DNA of 64,000 nucleotides from an uncultured Roseburia sp. (GTDB taxonomy: Bacteria; Bacillota; Clostridia; Lachnospirales; Lachnospiraceae). The stretch covers positions 62,001 through 126,000 of the forward strand of contig CANSSP010000001.1 of the NCBI GenBank assembly GCA_947649645.1, written 5' to 3'. Within the stretch, counting starts at the first letter, position 1. Every line of letters starts with the position of its first letter. A program made the translations under genes and the position numbers. Positions 1 through 64,000 of the stretch are shown here, one piece after another. The notes beneath the pieces are model-generated. The model was not told the origin of the DNA, made no database searches, and worked only from the letters and a program-made list of their open reading frames with translations.

Positions 1-1170
1 GTGGCTCCGTCGCCGACGATTGCGGGCGCCGACTATATCGATCTGGTGAAAGTCAGCGGAGAGATCGAGGGAATCGGAAAAGAAGAAAAGCTTCTGCTTG
101 TCTGTGCAAAGGGAAAGCGGGGCTATTTTCTGCAGAACCGTCTGCGCTTTTATGGCTATGAAAATACAGTAGTGCTGGAAGGAGCAACGTTTTTTAACGA
201 TGTGAAGGTGGCAGGCAACGGGGAGCAGGTTTCAAAAGAGGAAGAAACCAGAGTCAAGGCACTCGGATTTTTAAAGGATAAGCGGACTCCCGACAGGTTC
301 AATGGCCGCGTCATCACCAGAAACGGAAAGATCACGGCAGAGGAGGCCAGAGCGATTGCCGAGGCTGCGGAGCGCTACGGGAGCGGAGAGGTGGCGATGA
401 CGTCCCGGCTGACGATGGAGATTCAGGGAGTGCCGTTTGGTAATATCGAAGCGCTGCGGGAATATCTGCTCTCTGCGGGGCTTCAGACAGGAGGAACAGG
501 TTCAAAGGTGCGTCCGGTGGTTTCCTGCAAGGGAACGACCTGCCAGTATGGTCTGATCGATACATTTGCGCTGTCGCAGGAGATTCACGAGCGGTTTTTC
601 CACGGCTATGCCGCGGTAAAACTTCCGCACAAATTTAAAATCGCGGTGGGCGGGTGCCCGAACAACTGTGTAAAACCGGATTTGAACGATCTTGGCATTA
701 TCGGGCAGCGCGTCCCGCAGTTAAGCCTGGAGAAGTGCAGGGGATGCAGCGTCTGTCAGGTGGAGACGAACTGCCCGATCGGAATCGCACATCTGTCGGA
801 CGGCAGGCTGGTCATCGACGAAGATGCCTGTAATCACTGCGGGCGCTGTATGGGAAAATGTCCGTTCGGCGTGATTGAGAATTATGTCAATGGTTACCGT
901 ATCTACATAGGCGGGCGCTGGGGCAAAAAGACTGCCCAGGGCAGATATCTGGAGAAAGTCTTTACCGACCAGGAGGAAGTGCTTCTGGTTGTGGAAAAGG
1001 CCATTCTTCTGTTCCGCGAGCAGGGCGTGACGGGAGAACGCTTTGCCGATACCGTAGCGCGCATCGGTTTCGCGGAAGTGGAGAGACAGCTTTTATCGGA
1101 TGAACTGCTGGAGCGCAGGCAGGAGAATATTGCGGCGGAAAAACATATGAAAGGCGGAGCGACCTGTTAA
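1..1170 (+). CDS. Rhodanese / nitrite-sulfite reductase-like / ferredoxin protein (5-prime end cut by window)
   Basis: Open from base 1, so the true start is probably upstream and 389 residues is a minimum. Residues about 20-70 resemble a rhodanese fold (LLLVCAKGKRGYFLQ, then VVLEGATFFNDV). Residues about 100-235 match the NiR/SIR half-domain, including the siroheme/4Fe-4S cysteines in SCKGTTC and GGCPNNC. Residues about 243-295 carry two ferredoxin-type clusters (CRGCSVC, CNHCGRCMGKCP). In Clostridia such modules are often fused behind an FAD/NAD(P) oxidoreductase; that part would lie before the window. A redox enzyme acting on sulfite, nitrite or a related sulfur compound is the best inference, and the substrate cannot be read from sequence. 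A terminator follows about 100 bases after the stop. Confidence 0.75.
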   Translation: MAPSPTIAGADYIDLVKVSGEIEGIGKEEKLLLVCAKGKRGYFLQNRLRFYGYENTVVLEGATFFNDVKVAGNGEQVSKEEETRVKALGFLKDKRTPDRFNGRVITRNGKITAEEARAIAEAAERYGSGEVAMTSRLTMEIQGVPFGNIEALREYLLSAGLQTGGTGSKVRPVVSCKGTTCQYGLIDTFALSQEIHERFFHGYAAVKLPHKFKIAVGGCPNNCVKPDLNDLGIIGQRVPQLSLEKCRGCSVCQVETNCPIGIAHLSDGRLVIDEDACNHCGRCMGKCPFGVIENYVNGYRIYIGGRWGKKTAQGRYLEKVFTDQEEVLLVVEKAILLFREQGVTGERFADTVARIGFAEVERQLLSDELLERRQENIAAEKHMKGGATC

Positions 1171-1273
1171 ATAAGGGGCAGGGAGACTTCGCACACACAG
1201 CAAAAAAGCCTTTCGGGCGGGGGCGCACTGCGGCGGGGAAGAAGAGAGCCGCGGCAGCGGCCCGCCTGGGCAG

Positions 1274-1303
1274 AGAATCCTGCGGTGCGGGATTCTTTTT
1301 TAT
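1274..1303 (+). terminator. Rho-independent terminator after the reductase-like gene
   Basis: AGAATCCTGC pairs with GCGGGATTCT (one G-U) around a three-base loop, followed directly by a T-rich run. It separates the upstream gene from the promoter at 1314. Confidence 0.85.
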
Positions 1304-1313
1304 TTCCTTAATA

Positions 1314-1342
1314 TGGACAAACAGAAATGCACATGCTATCAT
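1314..1342 (+). promoter_or_regulatory. SigA-type promoter for the DUF368 gene
   Basis: TGGACA (1314-1319), 17-base spacer, TATCAT (1337-1342) preceded by TG, giving an extended -10. It starts about 60 bases before the likely ATG at 1399. Confidence 0.7.
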
Positions 1343-1398
1343 GTACGGGGAATAATCTGCCGTAGAATACGGACAAAAAAATGAAAGAGGAAAAAGAG

Positions 1399-2274
1399 AT
1401 GTACGTGATACAATTTATCAGAGGATTCTGTATGGCTTTAGCGGACAGTGTGCCGGGCGTTTCCGGCGGGACGATTGCGTTTCTGCTCGGGTTTTACGAT
1501 CAGTTTATCGGGTCAATTGACGATCTGATTACCGGAAATATGCAGAAGAAAAAAGAGGCGGTGTTTTTTCTGATCAGGCTTGGGATCGGCTGGGTCGTGG
1601 GATTTGTTCTGGCGGTCCTGGTTCTTACGAGCGTGTTCGAATCGCATATTTATGCGATCAGCTCCCTGTTTATCGGTTTTATCATCTTTGCCATTCCGGT
1701 CGTGATACGGGAGGAGCGGCAGGTGCTGCTGGAGCACAAGGCGTCTGCGGCATTTATTGTTCCCGGTATTGTGATTGTCAGTGCGATCACTTATTTTAAT
1801 CCTGTCGGCGGCGGAGAGGGCGTAAATCTGGATCATCTGACGGTCACGCTGGGGATTTTTGTTTTCCTGGCGGGAATGATCACGATTTCTGCGATGGTGC
1901 TGCCGGGAATCTCCGGTTCCACGCTGCTGCTTATTATGGGACTGTATCTGCCGGTCATCACGGCGATCAAGGATATCCTGCATTTTGATTTCAGTGCGTT
2001 TGGGACGGTGTTTCTCTTTGGCTGTGGCGTGATCGTCGGGGCGCTTAGCATAGTGAAGGTTATCCGCGGCGCACTGGAGCGTTTCCGGGCACAGACCATT
2101 TATCTGATTATCGGACTGATGCTTGGTTCGATCTATGCGGTCGTGATGGGGCCGACGACGCTGGAAGTGCCGCAGGCGGCGATGACGCTTAAGGAGTTCA
2201 GTCTTGTGTTTTTTGCGGTCGGCGGTGTGGTGATTCTCGGCATGCAGTTCCTGAAGAGCAGTAAAGAGCAGTAG
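1399..2274 (+). CDS. popT: DUF368 / PopT-type undecaprenyl phosphate translocase
   Basis: Polytopic membrane protein of 291 residues with two copies of the family motif, PGVSGGT near residue 18 and PGISGST near residue 170, as expected for the internally duplicated DUF368 fold. Members of this family (PopT) recycle undecaprenyl phosphate across the membrane for wall and surface glycan synthesis; that role is taken from the family. The ATG at 1399 is chosen because GAGG sits 8 bases before it, whereas the in-frame ATG at 1381 has no ribosome-binding site. It has its own promoter. The stop is 14 bases before the ABC exporter genes, so co-transcription is likely. Confidence 0.8.
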   Translation: MYVIQFIRGFCMALADSVPGVSGGTIAFLLGFYDQFIGSIDDLITGNMQKKKEAVFFLIRLGIGWVVGFVLAVLVLTSVFESHIYAISSLFIGFIIFAIPVVIREERQVLLEHKASAAFIVPGIVIVSAITYFNPVGGGEGVNLDHLTVTLGIFVFLAGMITISAMVLPGISGSTLLLIMGLYLPVITAIKDILHFDFSAFGTVFLFGCGVIVGALSIVKVIRGALERFRAQTIYLIIGLMLGSIYAVVMGPTTLEVPQAAMTLKEFSLVFFAVGGVVILGMQFLKSSKEQ

Positions 2275-2288
2275 AGCAGGGGTGTGTG

Positions 2289-4046
2289 ATGAAAAAGCTG
2301 TTGTATTTTTTAAAGGATTATAAGAAGGAAAGCGTGCTCGGCCCGCTGTTCAAACTGCTGGAGGCATCGTTTGAGCTGATTGTTCCGCTGGTTATGGCGG
2401 CGATCATCGATACCGGTGTGGCGTCTGCGGACGGCGGCTATATCATGAAGATGTGCCTGGTTCTGGTTCTGCTCGCCGTCATCGGTCTTACCTGTTCGAT
2501 CACGGCACAGTATTTCGCGGCCAAGGCGGCGGTCGGTTTTGCGACGGGCCTGCGTCATGCGCTGTTTGCCCATATTGAGAAGCTATCTTTCACGGAAATG
2601 GACACGGTGGGCACGTCGACGCTGATCACCCGGATGACGAGCGACGTAAACCAGGTACAGAACGGCGTAAACCTGGTGCTGCGGCTGTTTCTGCGCTCGC
2701 CGTTTATTGTATTTGGCGCGATGATTATGGCGTTTACGATCGATGTGAAGGCGGCGCTTATTTTTGTGGTCACGATTCCACTGCTCTCGGTGGTCGTGTT
2801 CGGGATTATGGTTTTAAGCATTCCGCTCTACAAAAAAGTGCAGAACGCGCTGGATAAGGTGCTTGGCATCACGCGTGAGAATCTGACGGGAAGCCGTGTA
2901 ATCCGTGCGTTCAACAAAGAGGCGGATGAAATCGCGCATTTTCACGAGAGCAATGAGACGCTGACGCGGGTACAGCTTTATGTCGGAAAGATATCGGCGC
3001 TGATGAATCCCCTGACGTATGTGATTATCAACGGGGCGATTGTTGTTCTGGTGTGGACGGGTGCCGTCCGTGTGGAAAACGGGTACATCACGCAGGGCGA
3101 GGTGGTGGCGCTGGTCAGCTATATGTCGCAGATTCTGGTGGAGCTTGTAAAACTGGCTAATCTGATTATCAATATCAACAAATCGATTGCCTGCGGAAAC
3201 CGGATCGCCCGCATTTTTGAACTGGAGCCTTCGATTGTTGATGCGTGCGGCCGGGGAGAGGCCGGGGAAACGGACTGCGCACGGACGACAGATAAGGCCG
3301 CCGCGGTGGAATTTTCCCATGCGGGGCTTATCTATGCGGGCGCCGGAGAGGAATCGCTGACGGATATTCATTTTTCGGCGGCGCGCGGGGAGACGATCGG
3401 TATCATCGGCGGCACCGGATCCGGAAAATCTTCCGTGGTCAATCTGATTCCACGTTTTTACGATGCGACTTCCGGCGTGGTGAAAGTTAACGGAAAGGAT
3501 GTAAAGGAGTGGCCGCTTAAGGCGCTGCGGGAAAAGACGGGCGTGGTGCCGCAGAAGGCGGTGCTGTTTAAGGGAACCATCCGCGAAAACATGCGCTGGG
3601 GAAATCCGGACGCTTCGGATGATGCGATTATGGAGGCTCTGAGGACGGCACAGGCGGAAGAGTTTGTGCGGACAAAAGAGGGTGGTCTTAACTACGGAAT
3701 CGAGCAGGGCGGCCGTAATCTTTCGGGCGGACAGCGACAGAGGCTTACGATCGCGCGTGCGCTGGTGAAGAAACCGGAGATTCTGATTATGGACGACAGT
3801 GCCTCGGCGCTCGACTTTGCAACCGACGCGAAGCTGCGCATGGCAATCCGTGCGATGACAGATCCCGCCGGTTCACAGATGACCGTGTTTATCGTGTCAC
3901 AGCGTGCGTCTTCGATCCGCCATGCAGACCGCATTATTGTGCTCGACGACGGCAGGGTCGTCGGCATCGGGACACACGATGCGCTGATGGAAACGTGTGA
4001 TGTTTATCGGGAGATTTACGATTCCCAGTTTAAAAAGGAACAATAA
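2289..4046 (+). CDS. ABC exporter half-transporter, subunit with degenerate ATP site
   Basis: 585 residues: six-helix exporter membrane domain (about 1-300) followed by an ATPase domain. Visible motifs are Walker A GGTGSGKSS (about 374), signature LSGGQRQR (about 478) and Walker B LIMDDSASALD. The usual catalytic Glu after Walker B is Asp, and the switch His is Gln (VSQRAS instead of the usual AHR). Both changes fit the degenerate-site partner of a heterodimeric BmrC/BmrD or TM287/288-type exporter; the next gene is the canonical partner. The ATG at 2289 follows AGGGG by 6 bases; a GTG at 2286 is in frame. The substrate (drug, peptide or lipid) cannot be inferred. Confidence 0.88.
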   Translation: MKKLLYFLKDYKKESVLGPLFKLLEASFELIVPLVMAAIIDTGVASADGGYIMKMCLVLVLLAVIGLTCSITAQYFAAKAAVGFATGLRHALFAHIEKLSFTEMDTVGTSTLITRMTSDVNQVQNGVNLVLRLFLRSPFIVFGAMIMAFTIDVKAALIFVVTIPLLSVVVFGIMVLSIPLYKKVQNALDKVLGITRENLTGSRVIRAFNKEADEIAHFHESNETLTRVQLYVGKISALMNPLTYVIINGAIVVLVWTGAVRVENGYITQGEVVALVSYMSQILVELVKLANLIININKSIACGNRIARIFELEPSIVDACGRGEAGETDCARTTDKAAAVEFSHAGLIYAGAGEESLTDIHFSAARGETIGIIGGTGSGKSSVVNLIPRFYDATSGVVKVNGKDVKEWPLKALREKTGVVPQKAVLFKGTIRENMRWGNPDASDDAIMEALRTAQAEEFVRTKEGGLNYGIEQGGRNLSGGQRQRLTIARALVKKPEILIMDDSASALDFATDAKLRMAIRAMTDPAGSQMTVFIVSQRASSIRHADRIIVLDDGRVVGIGTHDALMETCDVYREIYDSQFKKEQ

Positions 4047-4077
4047 AAACGGCGTTCTTCCGGTGTGGAGGGTAGAA

Positions 4078-5835
4078 ATGAGTAAAAAAGTGAGCAGACA
4101 GCAGAAGGCGACGCTGGCGAAGGTGCTGCGCTATATCAGACGATACTGGTTTTATCTGGGACTGTCGGTCGTGCTTGCGGCGGTCACGGTGGCTCTGACG
4201 CTTTATCTTCCGATTCTGATCGGGCAGGCAGTCGATAAAATCGTCGGAGCAGGAGAGGTGGATTTTTCGGGGATTTTAAGGATCCTGCGGAAAATGGCTG
4301 TGATGATTGCACTGACGGCGGCGGCGCAGTGGATTATGAATGTCTGTAACAATAAGATTACGTACAATGTCATAAGGGATATCCGCAGGGAGGCGTTTGA
4401 GAAGATTGAGCGTCTTCCCTTAAAATATATTGACGCCCATTCTTACGGGGAGATCGTAAGCCGTGTGATCGCGGACGTCGACCAGTTTGCCGACGGGCTT
4501 CTGATGGGTTTTACACAGTTTTTTACCGGGATTGTCACAATCTTCGGAACACTTCTTTTTATGCTGACCATCAGTGTGAAAATCACCGCGGCGGTGGTGA
4601 TTATCACGCCGGTTTCTCTGTTTGTGGCCAGTTTTATCGCGCAGAGGACTTTTTCAATGTTTCGGCTACAGTCCGAGACGCGGGGGGAGCAGACGGCGTT
4701 TATCGAAGAAATGGTGGGAAACCAGAAGGTTGTACAGGCTTTTTCTCATGAGAGCGAGGCCCTGGAGCAGTTTGACGAGATCAACAGCCGGCTGCAGAAG
4801 TATTCGCTCAGGGCTATTTTCTTTTCGAGCATTACAAACCCGGCGACACGCTTTGTCAACAGCCTTGTCTACGCGACGGTCGGCGTGGTGGGTGCGTTTT
4901 CGGCGATTGCGGGGGGAATCAGCGTCGGACAGCTTTCCAGTCTGCTCAGCTATGCTAATCAGTACACCAAGCCCTTTAACGAGATTTCCGGTGTGATCAC
5001 GGAGCTGCAGAATGCGCTGGCCTGTGCCGCGCGGGTGTTTGAGCTGATGGAAGAAGAGGCGGAGGTTTCTGACGCGCCGGATGCACAGACTTTAAAAGAG
5101 GCGGACGGGAGCGTGGAACTGGAGCACGTCTGTTTCTCTTATGTGCCCGGCATGAAGCTGATCGAAGACTTTAATCTCACCGTAAAACCAGGACAGAGAG
5201 TGGCGATCGTAGGGCCGACAGGCTGCGGGAAGACGACGCTGATCAATCTTCTGATGCGGTTTTATGATGTAAACAGCGGGGAGATCCGAGTCAGCGGGAT
5301 ACCGATGCGGGAACTGACGCGAAAGAGTCTGCGGAGCAATTACGGAATGGTGCTCCAGGAGACATGGCTCAGAAGCGGGACGATCCGCGATAACATTACG
5401 ATGGGAAAAGAAGGCGCGACCGATGAAGAAGTGATCGCGGCCGCGAAGGCTTCCCACGCCCACAGCTTTATCAGGCGTCTGCCGGACGGATATGACACGG
5501 TGATCGCGGAGGACGGTGGAAATCTCTCGCAGGGACAAAAGCAGCTTCTGTGTATCACGCGCGTCATGCTGTGTCTGCCGCCGATGCTGATTCTTGACGA
5601 GGCGACGTCCTCGATCGACACGCGCACTGAGATACGGATTCAGAAAGCATTTGCGCGGATGATGGAGGGACGCACAAGTTTTATCGTGGCACACAGGCTC
5701 TCGACGATACAGGAGGCCGATATGATCCTTGTCATGAAAGACGGGAGCGTCATAGAACAGGGAAACCACGAGGAACTTCTGGCAAAGAACGGGTTTTATG
5801 CAAACCTGTATCAGAGCCAGTTTGTACAGGCATAA
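4078..5835 (+). CDS. ABC exporter half-transporter, canonical ATPase subunit
   Basis: 585 residues, same architecture as its neighbour: six membrane helices, then Walker A GPTGCGKTT (about 379), signature LSQGQKQL (about 483), Walker B LILDEATSSID with the catalytic Glu, and the switch His in VAHRLST. It supplies the intact Glu and His missing in the preceding subunit, supporting a heterodimer. The longer reading frame starts at 3997 inside the upstream gene, but the ATG at 4078 has GGAGGG just upstream and begins 31 bases after the previous stop, so it is preferred. Likely one operon with the previous gene. Confidence 0.88.
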   Translation: MSKKVSRQQKATLAKVLRYIRRYWFYLGLSVVLAAVTVALTLYLPILIGQAVDKIVGAGEVDFSGILRILRKMAVMIALTAAAQWIMNVCNNKITYNVIRDIRREAFEKIERLPLKYIDAHSYGEIVSRVIADVDQFADGLLMGFTQFFTGIVTIFGTLLFMLTISVKITAAVVIITPVSLFVASFIAQRTFSMFRLQSETRGEQTAFIEEMVGNQKVVQAFSHESEALEQFDEINSRLQKYSLRAIFFSSITNPATRFVNSLVYATVGVVGAFSAIAGGISVGQLSSLLSYANQYTKPFNEISGVITELQNALACAARVFELMEEEAEVSDAPDAQTLKEADGSVELEHVCFSYVPGMKLIEDFNLTVKPGQRVAIVGPTGCGKTTLINLLMRFYDVNSGEIRVSGIPMRELTRKSLRSNYGMVLQETWLRSGTIRDNITMGKEGATDEEVIAAAKASHAHSFIRRLPDGYDTVIAEDGGNLSQGQKQLLCITRVMLCLPPMLILDEATSSIDTRTEIRIQKAFARMMEGRTSFIVAHRLSTIQEADMILVMKDGSVIEQGNHEELLAKNGFYANLYQSQFVQA

Positions 5836-5850
5836 TGAAAGAATGATTCC

Positions 5851-7197
5851 ATGAAAAAAAAGAAGAGCAGCCAGCCGTCGGATGAGCCGGTAAAGGCGGA
5901 TGGCAGAAAAAGAAAACCGAGAGTGCTAAAGAAGGATATACGCTGGGAACGACTGGACAATACGGCCCATCTTTTTCCGGTGATTGCCGGTGAGAGCATG
6001 AGCAACGTCTACCGGATCAGCGTGACGCTGACGGAACAGGTGGATCCCGGACTGCTGCAGGAAGCTCTTGATATTGTGCTGCCGAAGTTTGACGGTTTTA
6101 ACCTTCGTTTAAGGCAGGGCGTTTTCTGGTATTATTTTGAGGAAAACGGCAAGCCGGCGCCGCGGGTGCGGATGGAAAATATGTTTCCATGCCGTTTTAT
6201 CCGTCAGAATCAGAACCGCAGCTATCTGTTCAGGGTTACTTATTATAAATACAGAATCAATCTTGAAGTATTTCATGTGCTCACAGACGGAATGGGAGGA
6301 ATCAGTTTTTTAAAGGAGCTGACTTATCAGTATCTGCGTCTGGCGCATCCGCAGCTTGCCGCACAGGTGGGAGATGCCCTGAGCGCAGACACGTCCCTGA
6401 ACCGCGAGGACAGCTTTTTAAAGAATTACAAGAAAAGTCATGCCAGGGGATATCAGTCAAAGAAGGCGTATCTGATCAAAGGTGAGAGGCTGCGTCCCGG
6501 CGAATTCGGGGTGATGCATGGCTATATGAAGGTATCGGAATTAAAAGAAGTCTGCCGGCGATATGGCGTCAGCATCAATGAATATCTGGTGGGTGTTTTT
6601 GTATGGAGCGTTTATACGGAGTGTATGCATGGGATGGCTTCGGAAAAGCCGGTTCGTGTCGCCGTTCCGGTCAACCTGCGGCCCTATTTTAATTCCATTA
6701 CGACCAAAAATTTTTTTGTCATGGTTTCGGCGGAGTTTCATCCCACAAAAGACGTGTATACGTTTGAAGAAGTCTTAAAGACTGTGCAGGGGAGCCTGCG
6801 CAGTCAGATTGACAGAGAGCATCTGGAAGAACTTTTTTCTTACAATGTCTCAAATGAAAAGCTCTGGATTGCCCGGGCTGTTCCGCTGTTTCTGAAAAAT
6901 ATGGCGATGCGTTATATCTATACGACGTCGGCGCTGGCGAACACGACGACGATTACGAACATCGGCAATATTACAGTCGCGGAGGAGTATCGCCCGTATG
7001 TGGAAATGTTTCATGCGTTCCTGGCGATGTCAAAGGGGCAGCACCTTAAGGGAACGATCTGTTCCTATGGAGATACGCTGGTGTTCAGCTTTAGTTATGA
7101 CCTGGTTGACCCGTCGGTGCAGAGAGGATTTTTCCGCAAAGTGGCGTCCGACGGAATCAGCGTGGAATTGGAGAGCAATGGGGTGAATTATGAGTAA
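5851..7197 (+). CDS. Condensation/alcohol acetyltransferase-like acyltransferase
   Basis: 448 residues beginning with a lysine-rich, probably disordered tail (1-40). The HxxxDG motif of the condensation/PapA5/WES acyltransferase superfamily is seen as H142-V-L-T-D146-G. This family transfers acyl groups from CoA or a carrier protein to alcohols or amines. The stop overlaps the start of the DUF6320 gene (ATGAGTAA), and an HSL-type esterase follows, suggesting a three-gene unit that makes and trims an acyl ester. No membrane segment is seen, so a cytosolic or peripheral enzyme is likely. Start at 5851 has only a weak ribosome-binding site. The substrate is unknown. Confidence 0.7.
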   Translation: MKKKKSSQPSDEPVKADGRKRKPRVLKKDIRWERLDNTAHLFPVIAGESMSNVYRISVTLTEQVDPGLLQEALDIVLPKFDGFNLRLRQGVFWYYFEENGKPAPRVRMENMFPCRFIRQNQNRSYLFRVTYYKYRINLEVFHVLTDGMGGISFLKELTYQYLRLAHPQLAAQVGDALSADTSLNREDSFLKNYKKSHARGYQSKKAYLIKGERLRPGEFGVMHGYMKVSELKEVCRRYGVSINEYLVGVFVWSVYTECMHGMASEKPVRVAVPVNLRPYFNSITTKNFFVMVSAEFHPTKDVYTFEEVLKTVQGSLRSQIDREHLEELFSYNVSNEKLWIARAVPLFLKNMAMRYIYTTSALANTTTITNIGNITVAEEYRPYVEMFHAFLAMSKGQHLKGTICSYGDTLVFSFSYDLVDPSVQRGFFRKVASDGISVELESNGVNYE

Positions 7198-7855
7198 ATG
7201 TAAAAACTGCCGGATAGAGATCCTGGATGAGACGGAGCGCTGCCCGCTTTGTAATTCTGTTCTGGAGCAGACAATCGAGGTCGAGAACATGTACCCGGAT
7301 GTCAGGATGGTTGTCAGGCGGATGACATTGATCGGCAGGATTTATCTGTTCTGTGCCATTCTTTCAGAAGCCATTCTGATTGCTGTAAATATCCTGACCG
7401 GGTCGCAGACCTGGTGGTGTGCGATCACCGGGCTTTCCCTTTTTTATGTCTATATGCTCATCCGGTTTGCGATTCTGGGAAAATCCGGTTATAAGAGCAA
7501 AATTCTGATTCTGTCGCTGATTGCGCTTCTGATGCTGATTGCATCTGATATTGTCACAGGATACCGTGGATGGTCTGTCAATTATGTGCTGCCGTCGGGG
7601 ATCGTGCTGATCGATGTCGGGATTATCGTGCTGATGGCGGCCAACCGCAGAAACTGGCAGAGTTATATGATGTGGCAGATTCTGATGATATTGTGCAGCC
7701 TGGTTCCGATGACGCTGTATCTGGCAGGTATTGAGAAGGCGCCGTATTTCGCATTTTTTCCGCTGGCGTTTTCTGTTTTCCTGTTTCTGGGAACAGTGAT
7801 CATCGGGGACCGGAGGGCGAGACTGGAACTAAAGAGGAGATTCCATATCCGTTAG
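7190..7855 (+). CDS. Zinc-ribbon membrane protein, DUF6320-like
   Basis: 221 residues. The N-terminus carries two CxxC pairs (CKNC at about 4-7, CPLC at about 19-22), forming a zinc ribbon, followed by about five hydrophobic segments between residues 50 and 205 and a basic C-tail. This layout matches DUF6320 proteins, which I recall next to acetyltransferase-like genes in Lachnospiraceae; the function is not known. It overlaps the acyltransferase gene by 8 bases, so translation is probably coupled. It may anchor the acyltransferase at the membrane (inference). Confidence 0.65.
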   Translation: MSKCKNCRIEILDETERCPLCNSVLEQTIEVENMYPDVRMVVRRMTLIGRIYLFCAILSEAILIAVNILTGSQTWWCAITGLSLFYVYMLIRFAILGKSGYKSKILILSLIALLMLIASDIVTGYRGWSVNYVLPSGIVLIDVGIIVLMAANRRNWQSYMMWQILMILCSLVPMTLYLAGIEKAPYFAFFPLAFSVFLFLGTVIIGDRRARLELKRRFHIR

Positions 7856-7873
7856 GACAGGAGGTTTGACAGA

Positions 7874-8803
7874 GTGATGCGGGAGAGCGAAGCGAGCGTC
7901 AGGGGAAGAGTAATGCGGGATCTGATTGCCCATGTGTCGAATGACAATCTGATCGGAAAAAGAATCAAAAACGGAGAGATGCGCAAAAAAATAGGGGAGA
8001 CGGAACCGCCCTGGAAGTGTCCGGACTGTTTTTCAATGACGGTGATTGAGACGGAGCATTTTAACATGGAGCTGCTGGAATCACGGGAAGGGGCCAGTAC
8101 GGATAAAATCATTCTGCAGCTTCACGGGGGCGGCTATATCGGAGCGATGCGTAACGCTTACCGGATGTTTGCAGGGCTTTACAATGAGGTGAGCCACGGC
8201 ATGAGCGTTCTCACCGTCGACTACCGCGTAGCGCCTGAGAATCCTTATCCGGCGGCCCTTCTGGACGCATATGAGGCATACCGCTATCTCAGGGAAGAGG
8301 GATGGTTTGCCGAACAGATTATTTTTGCCGGGGATTCGGCGGGGGGCGGGCTGGCGATGGCGCTCTGCCATTATCTGAAGGACAGGGGGGAAGAGCTTCC
8401 CTGCGGTATCGTCGCGATGTCCCCCTGGACGGATCTGACGGCGGGCGGAGAATCGTATGACACCAACTATGAGCGGGATCCGCTGTTTGGAAAGACGAGG
8501 GACAGCCTTATTTATAATAAGGACTATGTGGGCGATAACGATCCGATGGATGCGTATATTTCGCCGCTGTTCGGGGATTTCAGGGATTTCCCGCCCATGC
8601 TCATCCAGGCAGGTTCTTATGAAATGCTCCTCTCGGATTCCATAAGTGTTGCGGCAAAGGCGAGGGAGCAGGGAGTAAAAGTCCGTTTAAGCGTCTATGA
8701 GGGCATGTTTCATATTTTTCAGATGGCGGCAAAGATGCTGCCGGAGTCCAGGAAGGCCTGGGTGGAGATTGGAAAATTTATTGATGTGCTTCTGCGCGAA
8801 TAG
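7874..8803 (+). CDS. HSL-family alpha/beta hydrolase (esterase)
   Basis: 309 residues. The oxyanion-hole motif HGGG (from H84) and nucleophile elbow GDSAGG (S155) define the hormone-sensitive-lipase branch; a late His in GMFHIFQM completes the probable triad. It hydrolyses small acyl esters in this family. It lies 18 bases after the DUF6320 gene and is probably co-transcribed. The GTG at 7874 is 10 bases after an AGGAGG; the in-frame ATG at 7877 is equally possible and changes one residue. Pairing with the acyltransferase suggests ester turnover in one pathway (inference). Confidence 0.8.
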   Translation: MMRESEASVRGRVMRDLIAHVSNDNLIGKRIKNGEMRKKIGETEPPWKCPDCFSMTVIETEHFNMELLESREGASTDKIILQLHGGGYIGAMRNAYRMFAGLYNEVSHGMSVLTVDYRVAPENPYPAALLDAYEAYRYLREEGWFAEQIIFAGDSAGGGLAMALCHYLKDRGEELPCGIVAMSPWTDLTAGGESYDTNYERDPLFGKTRDSLIYNKDYVGDNDPMDAYISPLFGDFRDFPPMLIQAGSYEMLLSDSISVAAKAREQGVKVRLSVYEGMFHIFQMAAKMLPESRKAWVEIGKFIDVLLRE

Positions 8804-8818
8804 GGTGAAGTGACAGTT

Positions 8819-9862
8819 TCAGATTCTGCGGTTTAAAAAGGCGATAAATTTTTCGAAATGCATCGGCGTTCCCTGGATTTTCTGGACTTTCAGGCGGTTT
8901 GCCTCATTAAATCCGACCAGAATGCTGTGGTTTGCCTCCGCGAGATAATCGATAATGCCGTCGATATCCGATTTGATATTTTTGGGGCACCGGATATAAA
9001 GGTGCCGGTTTGCACTGATGTGCAGCGTATAAGAGATGCTGAAATGATACCAGAAAAACTTATGCAGCGTGGAATATTTGTAAATCCAGATAATCTCGTT
9101 GATCGGCACGATGGCATTTCCATATTCTGAAGTCTCGATAAAAAAGTGTTCCGTGATAAACATATCTTCAGTTGCGAGCTGCGGAAGCGTTGCCAGCTCG
9201 TCCTCCGCCTGTTCCAGCAGTTTTTTTGCGTTTCCGAACAGGGACAGATTTTTACAGGGCGGAGAGAGACGCGGAAAGAAAATACATGCGATAAAATAAA
9301 TCAGGCTGACGAGTGCATATCCCCCGGTTGTAAACAGGACAAAAAAGACGAGCAGATTGCCGGCTCTGTTGCAGCCGGGTTCGCTCAGAAAATAGCGCGA
9401 CACCTTGCTGTGGATTCCGTTTTCCGTCCATTTCAGATCGACAGAGAGATTTTTTAGCAGGGTGTCAAAGCTCTCGGTTCCTTCTATAATCTTTCCCGCA
9501 ATGGAAACTTCTTCGATCACGGGAAGGCCCTGTTCGCTTGTCCCCGGAGAGAGAAGGACGATGATGCATTCGCCGCTTCGCATCGTGTAGTAAAAATAAC
9601 CCGATGTCCGTCCAAGAAAGCGCTGCGTGTAGCCGGTAAAGTTCAGATCCTTAAGCGTGGTGCGCACGTATTCCATATCGCTGCGATACGCGGTCTCCAG
9701 CGTCGTGGAGCTGTCCAGAAAACCGGGCGCCATCAGAGTAGAGAGAGAAAAAAGATGCCAGGTCAGAAAGAGCAGGAGAAGGTAGAGGATGGGAGCGGGC
9801 AGTCTGCGCATATAAAAAGCTTTGATATTTTTGGTAATATAGTGATCGTAATTTTCGGGCAT
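8819..9862 (-). CDS. Membrane protein of unknown function
   Basis: 347 residues. A hydrophobic segment lies near residues 15-45 and a second pair near 185-225, with an extracytoplasmic-looking domain between. The C-terminal 120 residues look soluble and beta-rich (IVPINEIIWIYKY, then HISANRHLYIRCP), reminiscent of a PH/YdbT-like fold. It may belong to one of the Lachnospiraceae DUF families; I cannot name it securely. The ATG at 9862 is chosen because AAAGGA lies 8 bases upstream; the longer frame to 9982 would read through the promoter. It converges with the esterase gene, the two stops being 15 bases apart. Confidence 0.65.
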   Translation of the reverse strand: MPENYDHYITKNIKAFYMRRLPAPILYLLLLFLTWHLFSLSTLMAPGFLDSSTTLETAYRSDMEYVRTTLKDLNFTGYTQRFLGRTSGYFYYTMRSGECIIVLLSPGTSEQGLPVIEEVSIAGKIIEGTESFDTLLKNLSVDLKWTENGIHSKVSRYFLSEPGCNRAGNLLVFFVLFTTGGYALVSLIYFIACIFFPRLSPPCKNLSLFGNAKKLLEQAEDELATLPQLATEDMFITEHFFIETSEYGNAIVPINEIIWIYKYSTLHKFFWYHFSISYTLHISANRHLYIRCPKNIKSDIDGIIDYLAEANHSILVGFNEANRLKVQKIQGTPMHFEKFIAFLNRRI

Positions 9863-9920
9863 GGCACAAATCCTTTTCATCATATTGGGAACTCTGCGGG
9901 ATGCAGAGCCACCGTTAATA

Positions 9921-9949
9921 AGTATACCTGTTGGAATGGAAATAATCAA
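9921..9949 (-). promoter_or_regulatory. Promoter for the unknown membrane protein gene
   Basis: On the minus strand TTGATT (9944-9949), 17-base spacer, TATACT (9921-9926). It lies about 60 bases before the chosen ATG at 9862 and inside the longer reading frame, which supports the shorter start. Confidence 0.65.
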
Positions 9950-10024
9950 GATAGAAAAAACGGACCAGAAAGTCCGGGACATAAAAATAAGAAACAGAGC
10001 AGAAATGGGTATGACAGGAGGATT

Positions 10025-10888
10025 ATGATTTATCTGTTTACGGCGTTATATAAGGAGGCCGGCGGCCTGATCAGAAGATTCGGGCTGGTGAAAAATACGG
10101 AAAATACCTGGTTTCAGGAGTTTTACAGTGCGGAATGCGGCATCCGCCTGGCTGTGACAGGCGTCGGAGAGATCGCGGCCGCCGCGGTGGTGTCGGCAGT
10201 CTGCGCCCGGTATCGGACGGCGGGCAGGGCGCATGCGCCGGAAGACGATTTTCTGGTCAATCTCGGAATCTGCGGGGGAACTGCGGGGACGGAAGGGATT
10301 TTTCTGTGCAATAAGCTGACGGAGCAGGCGTCCGGAAAGACGTTTTATCCGGATATGCTCTATCGCCATAATTTCCGGGAGTGCGGCATTGTCACCGGGA
10401 TGCGGCCGTGGGACGGCGTGCCGGAGGAAGGTGTGCCGGAAAGATGTCTCTATGACATGGAAGCTGCGGCTGTTTATCAGGCAGGCCTTCCTTTTTTCGG
10501 CCCGCACCGGATGGCGTTTTTAAAAATTGTTTCCGACAGCGGGGCGGGGGAGGCGGTTACCGCGGACCGTGTGATTGCGCTGACAGAAAAATACGGGGAT
10601 GACATCGTCGGTTTTCTCGGACGCCTCGCGGCCATCGCAGAGAGTGAGGGGCGGGAGAGAAAGCCGGCGGAACTTAAGGAGCGGCTGTTGTGGGAGCGGT
10701 TGTGCCGGGAGCTTCACTGCTCACAGGCGATGGGCCGGTCGCTCTGGCAGTATATCCGGTATGCCTCCCTGTCGGGAAAGGATTCTGCGTCGGTGGTCGG
10801 AAAAATGCGTGAGGAAAATTATCTGCCGTGCAGAGATAAAAGAGAGGGAAAGAAGTGCTTTGAAGAGCTTAAGAGAAGGTTACTATAA
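10025..10888 (+). CDS. Nucleoside phosphorylase / MTA-SAH nucleosidase-like protein
   Basis: 287 residues. The pattern LGICGG near residue 80, then YDMEAAAVYQAG and FLKIVSDSG near 145-175, fits the PNP/UDP phosphorylase-1 fold; the Glu of DMEAAA is the ribose-binding residue in that family. The last ~80 residues form a basic helical extension not typical of the fold. AGGAGG lies 4 bases before the ATG at 10025, so the longer frame from 9755 is rejected. Its 3-prime end overlaps the spore photoproduct lyase start by 29 bases, implying coupled expression. A role in recycling the SAM by-products of the lyase, or in nucleoside salvage in spores, is inference. Confidence 0.7.
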   Translation: MIYLFTALYKEAGGLIRRFGLVKNTENTWFQEFYSAECGIRLAVTGVGEIAAAAVVSAVCARYRTAGRAHAPEDDFLVNLGICGGTAGTEGIFLCNKLTEQASGKTFYPDMLYRHNFRECGIVTGMRPWDGVPEEGVPERCLYDMEAAAVYQAGLPFFGPHRMAFLKIVSDSGAGEAVTADRVIALTEKYGDDIVGFLGRLAAIAESEGRERKPAELKERLLWERLCRELHCSQAMGRSLWQYIRYASLSGKDSASVVGKMREENYLPCRDKREGKKCFEELKRRLL

Positions 10889-11876
10889 TTCCTTTTTTTC
10901 ACATATCTATGTGGAGAAAGCGGTGCGGGAGCACCCGCGTGTGCAGGCCATTCTGGCGGAATTTCCGTCTGCCACGATCATGGAAATCGACCATTACAAA
11001 GATGTGTTCTGCCGGAGAGGACAGGATTATAAAGCCCAGCACCTTGCGCAGAAGCTGATTCTTGCGGAGAAATCGGGAAATCTTCTCTATGAAGGAGCTC
11101 CGGTGTGCCAGAGTTTTGGAAATCCGCATTTTTATTATTCGTCTCTTGTGATGAACTGCATTTATGATTGTGAATACTGCTATTTAAAAGGGATGTATCC
11201 GTCTGCAAATGTGGTCGTATTTGTAAACCTGGAGGATATGTTTGCCCAGACGGAACAATTGTTAAAGGAGCACCCACTGTATTTATGTGTCTCCTATGAT
11301 ACCGATCTTCTGGCGCTGGAGGCGGTTCTTGGATATGTGGGAGCGTGGAATGCCTTTGCGAAAGGCAGAGAAGGGCTGACGCTTGAGATCCGGACGAAAT
11401 GTGCGGACAAAAGGTATTTTGCGTGTGCAGAACCGCTGCCGAATGTGATCTATGCGTTTACGATATCGCCGCAGGCGGTGATCGGCGCGTATGAACATCA
11501 GACGCCTTCTCTTGCCGCGCGGCTTGCCTGTGTATCCCTGGCTCTTTGCCGCGGGTTTGCCGTGCGGCTGTGTTTTGATCCGATGATTTATTTCCCGGAG
11601 TGGAGGCGGCACTATGGAGAGATGGTCAGGCAGGCCGGCGCTTCGGTCGATTTTGGCAGGATTGCAGACGTCAGCGTCGGGACATTCCGGATTTCGCAGG
11701 AATATCTGAAAAAGATGCGCAGACAGGAGCCGGACTCGGCGGTTGTGCAGTTTCCCTATCAGAACGACAGGGGATATTATCACTATCCGGATGTGCTTTT
11801 AGACGAAATGGAACAATTTCTGACGGGAGAGCTGAAAAAATACGTTCCGGAGGAAAAGATTTTCAGGTGGAGATAA
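10860..11876 (+). CDS. splB: Spore photoproduct lyase (radical SAM)
   Basis: 338 residues. The radical SAM cysteines are C100, C104 and C107 (CIYDCEYC, the CX3CX2C spacing of the family), and the N-terminus FFSHIYVEKAV with MEIDHYKDVF matches SP lyase. The enzyme splits the spore-specific thymine dimer during germination, using SAM and a 4Fe-4S cluster. No ATG fits the conserved N-terminus; TTG at 10860, preceded by AGAGGG, is the likely start. It lies within the upstream nucleosidase-like gene. Its presence supports a spore-forming host. Confidence 0.9.
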   Translation: MKSLREGYYNSFFSHIYVEKAVREHPRVQAILAEFPSATIMEIDHYKDVFCRRGQDYKAQHLAQKLILAEKSGNLLYEGAPVCQSFGNPHFYYSSLVMNCIYDCEYCYLKGMYPSANVVVFVNLEDMFAQTEQLLKEHPLYLCVSYDTDLLALEAVLGYVGAWNAFAKGREGLTLEIRTKCADKRYFACAEPLPNVIYAFTISPQAVIGAYEHQTPSLAARLACVSLALCRGFAVRLCFDPMIYFPEWRRHYGEMVRQAGASVDFGRIADVSVGTFRISQEYLKKMRRQEPDSAVVQFPYQNDRGYYHYPDVLLDEMEQFLTGELKKYVPEEKIFRWR

Positions 11877-11911
11877 GTTTTACTGCCGAAAAAATGGTGT
11901 GGAGGGTGCGC

Positions 11912-12649
11912 GTGGACGGAATGGAGATTTTGGAAACAGAAAAAAAGAGGGCGGCCATTGTGACAGGAGCCTCTTGCGGCATCGGTATGGAGATCAGCAG
12001 AAGGCTATGTGCACTCGGATATGAAGTATACGGCATCGGCCGTCATTTTGCGGAGAAAGAGGCTTTGCGGGAGAATGGTTTCCACCCGGTTGTCTGTGAT
12101 GTGTCTGACACGAAAAAGCTCTGCGCTCTGGCCGGGGAAATCGCGGCGCGGCAGAGGCTCGGTGTGCTGGTAAACAATGCGGGTGCAGGCTACTATGGAC
12201 TGCATGAGGAGCTGAACCTGGCAAAGATCAGCGAGATGGTGCGGGTGAACTTAGAGGCGCCGATGATTCTCACGCAACAGCTTCTGCGCCATTTAAAGAG
12301 AAATAAGGGTTATGTCATAAATATCGCTTCCGTCACGGCAAATCAGTCCAATCCGCACGGGTGCGCTTATGGCGCCACGAAGGCGGGGCTCGCCAGTTTT
12401 TCGCGCAGCCTGTCTGATGAGGTGCGCAAATATGGTGTCAGAGTGACGACAATTCTGCCGGATATGACAAAGACAAACCTATACCGCAACGCGGATTTCG
12501 ACGTGGGAGATGAGGCGGAATCGTACCTGCTGCCCGAAGAAGTGGCCGGTGCAGTAGAATTTGCACTCTGCCAGCGGGAAGGAGCTATGGTGTCGGAGAT
12601 TATGTTAAGGCCGCAGCTTCACCGCATAAAAAGGAGAAAAAATCAGTAA
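11912..12649 (+). CDS. Short-chain dehydrogenase/reductase
   Basis: 245 residues with the classical SDR layout: TGASCGIG cofactor loop near residues 17-24, NNAG near 88, catalytic Ser in NIASVT near 140, and YGATK with Y153 and K157. An NAD(P)-dependent oxidoreductase; the substrate is not predictable. GTG at 11912 has GGAGGG 5 bases upstream; in-frame ATGs at 11894 and 11921 are alternatives. It starts 36 bases after splB, so it may be the third gene of the same transcript. Confidence 0.82.
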   Translation: MDGMEILETEKKRAAIVTGASCGIGMEISRRLCALGYEVYGIGRHFAEKEALRENGFHPVVCDVSDTKKLCALAGEIAARQRLGVLVNNAGAGYYGLHEELNLAKISEMVRVNLEAPMILTQQLLRHLKRNKGYVINIASVTANQSNPHGCAYGATKAGLASFSRSLSDEVRKYGVRVTTILPDMTKTNLYRNADFDVGDEAESYLLPEEVAGAVEFALCQREGAMVSEIMLRPQLHRIKRRKNQ

Positions 12650-12700
12650 AACCCGTTTCGGGTGTCCTGCGCCAGAGGCGCATACGCTCCGAAACGGGTT
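12650..12700 (-). terminator. Hairpin between convergent SDR and AIM24 genes
   Basis: A perfect 12-bp stem, AACCCGTTTCGG (12650-12661) with CCGAAACGGGTT (12689-12700). On the minus strand it is followed by TTTTACTGATTTTTT, so it best serves the AIM24 gene; it may also stop SDR transcripts. Confidence 0.7.
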
Positions 12701-12772
12701 ATTGGATGCCGCCGGCCGGTATATGCAGGTGACGGATGCGTCACCGCAGTGCGGCCAGGCTTTTAAAACAGA

Positions 12773-13525
12773 TTACAGCGGAGACATCAGGATGCGGCCG
12801 CTTCCACGGAAGACGTTGACAAAGCCTTCGCCGGATACGGCGGAGCCGATCAGGCTCTTGGAAGAACGCTCCACGGTAAACTGCAGGGAGTTGCTCCATG
12901 CGATCGCCATATTGCCGTCAATCTTGACCTCGTCATTGTCGATCTCAAATTCGATCAGTTCTTCCTTCGGGACAGGGCTTTCGAGTACGGCGATTCCGCT
13001 TCCGGTCAGGGAGAGATTAAAAAGGCCTTCGCCTCCCAGCGCTGCGGAGGAGAGGTTGCTTCTTGCCACGACTTTCTGTCTGATATTTCCGTCACAGGCG
13101 AGGAACAGCCCGTCCTCCAGTACAATGCTGCCCCAGTCGCCGACATTGACGAGAAGAATATGCTTGTAGGTGGGTTCGAGCATCAGGAGACCGTTTCCGG
13201 TATATTCCGGTTTTGCGGTGGACTCCTTTGTCACTTTTGCGGAAATCGCTTTTCCGAGGAAATCGCCGACGCCCTTGATGCCGGAGTTCATCCTGACATT
13301 TCCTGCCATCCACTGCATGGCGCCTGCCTGCAGGATCCACGGTGTTCCGTTCATTTCGATGAGAACCTGGCGCTGGCGCAGATTCATCTCTGCGGAATAA
13401 TAGGCGCTTACGGCCGTCTGCGGGGTGACGCTTAAGTCACGCTGGTACTCAAATACCTTGACATTGCCGGCTGCCGCGATCTGCCTTAAGTTCTGATTTT
13501 CATACAGATTGTTGCATTTTACCAT
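12773..13525 (-). CDS. AIM24 family protein
   Basis: 250 residues with the AIM24 (TIM-beta/alpha-like, formerly DUF124) pattern: a run of glycine-rich beta strands, QAGAMQWMAGNV near residue 65, ALGGEGLFNLSLTGSG near 165, and a closing GEGFVNVFRGSGRI. No signal peptide or membrane span. The bacterial role is not established. AAAGGATGG lies just before the ATG. It has its own promoter and a terminator-like hairpin, so it is probably monocistronic. Confidence 0.82.
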   Translation of the reverse strand: MVKCNNLYENQNLRQIAAAGNVKVFEYQRDLSVTPQTAVSAYYSAEMNLRQRQVLIEMNGTPWILQAGAMQWMAGNVRMNSGIKGVGDFLGKAISAKVTKESTAKPEYTGNGLLMLEPTYKHILLVNVGDWGSIVLEDGLFLACDGNIRQKVVARSNLSSAALGGEGLFNLSLTGSGIAVLESPVPKEELIEFEIDNDEVKIDGNMAIAWSNSLQFTVERSSKSLIGSAVSGEGFVNVFRGSGRILMSPL

Positions 13526-13560
13526 TTTTATACCATCCTTTGTATTTTACTTCATTCTCC

Positions 13561-13589
13561 AGTATAAAGAAAAATCAGGAAAAGTACAA
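13561..13589 (-). promoter_or_regulatory. Promoter for the AIM24 gene
   Basis: Minus strand TTGTAC (13584-13589), 17-base spacer, TATACT (13561-13566), about 35 bases from the ATG. Confidence 0.65.
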
Positions 13590-13662
13590 TTTAATTTTTG
13601 TTTAAATCCAGTGACGTGAAAGAGGATGGAAATATTTTATCTGATGATAAGGAACGGACCGG

Positions 13663-13697
13663 AAAAAAATGCCGCAGACACGGCGAATGTCTGCGGC
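13663..13697 (-). terminator. Terminator of rplS
   Basis: GCCGCAGAC (13671-13679) pairs with GTCTGCGGC (13689-13697); on the minus strand a run of seven T follows. It lies 13 bases past the rplS stop. Confidence 0.85.
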
Positions 13698-13709
13698 TTT
13701 CTTTTCCGG

Positions 13710-14063
13710 CTATCTGACTAACTCTTTTACTTTTGCCCTCTTTCCGACGCGGCCTCTCAGGTAAAACAGCTTTGCCCTGCGGACCTTGCCGTGGCGGACG
13801 ACTTCTACTTTTTCTACGTTCGGAGAGTGGAGGGGCCAGGTTTTCTCGACGCCGATACCGTTGGAAAGTTTTCTGACGGTAAAGGTCGCACGATTGCTTC
13901 CACCCTGTTTTTTGAGTACAATTCCCTCAAAAATCTGGATTCTTTCACGGTTTCCCTCTTTGATTCTGCCGTATACTTTTACCGTATCACCGACACGAAA
14001 CTCTGGTACGTCCGCTTTTAACTGCGTATCTTCGATACTTTTGATGATTTCTGTTGCATTCAT
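13710..14063 (-). CDS. rplS: Ribosomal protein bL19
   Basis: 117 residues, the usual bL19 length, with family stretches [26 protein letters not shown] and the C-terminal [20 protein letters not shown]. It sits at the 30S/50S interface of the large subunit. AGGAGG lies 8 bases before the ATG. It stands alone with its own promoter and terminator; the usual trmD neighbour is not in this place. The 80-base leader could hold an L19-type autoregulatory structure, but I could not establish a fold. Confidence 0.97.
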
Positions 14064-14143
14064 TTTGTGACCTCCTATGATCTGGATGTTCTTAATACGT
14101 CGATTCGTAACAGAGGACCATCTTAATTATTCACAACTCCTGT

Positions 14144-14172
14144 ATTCTAGCATAGGACATGTGAAAAGTAAA
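14144..14172 (-). promoter_or_regulatory. Promoter of rplS
   Basis: Minus strand TTTACT (14167-14172), 17-base spacer ending in TGC, TAGAAT (14144-14149): an extended -10 promoter about 80 bases from the rplS ATG. Confidence 0.7.
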
Positions 14173-14516
14173 GAATTTTCTTGAACGGCGGCAGATCTTT
14201 CCGGTTCCGGAGAGGTTTCCGCCATATCGGGAGGGGCCTTAAGAACCATTCGCGGTCAGCCGTGCGGCACAGCCGGTTAAAATACAGACATTTTATCCGG
14301 CTCCGACATATTATATGGAGGGAAAGAAAACGATGAAGAATCAGCTTTAGACCGGCTCTTTCGATCGGGGCTTGCAAGTTCCATAGGAGATGGTGTAGAA
14401 TGAGCGGCAGAGACGACAATTTCCCGGAATGACGTACTAAAAGGATCCGGCGGCTGGGGAGTGTCTGAAGAGATATCGCATCCGCCGGAAGAAAAAGAAA
14501 ACAGGGAGAGTAAAAT
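14173..14516 (+). other. Gene-free stretch upstream of the aldolase-like gene
   Basis: No convincing gene. It holds a five-codon open frame (ATG 14333, stop 14348-14350, MKNQL) with GGAGGG ten bases upstream, and a hairpin with the 8-bp perfect stem TCCGGCGG (14446-14453) / CCGCCGGA (14482-14489), 28 bases before the next start codon. These could form a leader for the following gene, but no known riboswitch was recognised. Confidence 0.4.
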
Positions 14517-15575
14517 ATGATCTATTTTAACAGTGATTATACAGAGGGAGCCCATCCGGCGATTCTTGAGCGCCTGGTCGGGACAAATATGGAACAGACT
14601 GCCGGATACGGAGAGGATATATACTGTCGGCGTGCCGCAGAACGGATACGGGAGGCATGTGGTGCGCCGGAGGCGGCAGTTCATTTTCTGATGGGCGGTA
14701 CGCAGACAAACGTGACAGTGATCGCGTCGGCGTTAAAGCATTATCAGGGGGTGATTACGGCGGCGACCGGGCACATCCACGTGCATGAGACGGGAGCGCT
14801 GGAGGCGTGTGGACACAAATGTCTTGTACTTGAGTCAGAGGACGGCAAATTGTCGGCGGGAGCCATTGCGTCGTATGTACAGGCACATTATGCGGATGAA
14901 AGTTCCGAACATATGGTGCAGCCGAAGATGGTATATCTTTCCAATCCGACAGAGATGGGAACCATCTACAGGAAAGCGGAGCTTGAGGCGATATACCGTG
15001 TCTGCAGGGAGTATCATCTCTATCTTTTTGTGGACGGGGCGCGCCTCGGTTATGGCCTTATGTGCCGTGAGAATGATCTGACTCTTTCGGATATCGCCCA
15101 AAATACCGATGTATTTTCGATCGGCGGCACAAAAGTGGGAGCGCTGTTCGGCGAAGCCGTCGTTATCACGAACGATGTGCTGGGCGAGGATTTCCGGTAT
15201 AATATCAAGCAGAGGGGCGGTATGCTGGCGAAAGGGCGGCTGCTCGGGATTCAGTTTCTGACGCTGTTTGAGGAAGATCTTTATTTTAAGATTGCCGGAC
15301 ATGCGGCGCGCCTGGCTGAAAAATTAAAAGACGGGCTGACAGAGATGGGGATTTCCTTTCTGGTGGATTCGCCTTCAAATCAGCAGTTTCCCATTTTGCC
15401 GGATACGGTGTTAAAAGGGCTGCGGGAGAGCTATGTCTACAGCGATCAGGGAAGGGTGGATGAATTGCACAGTGCGGTCCGTTTCTGTACCTGCTGGGCG
15501 ACGAAAGAAGAAAATGTGGACCGTCTCCTCGCCGATATACGCCTTCTGATGGAAACGTGCCGGGAGGGAACTTAA
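14517..15575 (+). CDS. Low-specificity threonine aldolase / beta-eliminating lyase family
   Basis: 352 residues of PLP fold type I. The likely Schiff-base lysine is K206 in GGTKVGALFG; FVDGARLGYGL carries the Asp that pairs with the PLP nitrogen. The family cleaves threonine (often allo-threonine) to glycine and acetaldehyde, or eliminates from beta-substituted amino acids. The start ATG overlaps no other gene. The asparaginase gene follows 84 bases later, so an amino-acid catabolic pair is possible. Confidence 0.82.
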   Translation: MIYFNSDYTEGAHPAILERLVGTNMEQTAGYGEDIYCRRAAERIREACGAPEAAVHFLMGGTQTNVTVIASALKHYQGVITAATGHIHVHETGALEACGHKCLVLESEDGKLSAGAIASYVQAHYADESSEHMVQPKMVYLSNPTEMGTIYRKAELEAIYRVCREYHLYLFVDGARLGYGLMCRENDLTLSDIAQNTDVFSIGGTKVGALFGEAVVITNDVLGEDFRYNIKQRGGMLAKGRLLGIQFLTLFEEDLYFKIAGHAARLAEKLKDGLTEMGISFLVDSPSNQQFPILPDTVLKGLRESYVYSDQGRVDELHSAVRFCTCWATKEENVDRLLADIRLLMETCREGT

Positions 15576-15659
15576 AGGCCGGAGGCGGATGGAAGGCAGG
15601 GAGTGCCGTGTTTTAAGCCGGAGAATGATTCTGACAGTTGCTCCGGCAAGGAGGAAAGG

Positions 15660-16655
15660 ATGAAGAAAAAGATATTGCTGCTGGCAACGGGAGGTACGAT
15701 TGCATCGCGGAAATCCGACAGCGGCTTAAGACCACAGATTACGCCGCAGGAGCTGATAGCGCAGATTCCACAGGTGAATGCGGTCTGCGATGTCACTGCG
15801 AAGGAGGTTTTAAATCTCGACAGTTCGAATATGGAGCCGGTTCACTGGAAAAGAATCGTTCATGCCATCAAAGAATGGTATGATGCATACGACGGTTTTG
15901 TCATTGCCCACGGCACGGACACGATGGCCTATACGGCGGCCGCGCTTTCGTATATGATACAGAACACGCGCAAGCCGGTTGTCATCACCGGCGCGCAGAA
16001 GCCGATTGACTTAGAGATTACGGATGCAAAGTCCAATCTTTACGACAGTTTTCTCTATGCAGCCGACGAAGCCTCCCAGGGCGTTGTGATTGTGTTCGAC
16101 GGAAAGGTGATCGCGGGCACGCGGGCTAAAAAGGTGCGTTCCAAGAGTTACAATGCATTTTCCAGCATCGACTATCCGTTCCTTGCGGTGATACAGGACG
16201 GGAAAATTATGCGATATATCCCGATGATTCCCTACGCGCAGGACGTACATTTTTACGAGGAACTGAATGAAAATGTGTTTGTGTTTAAAATGATTCCGGG
16301 GATCCGTTCCAGGGTGCTCAGAAGTATTTTTGAGACGTATGACTGTATCATCGTCGAGAGTTTTGGCGTGGGCGGCATTCCGGGCTCCATCTCCAGGGAG
16401 TTTTATGAGCTCTGCCAGAAATATCCGGACCGCCTTGTCATTATGGCGACCCAGGTCGCGCATGAGGGCAGCGACATGACGGTCTATGAGGTGGGGCATG
16501 ATATAAAAAAGCACTGCCATTTCCTGGAATCCTACGATATGACGCTGGAATCCGTCATCGCAAAAGCCATGTGGATGATGGGGACTTTCGGCACGTCGCG
16601 GGACGGCCTTGAAGAGATCTTTTACCGGAAGATCAATTATGATCTGATCGTGTAA
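15660..16655 (+). CDS. ansA: L-asparaginase, type I
   Basis: 331 residues. TGGTIAS near residue 10 and HGTDTMAYTA near 84 carry the two catalytic threonines of the bacterial asparaginases, and DAKSNLYDSF the conserved lysine region. There is no signal peptide, so it acts in the cytoplasm, hydrolysing asparagine to aspartate and ammonia. GGAGG lies 6 bases before the ATG at 15660; the longer frame from 15603 is less likely. Confidence 0.92.
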   Translation: MKKKILLLATGGTIASRKSDSGLRPQITPQELIAQIPQVNAVCDVTAKEVLNLDSSNMEPVHWKRIVHAIKEWYDAYDGFVIAHGTDTMAYTAAALSYMIQNTRKPVVITGAQKPIDLEITDAKSNLYDSFLYAADEASQGVVIVFDGKVIAGTRAKKVRSKSYNAFSSIDYPFLAVIQDGKIMRYIPMIPYAQDVHFYEELNENVFVFKMIPGIRSRVLRSIFETYDCIIVESFGVGGIPGSISREFYELCQKYPDRLVIMATQVAHEGSDMTVYEVGHDIKKHCHFLESYDMTLESVIAKAMWMMGTFGTSRDGLEEIFYRKINYDLIV

Positions 16656-16682
16656 AAATAATGCAGATTTGGATGGGATATT

Positions 16683-17615
16683 ATGCTGAGCGGACTGATC
16701 AATATATACAAAGAAAAAGGATATACTTCATTTGATGTCGTCGCGAAACTGCGGGGGATTCTTAAAATGAGAAAAATCGGGCATACGGGCACGCTTGATC
16801 CTGCGGCCGAGGGTGTGCTTGTGGTCTGCCTTGGGAGGGCCACGAAGGTGTGCGGGCTGCTGACGGACCGGGATAAAGAATATGAGGCTGTGATGCTCCT
16901 TGGCACGGTCACGGACACGCAGGATACGACGGGGACTGTGCTTAAAAGCCGGGAGGTCTGTGTGACACAGGAGGCAGTGAGAGAGGCTGTTTTAAGTTTC
17001 AGAGGAGAGTATATGCAGATGCCGCCGATGTACTCGGCGTTAAAAGTGGGCGGAAAGAAATTATGCGATCTGGCGAGAGCCGGGGTGACGGTCGAGCGGA
17101 AGGCGAGGCCGGTGACAATTCATGGCATTGAGATTCTGGATATGGATCTTCCGCGGGTGCGGATGCGTGTGGCATGTTCCAAGGGAACGTATATCCGCAC
17201 GCTCTGCCATGATATCGGACAAAAGACTGGCTGCGGCGCCTGTATGGAATCGCTTACGCGCACGCGGGTATCCTGCTTTCGGGAAGAAGAGGCGTACCGT
17301 CTGTCGGAGATTGAGGCGCTGGTAAAAAAGGAGGCAGGGGGACTGCCGCCGGAACAGTGGGAGGCAGGGATGTTTTCGTTTCTCACTTCCATTGACACTG
17401 TTTTCGACGGCTATAAGCGGGCGGCTGTAAAACGGGAATACGACAGGATACTGTTAAACGGCGGCAGACTTGAGGAAAAAATGTTTTCATCGTGCGAAGG
17501 CTGGGCGTCGGAGTACCTTAAAGTGTACGATGCGGACAGACATTTTATCGGAATATACAGATATGAGGCCGGACGGGATGACTACAGGCCATCGGCCATG
17601 TTTATCGAGCGGTGA
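16683..17615 (+). CDS. truB: tRNA pseudouridine-55 synthase
   Basis: 310 residues. GHTGTLDPAAEG contains the catalytic Asp (D39), and YMQMPPMYSALKVGGK and the CSKGTYIRTL motif confirm TruB. It makes pseudouridine 55 in the T-loop of tRNA. The gene is followed after 24 bases by ribF, the conserved truB-ribF pair of Firmicutes; rbfA and nusA are not upstream here. Confidence 0.96.
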   Translation: MLSGLINIYKEKGYTSFDVVAKLRGILKMRKIGHTGTLDPAAEGVLVVCLGRATKVCGLLTDRDKEYEAVMLLGTVTDTQDTTGTVLKSREVCVTQEAVREAVLSFRGEYMQMPPMYSALKVGGKKLCDLARAGVTVERKARPVTIHGIEILDMDLPRVRMRVACSKGTYIRTLCHDIGQKTGCGACMESLTRTRVSCFREEEAYRLSEIEALVKKEAGGLPPEQWEAGMFSFLTSIDTVFDGYKRAAVKREYDRILLNGGRLEEKMFSSCEGWASEYLKVYDADRHFIGIYRYEAGRDDYRPSAMFIER

Positions 17616-17639
17616 GAAGACAGGCATACGAGGTGGACG

Positions 17640-18584
17640 ATGAAATATATCAGAGGTACAACCGACTTTTATATCGGGGAGGACACGGTCCTCTCACTCG
17701 GCAAATTTGACGGGATTCACAGGGGACATGAACGGCTTCTGGAACGCCTTGCGCTGGGGAAAGAAGCCGGGCTTTCCAGTGTTATTTTTACGTTTGACAT
17801 TCCCCCGAGGAAGAGCGTGAGCGGGGAAGAGGCCAGAGTACTTACGACAAACGAGGAAAAAATGCATATTTTTGAGGGAATCGGCATTGATTATCTCGTG
17901 GAATGTCCGTTTACCGCGGAAATCAGATGTATGGAGCCGGAGGAATTTATCGAACGGATTGCGCGGCGTCTCCATGTAAAGCGCTTTGTCGTTGGAGAAG
18001 ATTTTCGTTTTGGCCATTTAAGGCGCGGAGATTACCGGATGCTGGAAGCGTTTTCAAAATGTCTTGGGTACGAAGTGGATGTGATGGAAAAGCTCAGGGA
18101 GGATGAGCGGGACATCAGCAGTACATTTGTGCGGGAGGAGATCCAGAAGGGGCGGATAGAGAAGGCGAACGGCCTTCTGGGATACCGCTATTTTGTAACC
18201 GGCGTCGTGGCGCACGGCAACCAGATCGGGCGTACGATCGGTATTCCGACGATCAATCAGTTTCCGCCCAGGGAAAAACTGCTGCCGCCCAACGGCGTGT
18301 ATGTGACGGAGGTTTACATCGATGACAGAAAGTACCGCGGCGTCACCAACGTGGGCTGTAAACCAACGATCGCAGGCGAAAATCCTGTGGGAGTCGAGAC
18401 ACATCTGCTTGATTTTAAGGAAGATATCTATGAAAAAGTGGTTACGGTGGAATTTTTAAGTTTTATCCGCGGCGAACAGAAATTTGCATCGATCGACGCT
18501 CTGAAGGAGCAGATGCACAATGATATCGCATACGGGCGGACGTATTTTTCGCGCAGTGACCAGGCGCCGGCGCGCCCGCGGTAA
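17640..18584 (+). CDS. ribF: Bifunctional riboflavin kinase / FAD synthetase
   Basis: 314 residues. The N-terminal nucleotidyl-transferase half has GKFDGIHRGHERLL near residue 22; the C-terminal flavokinase half has GRTIGIPTIN near 200 and GVYVTEV. It converts riboflavin to FMN and then FAD. SD-like GAGGTGG precedes the ATG, and it is probably co-transcribed with truB. Confidence 0.95.
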   Translation: MKYIRGTTDFYIGEDTVLSLGKFDGIHRGHERLLERLALGKEAGLSSVIFTFDIPPRKSVSGEEARVLTTNEEKMHIFEGIGIDYLVECPFTAEIRCMEPEEFIERIARRLHVKRFVVGEDFRFGHLRRGDYRMLEAFSKCLGYEVDVMEKLREDERDISSTFVREEIQKGRIEKANGLLGYRYFVTGVVAHGNQIGRTIGIPTINQFPPREKLLPPNGVYVTEVYIDDRKYRGVTNVGCKPTIAGENPVGVETHLLDFKEDIYEKVVTVEFLSFIRGEQKFASIDALKEQMHNDIAYGRTYFSRSDQAPARPR

Positions 18585-18661
18585 ATGCGGATTTCCGATA
18601 ACGGGGCATCCGGATACTTTTACAGCAATATGCGCGGCAGGCGCGCAGAAAGAGGTTAGAA

Positions 18662-19339
18662 ATGGGAATCATGTCCTACATCAAAGAGGAGTTTCAGGTG
18701 ATCCGGGAGAGAGACCCGGCGATCAAATCGCCGATGGAGGTTTTGCTTTATCCGAGTTTTCGTGTTATGCTAAGTTACCGGCGCGCACACCGCCTGTACC
18801 TGAAAGGGCATTATTTTCTGGCGCGGCTCATCTCCCAGCGTGCGGCCAGAAGGACAGGGATTGAAATCCACCCGGGGGCGGAGATCGGCAGCGGTTTTTT
18901 CATTGATCACGGGAGCGGAGTGATCATCGGAGAGACGGCGATCGTCGGAGACAATGTCACGCTTTATCAGGGGGTTACGCTGGGAGGTACCGGAAAGGAA
19001 ACCGGAAAGCGGCATCCGACAATCGGGGACAATGTGATGATCAGCGCGGGCGCAAAAATCATAGGATCGTTTACGGTCGGGGAAAATTCTAAAATCGGGG
19101 CGGGGAGCGTTGTGATTGAAGAAGTGCCGCCAGACTGTACCGTCGTGGGCGTGCCCGGACGGATTGTAAAGCGGGACAACATAAAGATTCCGCGCAGCGA
19201 TATGGACCAGTGCCATCTGCCGGATCCGGTGAAGGAGGACATCACGGTCCTGCAGCATGAAAATGCCGAGCTGGTAAACCGCGTGCTGGATCTGGAGCGC
19301 GCCGTGCGCGCGCTTGCGGCGGGGAAGGAAGCGACGTGA
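18662..19339 (+). CDS. cysE: Serine O-acetyltransferase
   Basis: 225 residues. A helical N-terminal part (YRRAHRLYLKGHYFLARLISQ) is followed by left-handed beta-helix hexapeptide repeats with DHGSGVIIGE (catalytic-region His about 83). It makes O-acetylserine, the first step of cysteine synthesis, in the cytoplasm. It sits 50 bases before cysS, the Firmicute cysE-cysS order. The usual upstream gltX is absent and no T-box was seen in the 77-base gap. Confidence 0.95.
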   Translation: MGIMSYIKEEFQVIRERDPAIKSPMEVLLYPSFRVMLSYRRAHRLYLKGHYFLARLISQRAARRTGIEIHPGAEIGSGFFIDHGSGVIIGETAIVGDNVTLYQGVTLGGTGKETGKRHPTIGDNVMISAGAKIIGSFTVGENSKIGAGSVVIEEVPPDCTVVGVPGRIVKRDNIKIPRSDMDQCHLPDPVKEDITVLQHENAELVNRVLDLERAVRALAAGKEAT

Positions 19340-19389
19340 GACGGTTTCTGTCAAAGATACTGAAAAAGTAAAGAAACGGAGAGAGGGAA

Positions 19390-20814
19390 GTGGAAAATAA
19401 ATTCAGAATTTACAATACGCTGACGAGGGAAGTGGAGACGATCGTCCCAAATGAGAATGGAAAAATTGCCATGTATACCTGCGGGCCGACGGTGTACCAT
19501 TATGCGCACATCGGCAATCTGCGCAGTTACATTATGGAAGATGTGCTTGAAAAAGCGCTGCGGTATGCAGGCTACGACGTAAAGCGCGTCATGAATATCA
19601 CGGATGTCGGCCATCTCTCATCGGACGCGGATACCGGAGAAGATAAAATGTTAAAGGGAGCCAGACGGGAACACAAGACGGTGATGGAAATCGCGCAGTT
19701 TTATACGGATGCTTTTTTTGCGGACTGTGCGAAATTAAACATCAGGACGCCGGATGTGGTGGAGCCTGCGACAGGCTGCATTCCGGAATTTATCCATATG
19801 ATCGAGGTTCTCCTGGAGAAGGGATATGCTTATGCGGCCGGTGGAAACGTTTACTTTGACACATCGAAACTGCAGGAATATTATGTTTTTTCATCCCAGA
19901 GTGAAAAAGAACTTCTGGTGGGAGTCAGGGACGACGTGGACGAGGACAGGAATAAAAAGAATAAGAATGATTTTGTGCTCTGGTTTACAAAGTCAAAATT
20001 TGAGGATCAGGCGCTTAAGTGGGACAGTCCGTGGGGCGTCGGTTATCCGGGCTGGCACATCGAGTGCTCCTGCATCAGCATGAAGCATCTGGGAGAATAT
20101 ATGGATATTCACTGCGGCGGCGTGGACAATATTTTTCCACACCATACGAATGAGATTGCACAGTCGGAGAGTTATCTGGGGCATAAATGGTGTAATTACT
20201 GGTTCCACGTCAATCATCTGCAGGATAAATCGGGAAAAATGAGCAAATCCAGAGGAGATTTTCTCACCGTATCGCTGCTTGAGGAGAAGGGATACGACCC
20301 GGTTGTTTACCGGATGTTCTGTCTTCAGTCACATTACCGCAAACCGCTGGAATTTTCCTATGAAGCGCTTGAGAATGTCAGTGCCGCCTACGTAAAGCTG
20401 GTGAAGCGGATCGCAGATCTAAAGCCGGAAGGAAGTGTGGATGCCGGGCGCTTTGAGGAATACAGGGAGAAGTTTATACAGGCGCTTTCGGGAGATCTGA
20501 ACACATCCATGGCGATTACCGTCCTCTACGATCTGCTCAAAGCGGATCTGAATGATGCGACAAAGTATGCGCTCATTCAGGATTGTGACCGTGTGCTCTC
20601 ATTAAATCTGACGACGGCGAAAATCCATAATCCTGAGGAGGATACTAAGGTGGACGCCGATCTGGAACGCTATATTCTCGAAAAGATCGAAGAGCGTAAG
20701 GCGGCGAAGGCGGCGAAGGATTTTGCCGAGGCCGATGCGATAAGGGATGCGCTTCTTGAAAAGGGAATCGTGTTAAAAGATACCAGAGAGGGCGTGGTCT
20801 GGCACAAGGCATAG
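19390..20814 (+). CDS. cysS: Cysteinyl-tRNA synthetase
   Basis: 474 residues of class I synthetase. Zinc cysteine and HIGH-type motif appear as CGPTVYHYAHIGN near residue 28-42, and the second signature is KMSKS at K283. GWHIECS carries further zinc ligands. Start is GTG at 19390 with GAGAGGG just upstream. It leads the cysS-mrnC-rlmB-sigH run, with short spacers of 12-21 bases. Confidence 0.97.
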   Translation: MENKFRIYNTLTREVETIVPNENGKIAMYTCGPTVYHYAHIGNLRSYIMEDVLEKALRYAGYDVKRVMNITDVGHLSSDADTGEDKMLKGARREHKTVMEIAQFYTDAFFADCAKLNIRTPDVVEPATGCIPEFIHMIEVLLEKGYAYAAGGNVYFDTSKLQEYYVFSSQSEKELLVGVRDDVDEDRNKKNKNDFVLWFTKSKFEDQALKWDSPWGVGYPGWHIECSCISMKHLGEYMDIHCGGVDNIFPHHTNEIAQSESYLGHKWCNYWFHVNHLQDKSGKMSKSRGDFLTVSLLEEKGYDPVVYRMFCLQSHYRKPLEFSYEALENVSAAYVKLVKRIADLKPEGSVDAGRFEEYREKFIQALSGDLNTSMAITVLYDLLKADLNDATKYALIQDCDRVLSLNLTTAKIHNPEEDTKVDADLERYILEKIEERKAAKAAKDFAEADAIRDALLEKGIVLKDTREGVVWHKA

Positions 20815-20826
20815 AGGGAGACGTGT

Positions 20827-21261
20827 ATGGAGAGAGGGATTGATTCTTATCTGAGAGAACAGTTTCAGATGCCGGAGGTGGATATCCGGACATATTCGCC
20901 GTTGACGCTGGCGTATATCGGGGACGGCATTTTCGATCTGATCATCCGCTCCCTGGTGGTTGCGAAAGGAAATACGAAGGCTTCAAAGCTGCACAGACAG
21001 ACGAGCGGGATCGTAAAGGCGCAGACGCAGGCGGCAATGGCGGAGGCGCTTACGCCGTTTCTTTCGGACGAGGAAGCGGACGTCTGCCGCAGAGGGCGCA
21101 ACGCAAAATCGTATACAATGGCGAAAAATGCGACGGTCGCGGATTACCGGAAAGCGACGGGGTTTGAGGCACTGATGGGATGGCTGTATCTGCGGGATGA
21201 GTTTCCGCGGATGGTGGAACTGATCAGAACAGGTATTAAGGAACTGGGGCTTGAATTTTAA
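20827..21261 (+). CDS. mrnC: Mini-ribonuclease 3
   Basis: 144 residues, matching MrnC, which is the RNase III catalytic domain without a double-stranded RNA-binding domain: LAYIGDGIFDLIIRS near residue 28 and FEALMGWLYL near 116 carry the metal-binding acidic residues. In B. subtilis it matures 23S rRNA ends. Twelve bases after cysS, in the conserved order. Confidence 0.94.
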   Translation: MERGIDSYLREQFQMPEVDIRTYSPLTLAYIGDGIFDLIIRSLVVAKGNTKASKLHRQTSGIVKAQTQAAMAEALTPFLSDEEADVCRRGRNAKSYTMAKNATVADYRKATGFEALMGWLYLRDEFPRMVELIRTGIKELGLEF

Positions 21262-21281
21262 GCGGCTGCGATGGAGGAGAT

Positions 21282-22022
21282 ATGGAAAACGAAGAATTGA
21301 AAATAGAGGGGCGTAATGCGGTTTTAGAGGCTTTCCGCTCGGGAAAAACGATTGATAAGCTGTATGTGCTGGACGGCTGTAAGGACGGTCCGGTACAGAC
21401 GATTTTAAGAGAGGCCAGAAAGCATGATACGGTTGTCAGCTTTTTAAACAGGGAGCGGCTTGATCAGATTTCCATGACGCACAGGCACCAGGGGGTGATT
21501 GCGGTGGCAGCCGCTTATGCGTATGCGGAAGTGGAAGATCTGCTGGCGGCGGCGAAAGAAAAGGGGGAGGATCCGTTTCTGATCCTGCTGGACCACATTG
21601 AAGACCCGTATAACCTGGGCGCTGTCATCCGCACGGCCAATCTCGCCGGGGCTCACGGCGTGATAATACCAAAGCGTCACGCGGCCGGACTTACGGCGGT
21701 CGTGGCGAAAGCTTCGGCAGGCGCGCTCAATTACACGCCGGTGGCAAAAGTCACCAATCTTGCCGCAACGATAAAGGAGCTGAAAAAATGCGGCATCTGG
21801 TTTGTGTGTGCGGATATGGAAGGAAGGATGATGTATGAGCTGGATTTAAAGGGACCCATCGGGCTTGTCATCGGCAGCGAGGGAAGCGGTGCAGGAAAAC
21901 TGGTGCGGGAAAGCTGTGATTTTTCGGCGGCAATTCCCATGAAGGGCGAGATTGGTTCACTGAATGCCTCGGTGGCAGCGGGGGTGCTGGCCTATGAGAT
22001 CGTCAGACAGCGGATGCAGTAA
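21282..22022 (+). CDS. rlmB: 23S rRNA Gm2251 methyltransferase, SPOUT family
   Basis: 246 residues. N-terminal substrate-binding domain (EGRNAVLEAFRSG) and a C-terminal SPOUT knot with LDHIEDPYNLGAVIRTANLAG, LVIGSEGSG and IPMKGEIGSLNASVAAGV, the three TrmH/RlmB motifs. It 2-prime-O-methylates rRNA using SAM. Its stop is 13 bases before the sigH start. Confidence 0.94.
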   Translation: MENEELKIEGRNAVLEAFRSGKTIDKLYVLDGCKDGPVQTILREARKHDTVVSFLNRERLDQISMTHRHQGVIAVAAAYAYAEVEDLLAAAKEKGEDPFLILLDHIEDPYNLGAVIRTANLAGAHGVIIPKRHAAGLTAVVAKASAGALNYTPVAKVTNLAATIKELKKCGIWFVCADMEGRMMYELDLKGPIGLVIGSEGSGAGKLVRESCDFSAAIPMKGEIGSLNASVAAGVLAYEIVRQRMQ

Positions 22023-22035
22023 CCGGGCATCAGAT

Positions 22036-22668
22036 ATGTCCGGAGTGGAGCAATACGATAATCTGTCTGACGCGCAGCTGATCGGGCGGCTGCGCGGCGG
22101 AGACGGAAAAATGATGGATTATATTCTCGATAAGTATAAGCCTCTGGTCCGGAAAAAGGCAAACGAGATGTATCTGATCGGCGGGGAGAACGAAGATCTG
22201 ATTCAGGAAGGAATGATCGGACTGTTTAAAGCGATCCGTGATTACGACGGGGAGAAGGAGGTTTCTTTTTTCTGTTTTGCACAGCTTTGTATTACAAGAC
22301 AGCTTTACAGCGCCGTCGAGGCGTCGAACCGGAAAAAGCATGCGCCGCTCAACACATATATTTCTTTTGATACGCATGTCGGAGAGGACGGCAGGTCTTT
22401 GGCGGAGACGCTCGCGGCGGACGGGATGGATAATCCGGAGCAGTTTGTCATCGCCCAGGAAAATTTTCACGGATTTCTTCAGACATTGAAAACGGGACTG
22501 AGCGGCATGGAGTCCGAGGTGCTGGAGGAGTATCTTTCGGGGCGGAATTATCGTCAGATTGCGGAGGCGATGGGAAAGAGTCCCAAGGCGATCGACAACG
22601 CGCTGCAGCGCGTCCGGTTGAAAGTCCGGCAGACACAGGAAAAAGGGGAGCGGAGGACAGATCGTTAA
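22036..22668 (+). CDS. sigH: RNA polymerase sporulation sigma factor SigH
   Basis: 210 residues. Region 2 is seen as DLIQEGMIGLFKAIRDYD near residue 55 and region 4 as YRQIAEAMGKSPKAIDNALQRVR near 165, the Spo0H pattern. SigH directs early sporulation and transition-state genes. The ATG at 22036 is chosen; the frame opened earlier in rlmB is a continuation only. Position after rlmB matches B. subtilis, apart from the missing yacP. A strong hairpin terminator lies 200 bases downstream. Confidence 0.92.
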   Translation: MSGVEQYDNLSDAQLIGRLRGGDGKMMDYILDKYKPLVRKKANEMYLIGGENEDLIQEGMIGLFKAIRDYDGEKEVSFFCFAQLCITRQLYSAVEASNRKKHAPLNTYISFDTHVGEDGRSLAETLAADGMDNPEQFVIAQENFHGFLQTLKTGLSGMESEVLEEYLSGRNYRQIAEAMGKSPKAIDNALQRVRLKVRQTQEKGERRTDR

Positions 22669-22868
22669 TTCGACGGAAATAGAATGGATTTATTTGTGCA
22701 AAGTGATGAAAAAAAGTGAGATGTGGTGCACATTGTATAGTTTAAACACCATTTTTCAGATAAGATTGTGAACACTGATCGGGGAATCCATGGTACTATA
22801 GTAACTGTAAAAACCCCCAATACATTATATAGTTTTTGCTATACCCCATAGTAAAAATACCTTCTCCT

Positions 22869-22905
22869 AAAAGGCAGTCCGCTTCGCGGGCTGCCTTTTC
22901 CTTTT
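22869..22905 (+). terminator. Strong hairpin terminator downstream of sigH
   Basis: AAAAGGCAGTCCGC pairs with GCGGGCTGCCTTTT (one G-U) around a three-base loop, with CCTTTTG after. The 200 bases between sigH and this hairpin hold no gene; they contain AT-rich stretches and a small inverted repeat (TATAG...CTATA near 22828-22843). Confidence 0.75.
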
Positions 22906-22952
22906 GCAGGCAAAGCCATGTGCCAGGGGGCAGGCCCCTTTGGATACCCTGC

Positions 22953-23016
22953 ACAACAAAACAGGCTGAATATCCCGCACTTTCCCGGTGCCTGATACTC
23001 AGCCTTTATTTGTTGT
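22953..23016. repeat. Long imperfect hairpin of unknown role
   Basis: Outer arms ACAACAAA (22953-22960) and TTTGTTGT (23009-23016), then AGGCTGA with TCAGCCT and TATC with GATA inside. The arms are symmetrical and no T-run follows, so this is not a normal terminator. It sits directly upstream of the possible TnpB-element remnant. Confidence 0.55.
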
Positions 23017-23056
23017 CAGCAGTCCCGTTTTGTGGTCTGCGTGTAGTTCCTTGTAA

Positions 23057-23180
23057 ACTGACCTGAATGGAAATGATGTTGCGGCTGGCGAACCTTTTGA
23101 TAAGTCTTCAGACTCCAGAGCCGGTAATGAGCCCTTATAGGGCGTGAGAAAACCACCGGCTAAGCCGGTGGTTCTGATTT
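23057..23180 (+). mobile_element. Possible 3-prime end remnant of an IS200/IS605-type (TnpB) element
   Basis: A stop-bounded frame 23057-23140 reads like a TnpB C-terminal tail (GNDVAAGEPFDKSSDSRAG...), and its stop lies in GAGCCCTTATAGGGC. Just after it, AACCACCGGC-TAA-GCCGGTGGTT (23151-23173) forms a perfect 10-bp hairpin. A coding tail running into a structured right end is the arrangement of TnpB/omega-RNA elements. No transposase or TnpB body is present, so if correct this is a solo relic. The identification rests on memory of such ends, not a search. Confidence 0.4.
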
Positions 23181-23251
23181 GTTGTTTCACGGGAATGACC
23201 ATGTCGCAGTAAAAACAGATGTATCTGCCTTATCGACGAAAAAATGAGTGG

Positions 23252-25099
23252 TCAGACGGACAGATGGTATTTTTCCATCCAATAGTTGATCTGGATGAAA
23301 TAGGCCATAAGCTGTGGGCCGGCCATAAGCTGTCCGAACCAGGGTTTTCCGAGCTCTTTGTGGGAGGCCATAAATTGTTTTGCGCGTTTTCGGTCGATCA
23401 GCGGTGTGATCGGTGCATTGGGGTTATCCACGATTTCTGCGAGGCGCTCCACAAGGAGTTTTTCATAGCCTGGGTGATATGTCTTGGGGTAAGGGCTTTT
23501 TTTCCGGTGCAGGAGCCCGTCGGGCAGCAGGTCGGCGCAGGCGTCGCGCAGCAGAGTCTTTTCCACGCCGTTCTGATATTTCATCTCCCAGGGCACGTTA
23601 AAGACGTATTCCATAATCCGGTGATCCGCAAACGGTACGCGGGCTTCCAGGCCGGAGTACATGCTGGTGCGGTCCATGCGGTCAAGGAGGGTCTGCATAA
23701 ACCATTTGATATTCAGGTAGGCGATGCGGCGGCGTTTTTGTTCCTCCCCGGTCTCACCGGGCAGAAGCGGCGCGGCGTCTATCGTATCTTTGTAGCGGGC
23801 GAAGGAATATTCTGCGAGGCTTAGATCGTCCGCAAGGCCTTCTGCGAGAAAAACGGTGCGCGCCCCCATATCTGCGGACCATGGAAATCCGTCGCGGTTC
23901 AGGAGGTCCTCCCGGTAAAACCACGGATAACCGCCGAAGATTTCGTCCGCGCATTCCCCTGTCAGGGTTACTTTGTTGTGTTTTGCGACCAGCGAGCAGA
24001 AATAGAGCAGAGATGCGTCCACATCTGTCATCCCTGGCATATCCCTGGCGTCGACGGCGGCATAGAGCATATCGGTCAGCGTTGCCGGGTCGCACTCAAG
24101 ATATGTGTGGTTTGTCTGGCAGCGTTCCAGCATGAGATTGACATAGGGAAGGTCACGTTCTGGCTGAAAGGCGTTTGACTGAAAGTAGATATCGTTTTCC
24201 GTGAAATCGAAAGAAAAGGTATTTAGGGTTTCACCGCGGACTCGCATGTGCTCCGCGGCGACGGCGGTCACGATGCTGGAATCAATCCCGCCCGAGAGAA
24301 AGGTACACACCGGTACGTCGGATACCATCTGCCGCGTGATCGCGTCGCGGACGAGAAACGATACTTTTTCTACGGTTTCCCGGTAAGAATCGGTGTGTTC
24401 CCTTAAGGGTAAGTCCCAGTAGGGACAGTCGGTAAGACCTGTGCGGGTATATTTCAGATAGTGGCCGGGTTTTACCTCCCGCATCCCGGAAAAGACGCCG
24501 CAGCCGGGGGTGCGCGCAGGTCCGATGGCGAGGATTTCCCTTAAGCTGTCTTTATCGATCTCCGGCGGGAAATCCGGGTGGCAGAAGAGGGCTTTCGGTT
24601 CGGAGCCGAATACAAGCGTATCCTCTCTGACAGAATAAAAATGTGGCTTGATTCCGGCGCGGTCCCGGTACAGAAGGAGTGTTTCTTTTGCCTCATCCCA
24701 GATGGCGAAAGCGAAAATTCCGTTGAGCCGCGAGACGAAATCTTCTCCGTAATGAATATAGGCGTACAGAATGACTTCCGTGTCCGACGTGGTCTCGAAT
24801 GAAAAGCCTGCGGCGCGAAGCGGCTGCGCCAGTTCGTCCGTGTTATAGATTTCTCCGTTGTAGACGATGGCATATTCCGCCTGTTTTATCTGGCGCACCA
24901 TCGGCTGCGCTCCGTTTGCGATATCGCGGATGCTTAAGCGCGCATGGGAGAGTCCGATCTGTCTGCGCAGATACGTCCCGAAATTGTCGTTTCCCCTGCG
25001 GGAAAGCCGCGTGTGCATATTGTTTAATATATCTTCCCAGTAGGGTCTTTTTTCCAAATAATTCTGCTTAAGGCAGCAGAAACCGGAAATTCCACACAT
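23252..25099 (-). CDS. asnB: Asparagine synthase, glutamine-hydrolysing
   Basis: 615 residues. Cys2 is the glutaminase nucleophile (MCGISGF), with RRGNDNFG and YNGEIYN of the Ntn domain; the synthetase domain carries the PP-loop SGGIDSS near residue 260. It forms asparagine from aspartate, ATP and glutamine in the cytoplasm. AAAGGAG precedes the ATG by 11 bases. It diverges from the split S8 protease gene; 282 bases lie between them. Confidence 0.94.
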   Translation of the reverse strand: MCGISGFCCLKQNYLEKRPYWEDILNNMHTRLSRRGNDNFGTYLRRQIGLSHARLSIRDIANGAQPMVRQIKQAEYAIVYNGEIYNTDELAQPLRAAGFSFETTSDTEVILYAYIHYGEDFVSRLNGIFAFAIWDEAKETLLLYRDRAGIKPHFYSVREDTLVFGSEPKALFCHPDFPPEIDKDSLREILAIGPARTPGCGVFSGMREVKPGHYLKYTRTGLTDCPYWDLPLREHTDSYRETVEKVSFLVRDAITRQMVSDVPVCTFLSGGIDSSIVTAVAAEHMRVRGETLNTFSFDFTENDIYFQSNAFQPERDLPYVNLMLERCQTNHTYLECDPATLTDMLYAAVDARDMPGMTDVDASLLYFCSLVAKHNKVTLTGECADEIFGGYPWFYREDLLNRDGFPWSADMGARTVFLAEGLADDLSLAEYSFARYKDTIDAAPLLPGETGEEQKRRRIAYLNIKWFMQTLLDRMDRTSMYSGLEARVPFADHRIMEYVFNVPWEMKYQNGVEKTLLRDACADLLPDGLLHRKKSPYPKTYHPGYEKLLVERLAEIVDNPNAPITPLIDRKRAKQFMASHKELGKPWFGQLMAGPQLMAYFIQINYWMEKYHLSV

Positions 25100-25303
25100 A
25101 GTTTTTCATACTCCTTTTTGAAAATGCGTTGTGCCGGCTGGCGTGACGTTATGGGATAGTATATGCAGACGGCGGGGAGAAAATGCCGGAGGGATCGTGT
25201 GATTTCCGGAAGGTGAAGGAAAAGGGATGAAAACATATCGTTCCAGAACAGAACAGGGAAACAAAGTCATTTTTTCCGGCATATATTAGTGTGAGAACAT
25301 GCG

Positions 25304-25362
25304 CAGAGACAATTGTTTACCGCAGCCTGAAACCGGCTTCATAAGGCCAGTGTCTCTGCGGG
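25304..25362. repeat. 10-bp inverted repeat upstream of the split S8 gene
   Basis: CGCAGAGACA (25304-25313) and TGTCTCTGCG (25353-25362), ending 19 bases before the ATG at 25382. It may form a leader hairpin. Just upstream, GCATATATTA (from 25281) resembles a SigE/SigK -10 box (CATAnnnTA), which would suit a spore protease, but no matching -35 was established. Confidence 0.45.
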
Positions 25363-25381
25363 AGATTGCTTTGGAGCGCTT

Positions 25382-25936
25382 ATGCGCGAAAAGCAGTGCA
25401 GAAATGGGGATTTAATGGAAAACGAAAAAATTGAGAATCTGCTGAACCTGGCACTTGACGCGACGCCGCAAGAGCGGGAAAAGTCGGTGGAACTCGACGT
25501 AGGGTACGATAAAGAAGAGCGTACCTGGGAAGTGATCGTAAAAACGGGCGGGGACGAGGCGGCGGTACGGGAAGCTTTAAGAGCGGTTTCCCCGGAGGAG
25601 GCGGGACAGATCCGGATCACGAATCTGAGCAATGAGTATATGATACTGGTCATACCGGAGGCGCTTGTGGAGGCAGTGGCCGCCCTGCCGCTCATCGAAT
25701 ATATGGAAAAACCGAAACGGCTGTTTTTTGCAGTGAACAACGGAAAACGGGCATCCTGTATCAATTCGCTGCAGAGGGGCAGTATATCCGGAGGAGGCAG
25801 TTCCGGAACCGTGGAAAATCTGACGGGGAAGAACGTAATTGTGGCAGTGATTGATTCGGGGGAGCGTGTTATTGTACTGTCGGGAAAAAGATGGTATAAT
25901 TCTGGCAAAAGCCACGATGGGGAGGGCAATTTATGA
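25382..25936 (+). pseudogene. S8 subtilisin-like protease, N-terminal half (gene split by insertion)
   Basis: Residues 1-160 are an S8 protease N-terminus: a pro-region-like domain, then NVIVAVIDSG, the catalytic Asp motif. The family continues DSGIDYxHPDF, but here the frame runs from base 25862 into unrelated sequence, adding 24 residues before a TGA at 25934-25936. The missing continuation, GIDYNHPDFRNADGT, lies at 36772. Joining base 25861 to base 36775 restores one frame of 624 residues. GGAG is 7 bases before the ATG. This half has the Asp but neither His nor Ser, so it cannot be an active protease. Its stop overlaps the add ATG (ATGA). Confidence 0.88.
25872..25900 (+). promoter_or_regulatory. 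Promoter of the nucleoside cassette
   Basis: Extended -10 TGGTATAAT (25892-25900) with TTGTAC (25872-25877) 17 bases upstream. A start near 25907 puts the first gene's GGGGAGGG site in the transcript. It lies within the first 40 bases of inserted DNA, so expression is independent of the protease gene. Confidence 0.75.
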
Positions 25937-26910
25937 AAGCGATCGATAAGATCAGAAGCCTGCCGAAAATCGATCTGCACTGTCATCTGGACGGTTCGAT
26001 GACAGTGGAAAGTATGCAGAAGATTCTGGGGAGAGAGATTGGCCCGGGAGAGGTGACGGCCGGCGACACCTGCAAAAATCTTGCGGAATATCTGGATAAG
26101 TTTGCAATTCCGATTCAGTGTATTCAGACTGCGGAGGGGCTGGAAACTGCGGCGCGGGAGTTTCTCCTTCGGACGGCGCAGGAAAATACCCGGTATGTGG
26201 AAGTCCGGTTTGCGCCGCTTTTGTCGGTCAGCGATGATCTGGGATGCAGGCAGGTGGTGGAGGCGGTGTTAAAGGGGCTTTCGGAGGCGCGGGAGAAGTG
26301 CGGGACGGATTATAATGTGATCGTCTGCGCGATGCGCCATCACCCGAAAGAAGACAGCCTCGCCATGATGAAGGTCTGCCGGGAGTTTCTGGGCGAAGGC
26401 GTCTGCGCGGCCGATCTTGCGGGGGACGAGGCGGCGTTTCCGATGGAAGACTATATGGATCTGTTTGCACAGGCAAAAAAACTGGAAATCCCGTTCACCA
26501 TTCATGCGGGCGAGTGCGGACGGGCTGAAAATGTCGCAAAGGCCGTGGAGTGCGGCGCTGCCAGGGTCGGCCATGGGATTGCGCTTGCAGGGAACAGGAC
26601 GATACAGAAACTGTGCGCGGATAAAAAGACCGGTATTGAAATGTGTCCGACGAGCAATCTTCAGACACGCGCCGCGACAAAAGAAAACTATCCGCTCAGG
26701 GAATTTATGGAGGCGGGCCTGCGAGTGACATTAAATACGGACAACCGTACCGTGAGCAATACGGACATGACGAGAGAAATGTGTTTTGTGCAGGAACAAT
26801 ATGGGATTACGACGGAAGAGCTGAAAAAATTTTATCTTCATGCGGTGGATGCGGCTTTTGCAGAGGACGCGGTAAAGCAGCGGCTCTTAAGCTTTGCGGA
26901 TCAGTTCTAA
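25933..26910 (+). CDS. add: Adenosine deaminase
   Basis: 325 residues. Zinc and catalytic motifs: LHCHLDGS near residue 15, HAGE (H191, E194), GHGI, and NTDNR near 267-271. It deaminates adenosine/deoxyadenosine to inosine/deoxyinosine in the cytoplasm. GGGGAGGG is 6 bases before the ATG. First gene of the cassette; its ATG overlaps the stop of the truncated S8 fragment. A short AT-rich hairpin follows, which may reduce read-through into cdd. Confidence 0.95.
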   Translation: MKAIDKIRSLPKIDLHCHLDGSMTVESMQKILGREIGPGEVTAGDTCKNLAEYLDKFAIPIQCIQTAEGLETAAREFLLRTAQENTRYVEVRFAPLLSVSDDLGCRQVVEAVLKGLSEAREKCGTDYNVIVCAMRHHPKEDSLAMMKVCREFLGEGVCAADLAGDEAAFPMEDYMDLFAQAKKLEIPFTIHAGECGRAENVAKAVECGAARVGHGIALAGNRTIQKLCADKKTGIEMCPTSNLQTRAATKENYPLREFMEAGLRVTLNTDNRTVSNTDMTREMCFVQEQYGITTEELKKFYLHAVDAAFAEDAVKQRLLSFADQF

Positions 26911-26914
26911 GATT

Positions 26915-26935
26915 GAAAAGGTACTTTTCTTTTTT
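26915..26935 (+). terminator. Weak terminator or attenuator between add and cdd
   Basis: GAAAAG-GTA-CTTTTC followed by six T. The six-pair stem is weak. Between it and cdd lies a second hairpin, CCCTCC (26962-26967) / GGAGGG (26974-26979), close to the cdd ribosome-binding site at about 27006-27010. Confidence 0.45.
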
Positions 26936-27016
26936 ATATAAAGATGATAAAATAAGCTGACCCCTCCATCAGCGGAGGGAGGCGGAAGTGCCGCTTATGC
27001 GGTATAGGAGGTCGGT

Positions 27017-27469
27017 ATGGAAAAACAGGAGATCGTAAAACTGATAAAAACGGCGAAAGAGCAGCTTTCGCGCGCATATGTCCCATACTCCTGCTTCAGG
27101 GTGGGTGCCGCCCTTCTGGCGGAAAATGGGACGGTTTATACCGGATGCAATATTGAGAATGCGGCGTATACGCCTGCCTGCTGCGCGGAGCGCACCGCTT
27201 TTTTTAAGGCGGTCAGCGAGGGCGTAACGACATTTTCGGCAATCTGTGTCGTCGGCGGGCCGGACGGCGTACTGCGGGAGTACACGCCTCCCTGCGGTGT
27301 GTGCCGTCAGGTGATGATGGAGTTCTGTGATCCTGAGACGTTTGAGATCATTCTTGCCGTCGGAGAAGAAGATTATCGGATCCATAAGCTCAGGGAGCTT
27401 CTGCCGATGGGGTTCGGGCCCGGTAATCTGGCCGGATGGGAGGACGATGGAAAGGAGGATGCGCGATGA
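27017..27469 (+). CDS. cdd: Cytidine deaminase
   Basis: 150 residues. Zinc-binding CAER (from [10 protein letters not shown]) and PPCGVCRQ, plus NIENAAY substrate loop, define the homotetrameric bacterial enzyme. It converts (deoxy)cytidine to (deoxy)uridine. TAGGAGG precedes the ATG. Its stop overlaps the deoB start by 4 bases (ATGA), so the two are translationally coupled. Confidence 0.95.
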
Positions 27470-28656
27470 AGAAGTACCAGCGCGTTTTTGTCGTTGTCAT
27501 GGATTCGCTCGGCGTCGGTGCGATGGCGGATTCAGAGGAATTTGGGGATGTGGGCGTAAATACGCTGGGGCATATTTCCGAATCCGTGGAGACATTTGCG
27601 ATTCCGCATTTAAAAAAGCTGGGACTTGCCAATCTGTGCGCGTTAAAGCAGGTGGAGCCGGAAGCGGCGCCGCTCGGATATCACACTAAGCTCAGTGAAA
27701 AGAGCCGCGGCAAGGACACGATGACGGGACATTGGGAGATGATGGGCCTTAGAGTGACAACACCGTTTAAGACCTTTACGGAGACTGGTTTTCCCCCGGA
27801 ACTGATCCGGGAGCTGGAGGCGCGGACAGGGAGAAAGGTCATTGGCAACAAAAGTGCCAGCGGGACGGAGATTCTGGACGAACTGGCGGAGGAGGAGATC
27901 GCGACCGGGCATATGATCGTCTATACGTCCGCCGATTCCGTGCTGCAGATCTGTGGCAACGAGGAGACGTTCGGGCTGGATGAACTGTATCGGTGCTGCG
28001 GGATTGCCAGAGAAATCACGATGAAGGATGAGTGGAAGGTGGGGCGCGTGATCGCAAGGCCCTATGTCGGAAAAAAGCGCGGCGAATTTGTGCGGACCAG
28101 CAACCGGCATGACTATGCTTTAAAACCGTCTGGCAGGACGGCGCTGAATGCGCTGAAGGAGGCAGGTCTGGACGTTATTTCCATCGGCAAGATACAGGAT
28201 ATTTTTGACGGTGAGGGCATTACAAAAGCGATCAGGTCACAAAGCTCGGTTCACGGCATGGAGCAGACGATTCAGACGGCGAAAGAGACGTTTTGCGGCC
28301 TGTGTTTTGTAAATCTGGTTGATTTCGACGCGCTCTGGGGACATCGGAGGGATCCGCTCGGATACGCGCAGGAGATCGAAAAATTTGATAAAAATCTGGG
28401 GGTTCTGCTGGGTCTTCTGCGAGAAGATGATCTTTTGATCATCACGGCAGATCACGGCAATGATCCGACCTACCGGGGGACGGACCATACAAGGGAAAAG
28501 GTACCGTTTCTGGCTTATTCCCCGTCGATGAAAGCGCATGGAGCGCTTCCGGAGGCAGATACCTTTGCGGTGATCGGGGCGACGGTGGCGGACAATTTCG
28601 AAGTGCCGATGCCGGAGCATACCATCGGAACTTCTCTGTTGGAGCAATTGAGATAA
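27466..28656 (+). CDS. deoB: Phosphopentomutase
   Basis: 396 residues of the alkaline-phosphatase superfamily: [10 protein letters not shown] near residue 10 (metal Asp), [11 protein letters not shown] with the phosphorylated Thr, and TADHGNDPT with metal ligands. It moves the phosphate of (deoxy)ribose from C1 to C5, feeding DeoC. AAAGGAGG is 8 bases before the ATG at 27466, so the longer frame from 27436 is rejected. Confidence 0.95.
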
Positions 28657-28777
28657 AACCCTTTAATGGGAAGATCTTTCCCGGAAAGATTTTCCGGCAG
28701 TGCGTCTGCCGGAGCCGGGAGGATATGGCATACGATAATCAGGCATACAGCCTGTTTATAGAAAAGGAGAAAGAATT

Positions 28778-29929
28778 ATGAAGAGAAAAGTAATGGCGTT
28801 AGTGCTGGCAGCCGCGATGACGGCATCACTTGCCGCATGCGGTGGAGGTGGAGACAAAGAGCCTGCGGGAAATCAGGAAGACAACGCTGCAGGAGATGAA
28901 AATGCGGGGAATCAGGATGCCGGAACAACAGGCGGTTCCACGGAAGAAGCGGGCGGACCGACGGCAGACGGGGGAGCAGCCGGCGGCAGCGGAGAGGGCT
29001 TTAAGGTCGGTCTGATTACCGATGTAGGCGGCGTGAACGACGGCTCGTTTAACCAGTCTTCCTGGGAAGGTCTGCAGAGAGCGATCACGGATCTGGGAGT
29101 TGAGGCATCCTATCTGGAGTCTGCGACCGATTCGGATTATGTGCCGAACATCGAGACATTTATCGACGAGGATTACGATCTGATCATCAGCGTCGGCTAT
29201 ATGCTGGCGGACGCGACAAAGGCGGCTGCAGAGGCAAATCCGGACTGCAGGTTTGCAATCATCGACGATGCGACGATTGATCTTGACAATGTGACCTGCC
29301 TTATGTTCAGACAGGAGCAGGCGTCCTACCTGGTCGGCTACGTGGCAGGCATGATGACGGAGACCAACAAGATCGGTTTTGTCCTGGGTGCATCGAACGA
29401 AAATATGAACCTGTTCGGATACGGTTACTGCGCAGGTGCGATCGAGGCGAATCCGGATATCGAGATTCTCCAGTACAATGCAAACTCGTTCTCATCCCCG
29501 GAAAGTGGCAAAAACAATGCGAACACGGCGATTTCAAACGGGGCGGACATCGTATTTCATGCGGCCGGCGCGACCGGTCTCGGCGTGATCGAGGCATGCA
29601 AGGAAGGAAAAATATATGCGATCGGCGTTGACAGTGACCAGTCTTCCACAGCTCCGGGCACTGTGATCACATCCGCGATGAAGAGAGTGGACAATGCAGT
29701 ATACGATACGGTGGAATCTCTGATAAACGGTACGCTTGAAAAGGGCGTTCACGTCTATGACCTTTCAGCCGGCGGCGTGGACATCGCACCGACGCAGGAT
29801 CTTCTGACAGAGGAAGTGATCTCTGCCGTAGAGGAAGTAAAAGCAAAAATCATCAGCGGAGAAATTACAGTTCCTTCCTCAAAGGAAGAGTTTGAGGCTG
29901 CTTACGGCGATGTATACCAGTTAGACTGA
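28778..29929 (+). CDS. Bmp/PnrA-type nucleoside-binding lipoprotein
   Basis: 383 residues. Signal peptide with lipobox LAAC (Cys about 21), then a 50-residue Gly/Asp/Glu/Asn linker, then the Bmp domain beginning KVGLITDVGGVNDGSFNQSSW. It would capture nucleosides at the cell surface for the ABC transporter encoded downstream (NupN role in B. subtilis terms). AAAAGGAG lies 9 bases before the ATG. The 120-base gap after deoB holds a small hairpin but no clear promoter. Confidence 0.92.
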   Translation: MKRKVMALVLAAAMTASLAACGGGGDKEPAGNQEDNAAGDENAGNQDAGTTGGSTEEAGGPTADGGAAGGSGEGFKVGLITDVGGVNDGSFNQSSWEGLQRAITDLGVEASYLESATDSDYVPNIETFIDEDYDLIISVGYMLADATKAAAEANPDCRFAIIDDATIDLDNVTCLMFRQEQASYLVGYVAGMMTETNKIGFVLGASNENMNLFGYGYCAGAIEANPDIEILQYNANSFSSPESGKNNANTAISNGADIVFHAAGATGLGVIEACKEGKIYAIGVDSDQSSTAPGTVITSAMKRVDNAVYDTVESLINGTLEKGVHVYDLSAGGVDIAPTQDLLTEEVISAVEEVKAKIISGEITVPSSKEEFEAAYGDVYQLD

Positions 29930-30016
29930 TCACCGGACACACAGCCGTATATGGAAAACAGCCGCTTTGCGGCGCGCGGCTGACAATAGAATTGAGATCC
30001 AGAAGGAGGAGCGGCA

Positions 30017-31561
30017 ATGAGGGATATTTCCATGGAGCGCGTGGAGGAAACGCGAAAGAACATATTAAGTATTATTAAAAGCCCATCCCTGACACATGAG
30101 CAGAAGCTGACAAACCTGGCCAATCAGGCGGATTCCCTGATGGAGGTGCTGGACCTCCCGGAGGGACTGGATGAGCTTTTAAACCAATCCATTGACACAA
30201 AATGCATCTGTGATCTGGCGGAAGGGCATGCGCCCGTGCGTCCGCGCTACATTGTCCCGGATTACGCAAAGTTTATGAAGGAAGGCTGCAGTTTTCTGCA
30301 GCTTGCTCCTCCGACGGATCTGTCTGAGGCGTTAAATCACCTTCTCATCTTTTATAAGCATGTGCCGAGCGTGACCAACTATCCGGTGTATGTTGGGCAG
30401 CTCGACGAATTGCTGGAACCGTTTATGGATACGGTGGATGAGGCTACGGCAAAGAAACTGATCCGGATGTTTATGGTGCACATGGACCGGACCATTCTTG
30501 ATTCTTTTTCTCATGCAAACATCGGTCCTGAGGCGACCAGGGCGGGGCGTATCCTGCTGGAGGTGGAGGCGGAATTAGAGCATGCAGTGCCGAATATCAC
30601 GCTCAAATATGAAGAGGGAGTGACGGACGATGATTTCGCGCTTGAAGCCGTGCGCTGCGCGCTGCACAGTGCGAAGCCAAGCTTTGCAAATCACAGGATG
30701 TTTTCCGGAGAGCTGACGGAGCGCTACGTTATTGCGAGCTGCTACAACGGCCTGCCGCTGGGAGGCGGTTCTTATACGCTCTGCCGTCTGGTTCTTGGCA
30801 ACATTGCAAAAAGGGCTTCGGGAATTGCAGATTTCAAGGAAAATCAGCTTCCGTATGTCCTGGATATCATGGCGCGGTATATGGATGCGCGCATCCGGTT
30901 CGAAGTGGAGGAGAGTGGATTTTTTGAAAATCATTTTCTTGCAAAAGAAGGATTTATCCGAAGAGACCGGTTTTCCGCGATGTTCGGGCTGGTGGGGCTG
31001 GCAGAATGTGTCAATCTCCTGCTGGAAAAAGAAGGGATGACGGGACGTTTCGGGCATGATGAAAAGGCCAATGATCTCGGGGTGGAGATCATGGATCAGA
31101 TTAAGGCGTTCAATGATCACCATGAGAATCCATATTGTGAAGTGACCGGCGGCCATTTCCTCCTTCACGCACAGGTCGGTCTGGCGGAGGATGAGAACGT
31201 ATCGCCGGGAACGAGGATTCCCATCGGGGAGGAACCCGAAGAGCTGATCGATCAGCTTATGGTCCTGAATCGTTTCCATAAATATTTTCCGTCGGGAACA
31301 GGCGATATTTTCCCGATTGATCTGACGGTGCACCGCAATCCGGAATTTGTCCTGGATATTGTCAAAGGTGCGTTTCGTAAAGATTTAAGATATCTGTCAT
31401 TCTATTCCAGCGACAGCGATGTAATCCGCGTGACGGGATATCTGGTAAAGCGTTCGGAGATGGAAAAACTGGATGCGGGAATGGCAGTGCTGCAGAATAC
31501 CACGGGACTGGGGCTCGGCGCATCGAAAAACGGGCACATCCTGGAACGAAAGGTGCGCTGA
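30017..31561 (+). CDS. yjjI: YjjI-family glycyl radical enzyme
   Basis: 514 residues, shorter than pyruvate formate-lyase (about 760), as usual for the YjjI (DUF3029) group. The C-terminal radical loop is seen as VIRVTGYLV with Gly474 the likely radical site; C242 in IASCYNGLPLGGG is a candidate thiyl cysteine. The substrate of this family is unknown. In E. coli yjjI-yjjW lies beside deoCABD, and here the pair sits inside a deo-type operon, so a step in deoxynucleoside or deoxyribose use is the best inference. It must be oxygen-sensitive. AAGGAGG precedes the ATG. Confidence 0.88.
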   Translation: MRDISMERVEETRKNILSIIKSPSLTHEQKLTNLANQADSLMEVLDLPEGLDELLNQSIDTKCICDLAEGHAPVRPRYIVPDYAKFMKEGCSFLQLAPPTDLSEALNHLLIFYKHVPSVTNYPVYVGQLDELLEPFMDTVDEATAKKLIRMFMVHMDRTILDSFSHANIGPEATRAGRILLEVEAELEHAVPNITLKYEEGVTDDDFALEAVRCALHSAKPSFANHRMFSGELTERYVIASCYNGLPLGGGSYTLCRLVLGNIAKRASGIADFKENQLPYVLDIMARYMDARIRFEVEESGFFENHFLAKEGFIRRDRFSAMFGLVGLAECVNLLLEKEGMTGRFGHDEKANDLGVEIMDQIKAFNDHHENPYCEVTGGHFLLHAQVGLAEDENVSPGTRIPIGEEPEELIDQLMVLNRFHKYFPSGTGDIFPIDLTVHRNPEFVLDIVKGAFRKDLRYLSFYSSDSDVIRVTGYLVKRSEMEKLDAGMAVLQNTTGLGLGASKNGHILERKVR

Positions 31562-32403
31562 TGAAAGCGGTCGTAAACCGGATCATACCCTTTAGCAGCG
31601 TGGACGGACCGGGAAACCGGACGGCCGTATTTTTTCAGGGATGTAATATCGACTGTAAATACTGCCACAATCCGGAGACCAGAGGAATCTGCAGAAACTG
31701 TGGCGCCTGTGTGGACGTTTGTCCCACAGGCGCGCTGTCTTACAGGGAGGAAGGCGGTATCTGCTATGACGGTACAGCATGTGTGCAGTGTGACGCCTGC
31801 ATCCATGTCTGTCCGCATGACAGCTCTCCGCGCACGCAGGAAATGACGCCGGAAGAAGTATATGAGAGAGTGAAAAGACAGATTCCTTTTATCCGCGGCA
31901 TATCGGTTTCGGGAGGAGAATGTATGCTGCAGCCCGATTTTCTGAAACAGCTTTTTTCGCTGGTGCGGGCTGACGGGCTGACTACGCTCATCGACAGCAA
32001 CGGAACAATTCCGTTCTGGGAATATCCCGGACTGATGGAGGTGACGGACGGGGTTATGCTGGATATCAAGGCATTTGACGCCGCAGAGCACAGGAACGTG
32101 ACGGGCGTGTCCAATGAGACGATTCTGGCCAATGCGGTTTATCTGGCAAAGCACGCAAAACTGTATGAGGTGAGGGTGGTTGTCGTGCCCGGACTTTATG
32201 ACGCAGAGCGGAGCGTAAAGGAGATGGGGGCGTTCCTGGTGCCATACCGTAAAACACATGATTTTCGCATTAAGCTGATCGCTTTTAGGCCCATGGGGGT
32301 GCGGAAACAGTATGCCGGTTACCGTGTGCCGGACGCAGCGTATTTAAACAGGCTGGCAGAGCTGCTCAGAGATCTCGGATTTAGAGATATCATGATTACC
32401 TGA
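31561..32403 (+). CDS. yjjW: YjjW-family glycyl radical enzyme activase
   Basis: 280 residues. Radical SAM cysteines C28, C32, C35 (CNIDCKYC) and, inserted after them, two ferredoxin-type 4Fe-4S sets (CRNCGACVDVCP, CVQCDACIHVCP). SGGECMLQP is the SAM-binding GGE motif. It generates the glycyl radical on YjjI. The start overlaps the yjjI stop by one base (TGATG), consistent with a partner made in step. Confidence 0.92.
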   Translation: MKAVVNRIIPFSSVDGPGNRTAVFFQGCNIDCKYCHNPETRGICRNCGACVDVCPTGALSYREEGGICYDGTACVQCDACIHVCPHDSSPRTQEMTPEEVYERVKRQIPFIRGISVSGGECMLQPDFLKQLFSLVRADGLTTLIDSNGTIPFWEYPGLMEVTDGVMLDIKAFDAAEHRNVTGVSNETILANAVYLAKHAKLYEVRVVVVPGLYDAERSVKEMGAFLVPYRKTHDFRIKLIAFRPMGVRKQYAGYRVPDAAYLNRLAELLRDLGFRDIMIT

Positions 32404-32432
32404 GAGAGATTACTTGAGAAGGAGGCAGGGGA

Positions 32433-33977
32433 GTGGGAAGAGTAAGCCATATGGATGAGAATACGGTTGTAATCCGTATGAAAGACATCGTGAAAAAATT
32501 TGGCGATTTTACCGCAAACGACCACATCAACCTGACGGTGCACAAAGGGGAAGTGCATGCGATTTTAGGGGAGAATGGGGCCGGAAAGAGTACGATGATG
32601 AACGTGCTCTGCGGACTATATAAGCCGACGAGCGGGCAGATTTTTATCAACGAAAAGGAGGTTTCTTTTTCGAGTCCGAAAGAGGCGATCGATATCGGTA
32701 TCGGCATGGTGCACCAGCATTTTATGCTGATACAGCCGTTTACCGTCACGGAGAATATCATACTGGGCATGGAGCCGGTCAGAGGACTTGTGATCGATAA
32801 AGATACAGCGCGGAAAAAAGTTCTGGAGCTGTCTGAACGCTACAATATGAAGGTAGACCCGGACGCGAAGATCGAGGATATTTCCGTGGGCATGCAGCAG
32901 CGTGTGGAGATTTTAAAGGTGCTCTACAGAGGGGCTGATACGCTGATTCTGGACGAGCCTACGGCGTCGCTGACGCCGCAGGAGATCGAGGGTCTGATGG
33001 AAATTATCGAGAATCTGACGGCGGATGGAAAGAGCGTGATCCTGATCACGCATAAGCTGAAGGAAATCACGGCGACATCGGACAACTGTACAATCATCCG
33101 GCAGGGAAAATATATCTGCACCGTGAAGGTGGATGAGGTGGATGTAAATGAGCTGGCGGCGATGATGGTAGGGCGCGATGTGAATTTTAAGGTCGAAAAG
33201 AAGGAGATGTCGCCCGGAGAAAATGTGCTTGAGGTGAAAGGCCTTCGAGCAAAGGATTACCGCAATGTCGAGATCTTAAAAGGGTTCAGCCTCAACGTAA
33301 GGAAGGGCGAGATTGTAGGGCTGGCAGGCGTCGACGGCAACGGCCAGACGGAGCTCGTTGAGATTCTCACCGGCCTGCGTCACGCCGAATCCGGTGAAGT
33401 GCGGGTGCTGGGAAAAGATATTTTTAACAAATCCCCGGCGGAGACGTTTGCATGCGGAGTTTCCAGTATTCCGGCAGACCGGCAGAAACATGGCCTGATA
33501 TTGGATTTTTCCAACGAAGACAATATGATTGTACAGCATTTTGAAGAAGAGCCGTTTTCGTCGAAAGGGATTTTGAACCGGAAAGCGATCCGTGCGCATG
33601 CGACGGAGCTGACGGAGAAGTTTGACGTAAGACCCAGAGGAAGCGAGGGCCTGCCGACGGGGACGCTCTCCGGCGGCAATCAGCAGAAAGTGATTATTGC
33701 ACGTGAAGTCACAAATGACAAGGAGCTTCTGATTGCGGTGAATCCGACGCGCGGACTGGATGTGGGGGCGATTGAGTTTGTGCATAAATATCTGGTGGAA
33801 CAGAGAAATAAAAACCGTGCCGTTCTCCTCGTCTCGTTTGAGCTGGATGAGATTATGAGTCTTTCCGACCGGATTGAAGTGATTTTCGACGGGCAGATCA
33901 CGGGCAGCGTTTCCGGGAAAGATGCGGATGAGAAGGAGCTTGGCATTATGATGGCGGGAGGTAAGAAGCATGAATAA
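32433..33977 (+). CDS. nupO: Nucleoside ABC importer, double ATPase subunit
   Basis: 514 residues with two ABC domains. The first has Walker A GENGAGKST and a divergent signature (ISVGMQQR); the second has an altered Walker A (GVDGNGQTE) and signature LSGGNQQK, as in the RbsA/NupO group where one site is degenerate. It powers the two permeases that follow. GTG at 32433 lies 7 bases after GGAGG; ATG at 32451 is an alternative. It overlaps the first permease gene by 8 bases. Confidence 0.9.
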   Translation: MGRVSHMDENTVVIRMKDIVKKFGDFTANDHINLTVHKGEVHAILGENGAGKSTMMNVLCGLYKPTSGQIFINEKEVSFSSPKEAIDIGIGMVHQHFMLIQPFTVTENIILGMEPVRGLVIDKDTARKKVLELSERYNMKVDPDAKIEDISVGMQQRVEILKVLYRGADTLILDEPTASLTPQEIEGLMEIIENLTADGKSVILITHKLKEITATSDNCTIIRQGKYICTVKVDEVDVNELAAMMVGRDVNFKVEKKEMSPGENVLEVKGLRAKDYRNVEILKGFSLNVRKGEIVGLAGVDGNGQTELVEILTGLRHAESGEVRVLGKDIFNKSPAETFACGVSSIPADRQKHGLILDFSNEDNMIVQHFEEEPFSSKGILNRKAIRAHATELTEKFDVRPRGSEGLPTGTLSGGNQQKVIIAREVTNDKELLIAVNPTRGLDVGAIEFVHKYLVEQRNKNRAVLLVSFELDEIMSLSDRIEVIFDGQITGSVSGKDADEKELGIMMAGGKKHE

Positions 33978-35037
33978 AAAGAAAGGGATTCTGGAAAGTA
34001 ATGTGCTCTATACCCTGATCGCCATCGTGGCGGGATTTCTGGTCGGCGCGATTTTCCTTATGGTCGCAGGAATCAGCCCTGCTGTGGCGTATGGCAAACT
34101 GATCACCAGTGTGTTTGGAAAACCGAAATTTATAGTCTGGACGCTTATCTATGCCAGCCCGCTGATTTTTACAGGTTTAAGTGTGGCGTTTTCGTTCCGC
34201 ACGGGTGTGTTTAATATCGGGGCGGAGGGGCAGTTTGTCGTGGGCGCGCTGGTGGCCTGTGTACTGGGAATCGTTCTGGATCTTCCCGTGTGGATTCACG
34301 CGCCGCTCTGTGTAATCGCGGCCGCGGCGGCAGGATGTATATGGTCTCTGATTGTGGGTATCTTAAAGGTGAAGCGTGGAATACACGAAGTCCTGTCGTT
34401 TATTATGTTCAACTGGATCGCTTTTTATCTGTCAAATTATGTGGTCAATCTTCCCGCGATACACAAGGGAACCGGAGAGGCTACGAAAGATGTACGGGAA
34501 TCAGCCAGGCTGCTTTTTCCGGAAGGGGTAAGAAGTCTTTTAGACTGCAGTGCAGCCAACTGGGGTTTTTTTCTTGCAGTGCTTGCGGGCATTGTGATGT
34601 GGGTTATAATTGAGAAAACCACATTGGGGTACAGGCTGAAGGCAGTCGGTTTTAATAGCAACGGAGCGCAGTATGCCGGGATCAATGCAGATACTTCCGT
34701 GCTGACGGCGCTGGGAATCTCCGGTGCGCTCGCCGGTCTTGGCGGAGCCGTGCAGGTTCTGGGAATGTCCGGACGGATCAGTCAGTTTGCCGGACAGGAA
34801 GGGTTTGGTTTTGAGGGAATCACGGTTGCGCTGATCGGCGCGTCCCACCCGATCGGATGCATCTTTGCGGGGCTTTTTTACGGGGCCATGAAATATGGCG
34901 GTTCCAAGCTGAGCATCGTGAAGGCGCCGGCTGAGGTCGTGGATATAATTATGGGGTGTGTGATCCTGTTTATCGCGATTTCGCAGATTTTCCGCATCCT
35001 GTTTGAGAAGGCTGGCAGAAAGAAGGAGGGAAAATAA
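33970..35037 (+). CDS. nupP: Nucleoside ABC importer permease 1
   Basis: 355 residues, about nine hydrophobic segments. FNIGAEGQFVVGALVA near residue 80 and LGGAVQVLGMSGR near 255 are typical of the BPD_transp_2 (LivH/NupP) permeases. Together with the following permease it forms the membrane channel for nucleosides. Coupled to the ATPase gene by overlap. Confidence 0.9.
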   Translation: MNKKKGILESNVLYTLIAIVAGFLVGAIFLMVAGISPAVAYGKLITSVFGKPKFIVWTLIYASPLIFTGLSVAFSFRTGVFNIGAEGQFVVGALVACVLGIVLDLPVWIHAPLCVIAAAAAGCIWSLIVGILKVKRGIHEVLSFIMFNWIAFYLSNYVVNLPAIHKGTGEATKDVRESARLLFPEGVRSLLDCSAANWGFFLAVLAGIVMWVIIEKTTLGYRLKAVGFNSNGAQYAGINADTSVLTALGISGALAGLGGAVQVLGMSGRISQFAGQEGFGFEGITVALIGASHPIGCIFAGLFYGAMKYGGSKLSIVKAPAEVVDIIMGCVILFIAISQIFRILFEKAGRKKEGK

Positions 35038-35038
35038 T

Positions 35039-35974
35039 ATGGATGTTATCATTAGAAATCTGGGGCTTCTGATCAATGCGACACTGATTGCGACACCTCC
35101 TCTTCTGCTGGCAGCTTTAGGCTCCTGTTTTTCCGAGCGCAGCGGTGTCGTCAATATTGGTATTGAAGGAATGATGACGATCGGTGCGTTTACCGGAGCG
35201 GTGGCCGGTCTGTTTACCGGAAACGGCTGGCTGGCTTTTTTTATCGCCGGTCTTGCCGGGGCGCTGTTCGGACTGATACATGCGATCGCGTGCATTTCGT
35301 TTCACGCGGATCAGACCATCGCCGGGACGGCCATTAACTTTCTTGGGCCGGGTCTTGCCGTTTTCCTGTGTAAGGCGATGTTTGACAATTCATCGGATAC
35401 GCCGGCCATGGATACGTCCAGTAAGCTGCCGAAGCTTTTTGAGGGTGTATTTCCGGCGGGTTCGTTCTGGAGCAACGTGCTGAATGTCTATGTGGTTGCT
35501 TATCTGGTGTTTGTGCTGGCGCTGGTGTGCTGGTTTGTGTTTTATAAGACGAAATTTGGTGCGCACCTGCGCGCGGTGGGAGAGCATCCGGAGGCATGTG
35601 AGTCGCTGGGAATCGATGTGTACCGTGTCCGCTATATCTGTGTTATTTTATCCGGTTTTATGGCAGGTCTTGGCGGGGCGTTCGTGACGCTGGCTACAAT
35701 CAATCAGTTTCGTCCGAGCGTCATTGTCGGCCAGGGGTTTATCGCGATTGCCGCAGTGATTTTCGGAAAGTTTTCGCCGGACGGGGCGCTCAAGGCATGT
35801 CTGCTGTTCGGGCTGTGCAGCGGAATCAAGACGCTTGCCGGTCAGAGCAACACGGTTTCGCCGAACCTGGTTTCGATGATACCTTATATTGTGACGATTC
35901 TGGCACTGGTATTGTTTGTCGGAAGGGCGCACACGCCGGCAGCCAACGGAAAAACGTTTGTGAAGTCGAAGTAA
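35039..35974 (+). CDS. nupQ: Nucleoside ABC importer permease 2
   Basis: 311 residues, same BPD_transp_2 family: VVNIGIEGMMTIGAF near residue 38 and LGGAFVTLATINQF near 215. The ATG at 35039 follows AAGGAGGG by 10 bases and lies 1 base after the previous stop, so the longer frame from 35003 is rejected. Completes the importer. Confidence 0.9.
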   Translation: MDVIIRNLGLLINATLIATPPLLLAALGSCFSERSGVVNIGIEGMMTIGAFTGAVAGLFTGNGWLAFFIAGLAGALFGLIHAIACISFHADQTIAGTAINFLGPGLAVFLCKAMFDNSSDTPAMDTSSKLPKLFEGVFPAGSFWSNVLNVYVVAYLVFVLALVCWFVFYKTKFGAHLRAVGEHPEACESLGIDVYRVRYICVILSGFMAGLGGAFVTLATINQFRPSVIVGQGFIAIAAVIFGKFSPDGALKACLLFGLCSGIKTLAGQSNTVSPNLVSMIPYIVTILALVLFVGRAHTPAANGKTFVKSK

Positions 35975-36074
35975 AAGTATATGCTGTCAGATGACGGAAG
36001 CCGGCCGTGGGTGAAACGCTGTATCTGGTGCGGACTGACGGAGCCGGCAACGGGCGGCATCGGAGGAGGAAGCG

Positions 36075-36740
36075 ATGGATATCAAAGAGATTTTAAAACA
36101 TGTGGATCACACGCTGCTGACGCAGACGGCGACCTGGGAGGAGATAAGGCAGATCTGCGACGACGCAGTTTCCTATGGCACCGCATCTGTGTGTATCCCG
36201 CCCAGTTATGTAAAACAGGCGAAGGAGTATGTCAGAGACCGCATGGCTGTCTGTACCGTGATTGGATTTCCGAACGGATATATGACGACGGCCGCAAAGG
36301 CGTATGAGACGAAAGATGCGCTGGCAAACGGTGCGGATGAAATCGATATGGTGATCAATATCGGCTGGGTGAAAGACGGCAGATTTGAATGTGTTGCAGA
36401 TGAAATCCGCACGCTTAAGGCAGTCTGTGGAGACAGGATTTTAAAGGTGATCATTGAGACGTGCCTGTTGACGGACGAGGAGAAAAAGAAGCTTTGTGAA
36501 GTGGTGACGGAGGCAGGGGCAGATTATATCAAAACGTCGACCGGGTTTGGCGGAGGCGGAGCGACGTTTGACGATATCCGGCTTTTTTCGGCACATATCG
36601 GCGCGGATGTAAAAATAAAGGCGGCAGGAGGCATTGCAGAACTTGCGGATGCGGAGAAGTTTTTGGAACTTGGCGCAGACCGCCTGGGAACGAGCCGTAT
36701 CATTAAACTTGTAAAAAATGAAACTGCAGAAGGGTATTGA
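36075..36740 (+). CDS. deoC: Deoxyribose-phosphate aldolase
   Basis: 221 residues. The Schiff-base lysine is K153 in [13 protein letters not shown] and the second catalytic lysine K182 in IKAAGGIA, with [10 protein letters not shown] earlier. It splits 2-deoxyribose 5-phosphate to acetaldehyde and glyceraldehyde 3-phosphate. GGAGGAGG precedes the ATG. Last gene of the cassette: only 30 bases separate its stop from the resumption of the S8 protease frame, with no terminator, so transcripts probably run into the protease remnant. Confidence 0.95.
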
Positions 36741-36771
36741 CTTTTCCTGCAGCAATAATGGAACACCAGAG

Positions 36772-38169
36772 GGGATTGATTATAATCATCCCGATTTCCG
36801 CAATGCGGACGGCACGACGCGTATTTTAAGTCTGTGGGATCAGACCGTGCCGGGCGGCAGCGTTCCGGTTCCCGAATCTTTCGGAGAGCCGGAACGTTTT
36901 TTTGCGTCTCCGGCCGGTTTTTCCCTGGGCACAGAGTTTTCAGGGGAAGTCATCAATTATGCGCTGGAGCAGCCGACGGAGCAGCAGCGCTATGCGGTCT
37001 GTCCAAGCCGCGACCTTTCGGGGCACGGAACGCATGTGACGGGAATCGCTGCCGGAAACGGCAGGGCCTCGGAGGGGAGATACCGCGGCGTGGCGTTTGA
37101 GAGCGGTCTTATTGTGGTGAAACTGGGATTGCAGAAGGAGGGGGCGTTTCCGCGGACTTCGGAGCTGATGCAGGCTGTAGATTACTGTCAGAGAAAAGCA
37201 TCGGCATATGGAATGCCGCTTGTCGTCAATCTCAGCTTTGGAAATAATTATGGCAGCCATTCGGGCACGTCTCTGATAGAGACTTACCTGGATGACATGG
37301 CAAATTATGGAAGGGCTTCCATCGTGATCGGAAGCGGGAACGAAGGCACCTCGGCCGTACATACTTCCGGGCGTGTGGAGGAGGGGCAGACGAAGGTTGT
37401 AGAATTTGTGGTGAGCGCATATGAGTCGGCCCTGAACTTGCAGATCTGGAAGTCGTATGCGGATGAGATGGCAATATCGGTCACACATCCGGGGGGCGCT
37501 ACGGTCGGGCCGATTCAGAGGATACAGGGACCGCAGCGTTTTCAGATACAGAATACACAGATTCTGCTTTATTACGGGGAGCCAAGCCCGTACAGTCCAT
37601 TTCAGGAGGTTTACTTTGAATTTCTTCCGGTACGGGATTTTATCGACAGCGGCATATGGGAAATCCGGCTCGTGCCGCAGCGCGTTGTGCAGGGAAATTT
37701 TGATATGTGGCTGCCGGCGGGCGGGATTTTAAATGCCGGCACGGGATTTCTGCTTCCGACGGAGGAGACGACGCTCACGATTCCTTCCACCGCGGCGAAA
37801 GTGATTACGGTCGGGGCTTACGACGCCTGGTACGACAGACTGGCTTCCTTTTCAGGAAGAGGGTATACGAGGGAGACGAACCAGGTTAAGCCGGATCTCG
37901 CGGCGCCGGGAGTCGAGATCACTTCCTGCGCGCCGGGCGGCGGGTATGCGGCGCGCAGCGGGACCTCGATGGCCACGCCGTTTGTCAGCGGGGGCGCGGC
38001 GCTCCTGATGGAGTGGGGAATTGTAAATGGGAATGACAGGTATCTGTATGGGGAGAAAATCAAAGCTTATCTTAGGAGGGGAGCGCGGCCATTGCCTGGG
38101 TTTGATGTGTATCCAAATCCGCAGGTGGGGTATGGGGCGCTTTGTGTGAGGGATAGTCTTCCGATCTGA
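36772..38169 (+). pseudogene. S8 subtilisin-like protease, C-terminal half (gene split by insertion)
   Basis: Resumes in the middle of the catalytic Asp motif as GIDYNHPDFRNADGTTR and runs 464 codons to the stop. It has the catalytic His (SGHGTHVTG) and Ser (SGTSMATPF) and the oxyanion-hole region (GSGNEG), but the catalytic Asp is 10.9 kb away in the left half. Between His and Ser is the long beta-rich insertion typical of Csp-like clostridial subtilases. An ATG at 36718 is in frame, overlaps deoC and has no ribosome-binding site. In Clostridia related proteases process germination factors; whether this one did is inference. Otherwise undamaged, so the split appears recent. Confidence 0.88.
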
Positions 38170-38199
38170 GGCTGGACAGTGTGCCGGGGTGAATAAATT
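38126..38199 (+). repeat. Direct repeat, copy 1 (S8 gene 3-prime end)
   Basis: Covers the last codons of the S8 gene and about 30 bases beyond. Very similar to 39547-39621: both contain GGGGCGCTTTGTGT, AGTCTTCCG and GAGGCTGGACAGTGTGCCGG. Spacing between copies is about 1.42 kb. Confidence 0.85.
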
Positions 38200-38295
38200 A
38201 TTGATGTAAATGCATGAAAATCCATAGCACTTTTCGACAAAGCGAGATATAATATATTTTATGAATCGAAACTAAGTTTCTAACGGGAGAGAAAA

Positions 38296-38400
38296 ATGGC
38301 TTCTTTAACACATGTTTGTATGTGGTCAGAACATGGCTGGAAGAAAATAACTGCCTATGAGGCAGCCAGGTTGCATCCAGGAGGAATGGTAAACCAGTAG
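38296..38400 (+). pseudogene. Short N-terminal gene fragment
   Basis: ATG 38296 with GGGAGA upstream, 34 codons (MASLTHVCMWSEHGWKK...), then TAG. The composition looks like a real N-terminus that has lost its body; I recall similar N-termini in hypothetical proteins of this group but cannot name the family. AT-rich compared with the flanking core genes. Confidence 0.35.
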
Positions 38401-38457
38401 GCTGTTTCGGTGGAGGAGCAGATACGGTATATTGGCTCATTGAAATAGATATTGGGG

Positions 38458-38649
38458 ATGTCGGGATATGATATCGATATTTTTTCCGATTCTATTATAG
38501 TTAGAAAACGGGGAATTCAAAAGAAAATTGTAGTCTATCCGGCAATGTGGGTGGAACCTTTTGAAAAAGATGTTATATATGTCAGTGATTTTTGTATTAA
38601 ATATGCACGGCCTTATGCAGTGCGGAAGATTATTGAGAATTGTTGTTAG
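38458..38649 (+). CDS. Small hypothetical protein or gene fragment
   Basis: 63 codons (MSGYDIDIFSDSIIVRKRG..., ending YAVRKIIENCC). It has a mixed alpha/beta look and reads naturally, but the ribosome-binding site is weak and it sits in a decayed stretch. A second coding-like frame overlaps and follows it to 38738 (ending GTYEWDVRRIWIKR). Neither was recognised. Confidence 0.3.
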   Translation: MSGYDIDIFSDSIIVRKRGIQKKIVVYPAMWVEPFEKDVIYVSDFCIKYARPYAVRKIIENCC

Positions 38650-38778
38650 AAGTATTTATACCTTACCGGATAAAGTGCGTCAGCCCTTAAGGGGTACGTA
38701 TGAATGGGATGTTCGCAGGATATGGATTAAGAGATGAGCTCGCAATAATAGGTTTTCGTAATAAGATTGGGTGATTTT

Positions 38779-39419
38779 ATGGGCAAAAAGATACAGATCA
38801 GAAATAGTACTACGGATTTTCTTGTGTTTACCAAACAGAATGGGGAGGATGGCATTGAGGTCAGAGTTCATGATGAAGATGTATGGTTGACACAAAAGAG
38901 CATGGCGAGGCTTTTCGATTGCTCAACGGACAATATTGGTTTACATTTGAAAAATATCTTTGCCAGCGGAGAGTTAGAGGCAGAAGCAGTTACCGAGGAA
39001 TCCTCGGCAACTGCTTCTGACGGCAAAAAAATATGGGGCTGACAACCTGGAAAAATGCTCCAATGGGTAAGATTGTGAAATCGGATGACAGTATTGCAAA
39101 GAATTATTTGATAAAAGTGGAAATGCAGGATTTAAATCAGTTTGTCACTATGTATCTGGATTATGCGGAAAGACAGGCAAGACGGCAGATTCCTATGACT
39201 ATGGAAGATTGGGCGAAAAGACTGGATGTATTTTTAGAGTTTAATGAGGAAGAGATCTTGAGGGATAAGGGTAAAGTATCAGCTGAAATTGCGAAAAGCT
39301 TTGCTGAAAGTGAGTTTGAAAAGTATAGAGTTATTCAGGACGGACTGTATCAAAGCGATTTTGATAAGTTATTATTTGGGATTGGTGAAAGTGAGAAAGA
39401 AAACTCGAAAATGATCTGA
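38779..39419 (+). pseudogene. RhuM-family gene with internal deletion
   Basis: Two pieces of one RhuM (virulence protein) gene. 38779-39042 encodes the N-terminal DNA-binding-like part (DVWLTQKSMARLFDCSTDNI, GLHLKNIFASGEL, TASDGK). 39033-39419 encodes the C-terminal part (MGLTTWKNAPMGKIVKSD, IPMTMEDWAKRLD, FEKYRVIQDG). Full-length members have roughly 200 more residues between these. The join falls in an A-run (GGCAAAAAAATATGGGG), so a deletion between A-rich tracts also shifted the frame. RhuM genes are commonly carried on accessory DNA. Confidence 0.72.
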
Positions 39420-39546
39420 CACTAATTCACGGTTGTTTTTGTCTGGGCTTAGTACTAATGTGCTGTACTCCTCACGAAGTTATGCGGGTTTCAGCGATTT
39501 TCGCTCAAAAAAGTGAAAAAAGTTTGTGACATTAACCTGACATCAA

Positions 39547-39621
39547 TGGGGCACGGGGCGCTTTGTGTAGCCTCAAGTCTTCCGGCTTGAGGCTGGACAG
39601 TGTGCCGGGGCAGAATAAATT
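39547..39621 (+). repeat. Direct repeat, copy 2 (tail of a second S8 gene)
   Basis: Matches 38126-38199. Bases 39546-39590 still read as an S8 C-terminus: MGHGALCVASSLPA then TGA, against VGYGALCVRDSLPI in copy 1. So this is the relic of a second, similar S8 protease gene whose body is gone. Confidence 0.75.
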
Positions 39622-39938
39622 TGTAATCAAGTATATAAATCAGGAGCTGCAAAGGAGAACTTTATGAAATCAGGCAATAGAGATGATGGCTGGTTAACTG
39701 AAAGAATTTCTCCCTTGATTATCTGATCTGTCAGACTTAGGAAAACCGGCAGGAAAAAGGTATCGGGAAATGTGGGAAGAAGCAAGGGGAGAGCAGCGAT
39801 GGAGATTTCTGTGAAGGCACAAAGAACAGTGCAGAACCCGGTTTTTCTGTTCTGCACTGTCTGTATGGTACGGGAGTTTTTCTTTCTGCCAGTGCGGCCT
39901 TCTCGTCGGGACGGCGTATGCGCCGTGCAGACAATGTC
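39622..39938 (+). other. Gene-free, decayed stretch
   Basis: Contains a 20-codon frame (ATG 39664, MKSGNRDDGWLTERISPLII) with AAGGAG upstream, a coding-like but stop-broken stretch to about 39808, and a perfect 12-bp hairpin ACAGTGCAGAAC (39826-39837) / GTTCTGCACTGT (39849-39860). The hairpin lacks a T-run on either strand; it lies 79 bases past the end of the minus-strand gene and may stabilise its 3-prime end. Confidence 0.45.
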
Positions 39939-40901
39939 TTAAAAAGAAACATAAAAATTCTGTTGTGCTGCCTGTTTTTCCTGTGATACATTTACAGCAT
40001 GAATAAAAGCGTTTCTTTCTACGCTGGCTGGTGTGTTGTTTCTGATCCCGGTTACACGATTTGTGTCTGTGGCTGCTTCCAGTGTTTTGTCTGCCTCGCC
40101 CAGAACAGAGAACTGAAATGCGATCGCTCTCTGTTCTGCTTTTTCCAGCTTTTCAAGTTCGGCCTCCTTTTTTCTGGTATCGATGCTGCGCTTCTCGTCC
40201 TGCGCAATTTCTCCTTTTAAAATAACAATGCCGTCGTTCGTTCTGGTTATGACGGTTCCCAGGCGGCCAGCCTGACGAATGGATGCGTCTGCGGATACCA
40301 TGGCATGTGTCTCTTTGGCGGACAGGTTGTTATCTGTAATGATATCATTGTCTGTGGTTTTTGCATTTTTTTCAGCGCCGTTTTTTTCGCTGGTTTCGTC
40401 GGCCGGCTTTTTTTCTGTATTTACGCCCGGGTCCTCAGCCCGACTGGCTCCTTCCTTCAATCGGACAAGGCCGTCGCGGCTGCGCAGTAAGATAATGCCC
40501 GGCTGATCTGTATGTTGTCCGTCTGCAGGCAGACTCTTTCTGGATGCAGGGCCGGAGGAGATCGCTTTTGCCTGTGCTTTGTCTTCTGGTGTCTCCTCTT
40601 TAGCCGGTTCCTGATTTTTCTGCAGCTTTTCAGTCAAAAGCTCTCTTTTCCGGGAGCTGCGGAGGGCATCTTCCTGCTGTTTTAGCTTTCTGTTGAGGCT
40701 GGCTAACTCTTTCCGGAGCTTCTTCCGCTCATCCATTTTTTCATTAACAGACAGCTCTTCCTTTGAAGATATCTTCTGCATCTTCTGTTGCACGGTTGTA
40801 ATTTTATTTTGAATAGTCCTGCTTTCCGGTTTTGCTGAATGTGCTGTAATCATCTGCATATCAGAAATCCTGTTCGCGGATGTTGCTTTGTCAATTCCCA
40901 T
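39939..40901 (-). CDS. Coiled-coil protein of unknown function
   Basis: 320 residues, very rich in Lys, Glu, Gln and Asp, with no signal peptide or membrane span. A heptad-like helical region covers about 30-95 (IQNKITTVQQKMQKISS, KKLRKELASLNRKLKQQ). Two short similar strands recur: GIILLRSRDGLVRLKEG and TVITRTNDGIVILKGE. The C-terminal part is predicted helical. Not recognised. AAAGGAG lies 8 bases before the ATG at 40901; the frame to 40982 is an upstream extension. It diverges from the ECF sigma operon. Confidence 0.65.
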   Translation of the reverse strand: MGIDKATSANRISDMQMITAHSAKPESRTIQNKITTVQQKMQKISSKEELSVNEKMDERKKLRKELASLNRKLKQQEDALRSSRKRELLTEKLQKNQEPAKEETPEDKAQAKAISSGPASRKSLPADGQHTDQPGIILLRSRDGLVRLKEGASRAEDPGVNTEKKPADETSEKNGAEKNAKTTDNDIITDNNLSAKETHAMVSADASIRQAGRLGTVITRTNDGIVILKGEIAQDEKRSIDTRKKEAELEKLEKAEQRAIAFQFSVLGEADKTLEAATDTNRVTGIRNNTPASVERNAFIHAVNVSQEKQAAQQNFYVSF

Positions 40902-41128
40902 AGATTCATCTCCTTTCCTGCGCAGGGATGTTTTCAGGCAACATATTCTTTCACGCTGCTTTTTTCGATTTGTATTTACCAATATTTTACCATTGATTGC
41001 AGGAAGGATACAAGAGAATTTTTACGGATTCTGCTGCCGCGGGTCCGGGTGATATCCGGTTTTTGCAATCCCGCAAGTGACACAGTGTCTTTGGAAACGA
41101 TGTAATATAAAAGAAGAATCATACATTT

Positions 41129-41155
41129 TGAAACCAAAAGAGAAAATCTGACGTC
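41129..41155 (+). promoter_or_regulatory. ECF-type promoter before the ECF sigma gene
   Basis: TGAAACC (41129-41135), 16-base spacer, CGTC (41152-41155). This matches the TGAAAC...CGTC/CGTA pattern used by ECF factors such as SigV/SigW of Bacillus, so the operon is probably auto-activated. The rest of 40902-41225 holds no gene. Confidence 0.6.
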
Positions 41156-41225
41156 TAATGAATGTAAGACAAAATGAAAGAGGATTGTATTTGTTTTACA
41201 AACATACGCGCGTAGGAGAAAAATA

Positions 41226-41753
41226 ATGAAAAGCAGTGAAACAAGGTTTTTGGTAAAGAAGGCGCAGAGGCATGATAAAGACGCTTTTACCGGATTAATG
41301 CAGTTATATATGAAAGATATGTATAGAACTGCCATTGCAATTCTGATGAATGAAGACGATGCGGCAGATGCTCTTCAGGATACAATTCTCACCTGCTGGG
41401 AGAAGCTGGATACGCTTAAAAAACCAGAGTTCTTTAAGACATGGATGACAAGAATACTTATAAACCATTGTTATGACATCATAAGGGACAATGCAGTTTA
41501 CCAGAATATCGAATTTTGTGAGGAATCGTCAAAGTGCGATGAATATAATCTTGAACTGAAGGAGGCATATGCTTCTGTAGACGAACGTTACCGACTGCCC
41601 ATGGAGCTGTATTACAGTCAGGGATTCAGGATAAGAGAAATTGCAGAAATGTTGTCGATTCCGGTGAATACGATCAAGACGAGAATTTCAAGAGGAAGAA
41701 AGCAGCTGAAAGAGTATTATCGCGATTGCCAGGAGAGTGGAAATGTCAAATAA
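41226..41753 (+). CDS. ECF RNA polymerase sigma factor
   Basis: 175 residues: region 2 (AFTGLMQLYMKDMYRTA, DDAADALQDTILTCWEKL) and region 4 (YRLPMELYYSQGFRIREI, IPVNTIKTRISRGRKQLKE). No regions 1 or 3, so an extracytoplasmic-function factor, close to the SigV-like group. It overlaps by 11 bases with the gene for a membrane protein that is probably its anti-sigma factor, and an ECF-type promoter lies upstream. Confidence 0.9.
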   Translation: MKSSETRFLVKKAQRHDKDAFTGLMQLYMKDMYRTAIAILMNEDDAADALQDTILTCWEKLDTLKKPEFFKTWMTRILINHCYDIIRDNAVYQNIEFCEESSKCDEYNLELKEAYASVDERYRLPMELYYSQGFRIREIAEMLSIPVNTIKTRISRGRKQLKEYYRDCQESGNVK

Positions 41754-42894
41754 AAAAAATATATTTTCTGAAGAAATAGAATTGTCGGAAATTGTGTTGA
41801 AAAAAACAAATCAGGCCTTTGAGATGATCAGACAGGAGGATACTGGCTATATGAAAAAAACAAATACCGGTGGTAAGAAATTATTTAAAATGCAGGCGGC
41901 TGTTATTGCAGGTATCTGCATACTTGCAGTCGGCAGTATAAGTGCCGTCGCCGCAATACGTCATTACTGGGGGAGAGGTATGAATGGAAACATTCAGGCA
42001 TCCGACGCGCAGCAGCAGGTGCTTGGAGAAAGGAATGTGGCAAAAGTGTACCGTGAAGATCCGGATGGTTCTTCCCCTGCTGTGACAGATCGTGGCGTGA
42101 CAATAAAGCCGGATACCGTTGTTGTCGATGACAGATTTGTATATATGTCATTTTGCATTTCCGGCTATAGTGTGGCAGACGGGATGGAACCGGGGTTTGA
42201 GATGGTAAACGTGTATCGGGGAGATGCCCCTGAGGATGACGGTGCATGGGTGAATATGAGCGGAACCATGTATAATGGAATTATGTCTGATGAAAACGGC
42301 ACGCCGGTGTATGAGGATGGAACTCCTATAGAAAATTCTGAAGACGGAAGTATTGTCTGTCATTATACGGATCAGAATGGAAATATGGAATACATTATAC
42401 AGGCAAGTGTTGTGGACGAGAACGATTCATTTCTTGGCGGGACAGTGCATGTGGATTTTAAAAATCTGGGAACTTTTTCAAAAGCAACGTTTACTTCGGT
42501 GGTGGAGGGAAACTGGAAGTTTGAAATAAATCTTTCTGATGTAAGTTCAGCCACAAATATTAAGGTAGGGAAGAAGGTTGAAGGAACCGGTTTTACGATG
42601 GAGAATGTCGATATCTCACCCATTTCCATGAAAGTCAGCTATTCTGTCAGCGCGGTTCTGGCAGGGGATCAGGATGATCTTTGTATTCCGGAGGTTACGG
42701 GAGTCGTTTTAAAAGACGGAACAAGAATACCATACTTAACGGATGGCGGCGGGTCCGGATATACAGATAGCAGCAGGTCCGATGCATATCAGATAGCAGG
42801 ATATGACCGGGTTATCGATGTGGACGAGATCGCCGCGCTGATCGTTTTCATCTCATCTGAGAATAAAAAAACAGAGATACCGATTATGAAATAA
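41743..42894 (+). CDS. Membrane anti-sigma factor, DUF4179-like
   Basis: 383 residues: cytoplasmic N-terminus (1-48) that would bind the sigma factor, one membrane helix (about 50-72, AAVIAGICILAVGSISAVAAI), then a large extracytoplasmic beta-rich domain typical of DUF4179 proteins that sit next to ECF sigma genes. Release of the sigma factor probably follows cleavage or a shape change on envelope stress (family knowledge). ATG 41743 follows AGGAGAG by 5 bases. A terminator follows at once. Confidence 0.78.
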   Translation: MSNKKNIFSEEIELSEIVLKKTNQAFEMIRQEDTGYMKKTNTGGKKLFKMQAAVIAGICILAVGSISAVAAIRHYWGRGMNGNIQASDAQQQVLGERNVAKVYREDPDGSSPAVTDRGVTIKPDTVVVDDRFVYMSFCISGYSVADGMEPGFEMVNVYRGDAPEDDGAWVNMSGTMYNGIMSDENGTPVYEDGTPIENSEDGSIVCHYTDQNGNMEYIIQASVVDENDSFLGGTVHVDFKNLGTFSKATFTSVVEGNWKFEINLSDVSSATNIKVGKKVEGTGFTMENVDISPISMKVSYSVSAVLAGDQDDLCIPEVTGVVLKDGTRIPYLTDGGGSGYTDSSRSDAYQIAGYDRVIDVDEIAALIVFISSENKKTEIPIMK

Positions 42895-42899
42895 AATGT

Positions 42900-42930
42900 A
42901 AAAGGGCGCAAACGATGTCTGCGCCCTTTT
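42900..42930 (+). terminator. Terminator of the ECF sigma operon
   Basis: AAAAGGGCGCA (42900-42910) pairs with TGCGCCCTTTT (42920-42930) around a nine-base loop. Confidence 0.85.
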
Positions 42931-43032
42931 CTGGTACGCAGGGGAAGTCTGGTTCAGAGTATAAGTATCTGACCATGCGCATAGAGGGGCTGGAAACAGG
43001 GTTGCAAAAGTTTATCCACTTCTGACCGGCCG

Positions 43033-43061
43033 ATGACAAAAAAGAATAAGTGCGTTATAAT
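43033..43061 (+). promoter_or_regulatory. Promoter of the ROK regulator gene
   Basis: ATGACA (43033-43038), 17-base spacer, TATAAT (43056-43061), about 60 bases before the ATG at 43121. Confidence 0.7.
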
Positions 43062-43120
43062 AAAAAGGAATACGACTGTCTGTCGGGTGAAAAAACCTTT
43101 TGGAAAATATGGGAGCAGAG

Positions 43121-44239
43121 ATGGATAAAAAGAAAAATACAAACAGGGAAGTAAAAAAGAAAAACAGGAATGAGGTTTTTCGCTATATATGCAGAAACGG
43201 AATGGTATCAAATCCGGACATTTCTTATGCGCTGAAACTAAGCCTGCCGACAACAACGCAGATTACGAAGGAGCTGGTAGAGCGGGGACTTGTGGATGAA
43301 ACAGGGGAAATGGAATCAACCGGAGGAAGAAGAGCGAAAGCGCTGGCGGTATCTGAGGACGCCGGAAAAGCAGTGGGGCTGGATATTACCAAAAATCATA
43401 TCAGTCTGGTTCTTACAGAACTGACAGGCAGGATTGTAAAATATGAGCGGATATTTCTTCCATATGCCGCGAGAGATGACTATTACCTGGAAGTGAATCA
43501 GAAGATTGCGCTTTTTCTGCAGGATGGCGGATGTGACAGGGAGAACATACTGGGAATCGGAATATCATTTCCTGGGATTATGGATCTGGAGAAAGAATTG
43601 GTTGCAGATTCTCATGTTCTTGGGGTAAATGACCTTCCATTTTCTTCTGTAAGCCGTTTTTTTCCTTATCCCTGCCATTTTTTAAATGACGCAAATGCGG
43701 GGGCATATGCGGAGGGAATCCGGTCAGAAAACAGGAACCGTTTTTTTTATCTGTCTTTGAGCAATACGGTGGGAGGAGCCGTTTACAGTGATGGAAAGCT
43801 GGAACAGGGCAGAAATTTCCGCTGCGGGGAAGTGGGGCATATGACGGTCGTTCCGGACGGAAAAGTCTGTTATTGTGGAAAATATGGCTGTCTGGATGCG
43901 TATTGCGCCGCAAAGTGCCTTATCGATGGAAGAGTGGAAGATTTTTTTGAACGGCTGCAGCAGGGGGAAGAGGAAGCAGCCCGCCTTTGGGAAGAGTATA
44001 CGTCTTATCTGGCCATAGCAGTGAATAATATCCATATGGTTCTGGATTGCGATATTGTTCTGGGAGGATATGTAGGAAGCTGCATGGGTGAGTCTGTGCA
44101 GGATATTCGGGATAAAGTATCGAAAAGAAATACATTTGAAGAAGACACCTCTTTTATCAGAACCTGCAGACATAAGACGGGAGCAGCTGCGCTGGGGGCA
44201 TCCCTGAAAGTGGCTGAGACGTTCATGGAGCAGGTATAA
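43121..44239 (+). CDS. ROK-family transcriptional regulator (NagC/XylR type)
   Basis: 372 residues: winged-helix DNA-binding part (about 15-75; NPDISYALKLSLPTTTQITKEL is the helix-turn-helix) and a ROK sugar-kinase-like domain with the zinc site GEVGHM...CYCGKYGCLDAYC. Such regulators sense a sugar or sugar phosphate and usually repress adjacent uptake genes. Here the polyol dehydrogenase and symporter genes lie directly downstream. ATG 43121 has GGGAG nearby; ATG 43109 and TTG 43100 are in frame. Confidence 0.85.
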   Translation: MDKKKNTNREVKKKNRNEVFRYICRNGMVSNPDISYALKLSLPTTTQITKELVERGLVDETGEMESTGGRRAKALAVSEDAGKAVGLDITKNHISLVLTELTGRIVKYERIFLPYAARDDYYLEVNQKIALFLQDGGCDRENILGIGISFPGIMDLEKELVADSHVLGVNDLPFSSVSRFFPYPCHFLNDANAGAYAEGIRSENRNRFFYLSLSNTVGGAVYSDGKLEQGRNFRCGEVGHMTVVPDGKVCYCGKYGCLDAYCAAKCLIDGRVEDFFERLQQGEEEAARLWEEYTSYLAIAVNNIHMVLDCDIVLGGYVGSCMGESVQDIRDKVSKRNTFEEDTSFIRTCRHKTGAAALGASLKVAETFMEQV

Positions 44240-44287
44240 AGTAAGACGCGAACGTGCAGGTATACGGAGATGAAAGATATCCTTTGA

Positions 44288-44317
44288 GAGATTTCAGAGA
44301 TGAAATCTCTTTTTTTG
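44288..44317 (+). terminator. Terminator of the ROK gene
   Basis: GAGATTTCA (44288-44296) / TGAAATCTC (44301-44309), GAGA loop, then a run of T. Confidence 0.88.
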
Positions 44318-44388
44318 TCGCAAATTACCAAAAACAACATTGGTATTCAGGATGAAGTGACGAAAGTCGTGAGATTGGTGATTTCGTA

Positions 44389-44417
44389 TTGACAAAAGGT
44401 TTTTGCGTGCATAAAAT
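44389..44417 (+). promoter_or_regulatory. Promoter of the dehydrogenase-symporter operon, with AT-rich operator region
   Basis: Consensus TTGACA (44389-44394), 17-base spacer, TAAAAT (44412-44417). The 50 bases after it are almost all A/T and include the loose palindrome ACTATTTAATAAAGT; TACCA...TGGTA arms lie upstream near 44326-44345. These are candidate ROK operators, not proven. Confidence 0.75.
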
Positions 44418-44479
44418 AAAATACATAATAAAACTATTTAATAAAGTAATAAATAAAGTGAAAACAGGAGGAACAAATC

Positions 44480-45529
44480 ATGGAGGGAACAATGAAAACT
44501 GCAGTTATGCTGGGAATCGGTAAAATGGGATTTGAGGAAAGGAAGATTCCGGTGCCGAAGGACAACGAAGTCCTTGTAAAATTGGAGTATGTCGGGATCT
44601 GCGGCAGCGACCTGCATTATTATGAAACAGGGGCAATCGGTGATTATGTGGTGAAGCCGCCTTTTGTGCTGGGGCATGAGCCGGGCGGTACGGTAGTGGA
44701 AACAGGCAGGAATGTCAGACATCTGAAAGTGGGGGACCGGGTTGCGCTGGAGCCGGGAAAAACCTGCGGACACTGCGAGTTCTGTAAATCAGGAAATTAC
44801 AATCTTTGTCCGGATGTCGTATTTTTTGCGACGCCTCCGGTGGACGGAGTGTTTCAGGAGTATGTGGCGCATGAAGCGGATCTGTGCTTTAAACTGCCAG
44901 AAAATGTAAGCACGTTGGAAGGAGCTTTGATTGAGCCGCTGGCGGTTGGCTTCCATGCGGCGATGCAGGGCGGTGCTTTGGCCGGGCAGACCGCGGTAGT
45001 TATGGGCGCAGGATGCATTGGTCTTGTAACGATGATGGCATTGAAGGCAATGGGAGTATCCAGGGTATATGTGGTGGATATTATGGAAAAGCGGCTGCAG
45101 AAAGCATTGGAACTGGGGGCGGACGGTGTAATAAACGGGAGTCAGACAGATCCTGTGGAGGAAGTAAAGAAACTGACCGATGGAAAAGGATGTGACCTTG
45201 CAGTGGAAACAGCAGGCACGCAGATAACTACTGTTCAGACGATCCATATGACAAAAAAGGGGGCGAACATTGTTCTTGTCGGATACAGTAAAAGCGGTGA
45301 AATGACGCTTCCGATGAGTCTTGCGCTGGATAAGGAGCTGACATTTAAGACCGTATTCCGTTACCGCCATATCTATCCGATGGCCATTGACGCAGTCGCG
45401 GCGGGAAAAGTAAATCTGAAAGGGATTGTGACAGATGTATTCGGGCTGGATGAGGTGCAGAAGGCGATGGATTACAGTGTAAATAATAAAGCCGATATCG
45501 TCAAGGCTGTTATCCGTATCGCAGAGTAG
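44480..45529 (+). CDS. Zinc-dependent polyol/sorbitol-xylitol dehydrogenase
   Basis: 349 residues of the medium-chain dehydrogenase family. Catalytic zinc ligands in [10 protein letters not shown] and GHEPGG, structural zinc set [15 protein letters not shown], and NAD fold GAGCIGLV near residue 175. It most resembles L-iditol 2-dehydrogenase/xylitol dehydrogenase, oxidising a polyol to a ketose with NAD+. AGGAGG precedes the ATG by 8 bases. The symporter gene follows, and the ROK protein upstream is the likely regulator. Confidence 0.85.
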
Positions 45530-45546
45530 CCGGATAAAAGGATTGG

Positions 45547-45598
45547 ATGCATACGCCTCCGGAAATGATAGTAAATATTCTTTCGGAGGCGTATGCAT
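45547..45598 (+). other. Large intercistronic hairpin
   Basis: A perfect 15-bp stem: ATGCATACGCCTCCG (45547-45561) and CGGAGGCGTATGCAT (45584-45598), with a 22-base loop and no T-run. It lies between the dehydrogenase and symporter genes and could protect the first cistron's 3-prime end or reduce symporter expression. Confidence 0.7.
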
Positions 45599-45647
45599 GG
45601 GCGGATGAGAGGGTTTAACAGAACCGGTATGAATAAGGAGGATGGCA

Positions 45648-47015
45648 ATGGACCAGAAAAACACAGATGTAAAAGTACCGCTGATCAGTAAGATTGCTTA
45701 TGGCATGGGGGATGTGGGCTGCAATTTCAGCTGGATGTTTGTCGGGAATTTCCTGATGATTTTTTATACGGATGTTTTTGGAATCGGAATGGGGGCAGTC
45801 GCGGGTCTGATGTTGTTTTCAAGATTCTGGGACGCCGTCAATGATCCGATAATCGGGGGTCTGAGTGATAAGACGCATACAAGATGGGGAAGATACCGCC
45901 CCTGGCTTCTGGTCGCCGCGCCGGTCACTGCTATTGTACTGATATTGACATTCTGGGCGCATCCGGACTGGCCGTCTGCGATAAAAGTTGTCTATATGGC
46001 AGTTACGTACTGTATCCTGGTGTTGGGCTATACCTGCGTGAATATTCCTTATGGAACGCTGTGCGGCGCGATGACACAGAATATAGAAGAGCGTGCAAAA
46101 ATTAATACGTTCCGTTCTGTCAGCGCGATGATTGCAATCGGGATTATCAATATCATAACGGTTCCTCTGATTGCCGCGCTCGGGCAGGGCAATGACAGAC
46201 AGGGATATCTTCTGGTTGCCGTTGTTTATGGATGTATCTTTGCAGCCTGCCATATTTTCTGTTTTACAAAAACGAAGGAAGTTGTGGATGTTCCGGAAAA
46301 GGAAAAAATATCTTTCCGGGTGCAATTGGCATCGGTGGCGAAAAACAGACCGTATATGATCGCGGTGGCAGGGCAGTTCCTGTTTGGGGTTACGCTTTAT
46401 GGAAGAAATGCGGATGCGCTTTATTATTTCACTTATGTGGAAGGTGATCAGGCATTGTTCAGTACATATTCCCTTTTTATTATTCTTCCTTCGATCGTCG
46501 GCGCAGCCTGTTTTCCGGTGGTGTTTAAGCTGATAAACAATAAGGGGCGTTCGGCTTCCATATTTGCATTGCTCACAGGAATCAGCATGTTTTGTATGTA
46601 TTTTTTTACAGCCAGTGAATCTCCGGCTCCATTTTACCTGTTTTCGTGTCTGGCACAATTTTTCTTTTCCGGATTTAACACGGCTATTTACGCGATTGTG
46701 CCGGATTGTGTGGAGTATGGGGAGTGGAAAACAGGACTCCGCAATGACGGTTTTCAGTATGCATTTATTTCGCTGGGAAATAAGATCGGAATGGCAATCG
46801 GAACGGCTGTGCTGGCAGGTGTTTTAGGCAGCCTGGGATATATGGCAAACCAGCAGCAGAATCCGGCTGTGCTGGCGGTAATCAGACATTCATTCACAAC
46901 GGTTCCGGGAATATTATGGATTGTTACAGCTGGCGTTTTATATTTTTACCGCCTGAACAGGAAAGTTTATAATAAAATTGTGCAGGAAATTAAGGAAAGA
47001 AAGTCTGGCTATTAA
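45648..47015 (+). CDS. GPH-family sugar/polyol symporter (MFS)
   Basis: 455 residues, twelve hydrophobic segments. The N-terminal KIAYGMGDVGCNFSWMF and SRFWDAVNDPIIGGLSDKT are hallmarks of the glycoside-pentoside-hexuronide:cation family. It probably imports the polyol or its glycoside with Na+ or H+. AGGAGG lies 6 bases before the ATG at 45648; the ATG at 45642 overlaps that site and is rejected. Confidence 0.88.
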   Translation: MDQKNTDVKVPLISKIAYGMGDVGCNFSWMFVGNFLMIFYTDVFGIGMGAVAGLMLFSRFWDAVNDPIIGGLSDKTHTRWGRYRPWLLVAAPVTAIVLILTFWAHPDWPSAIKVVYMAVTYCILVLGYTCVNIPYGTLCGAMTQNIEERAKINTFRSVSAMIAIGIINIITVPLIAALGQGNDRQGYLLVAVVYGCIFAACHIFCFTKTKEVVDVPEKEKISFRVQLASVAKNRPYMIAVAGQFLFGVTLYGRNADALYYFTYVEGDQALFSTYSLFIILPSIVGAACFPVVFKLINNKGRSASIFALLTGISMFCMYFFTASESPAPFYLFSCLAQFFFSGFNTAIYAIVPDCVEYGEWKTGLRNDGFQYAFISLGNKIGMAIGTAVLAGVLGSLGYMANQQQNPAVLAVIRHSFTTVPGILWIVTAGVLYFYRLNRKVYNKIVQEIKERKSGY

Positions 47016-47080
47016 AAAGATGGAACAGGCGTACTCAATTGGGCAGTACCGTTCCATTCGTCAGCCGGCATAGAACACAT

Positions 47081-47112
47081 AATAACCCTGACATGGCGTT
47101 GTCAGGGTTATT
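47081..47112. terminator. Hairpin between convergent symporter and MATE genes
   Basis: AATAACCCTGACA (47081-47093) / TGTCAGGGTTATT (47100-47112), a 13-bp stem with a short loop. No strong T-run follows, so it may act weakly in both directions. Confidence 0.6.
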
Positions 47113-47190
47113 ATGATATAATCAGGCTATAAAGGTGATAAATGGCAGGAAATTCCTGATGATTATGTCCTAAGTAAATCCTTTTCGGAA

Positions 47191-48609
47191 TTACCGGACG
47201 CCGCGGCTTTTTCTGGAGGTGAGTGCTGCCTTAAATTCCGGCAGTGCGGCTTTTCCCATCCCGGTCACCGGTTTGATCCATTTTCCGCTTCTGGTATACC
47301 ACAATTCAAAGACGAGCCGGATCAGTTCATCCGTGTACAGGAATGAGAACACGGCGAGAAACGGGAGATGCCATATCATGCCGGCGGCCCATGTTGCAGG
47401 GACGCTTACGGCAAAGAGGCAGATAATCTCCAGCAAAGTTCCGAATACGGCTTCGCCTCCGGCGCGGTAGCAGCAATTCATTATATAGTTGCAGGTGCGG
47501 ACCGTTCCGGCAGCCAGATAGATGAGAAGCATGTATCTGCCATAAAACATGGCTTCTGCTCCGAGGCCGAACAGCGAGAGGAGCGGTCTGCTCAGCAGCA
47601 GGCCGGTCAGGCAGATACAGAATGTAATTGCCGGACAAAGCACGGCGAATTTTTTCATATACTGGTAGCCGTTCATAAGGCGGCCGGAGCCGACTTCTTT
47701 TCCGACAACGACGGAAGAGGCGTCGGCCAGGCCGGCAAAGAAGGCGAACACAAATCCTTCCAGGACACGGAACGCAGCCATGGCAGCGATGGCTGATTCG
47801 GACTGATGTCCGATTACGATGTTTATTATCATCTGTCCGATTCCATAGAATAATTCATTGAAGATGATGGGGCAGCATTTTCCCATATATTCTTTGAGAA
47901 AGCCGTCACGCCAGGAAAACATATCTTTCAATTTCAGCACAACTGTTTTTTTGTCCTTCAGAAGAAAAAGGAACAACGCGAATACGTTTACGATACTTGA
48001 CGCAAGAGTGCCGACGGCGGCGCCCGCCGCTCCCATCTGTGGCATACCGAAACGACCGTAGATGAGGATCCAGTTCAGAATGAAATTCGTGATCAGCGCA
48101 AGGACGGAGCTGATCAGAGGCGGCTTTACCCGTTCTGTGGAGCGCATCAGAAAGCTTATGATCACGGCGATGACCTGCAGTGGATAGGCAAATCCGACAA
48201 TACGGATATAAGGAGCGCCGATGGCAATGATAGCTGTTTTATCGGTATAAATTCCCAGTATCAGTTCCGGATTTGCGACTGCCGCTCCGCCAAAGAGCAG
48301 GGATACTGCCAGCATACAGGTGAGCGCGAGCCCGAAGACCCGACTGATCCCTTTTTCGTTGCGGGCGCCCCAGTATTGTGAGAAAAACAACAGTCCCCCG
48401 CTGGCAAACCCGAAATAGCAGGAAAAGAATAAAGACGTAATCTGGGAACAGATTCCGACTGCTGCCACAGAAAGTTCACCCTGGCTGCCGATCATGATGG
48501 TATCGACCATGCTTGCCGTGGTGGACAAAAAATTCTGAAATGCGATAGGCAGTGCGATGGTGAGGACTGTCCGGAAGAAACTTCCCCAGCCGATTTTTTC
48601 GTATCTCAT
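47191..48609 (-). CDS. MATE-family efflux transporter
   Basis: 472 residues with twelve predicted helices in two similar halves. ALPIAFQNFLSTTASMVDTIMIG at the N-terminus is the family's first-helix pattern. A cation-coupled exporter of drugs or metabolites. AAAGGA precedes the ATG. A 28-residue basic tail lies at the C-terminus. Confidence 0.88.
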   Translation of the reverse strand: MRYEKIGWGSFFRTVLTIALPIAFQNFLSTTASMVDTIMIGSQGELSVAAVGICSQITSLFFSCYFGFASGGLLFFSQYWGARNEKGISRVFGLALTCMLAVSLLFGGAAVANPELILGIYTDKTAIIAIGAPYIRIVGFAYPLQVIAVIISFLMRSTERVKPPLISSVLALITNFILNWILIYGRFGMPQMGAAGAAVGTLASSIVNVFALFLFLLKDKKTVVLKLKDMFSWRDGFLKEYMGKCCPIIFNELFYGIGQMIINIVIGHQSESAIAAMAAFRVLEGFVFAFFAGLADASSVVVGKEVGSGRLMNGYQYMKKFAVLCPAITFCICLTGLLLSRPLLSLFGLGAEAMFYGRYMLLIYLAAGTVRTCNYIMNCCYRAGGEAVFGTLLEIICLFAVSVPATWAAGMIWHLPFLAVFSFLYTDELIRLVFELWYTRSGKWIKPVTGMGKAALPEFKAALTSRKSRGVR

Positions 48610-48676
48610 TTGTTGATTCCTTTCATTTACATCAATGGTATTTGTCTGCGGATTTCACGGAAGACCCGTATATTCC

Positions 48677-48704
48677 ATTTTACCTTGAAAAACAGAGATT
48701 GCAA
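48677..48704 (-). promoter_or_regulatory. Promoter of the MATE gene
   Basis: Minus strand TTGCAA (48699-48704), 16-base spacer, TAAAAT (48677-48682). Confidence 0.55.
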
Positions 48705-48791
48705 TCATTATTTTGTAAATATCCCGGATAAAAGCAACGTGTGGGCAGAGGAGTGGAAACATATTTTTTTAGAAGAGGAAGACTCTTTTTC

Positions 48792-48820
48792 TGGAAAATA
48801 GAAAAACGGGGGAGTATAAT
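48792..48820 (+). promoter_or_regulatory. Promoter of the GNAT gene
   Basis: TGGAAA (48792-48797), 17-base spacer, TATAAT (48815-48820), 43 bases before the ATG. Confidence 0.6.
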
Positions 48821-48863
48821 ACATACAGGCGAAGGGGAACAGATATGAAAGGGGGAAAAGAGG

Positions 48864-49400
48864 ATGGAGCAGGTCCCGGAGCGCGGGGAGGATGTCGTGA
48901 GAGCGGAAATGGAGATGATGCCGCAGATTATGAAAATCATTCGCGACGCACAGGCTGCCCTGGCGGAAGATGAGATTCCGCAGTGGCAGGATGGCTATCC
49001 GGACGAGGCTGTCCTGCGAAGAGACGTCACAGGCGGAAACTGCTATGTCTTAAGGCAGAAAAACGAGATCTGCGCGGTGGGAGTGCTGCAGACAGAACCG
49101 GAACCGTCTTACCGGACGATTATGGACGGTGCGTGGGGCACGGGAGAGCGGTACGGCACGGTTCACCGCATGGCGGTCGCCCGAAACAAAAGCGGGCAGG
49201 GTGCGGCAGGCCGTCTGTACGACGCGCTGGAGAGAATCTGTCGGAAGCTGGGAATGGAGGCGGTGCGGATTGATACGCACCGCAAAAACGACAGAATGCG
49301 AAACTGGATTTTAAAGCAGGGTTTCTGGTATTGCGGTGTCATCCGGCTGAACGACGGGGAGAATAGCCTGAGGGATGCATTTGAGAAAAGCCTGGTATAA
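48864..49400 (+). CDS. GNAT-family N-acetyltransferase
   Basis: 178 residues. The acetyl-CoA loop is seen as VARNKSGQGAAGRLYDAL near residue 105, followed by the IDTHRKNDRMRNWILKQGF helix-strand pattern. Acceptor unknown. Probably co-transcribed with the esterase gene 22 bases downstream. Confidence 0.78.
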   Translation: MEQVPERGEDVVRAEMEMMPQIMKIIRDAQAALAEDEIPQWQDGYPDEAVLRRDVTGGNCYVLRQKNEICAVGVLQTEPEPSYRTIMDGAWGTGERYGTVHRMAVARNKSGQGAAGRLYDALERICRKLGMEAVRIDTHRKNDRMRNWILKQGFWYCGVIRLNDGENSLRDAFEKSLV

Positions 49401-49422
49401 GGAAAGAGAGGAGAAAAGGAAA

Positions 49423-50256
49423 ATGGCATATTTACAGATGAGCGTATTATCACAGTCATTGATGAGGACGGTTCCGGTCAATGTGATCCTGCCGGTGGAT
49501 AAAATGGTATTTCCGGGGATGGCGCAGCGGGAGGAAAAGCCATATAAGACGTTATACCTTCTGCACGGTGTGCTCGGCAGCCACGTCGACTGGGTCAACG
49601 GAACAAACATACAGCGGTGGGCGGAGGAAAAGGACCTTGCGGTCGTGATGCCGGCCGGTGAAAATATGTGTTATGTGGATCAGGAGGCAGCGCACAATTA
49701 TTATGGTGAATTTATCGGAAAAGAGCTGGTGGAGCTGACACGGAAAATGTTTCCGCTCTCACACAGACGGGAAGATACCTACATAGCCGGATTGTCCATG
49801 GGCGGATTCGGAGCAATGCGCAACGGCTTAAAGTATCATGAGACGTTTGGCTGCATCGCAGGTCTGTCAGTGGCGGATATTATCGACGATCTTCCGCTGA
49901 GAACAGACGATGCGCCGCTTTTTTTCGAGAGAAGATCTTATGCGGAGAGTGTTTTCGGAGATCTGGCGAAAGTCGCAGAGAGTGATAAGAATCCGAGATG
50001 GATCGCCGCAAAGCTGGCGGAAGAGAAGGCACAGCTGCCGGAGATTTATATCGCCTGCGGCCTCTCAGATTCCCTTCTGCCAAATAACCGGAAACTGCAG
50101 GCGTGTTTAAAGGATCTGGGATACAATGTGACATATGAGGAGGCGCCGGGGGCCCATGAATGGGATTTCTGGAACTGCTATATCCAGAAAGTTCTGGAAT
50201 GGCTTCCGCTGGAAGGGAGCGTGGCAGGAGTCGGCAGCGGCAATGTCGGGGTATGA
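49423..50256 (+). CDS. Esterase D / tributyrin esterase-like hydrolase
   Basis: 277 residues of the putative esterase (PF00756-type) alpha/beta hydrolases: LYLLHGVLGSHVDW near residue 45, nucleophile elbow GLSMGGFGAM near 126, and the final His in APGAHEWDFW. It hydrolyses short acyl or S-formyl esters in this family. No signal peptide, so cytosolic. ATG 49423 has AAAGGAA just upstream; the longer frame from 49375 starts in the GNAT gene. Confidence 0.82.
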   Translation: MAYLQMSVLSQSLMRTVPVNVILPVDKMVFPGMAQREEKPYKTLYLLHGVLGSHVDWVNGTNIQRWAEEKDLAVVMPAGENMCYVDQEAAHNYYGEFIGKELVELTRKMFPLSHRREDTYIAGLSMGGFGAMRNGLKYHETFGCIAGLSVADIIDDLPLRTDDAPLFFERRSYAESVFGDLAKVAESDKNPRWIAAKLAEEKAQLPEIYIACGLSDSLLPNNRKLQACLKDLGYNVTYEEAPGAHEWDFWNCYIQKVLEWLPLEGSVAGVGSGNVGV

Positions 50257-50307
50257 CAGGGCGTGCTTTTTTTGCCCCGGGCTGTGGGAGAGGAAGCGGC
50301 TATAAGG

Positions 50308-50412
50308 ATGAAAGGAAAGTTTTTATTGCTGTTTTCCGGCTGCTGCAGCCCAAAAAACAGTGGGAAGGAGGAATCCGCAGTGTCATCAGCTGTCCGGCCA
50401 ACGGCCCGCTGA
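50308..50412 (+). pseudogene. Possible lipoprotein 5-prime remnant related to the tandem lipoproteins
   Basis: 34 codons: basic start, LLLFSGC lipobox, then SPKNSGKEESA before a stop. The downstream tandem lipoproteins read LLVFSGCGSPENDTKKEPA at the same place, so this may be the decayed start of another family member. Too short to be certain. Confidence 0.35.
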
Positions 50413-50467
50413 TGGCATAAAAAAGTAACTGTGCTTTACAGGTTCTAATGCAGATGTAGAAAAATAG

Positions 50468-50496
50468 TTGACAACAGAATGTTGTTGTAGTAATAT
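50468..50496 (+). promoter_or_regulatory. Strong promoter with overlapping palindrome
   Basis: TTGACA (50468-50473), 17-base spacer, TAATAT (50491-50496). The spacer region holds CAACA-GAA-TGTTG. CAGATGTAG occurs on both sides (50451-50459 and 50509-50517); its reverse complement approximates the BlaI/MecI half-site TACAnnTG. Likely drives the small secreted protein gene, leaving a leader of about 155 bases with no other gene. Confidence 0.6.
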
Positions 50497-50657
50497 CATA
50501 TTATAACTCAGATGTAGGAAGATGGTTTTATTTTTTTGGTCAATCTTACTATCTTTGTAAGAAGCTTTTGCTTTGTATACCTACAGAAATCATAAAAACA
50601 ATATGGTACCGATTGTTTTTTATGATCATACATAGTATAATGGAAGGAGGGATTCTG

Positions 50658-50915
50658 ATGAAAAAAATTGTGGCTTTTGCTTTGACAATTGCGCTGGCTG
50701 CCGGTTTTATGAATATGCCGGTGCAGGCGGCGGAACTGCCGGTGCATGATCACGCTGCCGGTGCAGAGGCACGGTATGATATGTATTCGCCGTATTGTCC
50801 TGTGGAAGGCTGTGGTCAGGTTGGTAAATATCTGTATCAGGTCGAGTCGATCGGCGGGCACTTTATGGTTTATAGGGAGTGTTCGAAGCACGGACTTTAT
50901 CATCATTTTACGTGA
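50658..50915 (+). CDS. Small secreted cysteine/histidine-containing protein
   Basis: 85 residues. Signal peptide 1-27 (cleavage likely after VQAA), then a short mature chain with HDHAAG, CPVEGCGQVGKY and ECSKHGLYHHF: four Cys and several His, suggesting a metal-binding or disulfide-bonded mini-domain. GGAAGGAGGG precedes the ATG. A terminator follows. Not recognised. Confidence 0.65.
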   Translation: MKKIVAFALTIALAAGFMNMPVQAAELPVHDHAAGAEARYDMYSPYCPVEGCGQVGKYLYQVESIGGHFMVYRECSKHGLYHHFT

Positions 50916-50932
50916 TGTGCCCTGAATGAGAG

Positions 50933-50984
50933 CGGACGGCGGCAAGGCATTGAGATCTCTGTCATTGCATGCCGTCCGTTTTTT
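50933..50984 (+). terminator. Terminator after the small secreted protein gene
   Basis: CGGACGGC (50933-50940) / GCCGTCCG (50971-50978) followed by six T. Confidence 0.78.
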
Positions 50985-51021
50985 GTCTGCGTCGTCAGAT
51001 ACGTGTAATAAAGGGAGGGGA

Positions 51022-52058
51022 TATGGTGAGTTCCAGAAGACGATGGATGGCGGTATTTCTGACTGTCCTTCTGGTGTTTTCCGGCTGCGGCAGTCCGGAG
51101 AACGATACGAAAAAGGAACCGGCAGCACAGACAAGGGAAGTATCCTCTGCGTTCCGTGGGATAGGGGGATCGGGACTGTCAGCGGATGAACTGAAAGAAT
51201 GCGGGGCGGTATCTTATGACGGGCCGGTGGAGTTCCATGATCCGGTGACGGAGGAGATGCTGCGGAACATGACCGGGAAGCCGGAAGGCGAGGTGCTGCG
51301 CAGTGATCTGCAGAAAATTCATGCCATCTACTGGCGGAACGATCGTTACTGGTCTGATCTGCAGATCCTTGATGATGCAGTACCGTGGGAACCTGGAAAG
51401 GGCTACTGGCAGCAGTGTGGCCAGCCCGAAACACTGGAGGATTTTGCCCTGTGCGACAATCTGCAGTGGCTGTCGCTCGGCAGGCTGGAAGTGCCGTCCC
51501 TGGAGCCGCTGGCCTCGCTGACGCAGCTGGAGTGGATTGAATTTGAGGGAGCGGCTGTGACGGCGGAGCGGCTGGAAGAGCTGGCACTTCTGGAAGAAGT
51601 GAAGGCATTCCGCATGGGAAACGGAGAAGTTACGGAGGTGGCCGGCTTTACGGACGGCAGTTTCCTTCTGCCGATGGCGGACCGTCTGGTATATCTGGAT
51701 ATCAACGGCGGGATTGAGTGGAATCCGGAAGTGCTGGCGCAGATGACAAAGCTGGAAGTACTGGTTCTGGCGAATGCCGGAGATCTCGCTTTTCTGACAG
51801 AACTGACAGAGCTGAAAGAACTGAGCCTGTATGCATGTACCGCCAGGGACTGGGGTCCTCTTGGGACGCTGCAGCAGCTTGAATATCTGTCGATTTTGGG
51901 CAATGAGAACACGCCGGCTTCCGTGACGCTGGACGATCTGCGGCCGCTTTCCGGCCTTGCATACCTTGGGCTGAGTATGGCCGGTCTGGAGAAGGAGCAT
52001 ACCCGTGAGGAGATCATCGACGCGCTTCCCGGCCTGACGGGACTTTATATTATGTGAT
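51022..52058 (+). repeat. Perfect 1,037-bp tandem duplication, copy 1
   Basis: Identical to 52159-53195 as read. Identity begins one base before the ATG and ends one base after the stop codon; flanking sequence differs beyond that. All reading frames on both strands translate identically, so there are no silent differences. Confidence 0.95.
51023..52057 (+). CDS. Leucine-rich-repeat-like lipoprotein, copy 1
   Basis: 344 residues. Signal peptide with lipobox VFSGC (Cys about 22), a charged linker, then from about residue 140 a series of leucine-rich strands about 22-25 residues apart (LQWLSLGRLEV, LEWIEFEGAAV, LEVLVLANAG, LKELSLYACTA, LEYLSILGNEN). It should sit on the outer face of the membrane and bind a protein or glycan. 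Function unknown. GGGAGGGG precedes the ATG. Confidence 0.82.
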   Translation: MVSSRRRWMAVFLTVLLVFSGCGSPENDTKKEPAAQTREVSSAFRGIGGSGLSADELKECGAVSYDGPVEFHDPVTEEMLRNMTGKPEGEVLRSDLQKIHAIYWRNDRYWSDLQILDDAVPWEPGKGYWQQCGQPETLEDFALCDNLQWLSLGRLEVPSLEPLASLTQLEWIEFEGAAVTAERLEELALLEEVKAFRMGNGEVTEVAGFTDGSFLLPMADRLVYLDINGGIEWNPEVLAQMTKLEVLVLANAGDLAFLTELTELKELSLYACTARDWGPLGTLQQLEYLSILGNENTPASVTLDDLRPLSGLAYLGLSMAGLEKEHTREEIIDALPGLTGLYIM

Positions 52059-52158
52059 TCCGATGCAGGGCAGAGGCATCGGAACCGGCAGACGGGGACA
52101 ATGGCGTGAAGAGAAGATCTGAGATTTGACAGACAGAGTGTAAAGTCAGGGGGAGAGG

Positions 52159-53195
52159 TATGGTGAGTTCCAGAAGACGATGGATGGCGGTATTTCTGAC
52201 TGTCCTTCTGGTGTTTTCCGGCTGCGGCAGTCCGGAGAACGATACGAAAAAGGAACCGGCAGCACAGACAAGGGAAGTATCCTCTGCGTTCCGTGGGATA
52301 GGGGGATCGGGACTGTCAGCGGATGAACTGAAAGAATGCGGGGCGGTATCTTATGACGGGCCGGTGGAGTTCCATGATCCGGTGACGGAGGAGATGCTGC
52401 GGAACATGACCGGGAAGCCGGAAGGCGAGGTGCTGCGCAGTGATCTGCAGAAAATTCATGCCATCTACTGGCGGAACGATCGTTACTGGTCTGATCTGCA
52501 GATCCTTGATGATGCAGTACCGTGGGAACCTGGAAAGGGCTACTGGCAGCAGTGTGGCCAGCCCGAAACACTGGAGGATTTTGCCCTGTGCGACAATCTG
52601 CAGTGGCTGTCGCTCGGCAGGCTGGAAGTGCCGTCCCTGGAGCCGCTGGCCTCGCTGACGCAGCTGGAGTGGATTGAATTTGAGGGAGCGGCTGTGACGG
52701 CGGAGCGGCTGGAAGAGCTGGCACTTCTGGAAGAAGTGAAGGCATTCCGCATGGGAAACGGAGAAGTTACGGAGGTGGCCGGCTTTACGGACGGCAGTTT
52801 CCTTCTGCCGATGGCGGACCGTCTGGTATATCTGGATATCAACGGCGGGATTGAGTGGAATCCGGAAGTGCTGGCGCAGATGACAAAGCTGGAAGTACTG
52901 GTTCTGGCGAATGCCGGAGATCTCGCTTTTCTGACAGAACTGACAGAGCTGAAAGAACTGAGCCTGTATGCATGTACCGCCAGGGACTGGGGTCCTCTTG
53001 GGACGCTGCAGCAGCTTGAATATCTGTCGATTTTGGGCAATGAGAACACGCCGGCTTCCGTGACGCTGGACGATCTGCGGCCGCTTTCCGGCCTTGCATA
53101 CCTTGGGCTGAGTATGGCCGGTCTGGAGAAGGAGCATACCCGTGAGGAGATCATCGACGCGCTTCCCGGCCTGACGGGACTTTATATTATGTGAT
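52159..53195 (+). repeat. Perfect 1,037-bp tandem duplication, copy 2
   Basis: Second copy; 100 bases separate the two. The spacer includes the hairpin TTCCGATGC (52059-52067) / GCATCGGAA (52077-52085). Confidence 0.95.
52160..53194 (+). CDS. Leucine-rich-repeat-like lipoprotein, copy 2
   Basis: Same 344-residue product as the preceding gene, with no difference at any base. Its upstream region differs from that of copy 1 (GGGGGAGAGG site, different 5-prime flank), so the two could be expressed at different levels. It lies 76 bases before the ABC importer genes, suggesting the lipoprotein works with, or is regulated like, that transporter. Confidence 0.82.
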   Translation: MVSSRRRWMAVFLTVLLVFSGCGSPENDTKKEPAAQTREVSSAFRGIGGSGLSADELKECGAVSYDGPVEFHDPVTEEMLRNMTGKPEGEVLRSDLQKIHAIYWRNDRYWSDLQILDDAVPWEPGKGYWQQCGQPETLEDFALCDNLQWLSLGRLEVPSLEPLASLTQLEWIEFEGAAVTAERLEELALLEEVKAFRMGNGEVTEVAGFTDGSFLLPMADRLVYLDINGGIEWNPEVLAQMTKLEVLVLANAGDLAFLTELTELKELSLYACTARDWGPLGTLQQLEYLSILGNENTPASVTLDDLRPLSGLAYLGLSMAGLEKEHTREEIIDALPGLTGLYIM

Positions 53196-53270
53196 GGAAA
53201 ATAAGCCGCAGGGGTCTGTGGAAGGCCCGTTACCGGTTTTGTAGTTATAATTTAGGAGGACAGGTTCATT

Positions 53271-54611
53271 ATGAAAAAGCGACTTTCTGTTTTATGCCTG
53301 CTGTTGTTTCCATTGGTCTGCGCCTGCGGCAGTCCGTCCGGTCCGGGCGGAACGCTTACCATCTGTGCGGATGGCAATGGGCTGAATGAAGTTTTTCTGG
53401 GACCGGTTCTGGCGGAGTATGAGAGATTAAATCCCGATGTGGAGCTGGAGGTCGTCTATCTTCCTCCGGCCAATTCGCAGGATCCGGCCATGACCGAGGA
53501 GCGCGAGGCGGCGCTGATCAGGACGCGCACGGAGCTGATGGGCGGCGAGGGGGCCGATATCTATCTTTTTTTCAACCGTCCTTCGGCGGAGCCGGACAGT
53601 TATATGCTCTTCCCGAATCTCGAACGTCAGATTATGGGGGAGATTTTTCACGATCTTGATTTTTTGTATGAAAACCCTGGATTTGAGGAGGAGGCTTATA
53701 TACCGATGCTGAAGGAGGCGGGGCAGTATGACGGAAAATCGTATGTCCTGCCTTTAAGTTATACCTGTCCCGTCCTGATCGCTACAGAGGAAGGGCTTTC
53801 ATCCGGCGGTTTTGACGAAGAGGCGGCCGCGGCGGATACGGCGGCTTATGTGGATGCGCTGATGGCGCTGCCGGCCGTGCAGCGGCCGTACCTGTCTGTG
53901 GCTGCCCCCTCTCTGCTGATGAACGTACCATCCGTTGCTCCGGTTTCGGTGCAGGACGCTGAAATCAGACTGAATACACCGGTCTGGCAGGATACTTTGC
54001 AACAGGCCCAAAGGATCCTGAAAGAGGACGATGGAACGGAAGCCGATTTTTTTGCGGCTCTTGATCTGGATGCCTGTATTGCGGATGGCGCTGTGTTTCT
54101 GGCGGGGGCTTCTGTCAATCCGGCGCATTCCCTGCGGGTGCTGGAGGATGGCGGCCATACGGCAAGACTGCTGCCGGTTCCAAACGAGAACGGCAGTCTG
54201 ACGGCGATGCCCTGTATCACTGCCACAGTTTCTGCAGGGTGTGAAAATACCGAGGCTGCCGCCGATCTTCTGCTCTTTCTGCTCAGCGACACGGTGCAGG
54301 GCAGCGGTACGCTTGAAAACAGCCAGAGCAGTGCAAATCTGATCAACGGCGGCACAAGCTGGCCGGTGCGGCGCGGATGCGCGGTGAAAATGACAGAAGC
54401 GCTCACCTTGCAGCCGGTTGTGCCGGGGGAGATCAGCGATACGCTGAAGGCTGATTTTGAGCGTATGGAAAACCGTGTGGGAGCCTGCCGCCTCGCGGGC
54501 CGCTATGACGGAGAACTTTATTCCCTGGTGGAGCCGTATCTGAAGGGAACCATGGGCTGGGAGGAATGTTATGCAGAGATTGAAAAAGAATGGTCCTATC
54601 TGGATGAATGA
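53271..54611 (+). CDS. ABC importer solute-binding lipoprotein
   Basis: 446 residues. Signal peptide with lipobox LVCAC (Cys about 19), then a cluster-B-like binding protein domain (LTICADGNGLNE, YERLNPDVELEVVYLPP). The shape is that of sugar-type extracellular binding proteins, but sequence is divergent and the ligand is unclear. TTAGGAGG precedes the ATG. It overlaps the first permease gene by 41 bases if that starts at 54571. Confidence 0.82.
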   Translation: MKKRLSVLCLLLFPLVCACGSPSGPGGTLTICADGNGLNEVFLGPVLAEYERLNPDVELEVVYLPPANSQDPAMTEEREAALIRTRTELMGGEGADIYLFFNRPSAEPDSYMLFPNLERQIMGEIFHDLDFLYENPGFEEEAYIPMLKEAGQYDGKSYVLPLSYTCPVLIATEEGLSSGGFDEEAAAADTAAYVDALMALPAVQRPYLSVAAPSLLMNVPSVAPVSVQDAEIRLNTPVWQDTLQQAQRILKEDDGTEADFFAALDLDACIADGAVFLAGASVNPAHSLRVLEDGGHTARLLPVPNENGSLTAMPCITATVSAGCENTEAAADLLLFLLSDTVQGSGTLENSQSSANLINGGTSWPVRRGCAVKMTEALTLQPVVPGEISDTLKADFERMENRVGACRLAGRYDGELYSLVEPYLKGTMGWEECYAEIEKEWSYLDE

Positions 54612-55431
54612 AAAAAAGAAGCGGCTCCTGTCCCTGCGGGGACGCAGGCAGCTTGTGGGCGGATTTCTTTTCGTGCCGATTCTGCTGGGTACGGTTGTGT
54701 TTTTTGCAATGCCGTTTTGTATGGTTATCGGCTATTCGTTTGGCCTGGGCGGCGGTCAGGTGCGTTTTGCGGGTTTTGCCAACTATCTGAAAGTGCTGGG
54801 TTCGGAATCGTTCCGGCTGGCGGCAGGCAATACCGTGAAGTTTCTGGTGCTGGGCGTTCCCCTGCTTCTGGTTCTGGGACTGACTCTGGCGCTGCTGCTT
54901 TCGCGTGCCCTGCCGGGCAGCCGTCTGTGCGGAAATACGATTCTGCTGCCGCTGGTGCTGCCGATTGCCAGCATCGTGATGGTGGTGGAATGGATGATTC
55001 CGGTTTCCGTGCTGGAGAGTCCGGCGGCGTTTCGCGTTCTGCTTGCGCTTTATCTGTGGAAAAACGGCGGATATATTACGGTGCTGCTGCTGGCGGGACT
55101 GTCTCTGATTCCGCGCGAACTCTACGACACGGCGGCCATAGAGGGAGCCGGCAGCGCTGCGAAGCTTAGGTATATCACGCTGCCGCTTCTGACGCCGTCT
55201 CTGACGTTTTGCGCGGTGCTCGGTGTGATCAACAGCTTTAAATCGTATCGGGAAGCGTTTCTGCTTGGGGGAAATTATCCTCATGAAAGTATCTATCTTC
55301 TGCAGCATTTTCTCAACAACAATTTTGAAAATCTCAATTATACCCGGCTTGCGGTGGCTTCGGTGCTGACCGCCCTGCCTGTTGTCGTGGCCACAGTCGG
55401 TCTCTTATTGTGGCAAAGGAGGCGCGCATGA
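54571..55431 (+). CDS. ABC importer permease 1 (MalF/UgpA type)
   Basis: 286 residues, six hydrophobic segments, with the cytoplasmic EAA-type loop ELYDTAAIEGAGSAAKLRYITLP seen near residue 190 (consensus EAA...G......P). GGGAGG is 6 bases before the ATG at 54571; ATG 54604, which overlaps the previous stop region, is a credible alternative. Pairs with the next gene. Confidence 0.85.
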   Translation: MQRLKKNGPIWMNEKKKRLLSLRGRRQLVGGFLFVPILLGTVVFFAMPFCMVIGYSFGLGGGQVRFAGFANYLKVLGSESFRLAAGNTVKFLVLGVPLLLVLGLTLALLLSRALPGSRLCGNTILLPLVLPIASIVMVVEWMIPVSVLESPAAFRVLLALYLWKNGGYITVLLLAGLSLIPRELYDTAAIEGAGSAAKLRYITLPLLTPSLTFCAVLGVINSFKSYREAFLLGGNYPHESIYLLQHFLNNNFENLNYTRLAVASVLTALPVVVATVGLLLWQRRRA

Positions 55432-56189
55432 AAAAGACAGTCAGAAAGTGGGCCGGTTCGTCCGTGATCCTGCTGGCCGCTGCTGCGGCGCTTGGCCCGG
55501 TACTTTATCTGCTCTGGGGCTGTTTTTCGGATCCGCAGGGATTCTGGCTGACATTTCTGCGGACGCCGGAGTATCTGTATAAATTCTGGAACAGTCTGGG
55601 GATCTGCGCGGTGATCACGGCCGGACAGCTCCTGGTGAGCTGTATGGGGGGGCTTGCGCTTGCAAAATATCCGCTTCCCGGTAAGCGTTTTCTGATCGGG
55701 GCGCTCGTGGTTGTGCTGCTGCTTCCGCTGCAGGTTACATTGATGCCTTCTTATCTGATTCTGGACAGAATGGGACTTCTGGATACGGTCTGGGCGCTGA
55801 TTCTGCCCGCGGTGTTCTCACCGTTTGGAACAATTGTCATGTGGATGACATTCAGAGGGGTGCCGGACAGTCTGATGGATGCCGCACAAATAGACGGAGC
55901 AGGCGTGTGGGCGCTGCTCTTTCAGATTATGGTGCCTGCCGGGCGCAGCGGAGCGGCCAGCGTCCTTTTGCTGACATTTATCGATGCGTGGAATATGGCA
56001 GAACAGCCGATGGTGTTTTTAAGCGATGTGTCAGAATATCCTCTGAGTGTGTTTCTGGCTTCGCTGGGACGGGAGGGATTTTCGCTCAGTTTTCACAGCG
56101 GGCTGCTATCCATGCTCCCCGCGGTGCTTCTGCTTCTTGCTTTCAGAGAAGAGCTTGTGCAGGGCGGCGGACTTCTTCTGGAAAAGTGA
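55428..56189 (+). CDS. ABC importer permease 2 (MalG/UgpE type)
   Basis: 253 residues, six hydrophobic segments, EAA-type loop DSLMDAAQIDGAGVWALLFQI near residue 150. AAAGGAGG is 5 bases before the ATG at 55428, which overlaps the previous stop by 4 bases. No ATPase gene is present in the cluster, so a shared MsiK-type ATPase encoded elsewhere is probable. Confidence 0.85.
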   Translation: MKKTVRKWAGSSVILLAAAAALGPVLYLLWGCFSDPQGFWLTFLRTPEYLYKFWNSLGICAVITAGQLLVSCMGGLALAKYPLPGKRFLIGALVVVLLLPLQVTLMPSYLILDRMGLLDTVWALILPAVFSPFGTIVMWMTFRGVPDSLMDAAQIDGAGVWALLFQIMVPAGRSGAASVLLLTFIDAWNMAEQPMVFLSDVSEYPLSVFLASLGREGFSLSFHSGLLSMLPAVLLLLAFREELVQGGGLLLEK

Positions 56190-56214
56190 GGATGTTGGAA
56201 AGGGGACTACGGAT

Positions 56215-56601
56215 ATGGGGGGAGAAAAACGATTTGCAAAAATCCTGGCGATCGGAACGTGTATTGTGCTTCTGATCTGTACGGCGGCGTCACAGGTGAT
56301 CTACTGGCGTATGCTGCCAGACGTACAGGCTGTGGAGGCACACTGGCAGGGCGTTGGATTTGTGCTGCCGCAGGAAGCTGTGTTTGCGGAGCCGGAGGGG
56401 ACGTGTGTTTATTGTATTGAAGAAAAACAAGGTCGCTTTGGCCCGAGGTATCTGCTAAGGGCTGTTCTGGTGACGGTGGAAGAGACCAATGCCAGAGAGG
56501 GAACGGTTACGGTACGCGGAATTTACCAGGAGGGGCAGATTTATGCCGTGAATGCGGATGCACCGCTGCAGAACGGGGCGGAAGTGAAGGTTGTTCCATG
56601 A
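56215..56601 (+). CDS. Small membrane-anchored protein of unknown function
   Basis: 128 residues: one N-terminal membrane helix (about 10-28, ILAIGTCIVLLICTAASQVIYW), then an extracytoplasmic beta-rich domain ending NGAEVKVVP, which looks like a biotinyl-lipoyl/HlyD-type barrel edge. Last gene of the ABC importer unit; perhaps an accessory component. Not recognised. ATG 56215 has AAAGGGG upstream. Confidence 0.6.
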   Translation: MGGEKRFAKILAIGTCIVLLICTAASQVIYWRMLPDVQAVEAHWQGVGFVLPQEAVFAEPEGTCVYCIEEKQGRFGPRYLLRAVLVTVEETNAREGTVTVRGIYQEGQIYAVNADAPLQNGAEVKVVP

Positions 56602-56681
56602 GGTATCACATCGGTTCTGGGAACGTGTTTACAGATCCCGGTCCGATGTTTTCAAAGGTGGAATTTTAAAGAGCAGTAAAA

Positions 56682-56734
56682 CAGAAAGTGCCATTGAGAG
56701 AGCATATGTTCTCTTGAAGGGGCTTTCTTTTTTT
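56682..56734 (+). terminator. Terminator of the ABC importer operon
   Basis: Imperfect long stem AGAAAG...CTTTCT with inner GAGAG/CTCTT pairs, followed by a seven-T run. Confidence 0.75.
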
Positions 56735-56792
56735 GTGCAGTTTTATCCGGGTTATAGATAATTTAAGAGCAGATTTGCGGATATATTTTCTC

Positions 56793-56801
56793 TGGTATAA
56801 T
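56793..56801 (+). promoter_or_regulatory. Extended -10 promoter element pointing into the invertible segment
   Basis: TGGTATAAT (56793-56801) with only a weak -35 (TTTGCG, 16 bases upstream). It lies outside the left inverted repeat, and its transcript would cross the repeat toward the recombinase gene in the present orientation. Confidence 0.5.
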
Positions 56802-56820
56802 GATCTAAAAAAATTGCGTA

Positions 56821-56842
56821 GAACTGCAGGTTCTACGCAAAA
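56821..56842 (+). repeat. Left inverted repeat / recombination site
   Basis: 22 bases, GAACTGCAGG...ACGCAAAA; its exact reverse complement is at 58268-58289. The left copy is also part of a perfect dyad, TTGCGTAGAAC (56814-56824), spacer TGCAG, GTTCTACGCAA (56830-56840), the 11-5-11 layout of a tyrosine recombinase crossover site. Confidence 0.88.
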
Positions 56843-56867
56843 TATTACAATGAAATAAACCATTGAT

Positions 56868-56897
56868 ATCATAACATTACCGATTTTTTTTGTCAAT
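56868..56897 (-). promoter_or_regulatory. Candidate switch promoter inside the invertible segment (now pointing left)
   Basis: Minus strand TTGACA (56892-56897), 18-base spacer, TATGAT (56868-56873). Now it fires leftward through the left repeat, antisense to the end of the ABC operon, with no gene to serve. After inversion it would read through the right repeat into the glycosyltransferase gene, with a leader of about 220 bases. Confidence 0.65.
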
Positions 56898-56943
56898 ATC
56901 CGTCCCCATATTTCGACAAATTCGTCAGTCTGGACGGATATTT
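56896..56943. repeat. 11-bp inverted repeat overlapping the switch promoter
   Basis: AATATCCGTCC (56896-56906) and GGACGGATATT (56933-56943), a perfect pair 26 bases apart; the first arm touches the -35 box. It could be an operator or a hairpin in the recombinase mRNA. The rest of 56944-57090 has no supported gene; an 18-codon frame (MGEKRKPLFIPKRYGMGT) near 56957 is noted only. Confidence 0.6.
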
Positions 56944-57090
56944 TAAACAGATCGGATTATGGGTGAGAAGAGAAAGCCTCTATTCATTCCCAAAAGATAT
57001 GGTATGGGTACATGATCTGAAGAAGTGGCAGGGGAATAAGGGTCACAATGGGGGTATCGTCAGATTTGATGAAATGGAAAGGAGAGAATG

Positions 57091-58248
57091 ATGTCTAAAA
57101 GAGGAGAAAATATACGGAAGCGTAAAGATGGACGCTGGGAGGCAAGATATATAGCTGACAGAAATATGGATAACAAGGCTGTATATCGTTCTGTATATGG
57201 AAAAACATATGCAGAGGCAAAGGAAAAAATGCAAAAAGAAAAATTTTGTATGAGGAAGGAAGGACACGGGAAACAGGAGGCGGTGAGCTTTTGCACAGTC
57301 CTGGGAAACTGGCTGACAAATAATAAGATTCGCTATAAACCGTCAACGTACACAAAATATAAATATATCATTGAAAAACATATTGTTCCCGAACTGGGCA
57401 GCAGAAAGGTTGCGACTCTGAATGCAGTGACCATCAATTCATTTTTGGACAGGAAGCTGAAGAATGGCGATTTACGTGATCAGAAACCATTATCTTCTTC
57501 TTATGTAAGAACAATGGCGCTGATCATTCGTTCGGCTCTGAATTATGCCATTTCAGAAGGAATGTGTTTATCGTTTCGAGCGGAAATTCACAAGCCTGCC
57601 GCAAAAAAGGCGGCTGTCTGCACTCTGAATCACAAAGATTTCGATGATCTGAGCACATACTGCATGGAGCATCTGACTTCAACCAATATTGGTATTCTGG
57701 TTTCTTTAAATACAGGCCTGCGGATTGGTGAAATATGTGCGCTGCGCTGGTCTGATATCGATATACCGGACCACCTGCTGTATGTAAATAATACGATTTC
57801 AAGATTTCAGGATGAGGCGAATAAATGCAGATGGGTTATTGAAAGTCCGAAAACGATGTCTTCATTTCGCGTAATTCCTATTTCAGAAAAACTTATGGCA
57901 ACTCTGCTGCATGTCAGAACATTTTCCCGCTCGGAATACGTTGCGTCTGAAAAAGACGGATTTGTGAATCCAAGAACTTTTGAATATCGTTTTCATAAGG
58001 CGCTGCATGCCTGCAAGGTGCCCGATATAAATTTTCACGGGCTTCGTCATACGTTTGCCACAAGATGCGTAGAGGGAGGAATGGATATCAAGACCCTGAG
58101 TGAGATTCTTGGTCATTCCAATGTCAGTATTACTTTAAACACATACGTGCATTCATCATTGGAGCGAAAAAAAGCACAGATTGAGAAAGTCGAAAAGTTT
58201 TTTGAAGAGGGTCAGGATCAGAGTCGCTCTGAGAAAGCATGCCCCTGA
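57091..58248 (+). CDS. Tyrosine recombinase / integrase
   Basis: 385 residues. N-terminal arm-binding domain (RGENIRKRKDGRWEARYI, YGKTYAEAKEKMQ), SAM-like core-binding domain (about 70-165), and catalytic domain with R211 (TGLRIGEIC), H316-x-x-R319 (HGLRHTF), H342 (LGHSNV) and Y352. All catalytic residues are present. It is the only gene inside the inverted repeats, so it probably flips its own segment. ATG 57091 lies 6 bases after AAAGGAG; ATG 57088 is adjacent and less well spaced. Confidence 0.9.
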   Translation: MSKRGENIRKRKDGRWEARYIADRNMDNKAVYRSVYGKTYAEAKEKMQKEKFCMRKEGHGKQEAVSFCTVLGNWLTNNKIRYKPSTYTKYKYIIEKHIVPELGSRKVATLNAVTINSFLDRKLKNGDLRDQKPLSSSYVRTMALIIRSALNYAISEGMCLSFRAEIHKPAAKKAAVCTLNHKDFDDLSTYCMEHLTSTNIGILVSLNTGLRIGEICALRWSDIDIPDHLLYVNNTISRFQDEANKCRWVIESPKTMSSFRVIPISEKLMATLLHVRTFSRSEYVASEKDGFVNPRTFEYRFHKALHACKVPDINFHGLRHTFATRCVEGGMDIKTLSEILGHSNVSITLNTYVHSSLERKKAQIEKVEKFFEEGQDQSRSEKACP

Positions 58249-58267
58249 TTCGCTTTGTAAATAATAG

Positions 58268-58289
58268 TTTTGCGTAGAACCTGCAGTTC
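58268..58289 (-). repeat. Right inverted repeat / recombination site
   Basis: Exact reverse complement of 56821-56842. Its inner arm TTGCGTAGAAC (58270-58280) is intact; the spacer reads CTGCA, the reverse complement of the left TGCAG; the outer arm diverges after GTTC. The repeat stops matching at both edges. Confidence 0.88.
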
Positions 58290-58470
58290 AGCAACAATTG
58301 TTATGGCGTTATTGAGACAGTATGTGCAGTATACGGAGCAGATATTCTTTCATTATATCAAATGTGCTCTTTCCGGAAATGGAAAACAGGTATGATTTTC
58401 ACATCAGTCTGCGGCCAGATGTTTTGGGATGTTGTGTGTATTTTGGTGTTGGATTTGGGAGGAGGATCAG

Positions 58471-60066
58471 ATGGTGGGAAAGTCATTGCCGAAAGCAGCT
58501 GTTTTGTATATTGCATTTGTACTTTTGATGATAGTTGTAATATGCTTAAAGTCAAATTACTATATTGATGAGATATACTCATATGGACTGTCGAATCACA
58601 CGGGAGAGGGTATCAATATTACGTTTGAATATGATAAGACTTATACCCCGGGTGCCTCTGTGTTCCGGGATTATATGGAAGTGCAGTCGGGAGAACAGTT
58701 TGATTATTCCTGTGTCTGGGCAAATCAGACAGATGATGTGCATCCCCCATTTTATTATGCGATTCTTCACACCATATGTTCTGTTTTTCCGGATACATTT
58801 TCAAAATGGTATGCCGGGAGTATCAATATTGTATTTGCGATACTGGTGTTATTTGTGATGCGAAAACAGATTCAGCTTCTGACGGATAACAAGTATATTC
58901 TGACAATCATGTCAGTTTCGTTTGTATTACTGAGTGGAATCCTGCATGCGGTGGCTTACTTCAGGATGTATATCATGGCTATGCTCTGGGTTACACTGCT
59001 GAGCTATATATTTGTAAAGCAGGTAGATGAAAAACACGATTTCCGGTTTTACCGATGCCTTTACCTGGTTACCGCTGCGGGTGCTCTTACGCATTATTAC
59101 GTGATTATATATGCTTTTTTTATTTCATGCATGTATGGCGTTTATCTGTTGTGGGAGAAGAGGATAAAGGAGGTCCTGTTTTTTTGTCTGACAATGGCGC
59201 TTGCGGCAGGGACATCGATTGTGGTTTTTCCTGCAATGATACAGCATATGTTTTACGAGTACAGAGGAGTAGAAGCGATAGGCAACCTGGCTGCAGCCAG
59301 ATATGATAATTACTGGGATGCGCTTAAAGCATTTTTTACGGTTCTGAATCAGCAGGTATTTGGGGGCATGCTGGGTCATATCATAATCAGTTTTTTAATC
59401 CTGTCTGCTGTGATATATTTCAGGGATGAGAGGAACGCCGGGGAAGAATGGATGTCTGTGAGAGATATCTTTCTCAGATATGACAGAAAGTGTGTCAAAC
59501 GCTATGTGCTTCTCGTTATCCCTTGTTTTTTATATTTTATGCTTGTGTCTAAAATGTCCTTTGTTGTGGCAGACAGATATATTTCACCGATATACGCTGT
59601 TTCTTACGTCTGTATAATGTGTATGATATTTACGGTTTTGAATGGTTTTCTCAAGGGCAATGCATTTATTGTGTTAACGGTCAGTATCAGTGCGCTGCTT
59701 ATCGTCGGGAGTTATGTATCTGCCGGGTGGACGTACCTTTTTTGGGACAGCAGAGCCTTTCTTGCTGCGGCAGAAGAACACGGCAATTATGACTGTATCT
59801 GCGTGTTTGAGGGGGAAAACTGGCTGCTTCATCCGGAATTTGCCGAATATTCTGTCTACAAAAGTGTAACGTTTATTTCGCCTGATGAACTGCGTGAGGA
59901 GGGGATCGCGAAATGGGATTCCGGTGAAGGGGTCATCGTTTCCTTTATCGGAAATTCTTATAATCTGGATGAACGGGTACAGGAGCTTATGTGGAATAAT
60001 GGTTATGGAGGTTATATATATCTGGGAACTTTTGGATTTGATAATTCTTATTTTTTGCATAAATAG
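58471..60066 (+). CDS. GT-C membrane glycosyltransferase (PMT/ArnT-like)
   Basis: 531 residues, about ten to eleven membrane helices. The first outer loop has the acidic pair D33-E34 (YYIDEIYSYG), and DDVHPPFYY lies near residue 90; both are typical of GT39/PMT_2-type enzymes that use a lipid-linked sugar outside the membrane. It would add sugar to a surface protein or glycan. GGGAGGAGG precedes the ATG at 58471; the longer frame from 58429 is rejected. No strong promoter is seen in 58290-58470; the flipped segment promoter could supply one. A terminator follows, so it is a single-gene unit. Confidence 0.8.
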   Translation: MVGKSLPKAAVLYIAFVLLMIVVICLKSNYYIDEIYSYGLSNHTGEGINITFEYDKTYTPGASVFRDYMEVQSGEQFDYSCVWANQTDDVHPPFYYAILHTICSVFPDTFSKWYAGSINIVFAILVLFVMRKQIQLLTDNKYILTIMSVSFVLLSGILHAVAYFRMYIMAMLWVTLLSYIFVKQVDEKHDFRFYRCLYLVTAAGALTHYYVIIYAFFISCMYGVYLLWEKRIKEVLFFCLTMALAAGTSIVVFPAMIQHMFYEYRGVEAIGNLAAARYDNYWDALKAFFTVLNQQVFGGMLGHIIISFLILSAVIYFRDERNAGEEWMSVRDIFLRYDRKCVKRYVLLVIPCFLYFMLVSKMSFVVADRYISPIYAVSYVCIMCMIFTVLNGFLKGNAFIVLTVSISALLIVGSYVSAGWTYLFWDSRAFLAAAEEHGNYDCICVFEGENWLLHPEFAEYSVYKSVTFISPDELREEGIAKWDSGEGVIVSFIGNSYNLDERVQELMWNNGYGGYIYLGTFGFDNSYFLHK

Positions 60067-60100
60067 AAGAAAATACGGAACGGTCATAAGCATCATATGA

Positions 60101-60147
60101 CAGACCGCCGCTGTGGATTTACACCATGTGCGGCGGTCTGTTTTTTT
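60101..60147 (+). terminator. Terminator of the glycosyltransferase gene
   Basis: CAGACCGCCGC (60101-60111) / GCGGCGGTCTG (60130-60140) then seven T. Confidence 0.9.
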
Positions 60148-60187
60148 GTTTTCGGGAAATGCTCTGAAAATTGCCTTTGACGGCGTC

Positions 60188-61288
60188 TTAACGTTCATAA
60201 ATCGTGTAATGATGCCTGTGAAGCAGATGTATGGCGTCATCCAGCGACGCCTTATCGTACATTTCCAGCCGCAGGACGCCCTGCTCAAATTCGCGGTTGT
60301 GAATAATACCGATATTTTTGATGTTTAAGTGATTGCTGGCGAGGATGGTAGCGACCGTGGCGATACCGCCCGCTTCGTCCAGCAGATCGAGGTAAAGTTC
60401 ATAGACGCTTTTTAATGCGCCGCTGCGCGGAGTTATCGTGATGGAATCGCGGTAGTCTTTTGCGGCGGTAAAAGCATCCAGGAGAGCCTGGCTGTCGGAA
60501 TTTTCAATCTGTGCTCTCATGCGCTCTAATATTGTGATATAATCATCGGTCAGCTTCAGAAGCTGTTCTTTATTTGAAAGACAGATATTTTCCCACATGA
60601 CGGGAGATGAGGATGCGATCCGCGTGATATCTTTAAATCCTCCGGCCGCGATCGTTTTCATCGTCTCGTTTTTATCGTCCGCCTCACGCACCAGGTTCAC
60701 AAGGCTGTAGGCGATGATGTGCGGCAGGTGGCTGATGGCCGCCGTGGCATAATCGTGCGCCTCATAGTCTAAGACCAGCGGGATGGCGCCCAGGGAGATC
60801 ACCAGCCGGCGAAATGCGTCGACGGCCTCAGGATCAGACATTGCGGTCGGGGTGATAATATAGTAGGCGTTTTCGAGCAGATATTCGTTGGCGTTTAAAA
60901 GACCTGTCTTTTCGGAACCCGCCATCGGATGGCCGCCGATAAATTGTTTTTCCATGCCGAGGGCCTCTGCGGCGCGGTGAATATCTGTCTTGACGCTGCC
61001 TACGTCTGTGATGATGCAGCCTTCTCTGACATGTCCCTTTAATCGGCGCAGATATTCGATGTTTTTCTGCACCGGCGTACACAAAAAAATGTAATCGCAG
61101 TCATAAAAATCTTCGATCTCACAGAGGGAGCTGTTTTCGATCAGATTTTCCTGATAGGCCTGTGTAACAGTGGACAGGTGTCCTGCCGTAGCGATGACGG
61201 TGAGATCCGGGTGAAGTGTTTTTAAACGTCTGGCGATGGAACCGCCTATGAGTCCCAGTCCGATAAATCCGATTTTTCTGAATGACAT
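60188..61288 (-). CDS. tyrA: Prephenate dehydrogenase with ACT domain
   Basis: 366 residues. NAD-binding GLGLIGGSIA near residue 9, IIGGHPMAG-type loop (FIGGHPMAGSEKTG), HLPHIIAYSL helix, then a C-terminal ACT domain (about 295-366) that usually mediates tyrosine feedback. It converts prephenate to 4-hydroxyphenylpyruvate. ATG 61288 lies 6 bases after GGAGG; the frame to 61414 overlaps the promoter. Confidence 0.93.
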   Translation of the reverse strand: MSFRKIGFIGLGLIGGSIARRLKTLHPDLTVIATAGHLSTVTQAYQENLIENSSLCEIEDFYDCDYIFLCTPVQKNIEYLRRLKGHVREGCIITDVGSVKTDIHRAAEALGMEKQFIGGHPMAGSEKTGLLNANEYLLENAYYIITPTAMSDPEAVDAFRRLVISLGAIPLVLDYEAHDYATAAISHLPHIIAYSLVNLVREADDKNETMKTIAAGGFKDITRIASSSPVMWENICLSNKEQLLKLTDDYITILERMRAQIENSDSQALLDAFTAAKDYRDSITITPRSGALKSVYELYLDLLDEAGGIATVATILASNHLNIKNIGIIHNREFEQGVLRLEMYDKASLDDAIHLLHRHHYTIYER

Positions 61289-61404
61289 TGTGAACCTCCA
61301 TGTTCTTCCTATGAGGAATTGATCTGTTTGCTCTGCAGTCAGAACGAAATAGCTTTCGTCTGTATCATCTTCAGGAATCCTCTGAAGGCTGACGGATGAA
61401 TCTG

Positions 61405-61433
61405 AGTATATCATATTCAGCGACCGGATTCAA
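61405..61433 (-). promoter_or_regulatory. Promoter of tyrA
   Basis: Minus strand TTGAAT (61428-61433), 17-base spacer, TATACT (61405-61410), leaving a leader of about 110 bases. No T-box signature was recognised in it. Confidence 0.7.
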
Positions 61434-61544
61434 TTTTCTTTCAGGAGATTCGCGGGTTTTTATGCCGTTGATCTATTACCGTTCATACCTGGTGCGTCTG
61501 TTATCGGCAATCTGTCCTGCAGACGGGATTGCTTATTTCAAGTC

Positions 61545-61573
61545 TTGCAATTCTTTGGATTGTTCCATATAAT
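61545..61573 (+). promoter_or_regulatory. Promoter of the ParB-like/BMP gene
   Basis: TTGCAA (61545-61550), 17-base spacer, TATAAT (61568-61573), about 100 bases before the ATG at 61676. Confidence 0.7.
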
Positions 61574-61675
61574 GAAATGGAAAAGGATGGGTGTGATTTT
61601 CGTCAGAAGTAAACCCTGGTTCTGCGGGATTTGTGGATCCGGGGTGTGAAAACATGCACAGAAATGAGGATGATT

Positions 61676-63586
61676 ATGGGAAGGGAAGATTATAATAAAG
61701 CGTTTAAACTGGGAAAAAGAGACTATCAGCTTAAAATGCTGCGCGGGGAAAATCCCACATTGCAGGTTCTGGATGATGTCCTCCCGGAGAAAGGGTCTTA
61801 TTCCGAGGTCCCTCTTGGCCTGGTGCAGATTCCGATCGATCAGATCGTGGGGACCAGGACGGCAGGGCGGAGCAATTCCTTTGCCGGCAATTTTATGCCG
61901 ATCTTAAAAGACGACACTGAATTTGCTGGAAAGTGGTCGCATCTGAGCACCATACATGTGGAAGAGGGCATCCGGGATCCGATCAAGGCCTATGAATATA
62001 TGAACAGGTTTTATGTGGAGGAGGGAAATAAGCGGGTCAGTGTCATGAAGTTTTTCGGCGTGGTCTCTATTCCGGGAAACGTCACCCGCATTATTCCGAA
62101 ACGCACAGAAGAGAAAGAAAATAAGATTTATTATGAGTTTCTGGATTTTTACCAGGAAGCGCCGATCAATTATATCTGGTTTTCACAGGAGGGAAGCTTT
62201 GCAAAACTCAGGGAGGCAGTCGGAAAGAAACCGGGGGAAACCTGGACGGAGGATGATCTGCTTGAGTTCAGTTCTGTTTACACCCGGTTTAGCGGGGAAT
62301 ATAAAGCGAACGGGGGCGGAAAGCTTAAAATCACGCCGGGGGACGCTTTTCTGGTATTTATCACGCTCTATGGGTATGAGGCCGTGATTGAGAAGACAAC
62401 CGATGAGCTGAAAAAGCTGATCGTAAAGAGCTGGGAGGAGTTTGTCCTTATTCAGGAGGAGCAGGAGATAGATCTGAAAATGAAGCCCAATCAGGAAAAG
62501 AAACCTCTGCTCAGCATTCTCCTTCCATCCAGCGCGCAGAAGCTGAAAACAGCGTTTATCTATGAGAAGACGCCGGGAAATTCCGCCTGGACTTATGCGC
62601 ATGAGCTGGGCAGACTATATCTGGAACAGACGTTTCCGGATGAACTGAGCACCGTATTCTATGAAAATGCCGGGCAGGATAATATAGACGGTCTGATTGA
62701 AGATGCGATCGGGCAGGGCTGCAATCTGATTTTTACCACGACCCCGGCTTTTGTACAGGCAAGTGTCAAAGCCGCGATCGCGCATCCGGAAGTCCGCATT
62801 TTAAACTGTTCCCTGAATACGTCTCACCGCTATATCCGCACCTATTATGCACGGATGCACGAAGCCAAATTTCTGATGGGGGCGATCGCGGCGGCTATGG
62901 CGGAGAACGATCGTCTGGCCTATGTCGCGGATTATCCGATTTACGGATCCATCGCGAATATCAACGCGTTTGCCCTGGGTGCGAAAATGATCAATCCACG
63001 TGTGAGCGTATATCTGGAGTGGTCTTCGAAGAAAGAGGGGGATCTGGAGGAGAAAATAAGAGCGATCGGTCCCGCCTGTATCTCGGGGAAAGATATGGTA
63101 ATTCCGGAAGAGGGTTCGCGTTTTTTTGGGATCTACCATGTCAATGAAGGGCACCCGAGAAATCTTGCCATGCCGCTTTGCCACTGGGGTAAATTTTATG
63201 AACAGCTGATCCGGACGATTATGGACGGCAAGTGGAAATACGATGATAAGGCCTCGTCTACAAAAGCGATCAATTACTGGTGGGGAATGTCGTCGGGGGT
63301 GATCGATGTGGTCTGTTCTCAGCATCTTCCCATCGGGACGAAACGTCTGGTGGAGCTTTTAAAGGCATCTATCAGTTCGGAATTGTTTAATCCGTTTTCC
63401 GGTATTCTGTATTCCCAGACGGGGGTTGTCACGGATAATCCGGACAGGTGTCTTACACCCGAGGAGATTATGACCATAGACTGGCTGGCCGACAATGTCA
63501 TCGGTTCCATTCCGAAAAAAGAGGAGTTAAAAGACCAGGCCGCGCCTGTCATGAAACAGCAGGGCGTCGTCAGGAAGGAAGGATAG
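61676..63586 (+). CDS. Cytosolic ParB-like / BMP (PnrA-type) domain fusion protein
   Basis: 636 residues with no signal peptide or lipobox. Residues about 35-120 look like a ParB/sulfiredoxin-type domain (VPLGLVQIPIDQIVGTRT, then FYVEEGNKRVSVMKFFG). Residues about 290-560 resemble the Bmp/PnrA nucleoside-binding domain (LKTAFIYEKTPGNSAWTYAHELG, LIFTTTPAFVQASVKAAI). Bmp domains are normally exported to the cell surface; a cytosolic version joined to a ParB-like domain suggests an intracellular nucleoside sensor or enzyme, which is inference. AGGA lies 5 bases before ATG 61676; in-frame ATGs at 61664 and 61670 exist. A phosphoesterase gene follows 10 bases later. Confidence 0.7.
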   Translation: MGREDYNKAFKLGKRDYQLKMLRGENPTLQVLDDVLPEKGSYSEVPLGLVQIPIDQIVGTRTAGRSNSFAGNFMPILKDDTEFAGKWSHLSTIHVEEGIRDPIKAYEYMNRFYVEEGNKRVSVMKFFGVVSIPGNVTRIIPKRTEEKENKIYYEFLDFYQEAPINYIWFSQEGSFAKLREAVGKKPGETWTEDDLLEFSSVYTRFSGEYKANGGGKLKITPGDAFLVFITLYGYEAVIEKTTDELKKLIVKSWEEFVLIQEEQEIDLKMKPNQEKKPLLSILLPSSAQKLKTAFIYEKTPGNSAWTYAHELGRLYLEQTFPDELSTVFYENAGQDNIDGLIEDAIGQGCNLIFTTTPAFVQASVKAAIAHPEVRILNCSLNTSHRYIRTYYARMHEAKFLMGAIAAAMAENDRLAYVADYPIYGSIANINAFALGAKMINPRVSVYLEWSSKKEGDLEEKIRAIGPACISGKDMVIPEEGSRFFGIYHVNEGHPRNLAMPLCHWGKFYEQLIRTIMDGKWKYDDKASSTKAINYWWGMSSGVIDVVCSQHLPIGTKRLVELLKASISSELFNPFSGILYSQTGVVTDNPDRCLTPEEIMTIDWLADNVIGSIPKKEELKDQAAPVMKQQGVVRKEG

Positions 63587-63596
63587 CGCACAAATC

Positions 63597-64000
63597 ATGA
63601 GGATACTGGCAATTGCAGACGAGGAGTCGAAGGCTCTGTGGGATTATTTTGACAAGAGAAAAATTGAGGGCGTCGATCTGATCATCTCCTGCGGTGATCT
63701 GGACCCGCGCTATCTGTCTTTTCTGGCGACGCTTGCTGCAGTGCCTGTATTGTATGTGCATGGAAATCACGATGACAAATATGAAAAAAATCCGCCGGAA
63801 GGATGTATCTGTATTGAAGATCGGATTTATGTCCATGAAGGCGTGCGGATTCTGGGGTTTGGCGGCTCAATGCGCTATAAGGAGGGACCGCACCAGTATA
63901 CCGAGCGGCAGATGAAGATGCGGATAAAGAGGCTCTGGCTGCGTCTGTTTCAGAAACGGGGATTTGATATTCTGGTGACGCATGCGCCTGCCTATCAGCT
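63597..64000 (+). CDS. Calcineurin-like metallophosphoesterase (3-prime end beyond window)
   Basis: 134 codons visible: MRILAIADEES at the start (first metal Asp replaced within an ADEE rather than the usual DxH), CGDLDPRYL, HGNHDD and, near the window end, THAP. These match the metallophosphoesterase metal-binding motifs. It probably hydrolyses a phosphodiester or phosphomonoester and is likely co-transcribed with the ParB-like/BMP gene. Open at base 64000. Confidence 0.8.
   Translation, partial: MRILAIADEESKALWDYFDKRKIEGVDLIISCGDLDPRYLSFLATLAAVPVLYVHGNHDDKYEKNPPEGCICIEDRIYVHEGVRILGFGGSMRYKEGPHQYTERQMKMRIKRLWLRLFQKRGFDILVTHAPAYQ

Follow-up and report, generated by a model that had tools for sequence, protein, structure and literature searches.

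Known DNA-inversion switches

The Hin H-segment of Salmonella carries an outward promoter inside the segment, and its inversion couples the next gene to that promoter or uncouples it. The FimB gene of E. coli lies outside the invertible DNA of fimS. The recombinase of the pneumococcal SpnIII locus is of the tyrosine type, and what it rearranges are parts of the coding sequence of a restriction specificity gene rather than a promoter. Integrases of the Tn916/Tn1549 type serve the integration and excision of conjugative elements.

In an excerpt of PMC5903667, Hin is given as an example of a recombinase within the invertible segment, and RecV is described as acting on several separate switches of Clostridioides difficile. 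Inverton group 139 of the hCom2 community, with 32 of 33 invertons from Clostridia, is assigned tyrosine invertase group 35 in an excerpt of PMC11892184. In the promoter switches of Clostridia covered by these two excerpts, the recombinase is encoded either elsewhere (RecV, PMC5903667) or nearby (group 139, PMC11892184). Among the literature matches listed, none describes a clostridial tyrosine recombinase encoded within the very promoter segment that it inverts; such cases may be found in Jiang et al. 2019 (Science 363:181).

The cassette described here resembles the FimB/FimE-controlled fimS and the RecV switches in its tyrosine recombinase, short inverted sites, and invertible promoter or leader; however, in those systems the recombinase is encoded outside the invertible DNA, whereas here its gene sits within the segment, as in the Hin arrangement. 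Like the Hin H-segment, the cassette holds a recombinase gene and an outward promoter, but the recombinase is of the PF00589 tyrosine type and not a serine recombinase with hix-type sites, its sites are unrelated, and there is no flagellin operon. The cassette works like Hin but is not a member of the Hin type. SpnIII shuffles hsdS coding segments, whereas our cassette would invert a promoter; both have the recombinase within the locus, as far as an excerpt of PMC11868660 describes the site-specific recombinase encoded within the SpnIII hsdS inversion locus. According to the excerpt of PMC11892184, group 139 has in common with our cassette the class Clostridia, a dedicated tyrosine-type recombinase nearby, and, in the single example with coordinates, repeats of ~26 bp; the ~205 bp between the repeats of that example are too short for a recombinase gene.

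Recombination sites, recombinase, and outward promoter

The window, that is, the whole 64-kb stretch of DNA analyzed, contains the following elements of the predicted switch.

56821..58289, no strand: predicted invertible segment, 1469 bp including both repeats
56821..56842, + strand: left 22-bp inverted repeat (repeat search)
58268..58289, - strand: right 22-bp inverted repeat, equal to the inner arm, spacer CTGCA, and GTTC of the right site
56814..56840, no strand: left recombination site, full palindrome TTGCGTAGAAC-TGCAG-GTTCTACGCAA
57088..58248, + strand: tyrosine recombinase, 386 aa (open reading frame, profile matches)
56896 to 56868, - strand: outward promoter TTGACA-17-TATGAT with extended -10, inside the left end (11/12 match)

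The two 22-bp repeats show 100% complementarity and are the sole source of perfect inverted 18-mers at most 3 kb apart in the whole window; 20 first-order Markov simulations produced none. Their spacers face in opposite directions (TGCAG on the left, CTGCA on the right). The recombinase matches PF00589 and PF14659, its frame is intact, and the catalytic residues R212, K255, H317, R320, H343, and Y353 are all present. The original prediction had named perfect repeats, opposite-facing spacers, and a catalytically complete recombinase between them, and all three descriptions agree with our results. It had also described a strong leftward promoter with a spacing of 18; the promoter is there, points left, and matches 11 of 12 positions, but the spacing was off by one, because the spacer between TTGACA and TATGAT is 17. 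The inverted repeats with oppositely oriented spacers enclose this promoter, as in promoter-inversion systems. Promoter-like sites overall were not in excess in positions 55500-61500 (11 versus 12.3 expected from shuffles); the outward promoter is distinguished here by its score and in relatives by its position.

All 27 bp of the left site form one palindrome, and a run of seven T comes next on the - strand; the original prediction did not mention this. As RNA it folds at -15.5 kcal/mol (z -5.9) with seven U behind, and, read leftwards with the seven T, it is probably terminator-like too. The right site has an imperfect outer arm, GTTCAGCAAC where the left site has GTTCTACGCAA. It can be asked whether drift of this arm has left a formerly invertible switch locked, or decaying, in the OFF state. 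The search of 62 genus genomes for the recombinase, which revealed neither a close copy nor a second orientation (the closest recombinase among 61 genus mates has 46% identity), would fit such a decay, as would the imperfect site itself. Against it, an imperfect arm is also present in the sites of all four closest relatives, the 22-bp repeat including the spacer is still perfect, and the recombinase retains its frame and every catalytic residue, so that we consider decay improbable. Three of the four closest relatives differ from our locus in having the perfect arm on the outside at both ends. In the genome itself, neither a second site pair nor a second close recombinase was found, and the cassette is present as one copy. 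Rfam gave two matches on the segment, both under the gathering score, and a search of plasmid DNA returned a single 62-bp match, to an integrase gene.

Predicted target and mechanism of the switch

Three further features are relevant to transcription around the segment.

56793..56801, + strand: extended -10 TGGTATAAT, just outside the left site, facing into the segment
58352..58379, - strand: weak -35 (TTTCCG) and extended -10 TGATATAAT, outside the right site, facing into the segment
58471..60066, + strand: putative target, 531-aa multi-pass membrane protein (hydropathy, family alignment)

A good Shine-Dalgarno sequence precedes the gene at 58471. No promoter reaching 9/12 was found on the + strand of positions 58246-58470, where the best site scores 8/12 with a 15-nt spacer, in line with the prediction that this gene has no clear promoter of its own. 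Most probably, the segment 56821-58289 is a self-encoded, promoter-inverting DNA switch that was assembled in the OFF state. The recombinase would bind the two ~27-bp sites, swap strands within the 5-nt spacer, and invert the segment together with its own gene. As assembled, the strong outward promoter faces left, and the palindromic site with its T-run would probably stop the transcript after ~50 nt; this state is read as OFF because the promoter faces away from the gene at 58471. After inversion, the promoter would face right, and a transcript with a leader of ~220 nt, as calculated from the coordinates, would run up to that gene (ON).

The two inward-facing sites may serve transcription of the recombinase, the left one in the present orientation and the right one once the segment is inverted. 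Their presence on both sides of the segment, together with the lack of a terminator-like site on the + strand between the recombinase and the target, would also suit a switch whose main output is the expression of the recombinase itself, the gene at 58471 being transcribed by read-through or from a weak promoter of its own. However, the target side offers at best the 8/12 site, the outward promoter belongs to the one class that is conspicuous family-wide, and homologous neighbors recur where that promoter would face (see below); we regard this alternative as slightly less probable even than the decayed switch and prefer promoter inversion toward the gene at 58471.

The identity of the target protein is less clear. 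It has 10 hydropathy segments, and its own sequence finds no match in Pfam or NCBIfam. In an alignment of 20 family members (the target and 19 of 33 listed homologs), PMT_2 (PF13231) is matched by two, with a best value of 1.1e-6, and D33 and E34 are invariant in all 20. The two residues constitute an acidic motif, located in the first outer loop of this multi-pass membrane protein; we take this motif to be a GT-C feature. A PDB profile search with the target gave five matches (best E 0.083), with no glycosyltransferase among them, and a single-sequence structure model had a mean pLDDT of 39. The target is possibly a GT-C (PMT/ArnT-like) glycosyltransferase that would act on a surface glycan. 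The earlier description of it as a surface glycosyltransferase is only suggested by the PMT_2 matches of its relatives, the Pfam and NCBIfam searches with the protein itself being negative.

Three orthologs of the target with 49-56% identity (L073, L074, L075) have no adjoining cassette in the sequence stretches examined. Among 40 relatives, our own included, the left-hand permease has one other carrier (G050), in which the transporter genes are present without the cassette and without the target.

Family of related cassettes

The family sample comprised 75 recombinase loci, our own included. We examined 60 of 73 listed relatives; the 13 omitted align with nothing but the later portion of the query, and four of these, in G175, were used only when comparing loci for inversion. 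Here and in the second set below, at most four candidates were scored per genome, and copy numbers are lower bounds.

Inverted repeats scoring at least 14 and at most 700 nt from the recombinase flank 55 of the 75 loci, against 10 of 75 in the direct-repeat control. The other 20 loci lack such repeats, at least one of them (L061) lying at a contig end. Usable flanking repeats, with a score of at least 17, were found at 53 loci; this cut-off was chosen after the first family count and kept unchanged for the second set. At these 53 loci, a promoter of at least 11/12 inside the same end is directed outward in 29 and inward in none, versus 10 of 1060 mononucleotide shuffles. When five promoter regions were tested, the outward one was positive in 33 of 53 (3.2% of shuffles) and the others at the same score in 0-2 of 53; in addition, the inward-directed region beyond the right repeat gave 2 of 53 versus 0.2% of shuffles. 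The second set represents the wider class, with 29 loci from 39 listed relatives, in which L191 coincides with L132, and the repeats of L174 and L186 are very long and of a different type. Repeats of at least 17 were observed in 22 of the 29 loci (control, 0/29), with promoters of at least 11 directed outward in 10 of 22 and inward in 2 of 22.

Across the 53 loci, recombinase identity correlates with site similarity (Spearman 0.42; none of 500 permutations as high), which is consistent with recombinases and sites diverging together, although shared ancestry can explain part of this. Together with the PF00589 match and the catalytic residues, this co-divergence points to a matching site-specific recombinase as the predicted activity of our protein.

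Alternatively, the recombinase could be an integrase left behind by an integrative element or prophage, and the inverted repeats could be incidental. Its best solved sequence relatives are the Int proteins PDB 6en0/6emz (E 2.5e-18), which we take to be Tn1549 Int, of the Tn916/Tn1549 type; distant relatives occur in 1945 of 50,697 phage records; and the G+C content of the cassette and target (0.41) is below that of the flanks (0.55 and 0.50). However, Tn916/Tn1549 integrases belong to conjugative elements, whereas no such element was found around our recombinase, and the segment holds no other gene. The perfect repeats, never obtained in simulations, and the family-wide excess of flanking inverted repeats over the weaker direct ones also speak against an integrase remnant, which for the family is contradicted by the inverted pair of loci described below and is the least likely of the explanations considered.

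The switch interpretation is further supported by the orientations found among relatives. By a rough nearest-gene rule, the 53 loci were labeled OFF (24), ON (8), both (15), or none (6). Homologous neighbors occupy both ON and OFF positions (i) at L078/L079, (ii) at L066 against L068, L089, L104, and L115, and (iii) at L071, L108, and L130 against L105, L117, L118, L129, and L134. Both orientations are seen in L102 and L104, paralogous loci of one genome with cassettes in opposite orientations and both flanks conserved (L102 was labeled none by the nearest-gene rule but is ON by homology). Their 1431-bp cassettes are 95% identical, and the flanks of 2523 bp (91.8%) and 248 bp (93.5%) are inverted relative to the cassette; the breakpoints fall inside the 26-bp sites, and the outer arms stay with the flanks. 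Dozens of relatives, including this pair, support the mechanism and OFF state originally predicted, and we regard the mechanism as well supported by the family evidence. For our own copy, inversion is predicted from the loci of relatives.

We also considered whether, throughout the family, the site on the far side terminates transcription in an orientation-dependent way. Terminator-like sites were found on the far side of 4 of 24 OFF loci versus the target side of 2 of 24, and at 0 of 8 versus 2 of 8 ON loci. The family count gives no support to this idea, which was rejected, and we retain the putative terminator only as a feature of our locus.

The targets near the cassettes include glycan genes, Tad pili, sortase and adhesin genes, HA-repeat helicases, and dead TnpB-like proteins. 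In one related subset, the cassettes lie beside genes for nuclease-dead TnpB-like proteins, and a conserved RNA comes after these genes.

Implications for phase variation

The original prediction regarded the recombinase-inside, single-gene form as possibly undescribed. This does not hold for the locus itself, since the same build recurs in the family and class and the Hin arrangement is known. On comparison of the sequences, the locus is not unique but one of a widespread set of predicted self-encoded tyrosine-recombinase invertons. More tentatively, and at less than even confidence, the cassette could be a copy of a large unrecognized class, probably of Clostridia (as inferred from the named relatives), in which an Int-like tyrosine recombinase acting on its own sites and one outward promoter are plugged before unrelated loci (glycan genes, Tad pili, sortase/adhesin genes, and HA-repeat helicases); one subset would govern the nuclease-dead TnpB-like proteins with their unlisted conserved RNA, often before surface-glycan genes. 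Such cassette targets would be expected if the switches serve bet-hedging against phages and surroundings. With enzyme, sites, and promoter in one compact unit, such a cassette could move before any gene. Assemblies show which way it points, so that phase variation in these bacteria would be countable from genomes. If the class is real, RNA-guided regulation itself would become phase-variable in the TnpB-like subset.

Organization of the cassette and its assembled orientation

The predicted switch comprises the following elements:
56814-56840, left recombination site, a complete 27-bp palindrome
56821-56842 and 58268-58289, perfect 22-bp inverted repeats
56896 to 56868, - strand, predicted promoter (TTGACA-17-TATGAT, extended -10), 11/12 matching positions

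Analysis of the repeats revealed the arrangement that the original prediction had claimed: they are perfect in the window sequence, and their 5-nt spacers are opposed (TGCAG on the left, CTGCA on the right), as required for inversion. Other perfect inverted 18-mer pairs at most 3 kb apart are absent elsewhere across the window, and 20 simulated windows contained none. The right site has the same inner arm and spacer as the left site and an imperfect outer arm. The predicted RNA fold of the left site has an energy of -15.5 kcal/mol (z -5.9), with seven U after it. Located between the repeats is a 386-aa recombinase of the tyrosine type (PF00589 and PF14659) with the full catalytic set that had been attributed to it: R212, K255, H317, R320, H343, and Y353. 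Its closest solved structures are 6en0 and 6emz (entry name 'Int protein'), which we take to be Tn1549 Int.

The predicted promoter is the top match in 55500-61500, where promoter-like sites overall are not above chance (11 vs 12.3 expected). It is directed leftward, out of the segment; thus, the hexamers and direction first proposed stand, whereas the spacing measures 17 rather than 18. The left neighbor is a + strand gene that ends at 56601, so that in the assembled orientation the promoter points at no gene that it could express. Upstream of the target gene at 58471, the best + strand match is only 8/12, in agreement with the claim that this gene lacks a clear promoter of its own. Since the promoter points outward to the left, into a palindromic site and away from any expressible gene, the assembled orientation is the predicted OFF state for the gene at 58471, as originally suggested.

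Conservation of the cassette in related genomes

A search of 62 genomes of the genus (E <= 1e-60) identified 14 further recombinases in 11 other genomes, and 397 genomes of the family yielded at least 73 relatives, 60 of which were retrieved, giving a set of 75 loci including the window's own. Inverted repeats (score >= 14, at most 700 nt from the recombinase) were found in 55/75 loci, compared with 10/75 for the direct-repeat control. For the 53 loci with repeats scoring >= 17, repeat length has a median of 26 bp and segment length a median of 1460 bp; the recombinase follows the left repeat at a median distance of 229 nt. Within the left end, outward promoter matches of at least 11/12 occur in 29/53 loci, compared with 0/53 on the inward strand and 10/1060 shuffled sequences. 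Among five cassette regions tested, the outward left end stands out (33/53 vs 3.2% of shuffles); the remaining four reach the same promoter score in only 0 to 2 of 53. A second set (29 loci, from a list of 39 relatives in 391 class-level genomes) resembles the first, with inverted repeats in 22/29 (control, 0/29) and promoters that are outward in 10/22 and inward in 2/22.

Recombinase identity correlates with site similarity (Spearman 0.42; 500 permutations reached at most 0.20), a relationship to which shared ancestry alone can contribute. The loci of the four closest recombinases (45-47% identical) share the arm CGTAGAAC with the site in the window.

Several loci show additional features. 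In L174 and L186, the inverted repeats around the recombinase are imperfect and very long, with arms of 166 and 342 bp, which suggests switches alternating between two similar flanking genes. L069 has two left sites (5129-5157 and 5230-5256), one right site (6400-6428), and a single recombinase; hence, inversion could yield more than a single product. In the window, extended -10 promoter-like sites at 56793-56801 (+) and 58379-58352 (-) flank the segment and are both directed inward, so that one would face the recombinase whichever the orientation. We conjecture that they could drive recombinase transcription in both orientations; such sites are not a family feature (1/53 and 2/53 loci).

Evidence for inversion and proposed mechanism

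The best evidence for inversion, from sequence comparison, is the pair L102/L104, paralogous loci of one genome. The 1431-bp cassettes of the two agree on one strand (95% identity), whereas both flanks match on the opposite strand, with 91.8% identity over 2523 bp and 93.5% over 248 bp. The breakpoints fall within the 26-bp sites; inner arms travel with the segment and outer arms remain with the flanks, which places the crossover between the arms. In L102 (ON), the promoter end adjoins a helicase gene, whose counterpart in L104 (OFF; protein 94% identical) adjoins the opposite end. A second inverted pair is likely L214/L216, also of one genome, where the cassette matches over 1322 bp (87%) on the same strand and fragments of one flank align on the opposite strand.

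Target domains were scanned for a sample of loci, and homologous neighbors of three kinds occur in both positions: a TadZ-like gene (ON in L078, OFF in L079), helicases (ON in L066; OFF in L068, L089, L104, and L115), and a 450-aa family (ON in L071, L108, and L130; OFF in L105, L117, L118, L129, and L134, by a nearest-gene rule). One helicase family recurs beside cassettes (L066, L068, L089, L104, L115, and L124); its L066 member carries four helicase-associated (HA) repeats, and it partially matches two defence models, PbeA and mREase_IV.

The most likely mechanism is a self-acting recombinase that inverts the promoter-bearing segment by acting at its own sites. In the OFF orientation, the promoter transcript would run into the left hairpin; in the ON orientation, the promoter would read into the gene at 58471 through a leader of ~220 nt (by arithmetic).

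Functionally, this arrangement resembles Hin, whose recombinase also lies within the segment, but the window's enzyme is a tyrosine recombinase. The FimB and RecV switches use the same enzyme class, but their recombinases are outside the segment. The nearest published set found is inverton group 139 from hCom2 Clostridia, which is associated with a tyrosine invertase group nearby (PMC11892184). Its one printed example has 26-bp repeats with ~205 bp between them, so that the recombinase cannot be inside. The self-contained form, a tyrosine recombinase inside its own promoter segment, had no description among the literature matches listed.

TnpB-like genes adjoining related cassettes

The 450-aa family adjoins nine cassettes (L071, L072, L105, L108, L117, L118, L129, L130, and L134), and a shortened copy is present in L097. 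It is TnpB/Cas12f-like: PF07282 was found in 3/3 members scanned, and 9/9 match guided_TnpB at E <= 0.001; the first member reaches 51.8 bits, with the cut-off at 100. The presumed RuvC D, E, and D positions, the first two assigned by motif reading and the third also via profile alignment to 7wju, are replaced in 9/9 members (alignment A1), and the catalytic residues thus appear to be lost.

Downstream of the gene is a conserved, RNA-like non-coding stretch, located by its motif in 11 of the loci then collected; these represent ten places, as L053 and L097 are the same place. It has no Rfam match at gathering score. A predicted GGCAT/ATGCC stem has five pairs, and in ten sequences compensated changes affect two of them; a search for a longer consensus fold gave none. 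By eye, several of these loci continue into sugar-nucleotide and nucleotidyltransferase-like genes.

An independent search found 11 such TnpB-like genes in 8/299 genomes, three of them already known. Among the eight further genes, the RNA motif follows three and a recombinase lies within 1.5 kb of one; thus, the association of TnpB-like gene, RNA motif, and cassette recurs but is not general. A parallel with a serine recombinase is reported for csrA-tldR loci, which hin-linked inversions adjoin (PMC13418256).

The target gene and its genomic context

The 531-aa target has ten hydropathy segments and matches no Pfam or NCBIfam family. Alignment of the target with 19 of its 33 homologues revealed invariant D33, E34, and R165 and a nearly invariant H91-P-P, and 2/20 aligned members match PMT_2. 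A GT-C glycosyltransferase, as first proposed, is the most likely reading of the target, which stays a putative member of that class.

Also in the window, 51022-52058 and 52159-53195 form an exact 1037-bp tandem duplication containing a whole 344-aa lipoprotein-like gene twice, either a recent duplication or an assembly artefact.

Orthologues of the target in three related genomes (G024, G051, and G052) have no cassette beside them, and a fourth (G050) has the left-hand transporter genes with neither cassette nor target there. The cassette and target share a G+C content of 0.41, compared with 0.55 and 0.50 on the two sides. Thus, the pairing of cassette and target is probably confined to this lineage, which may have acquired the two jointly.
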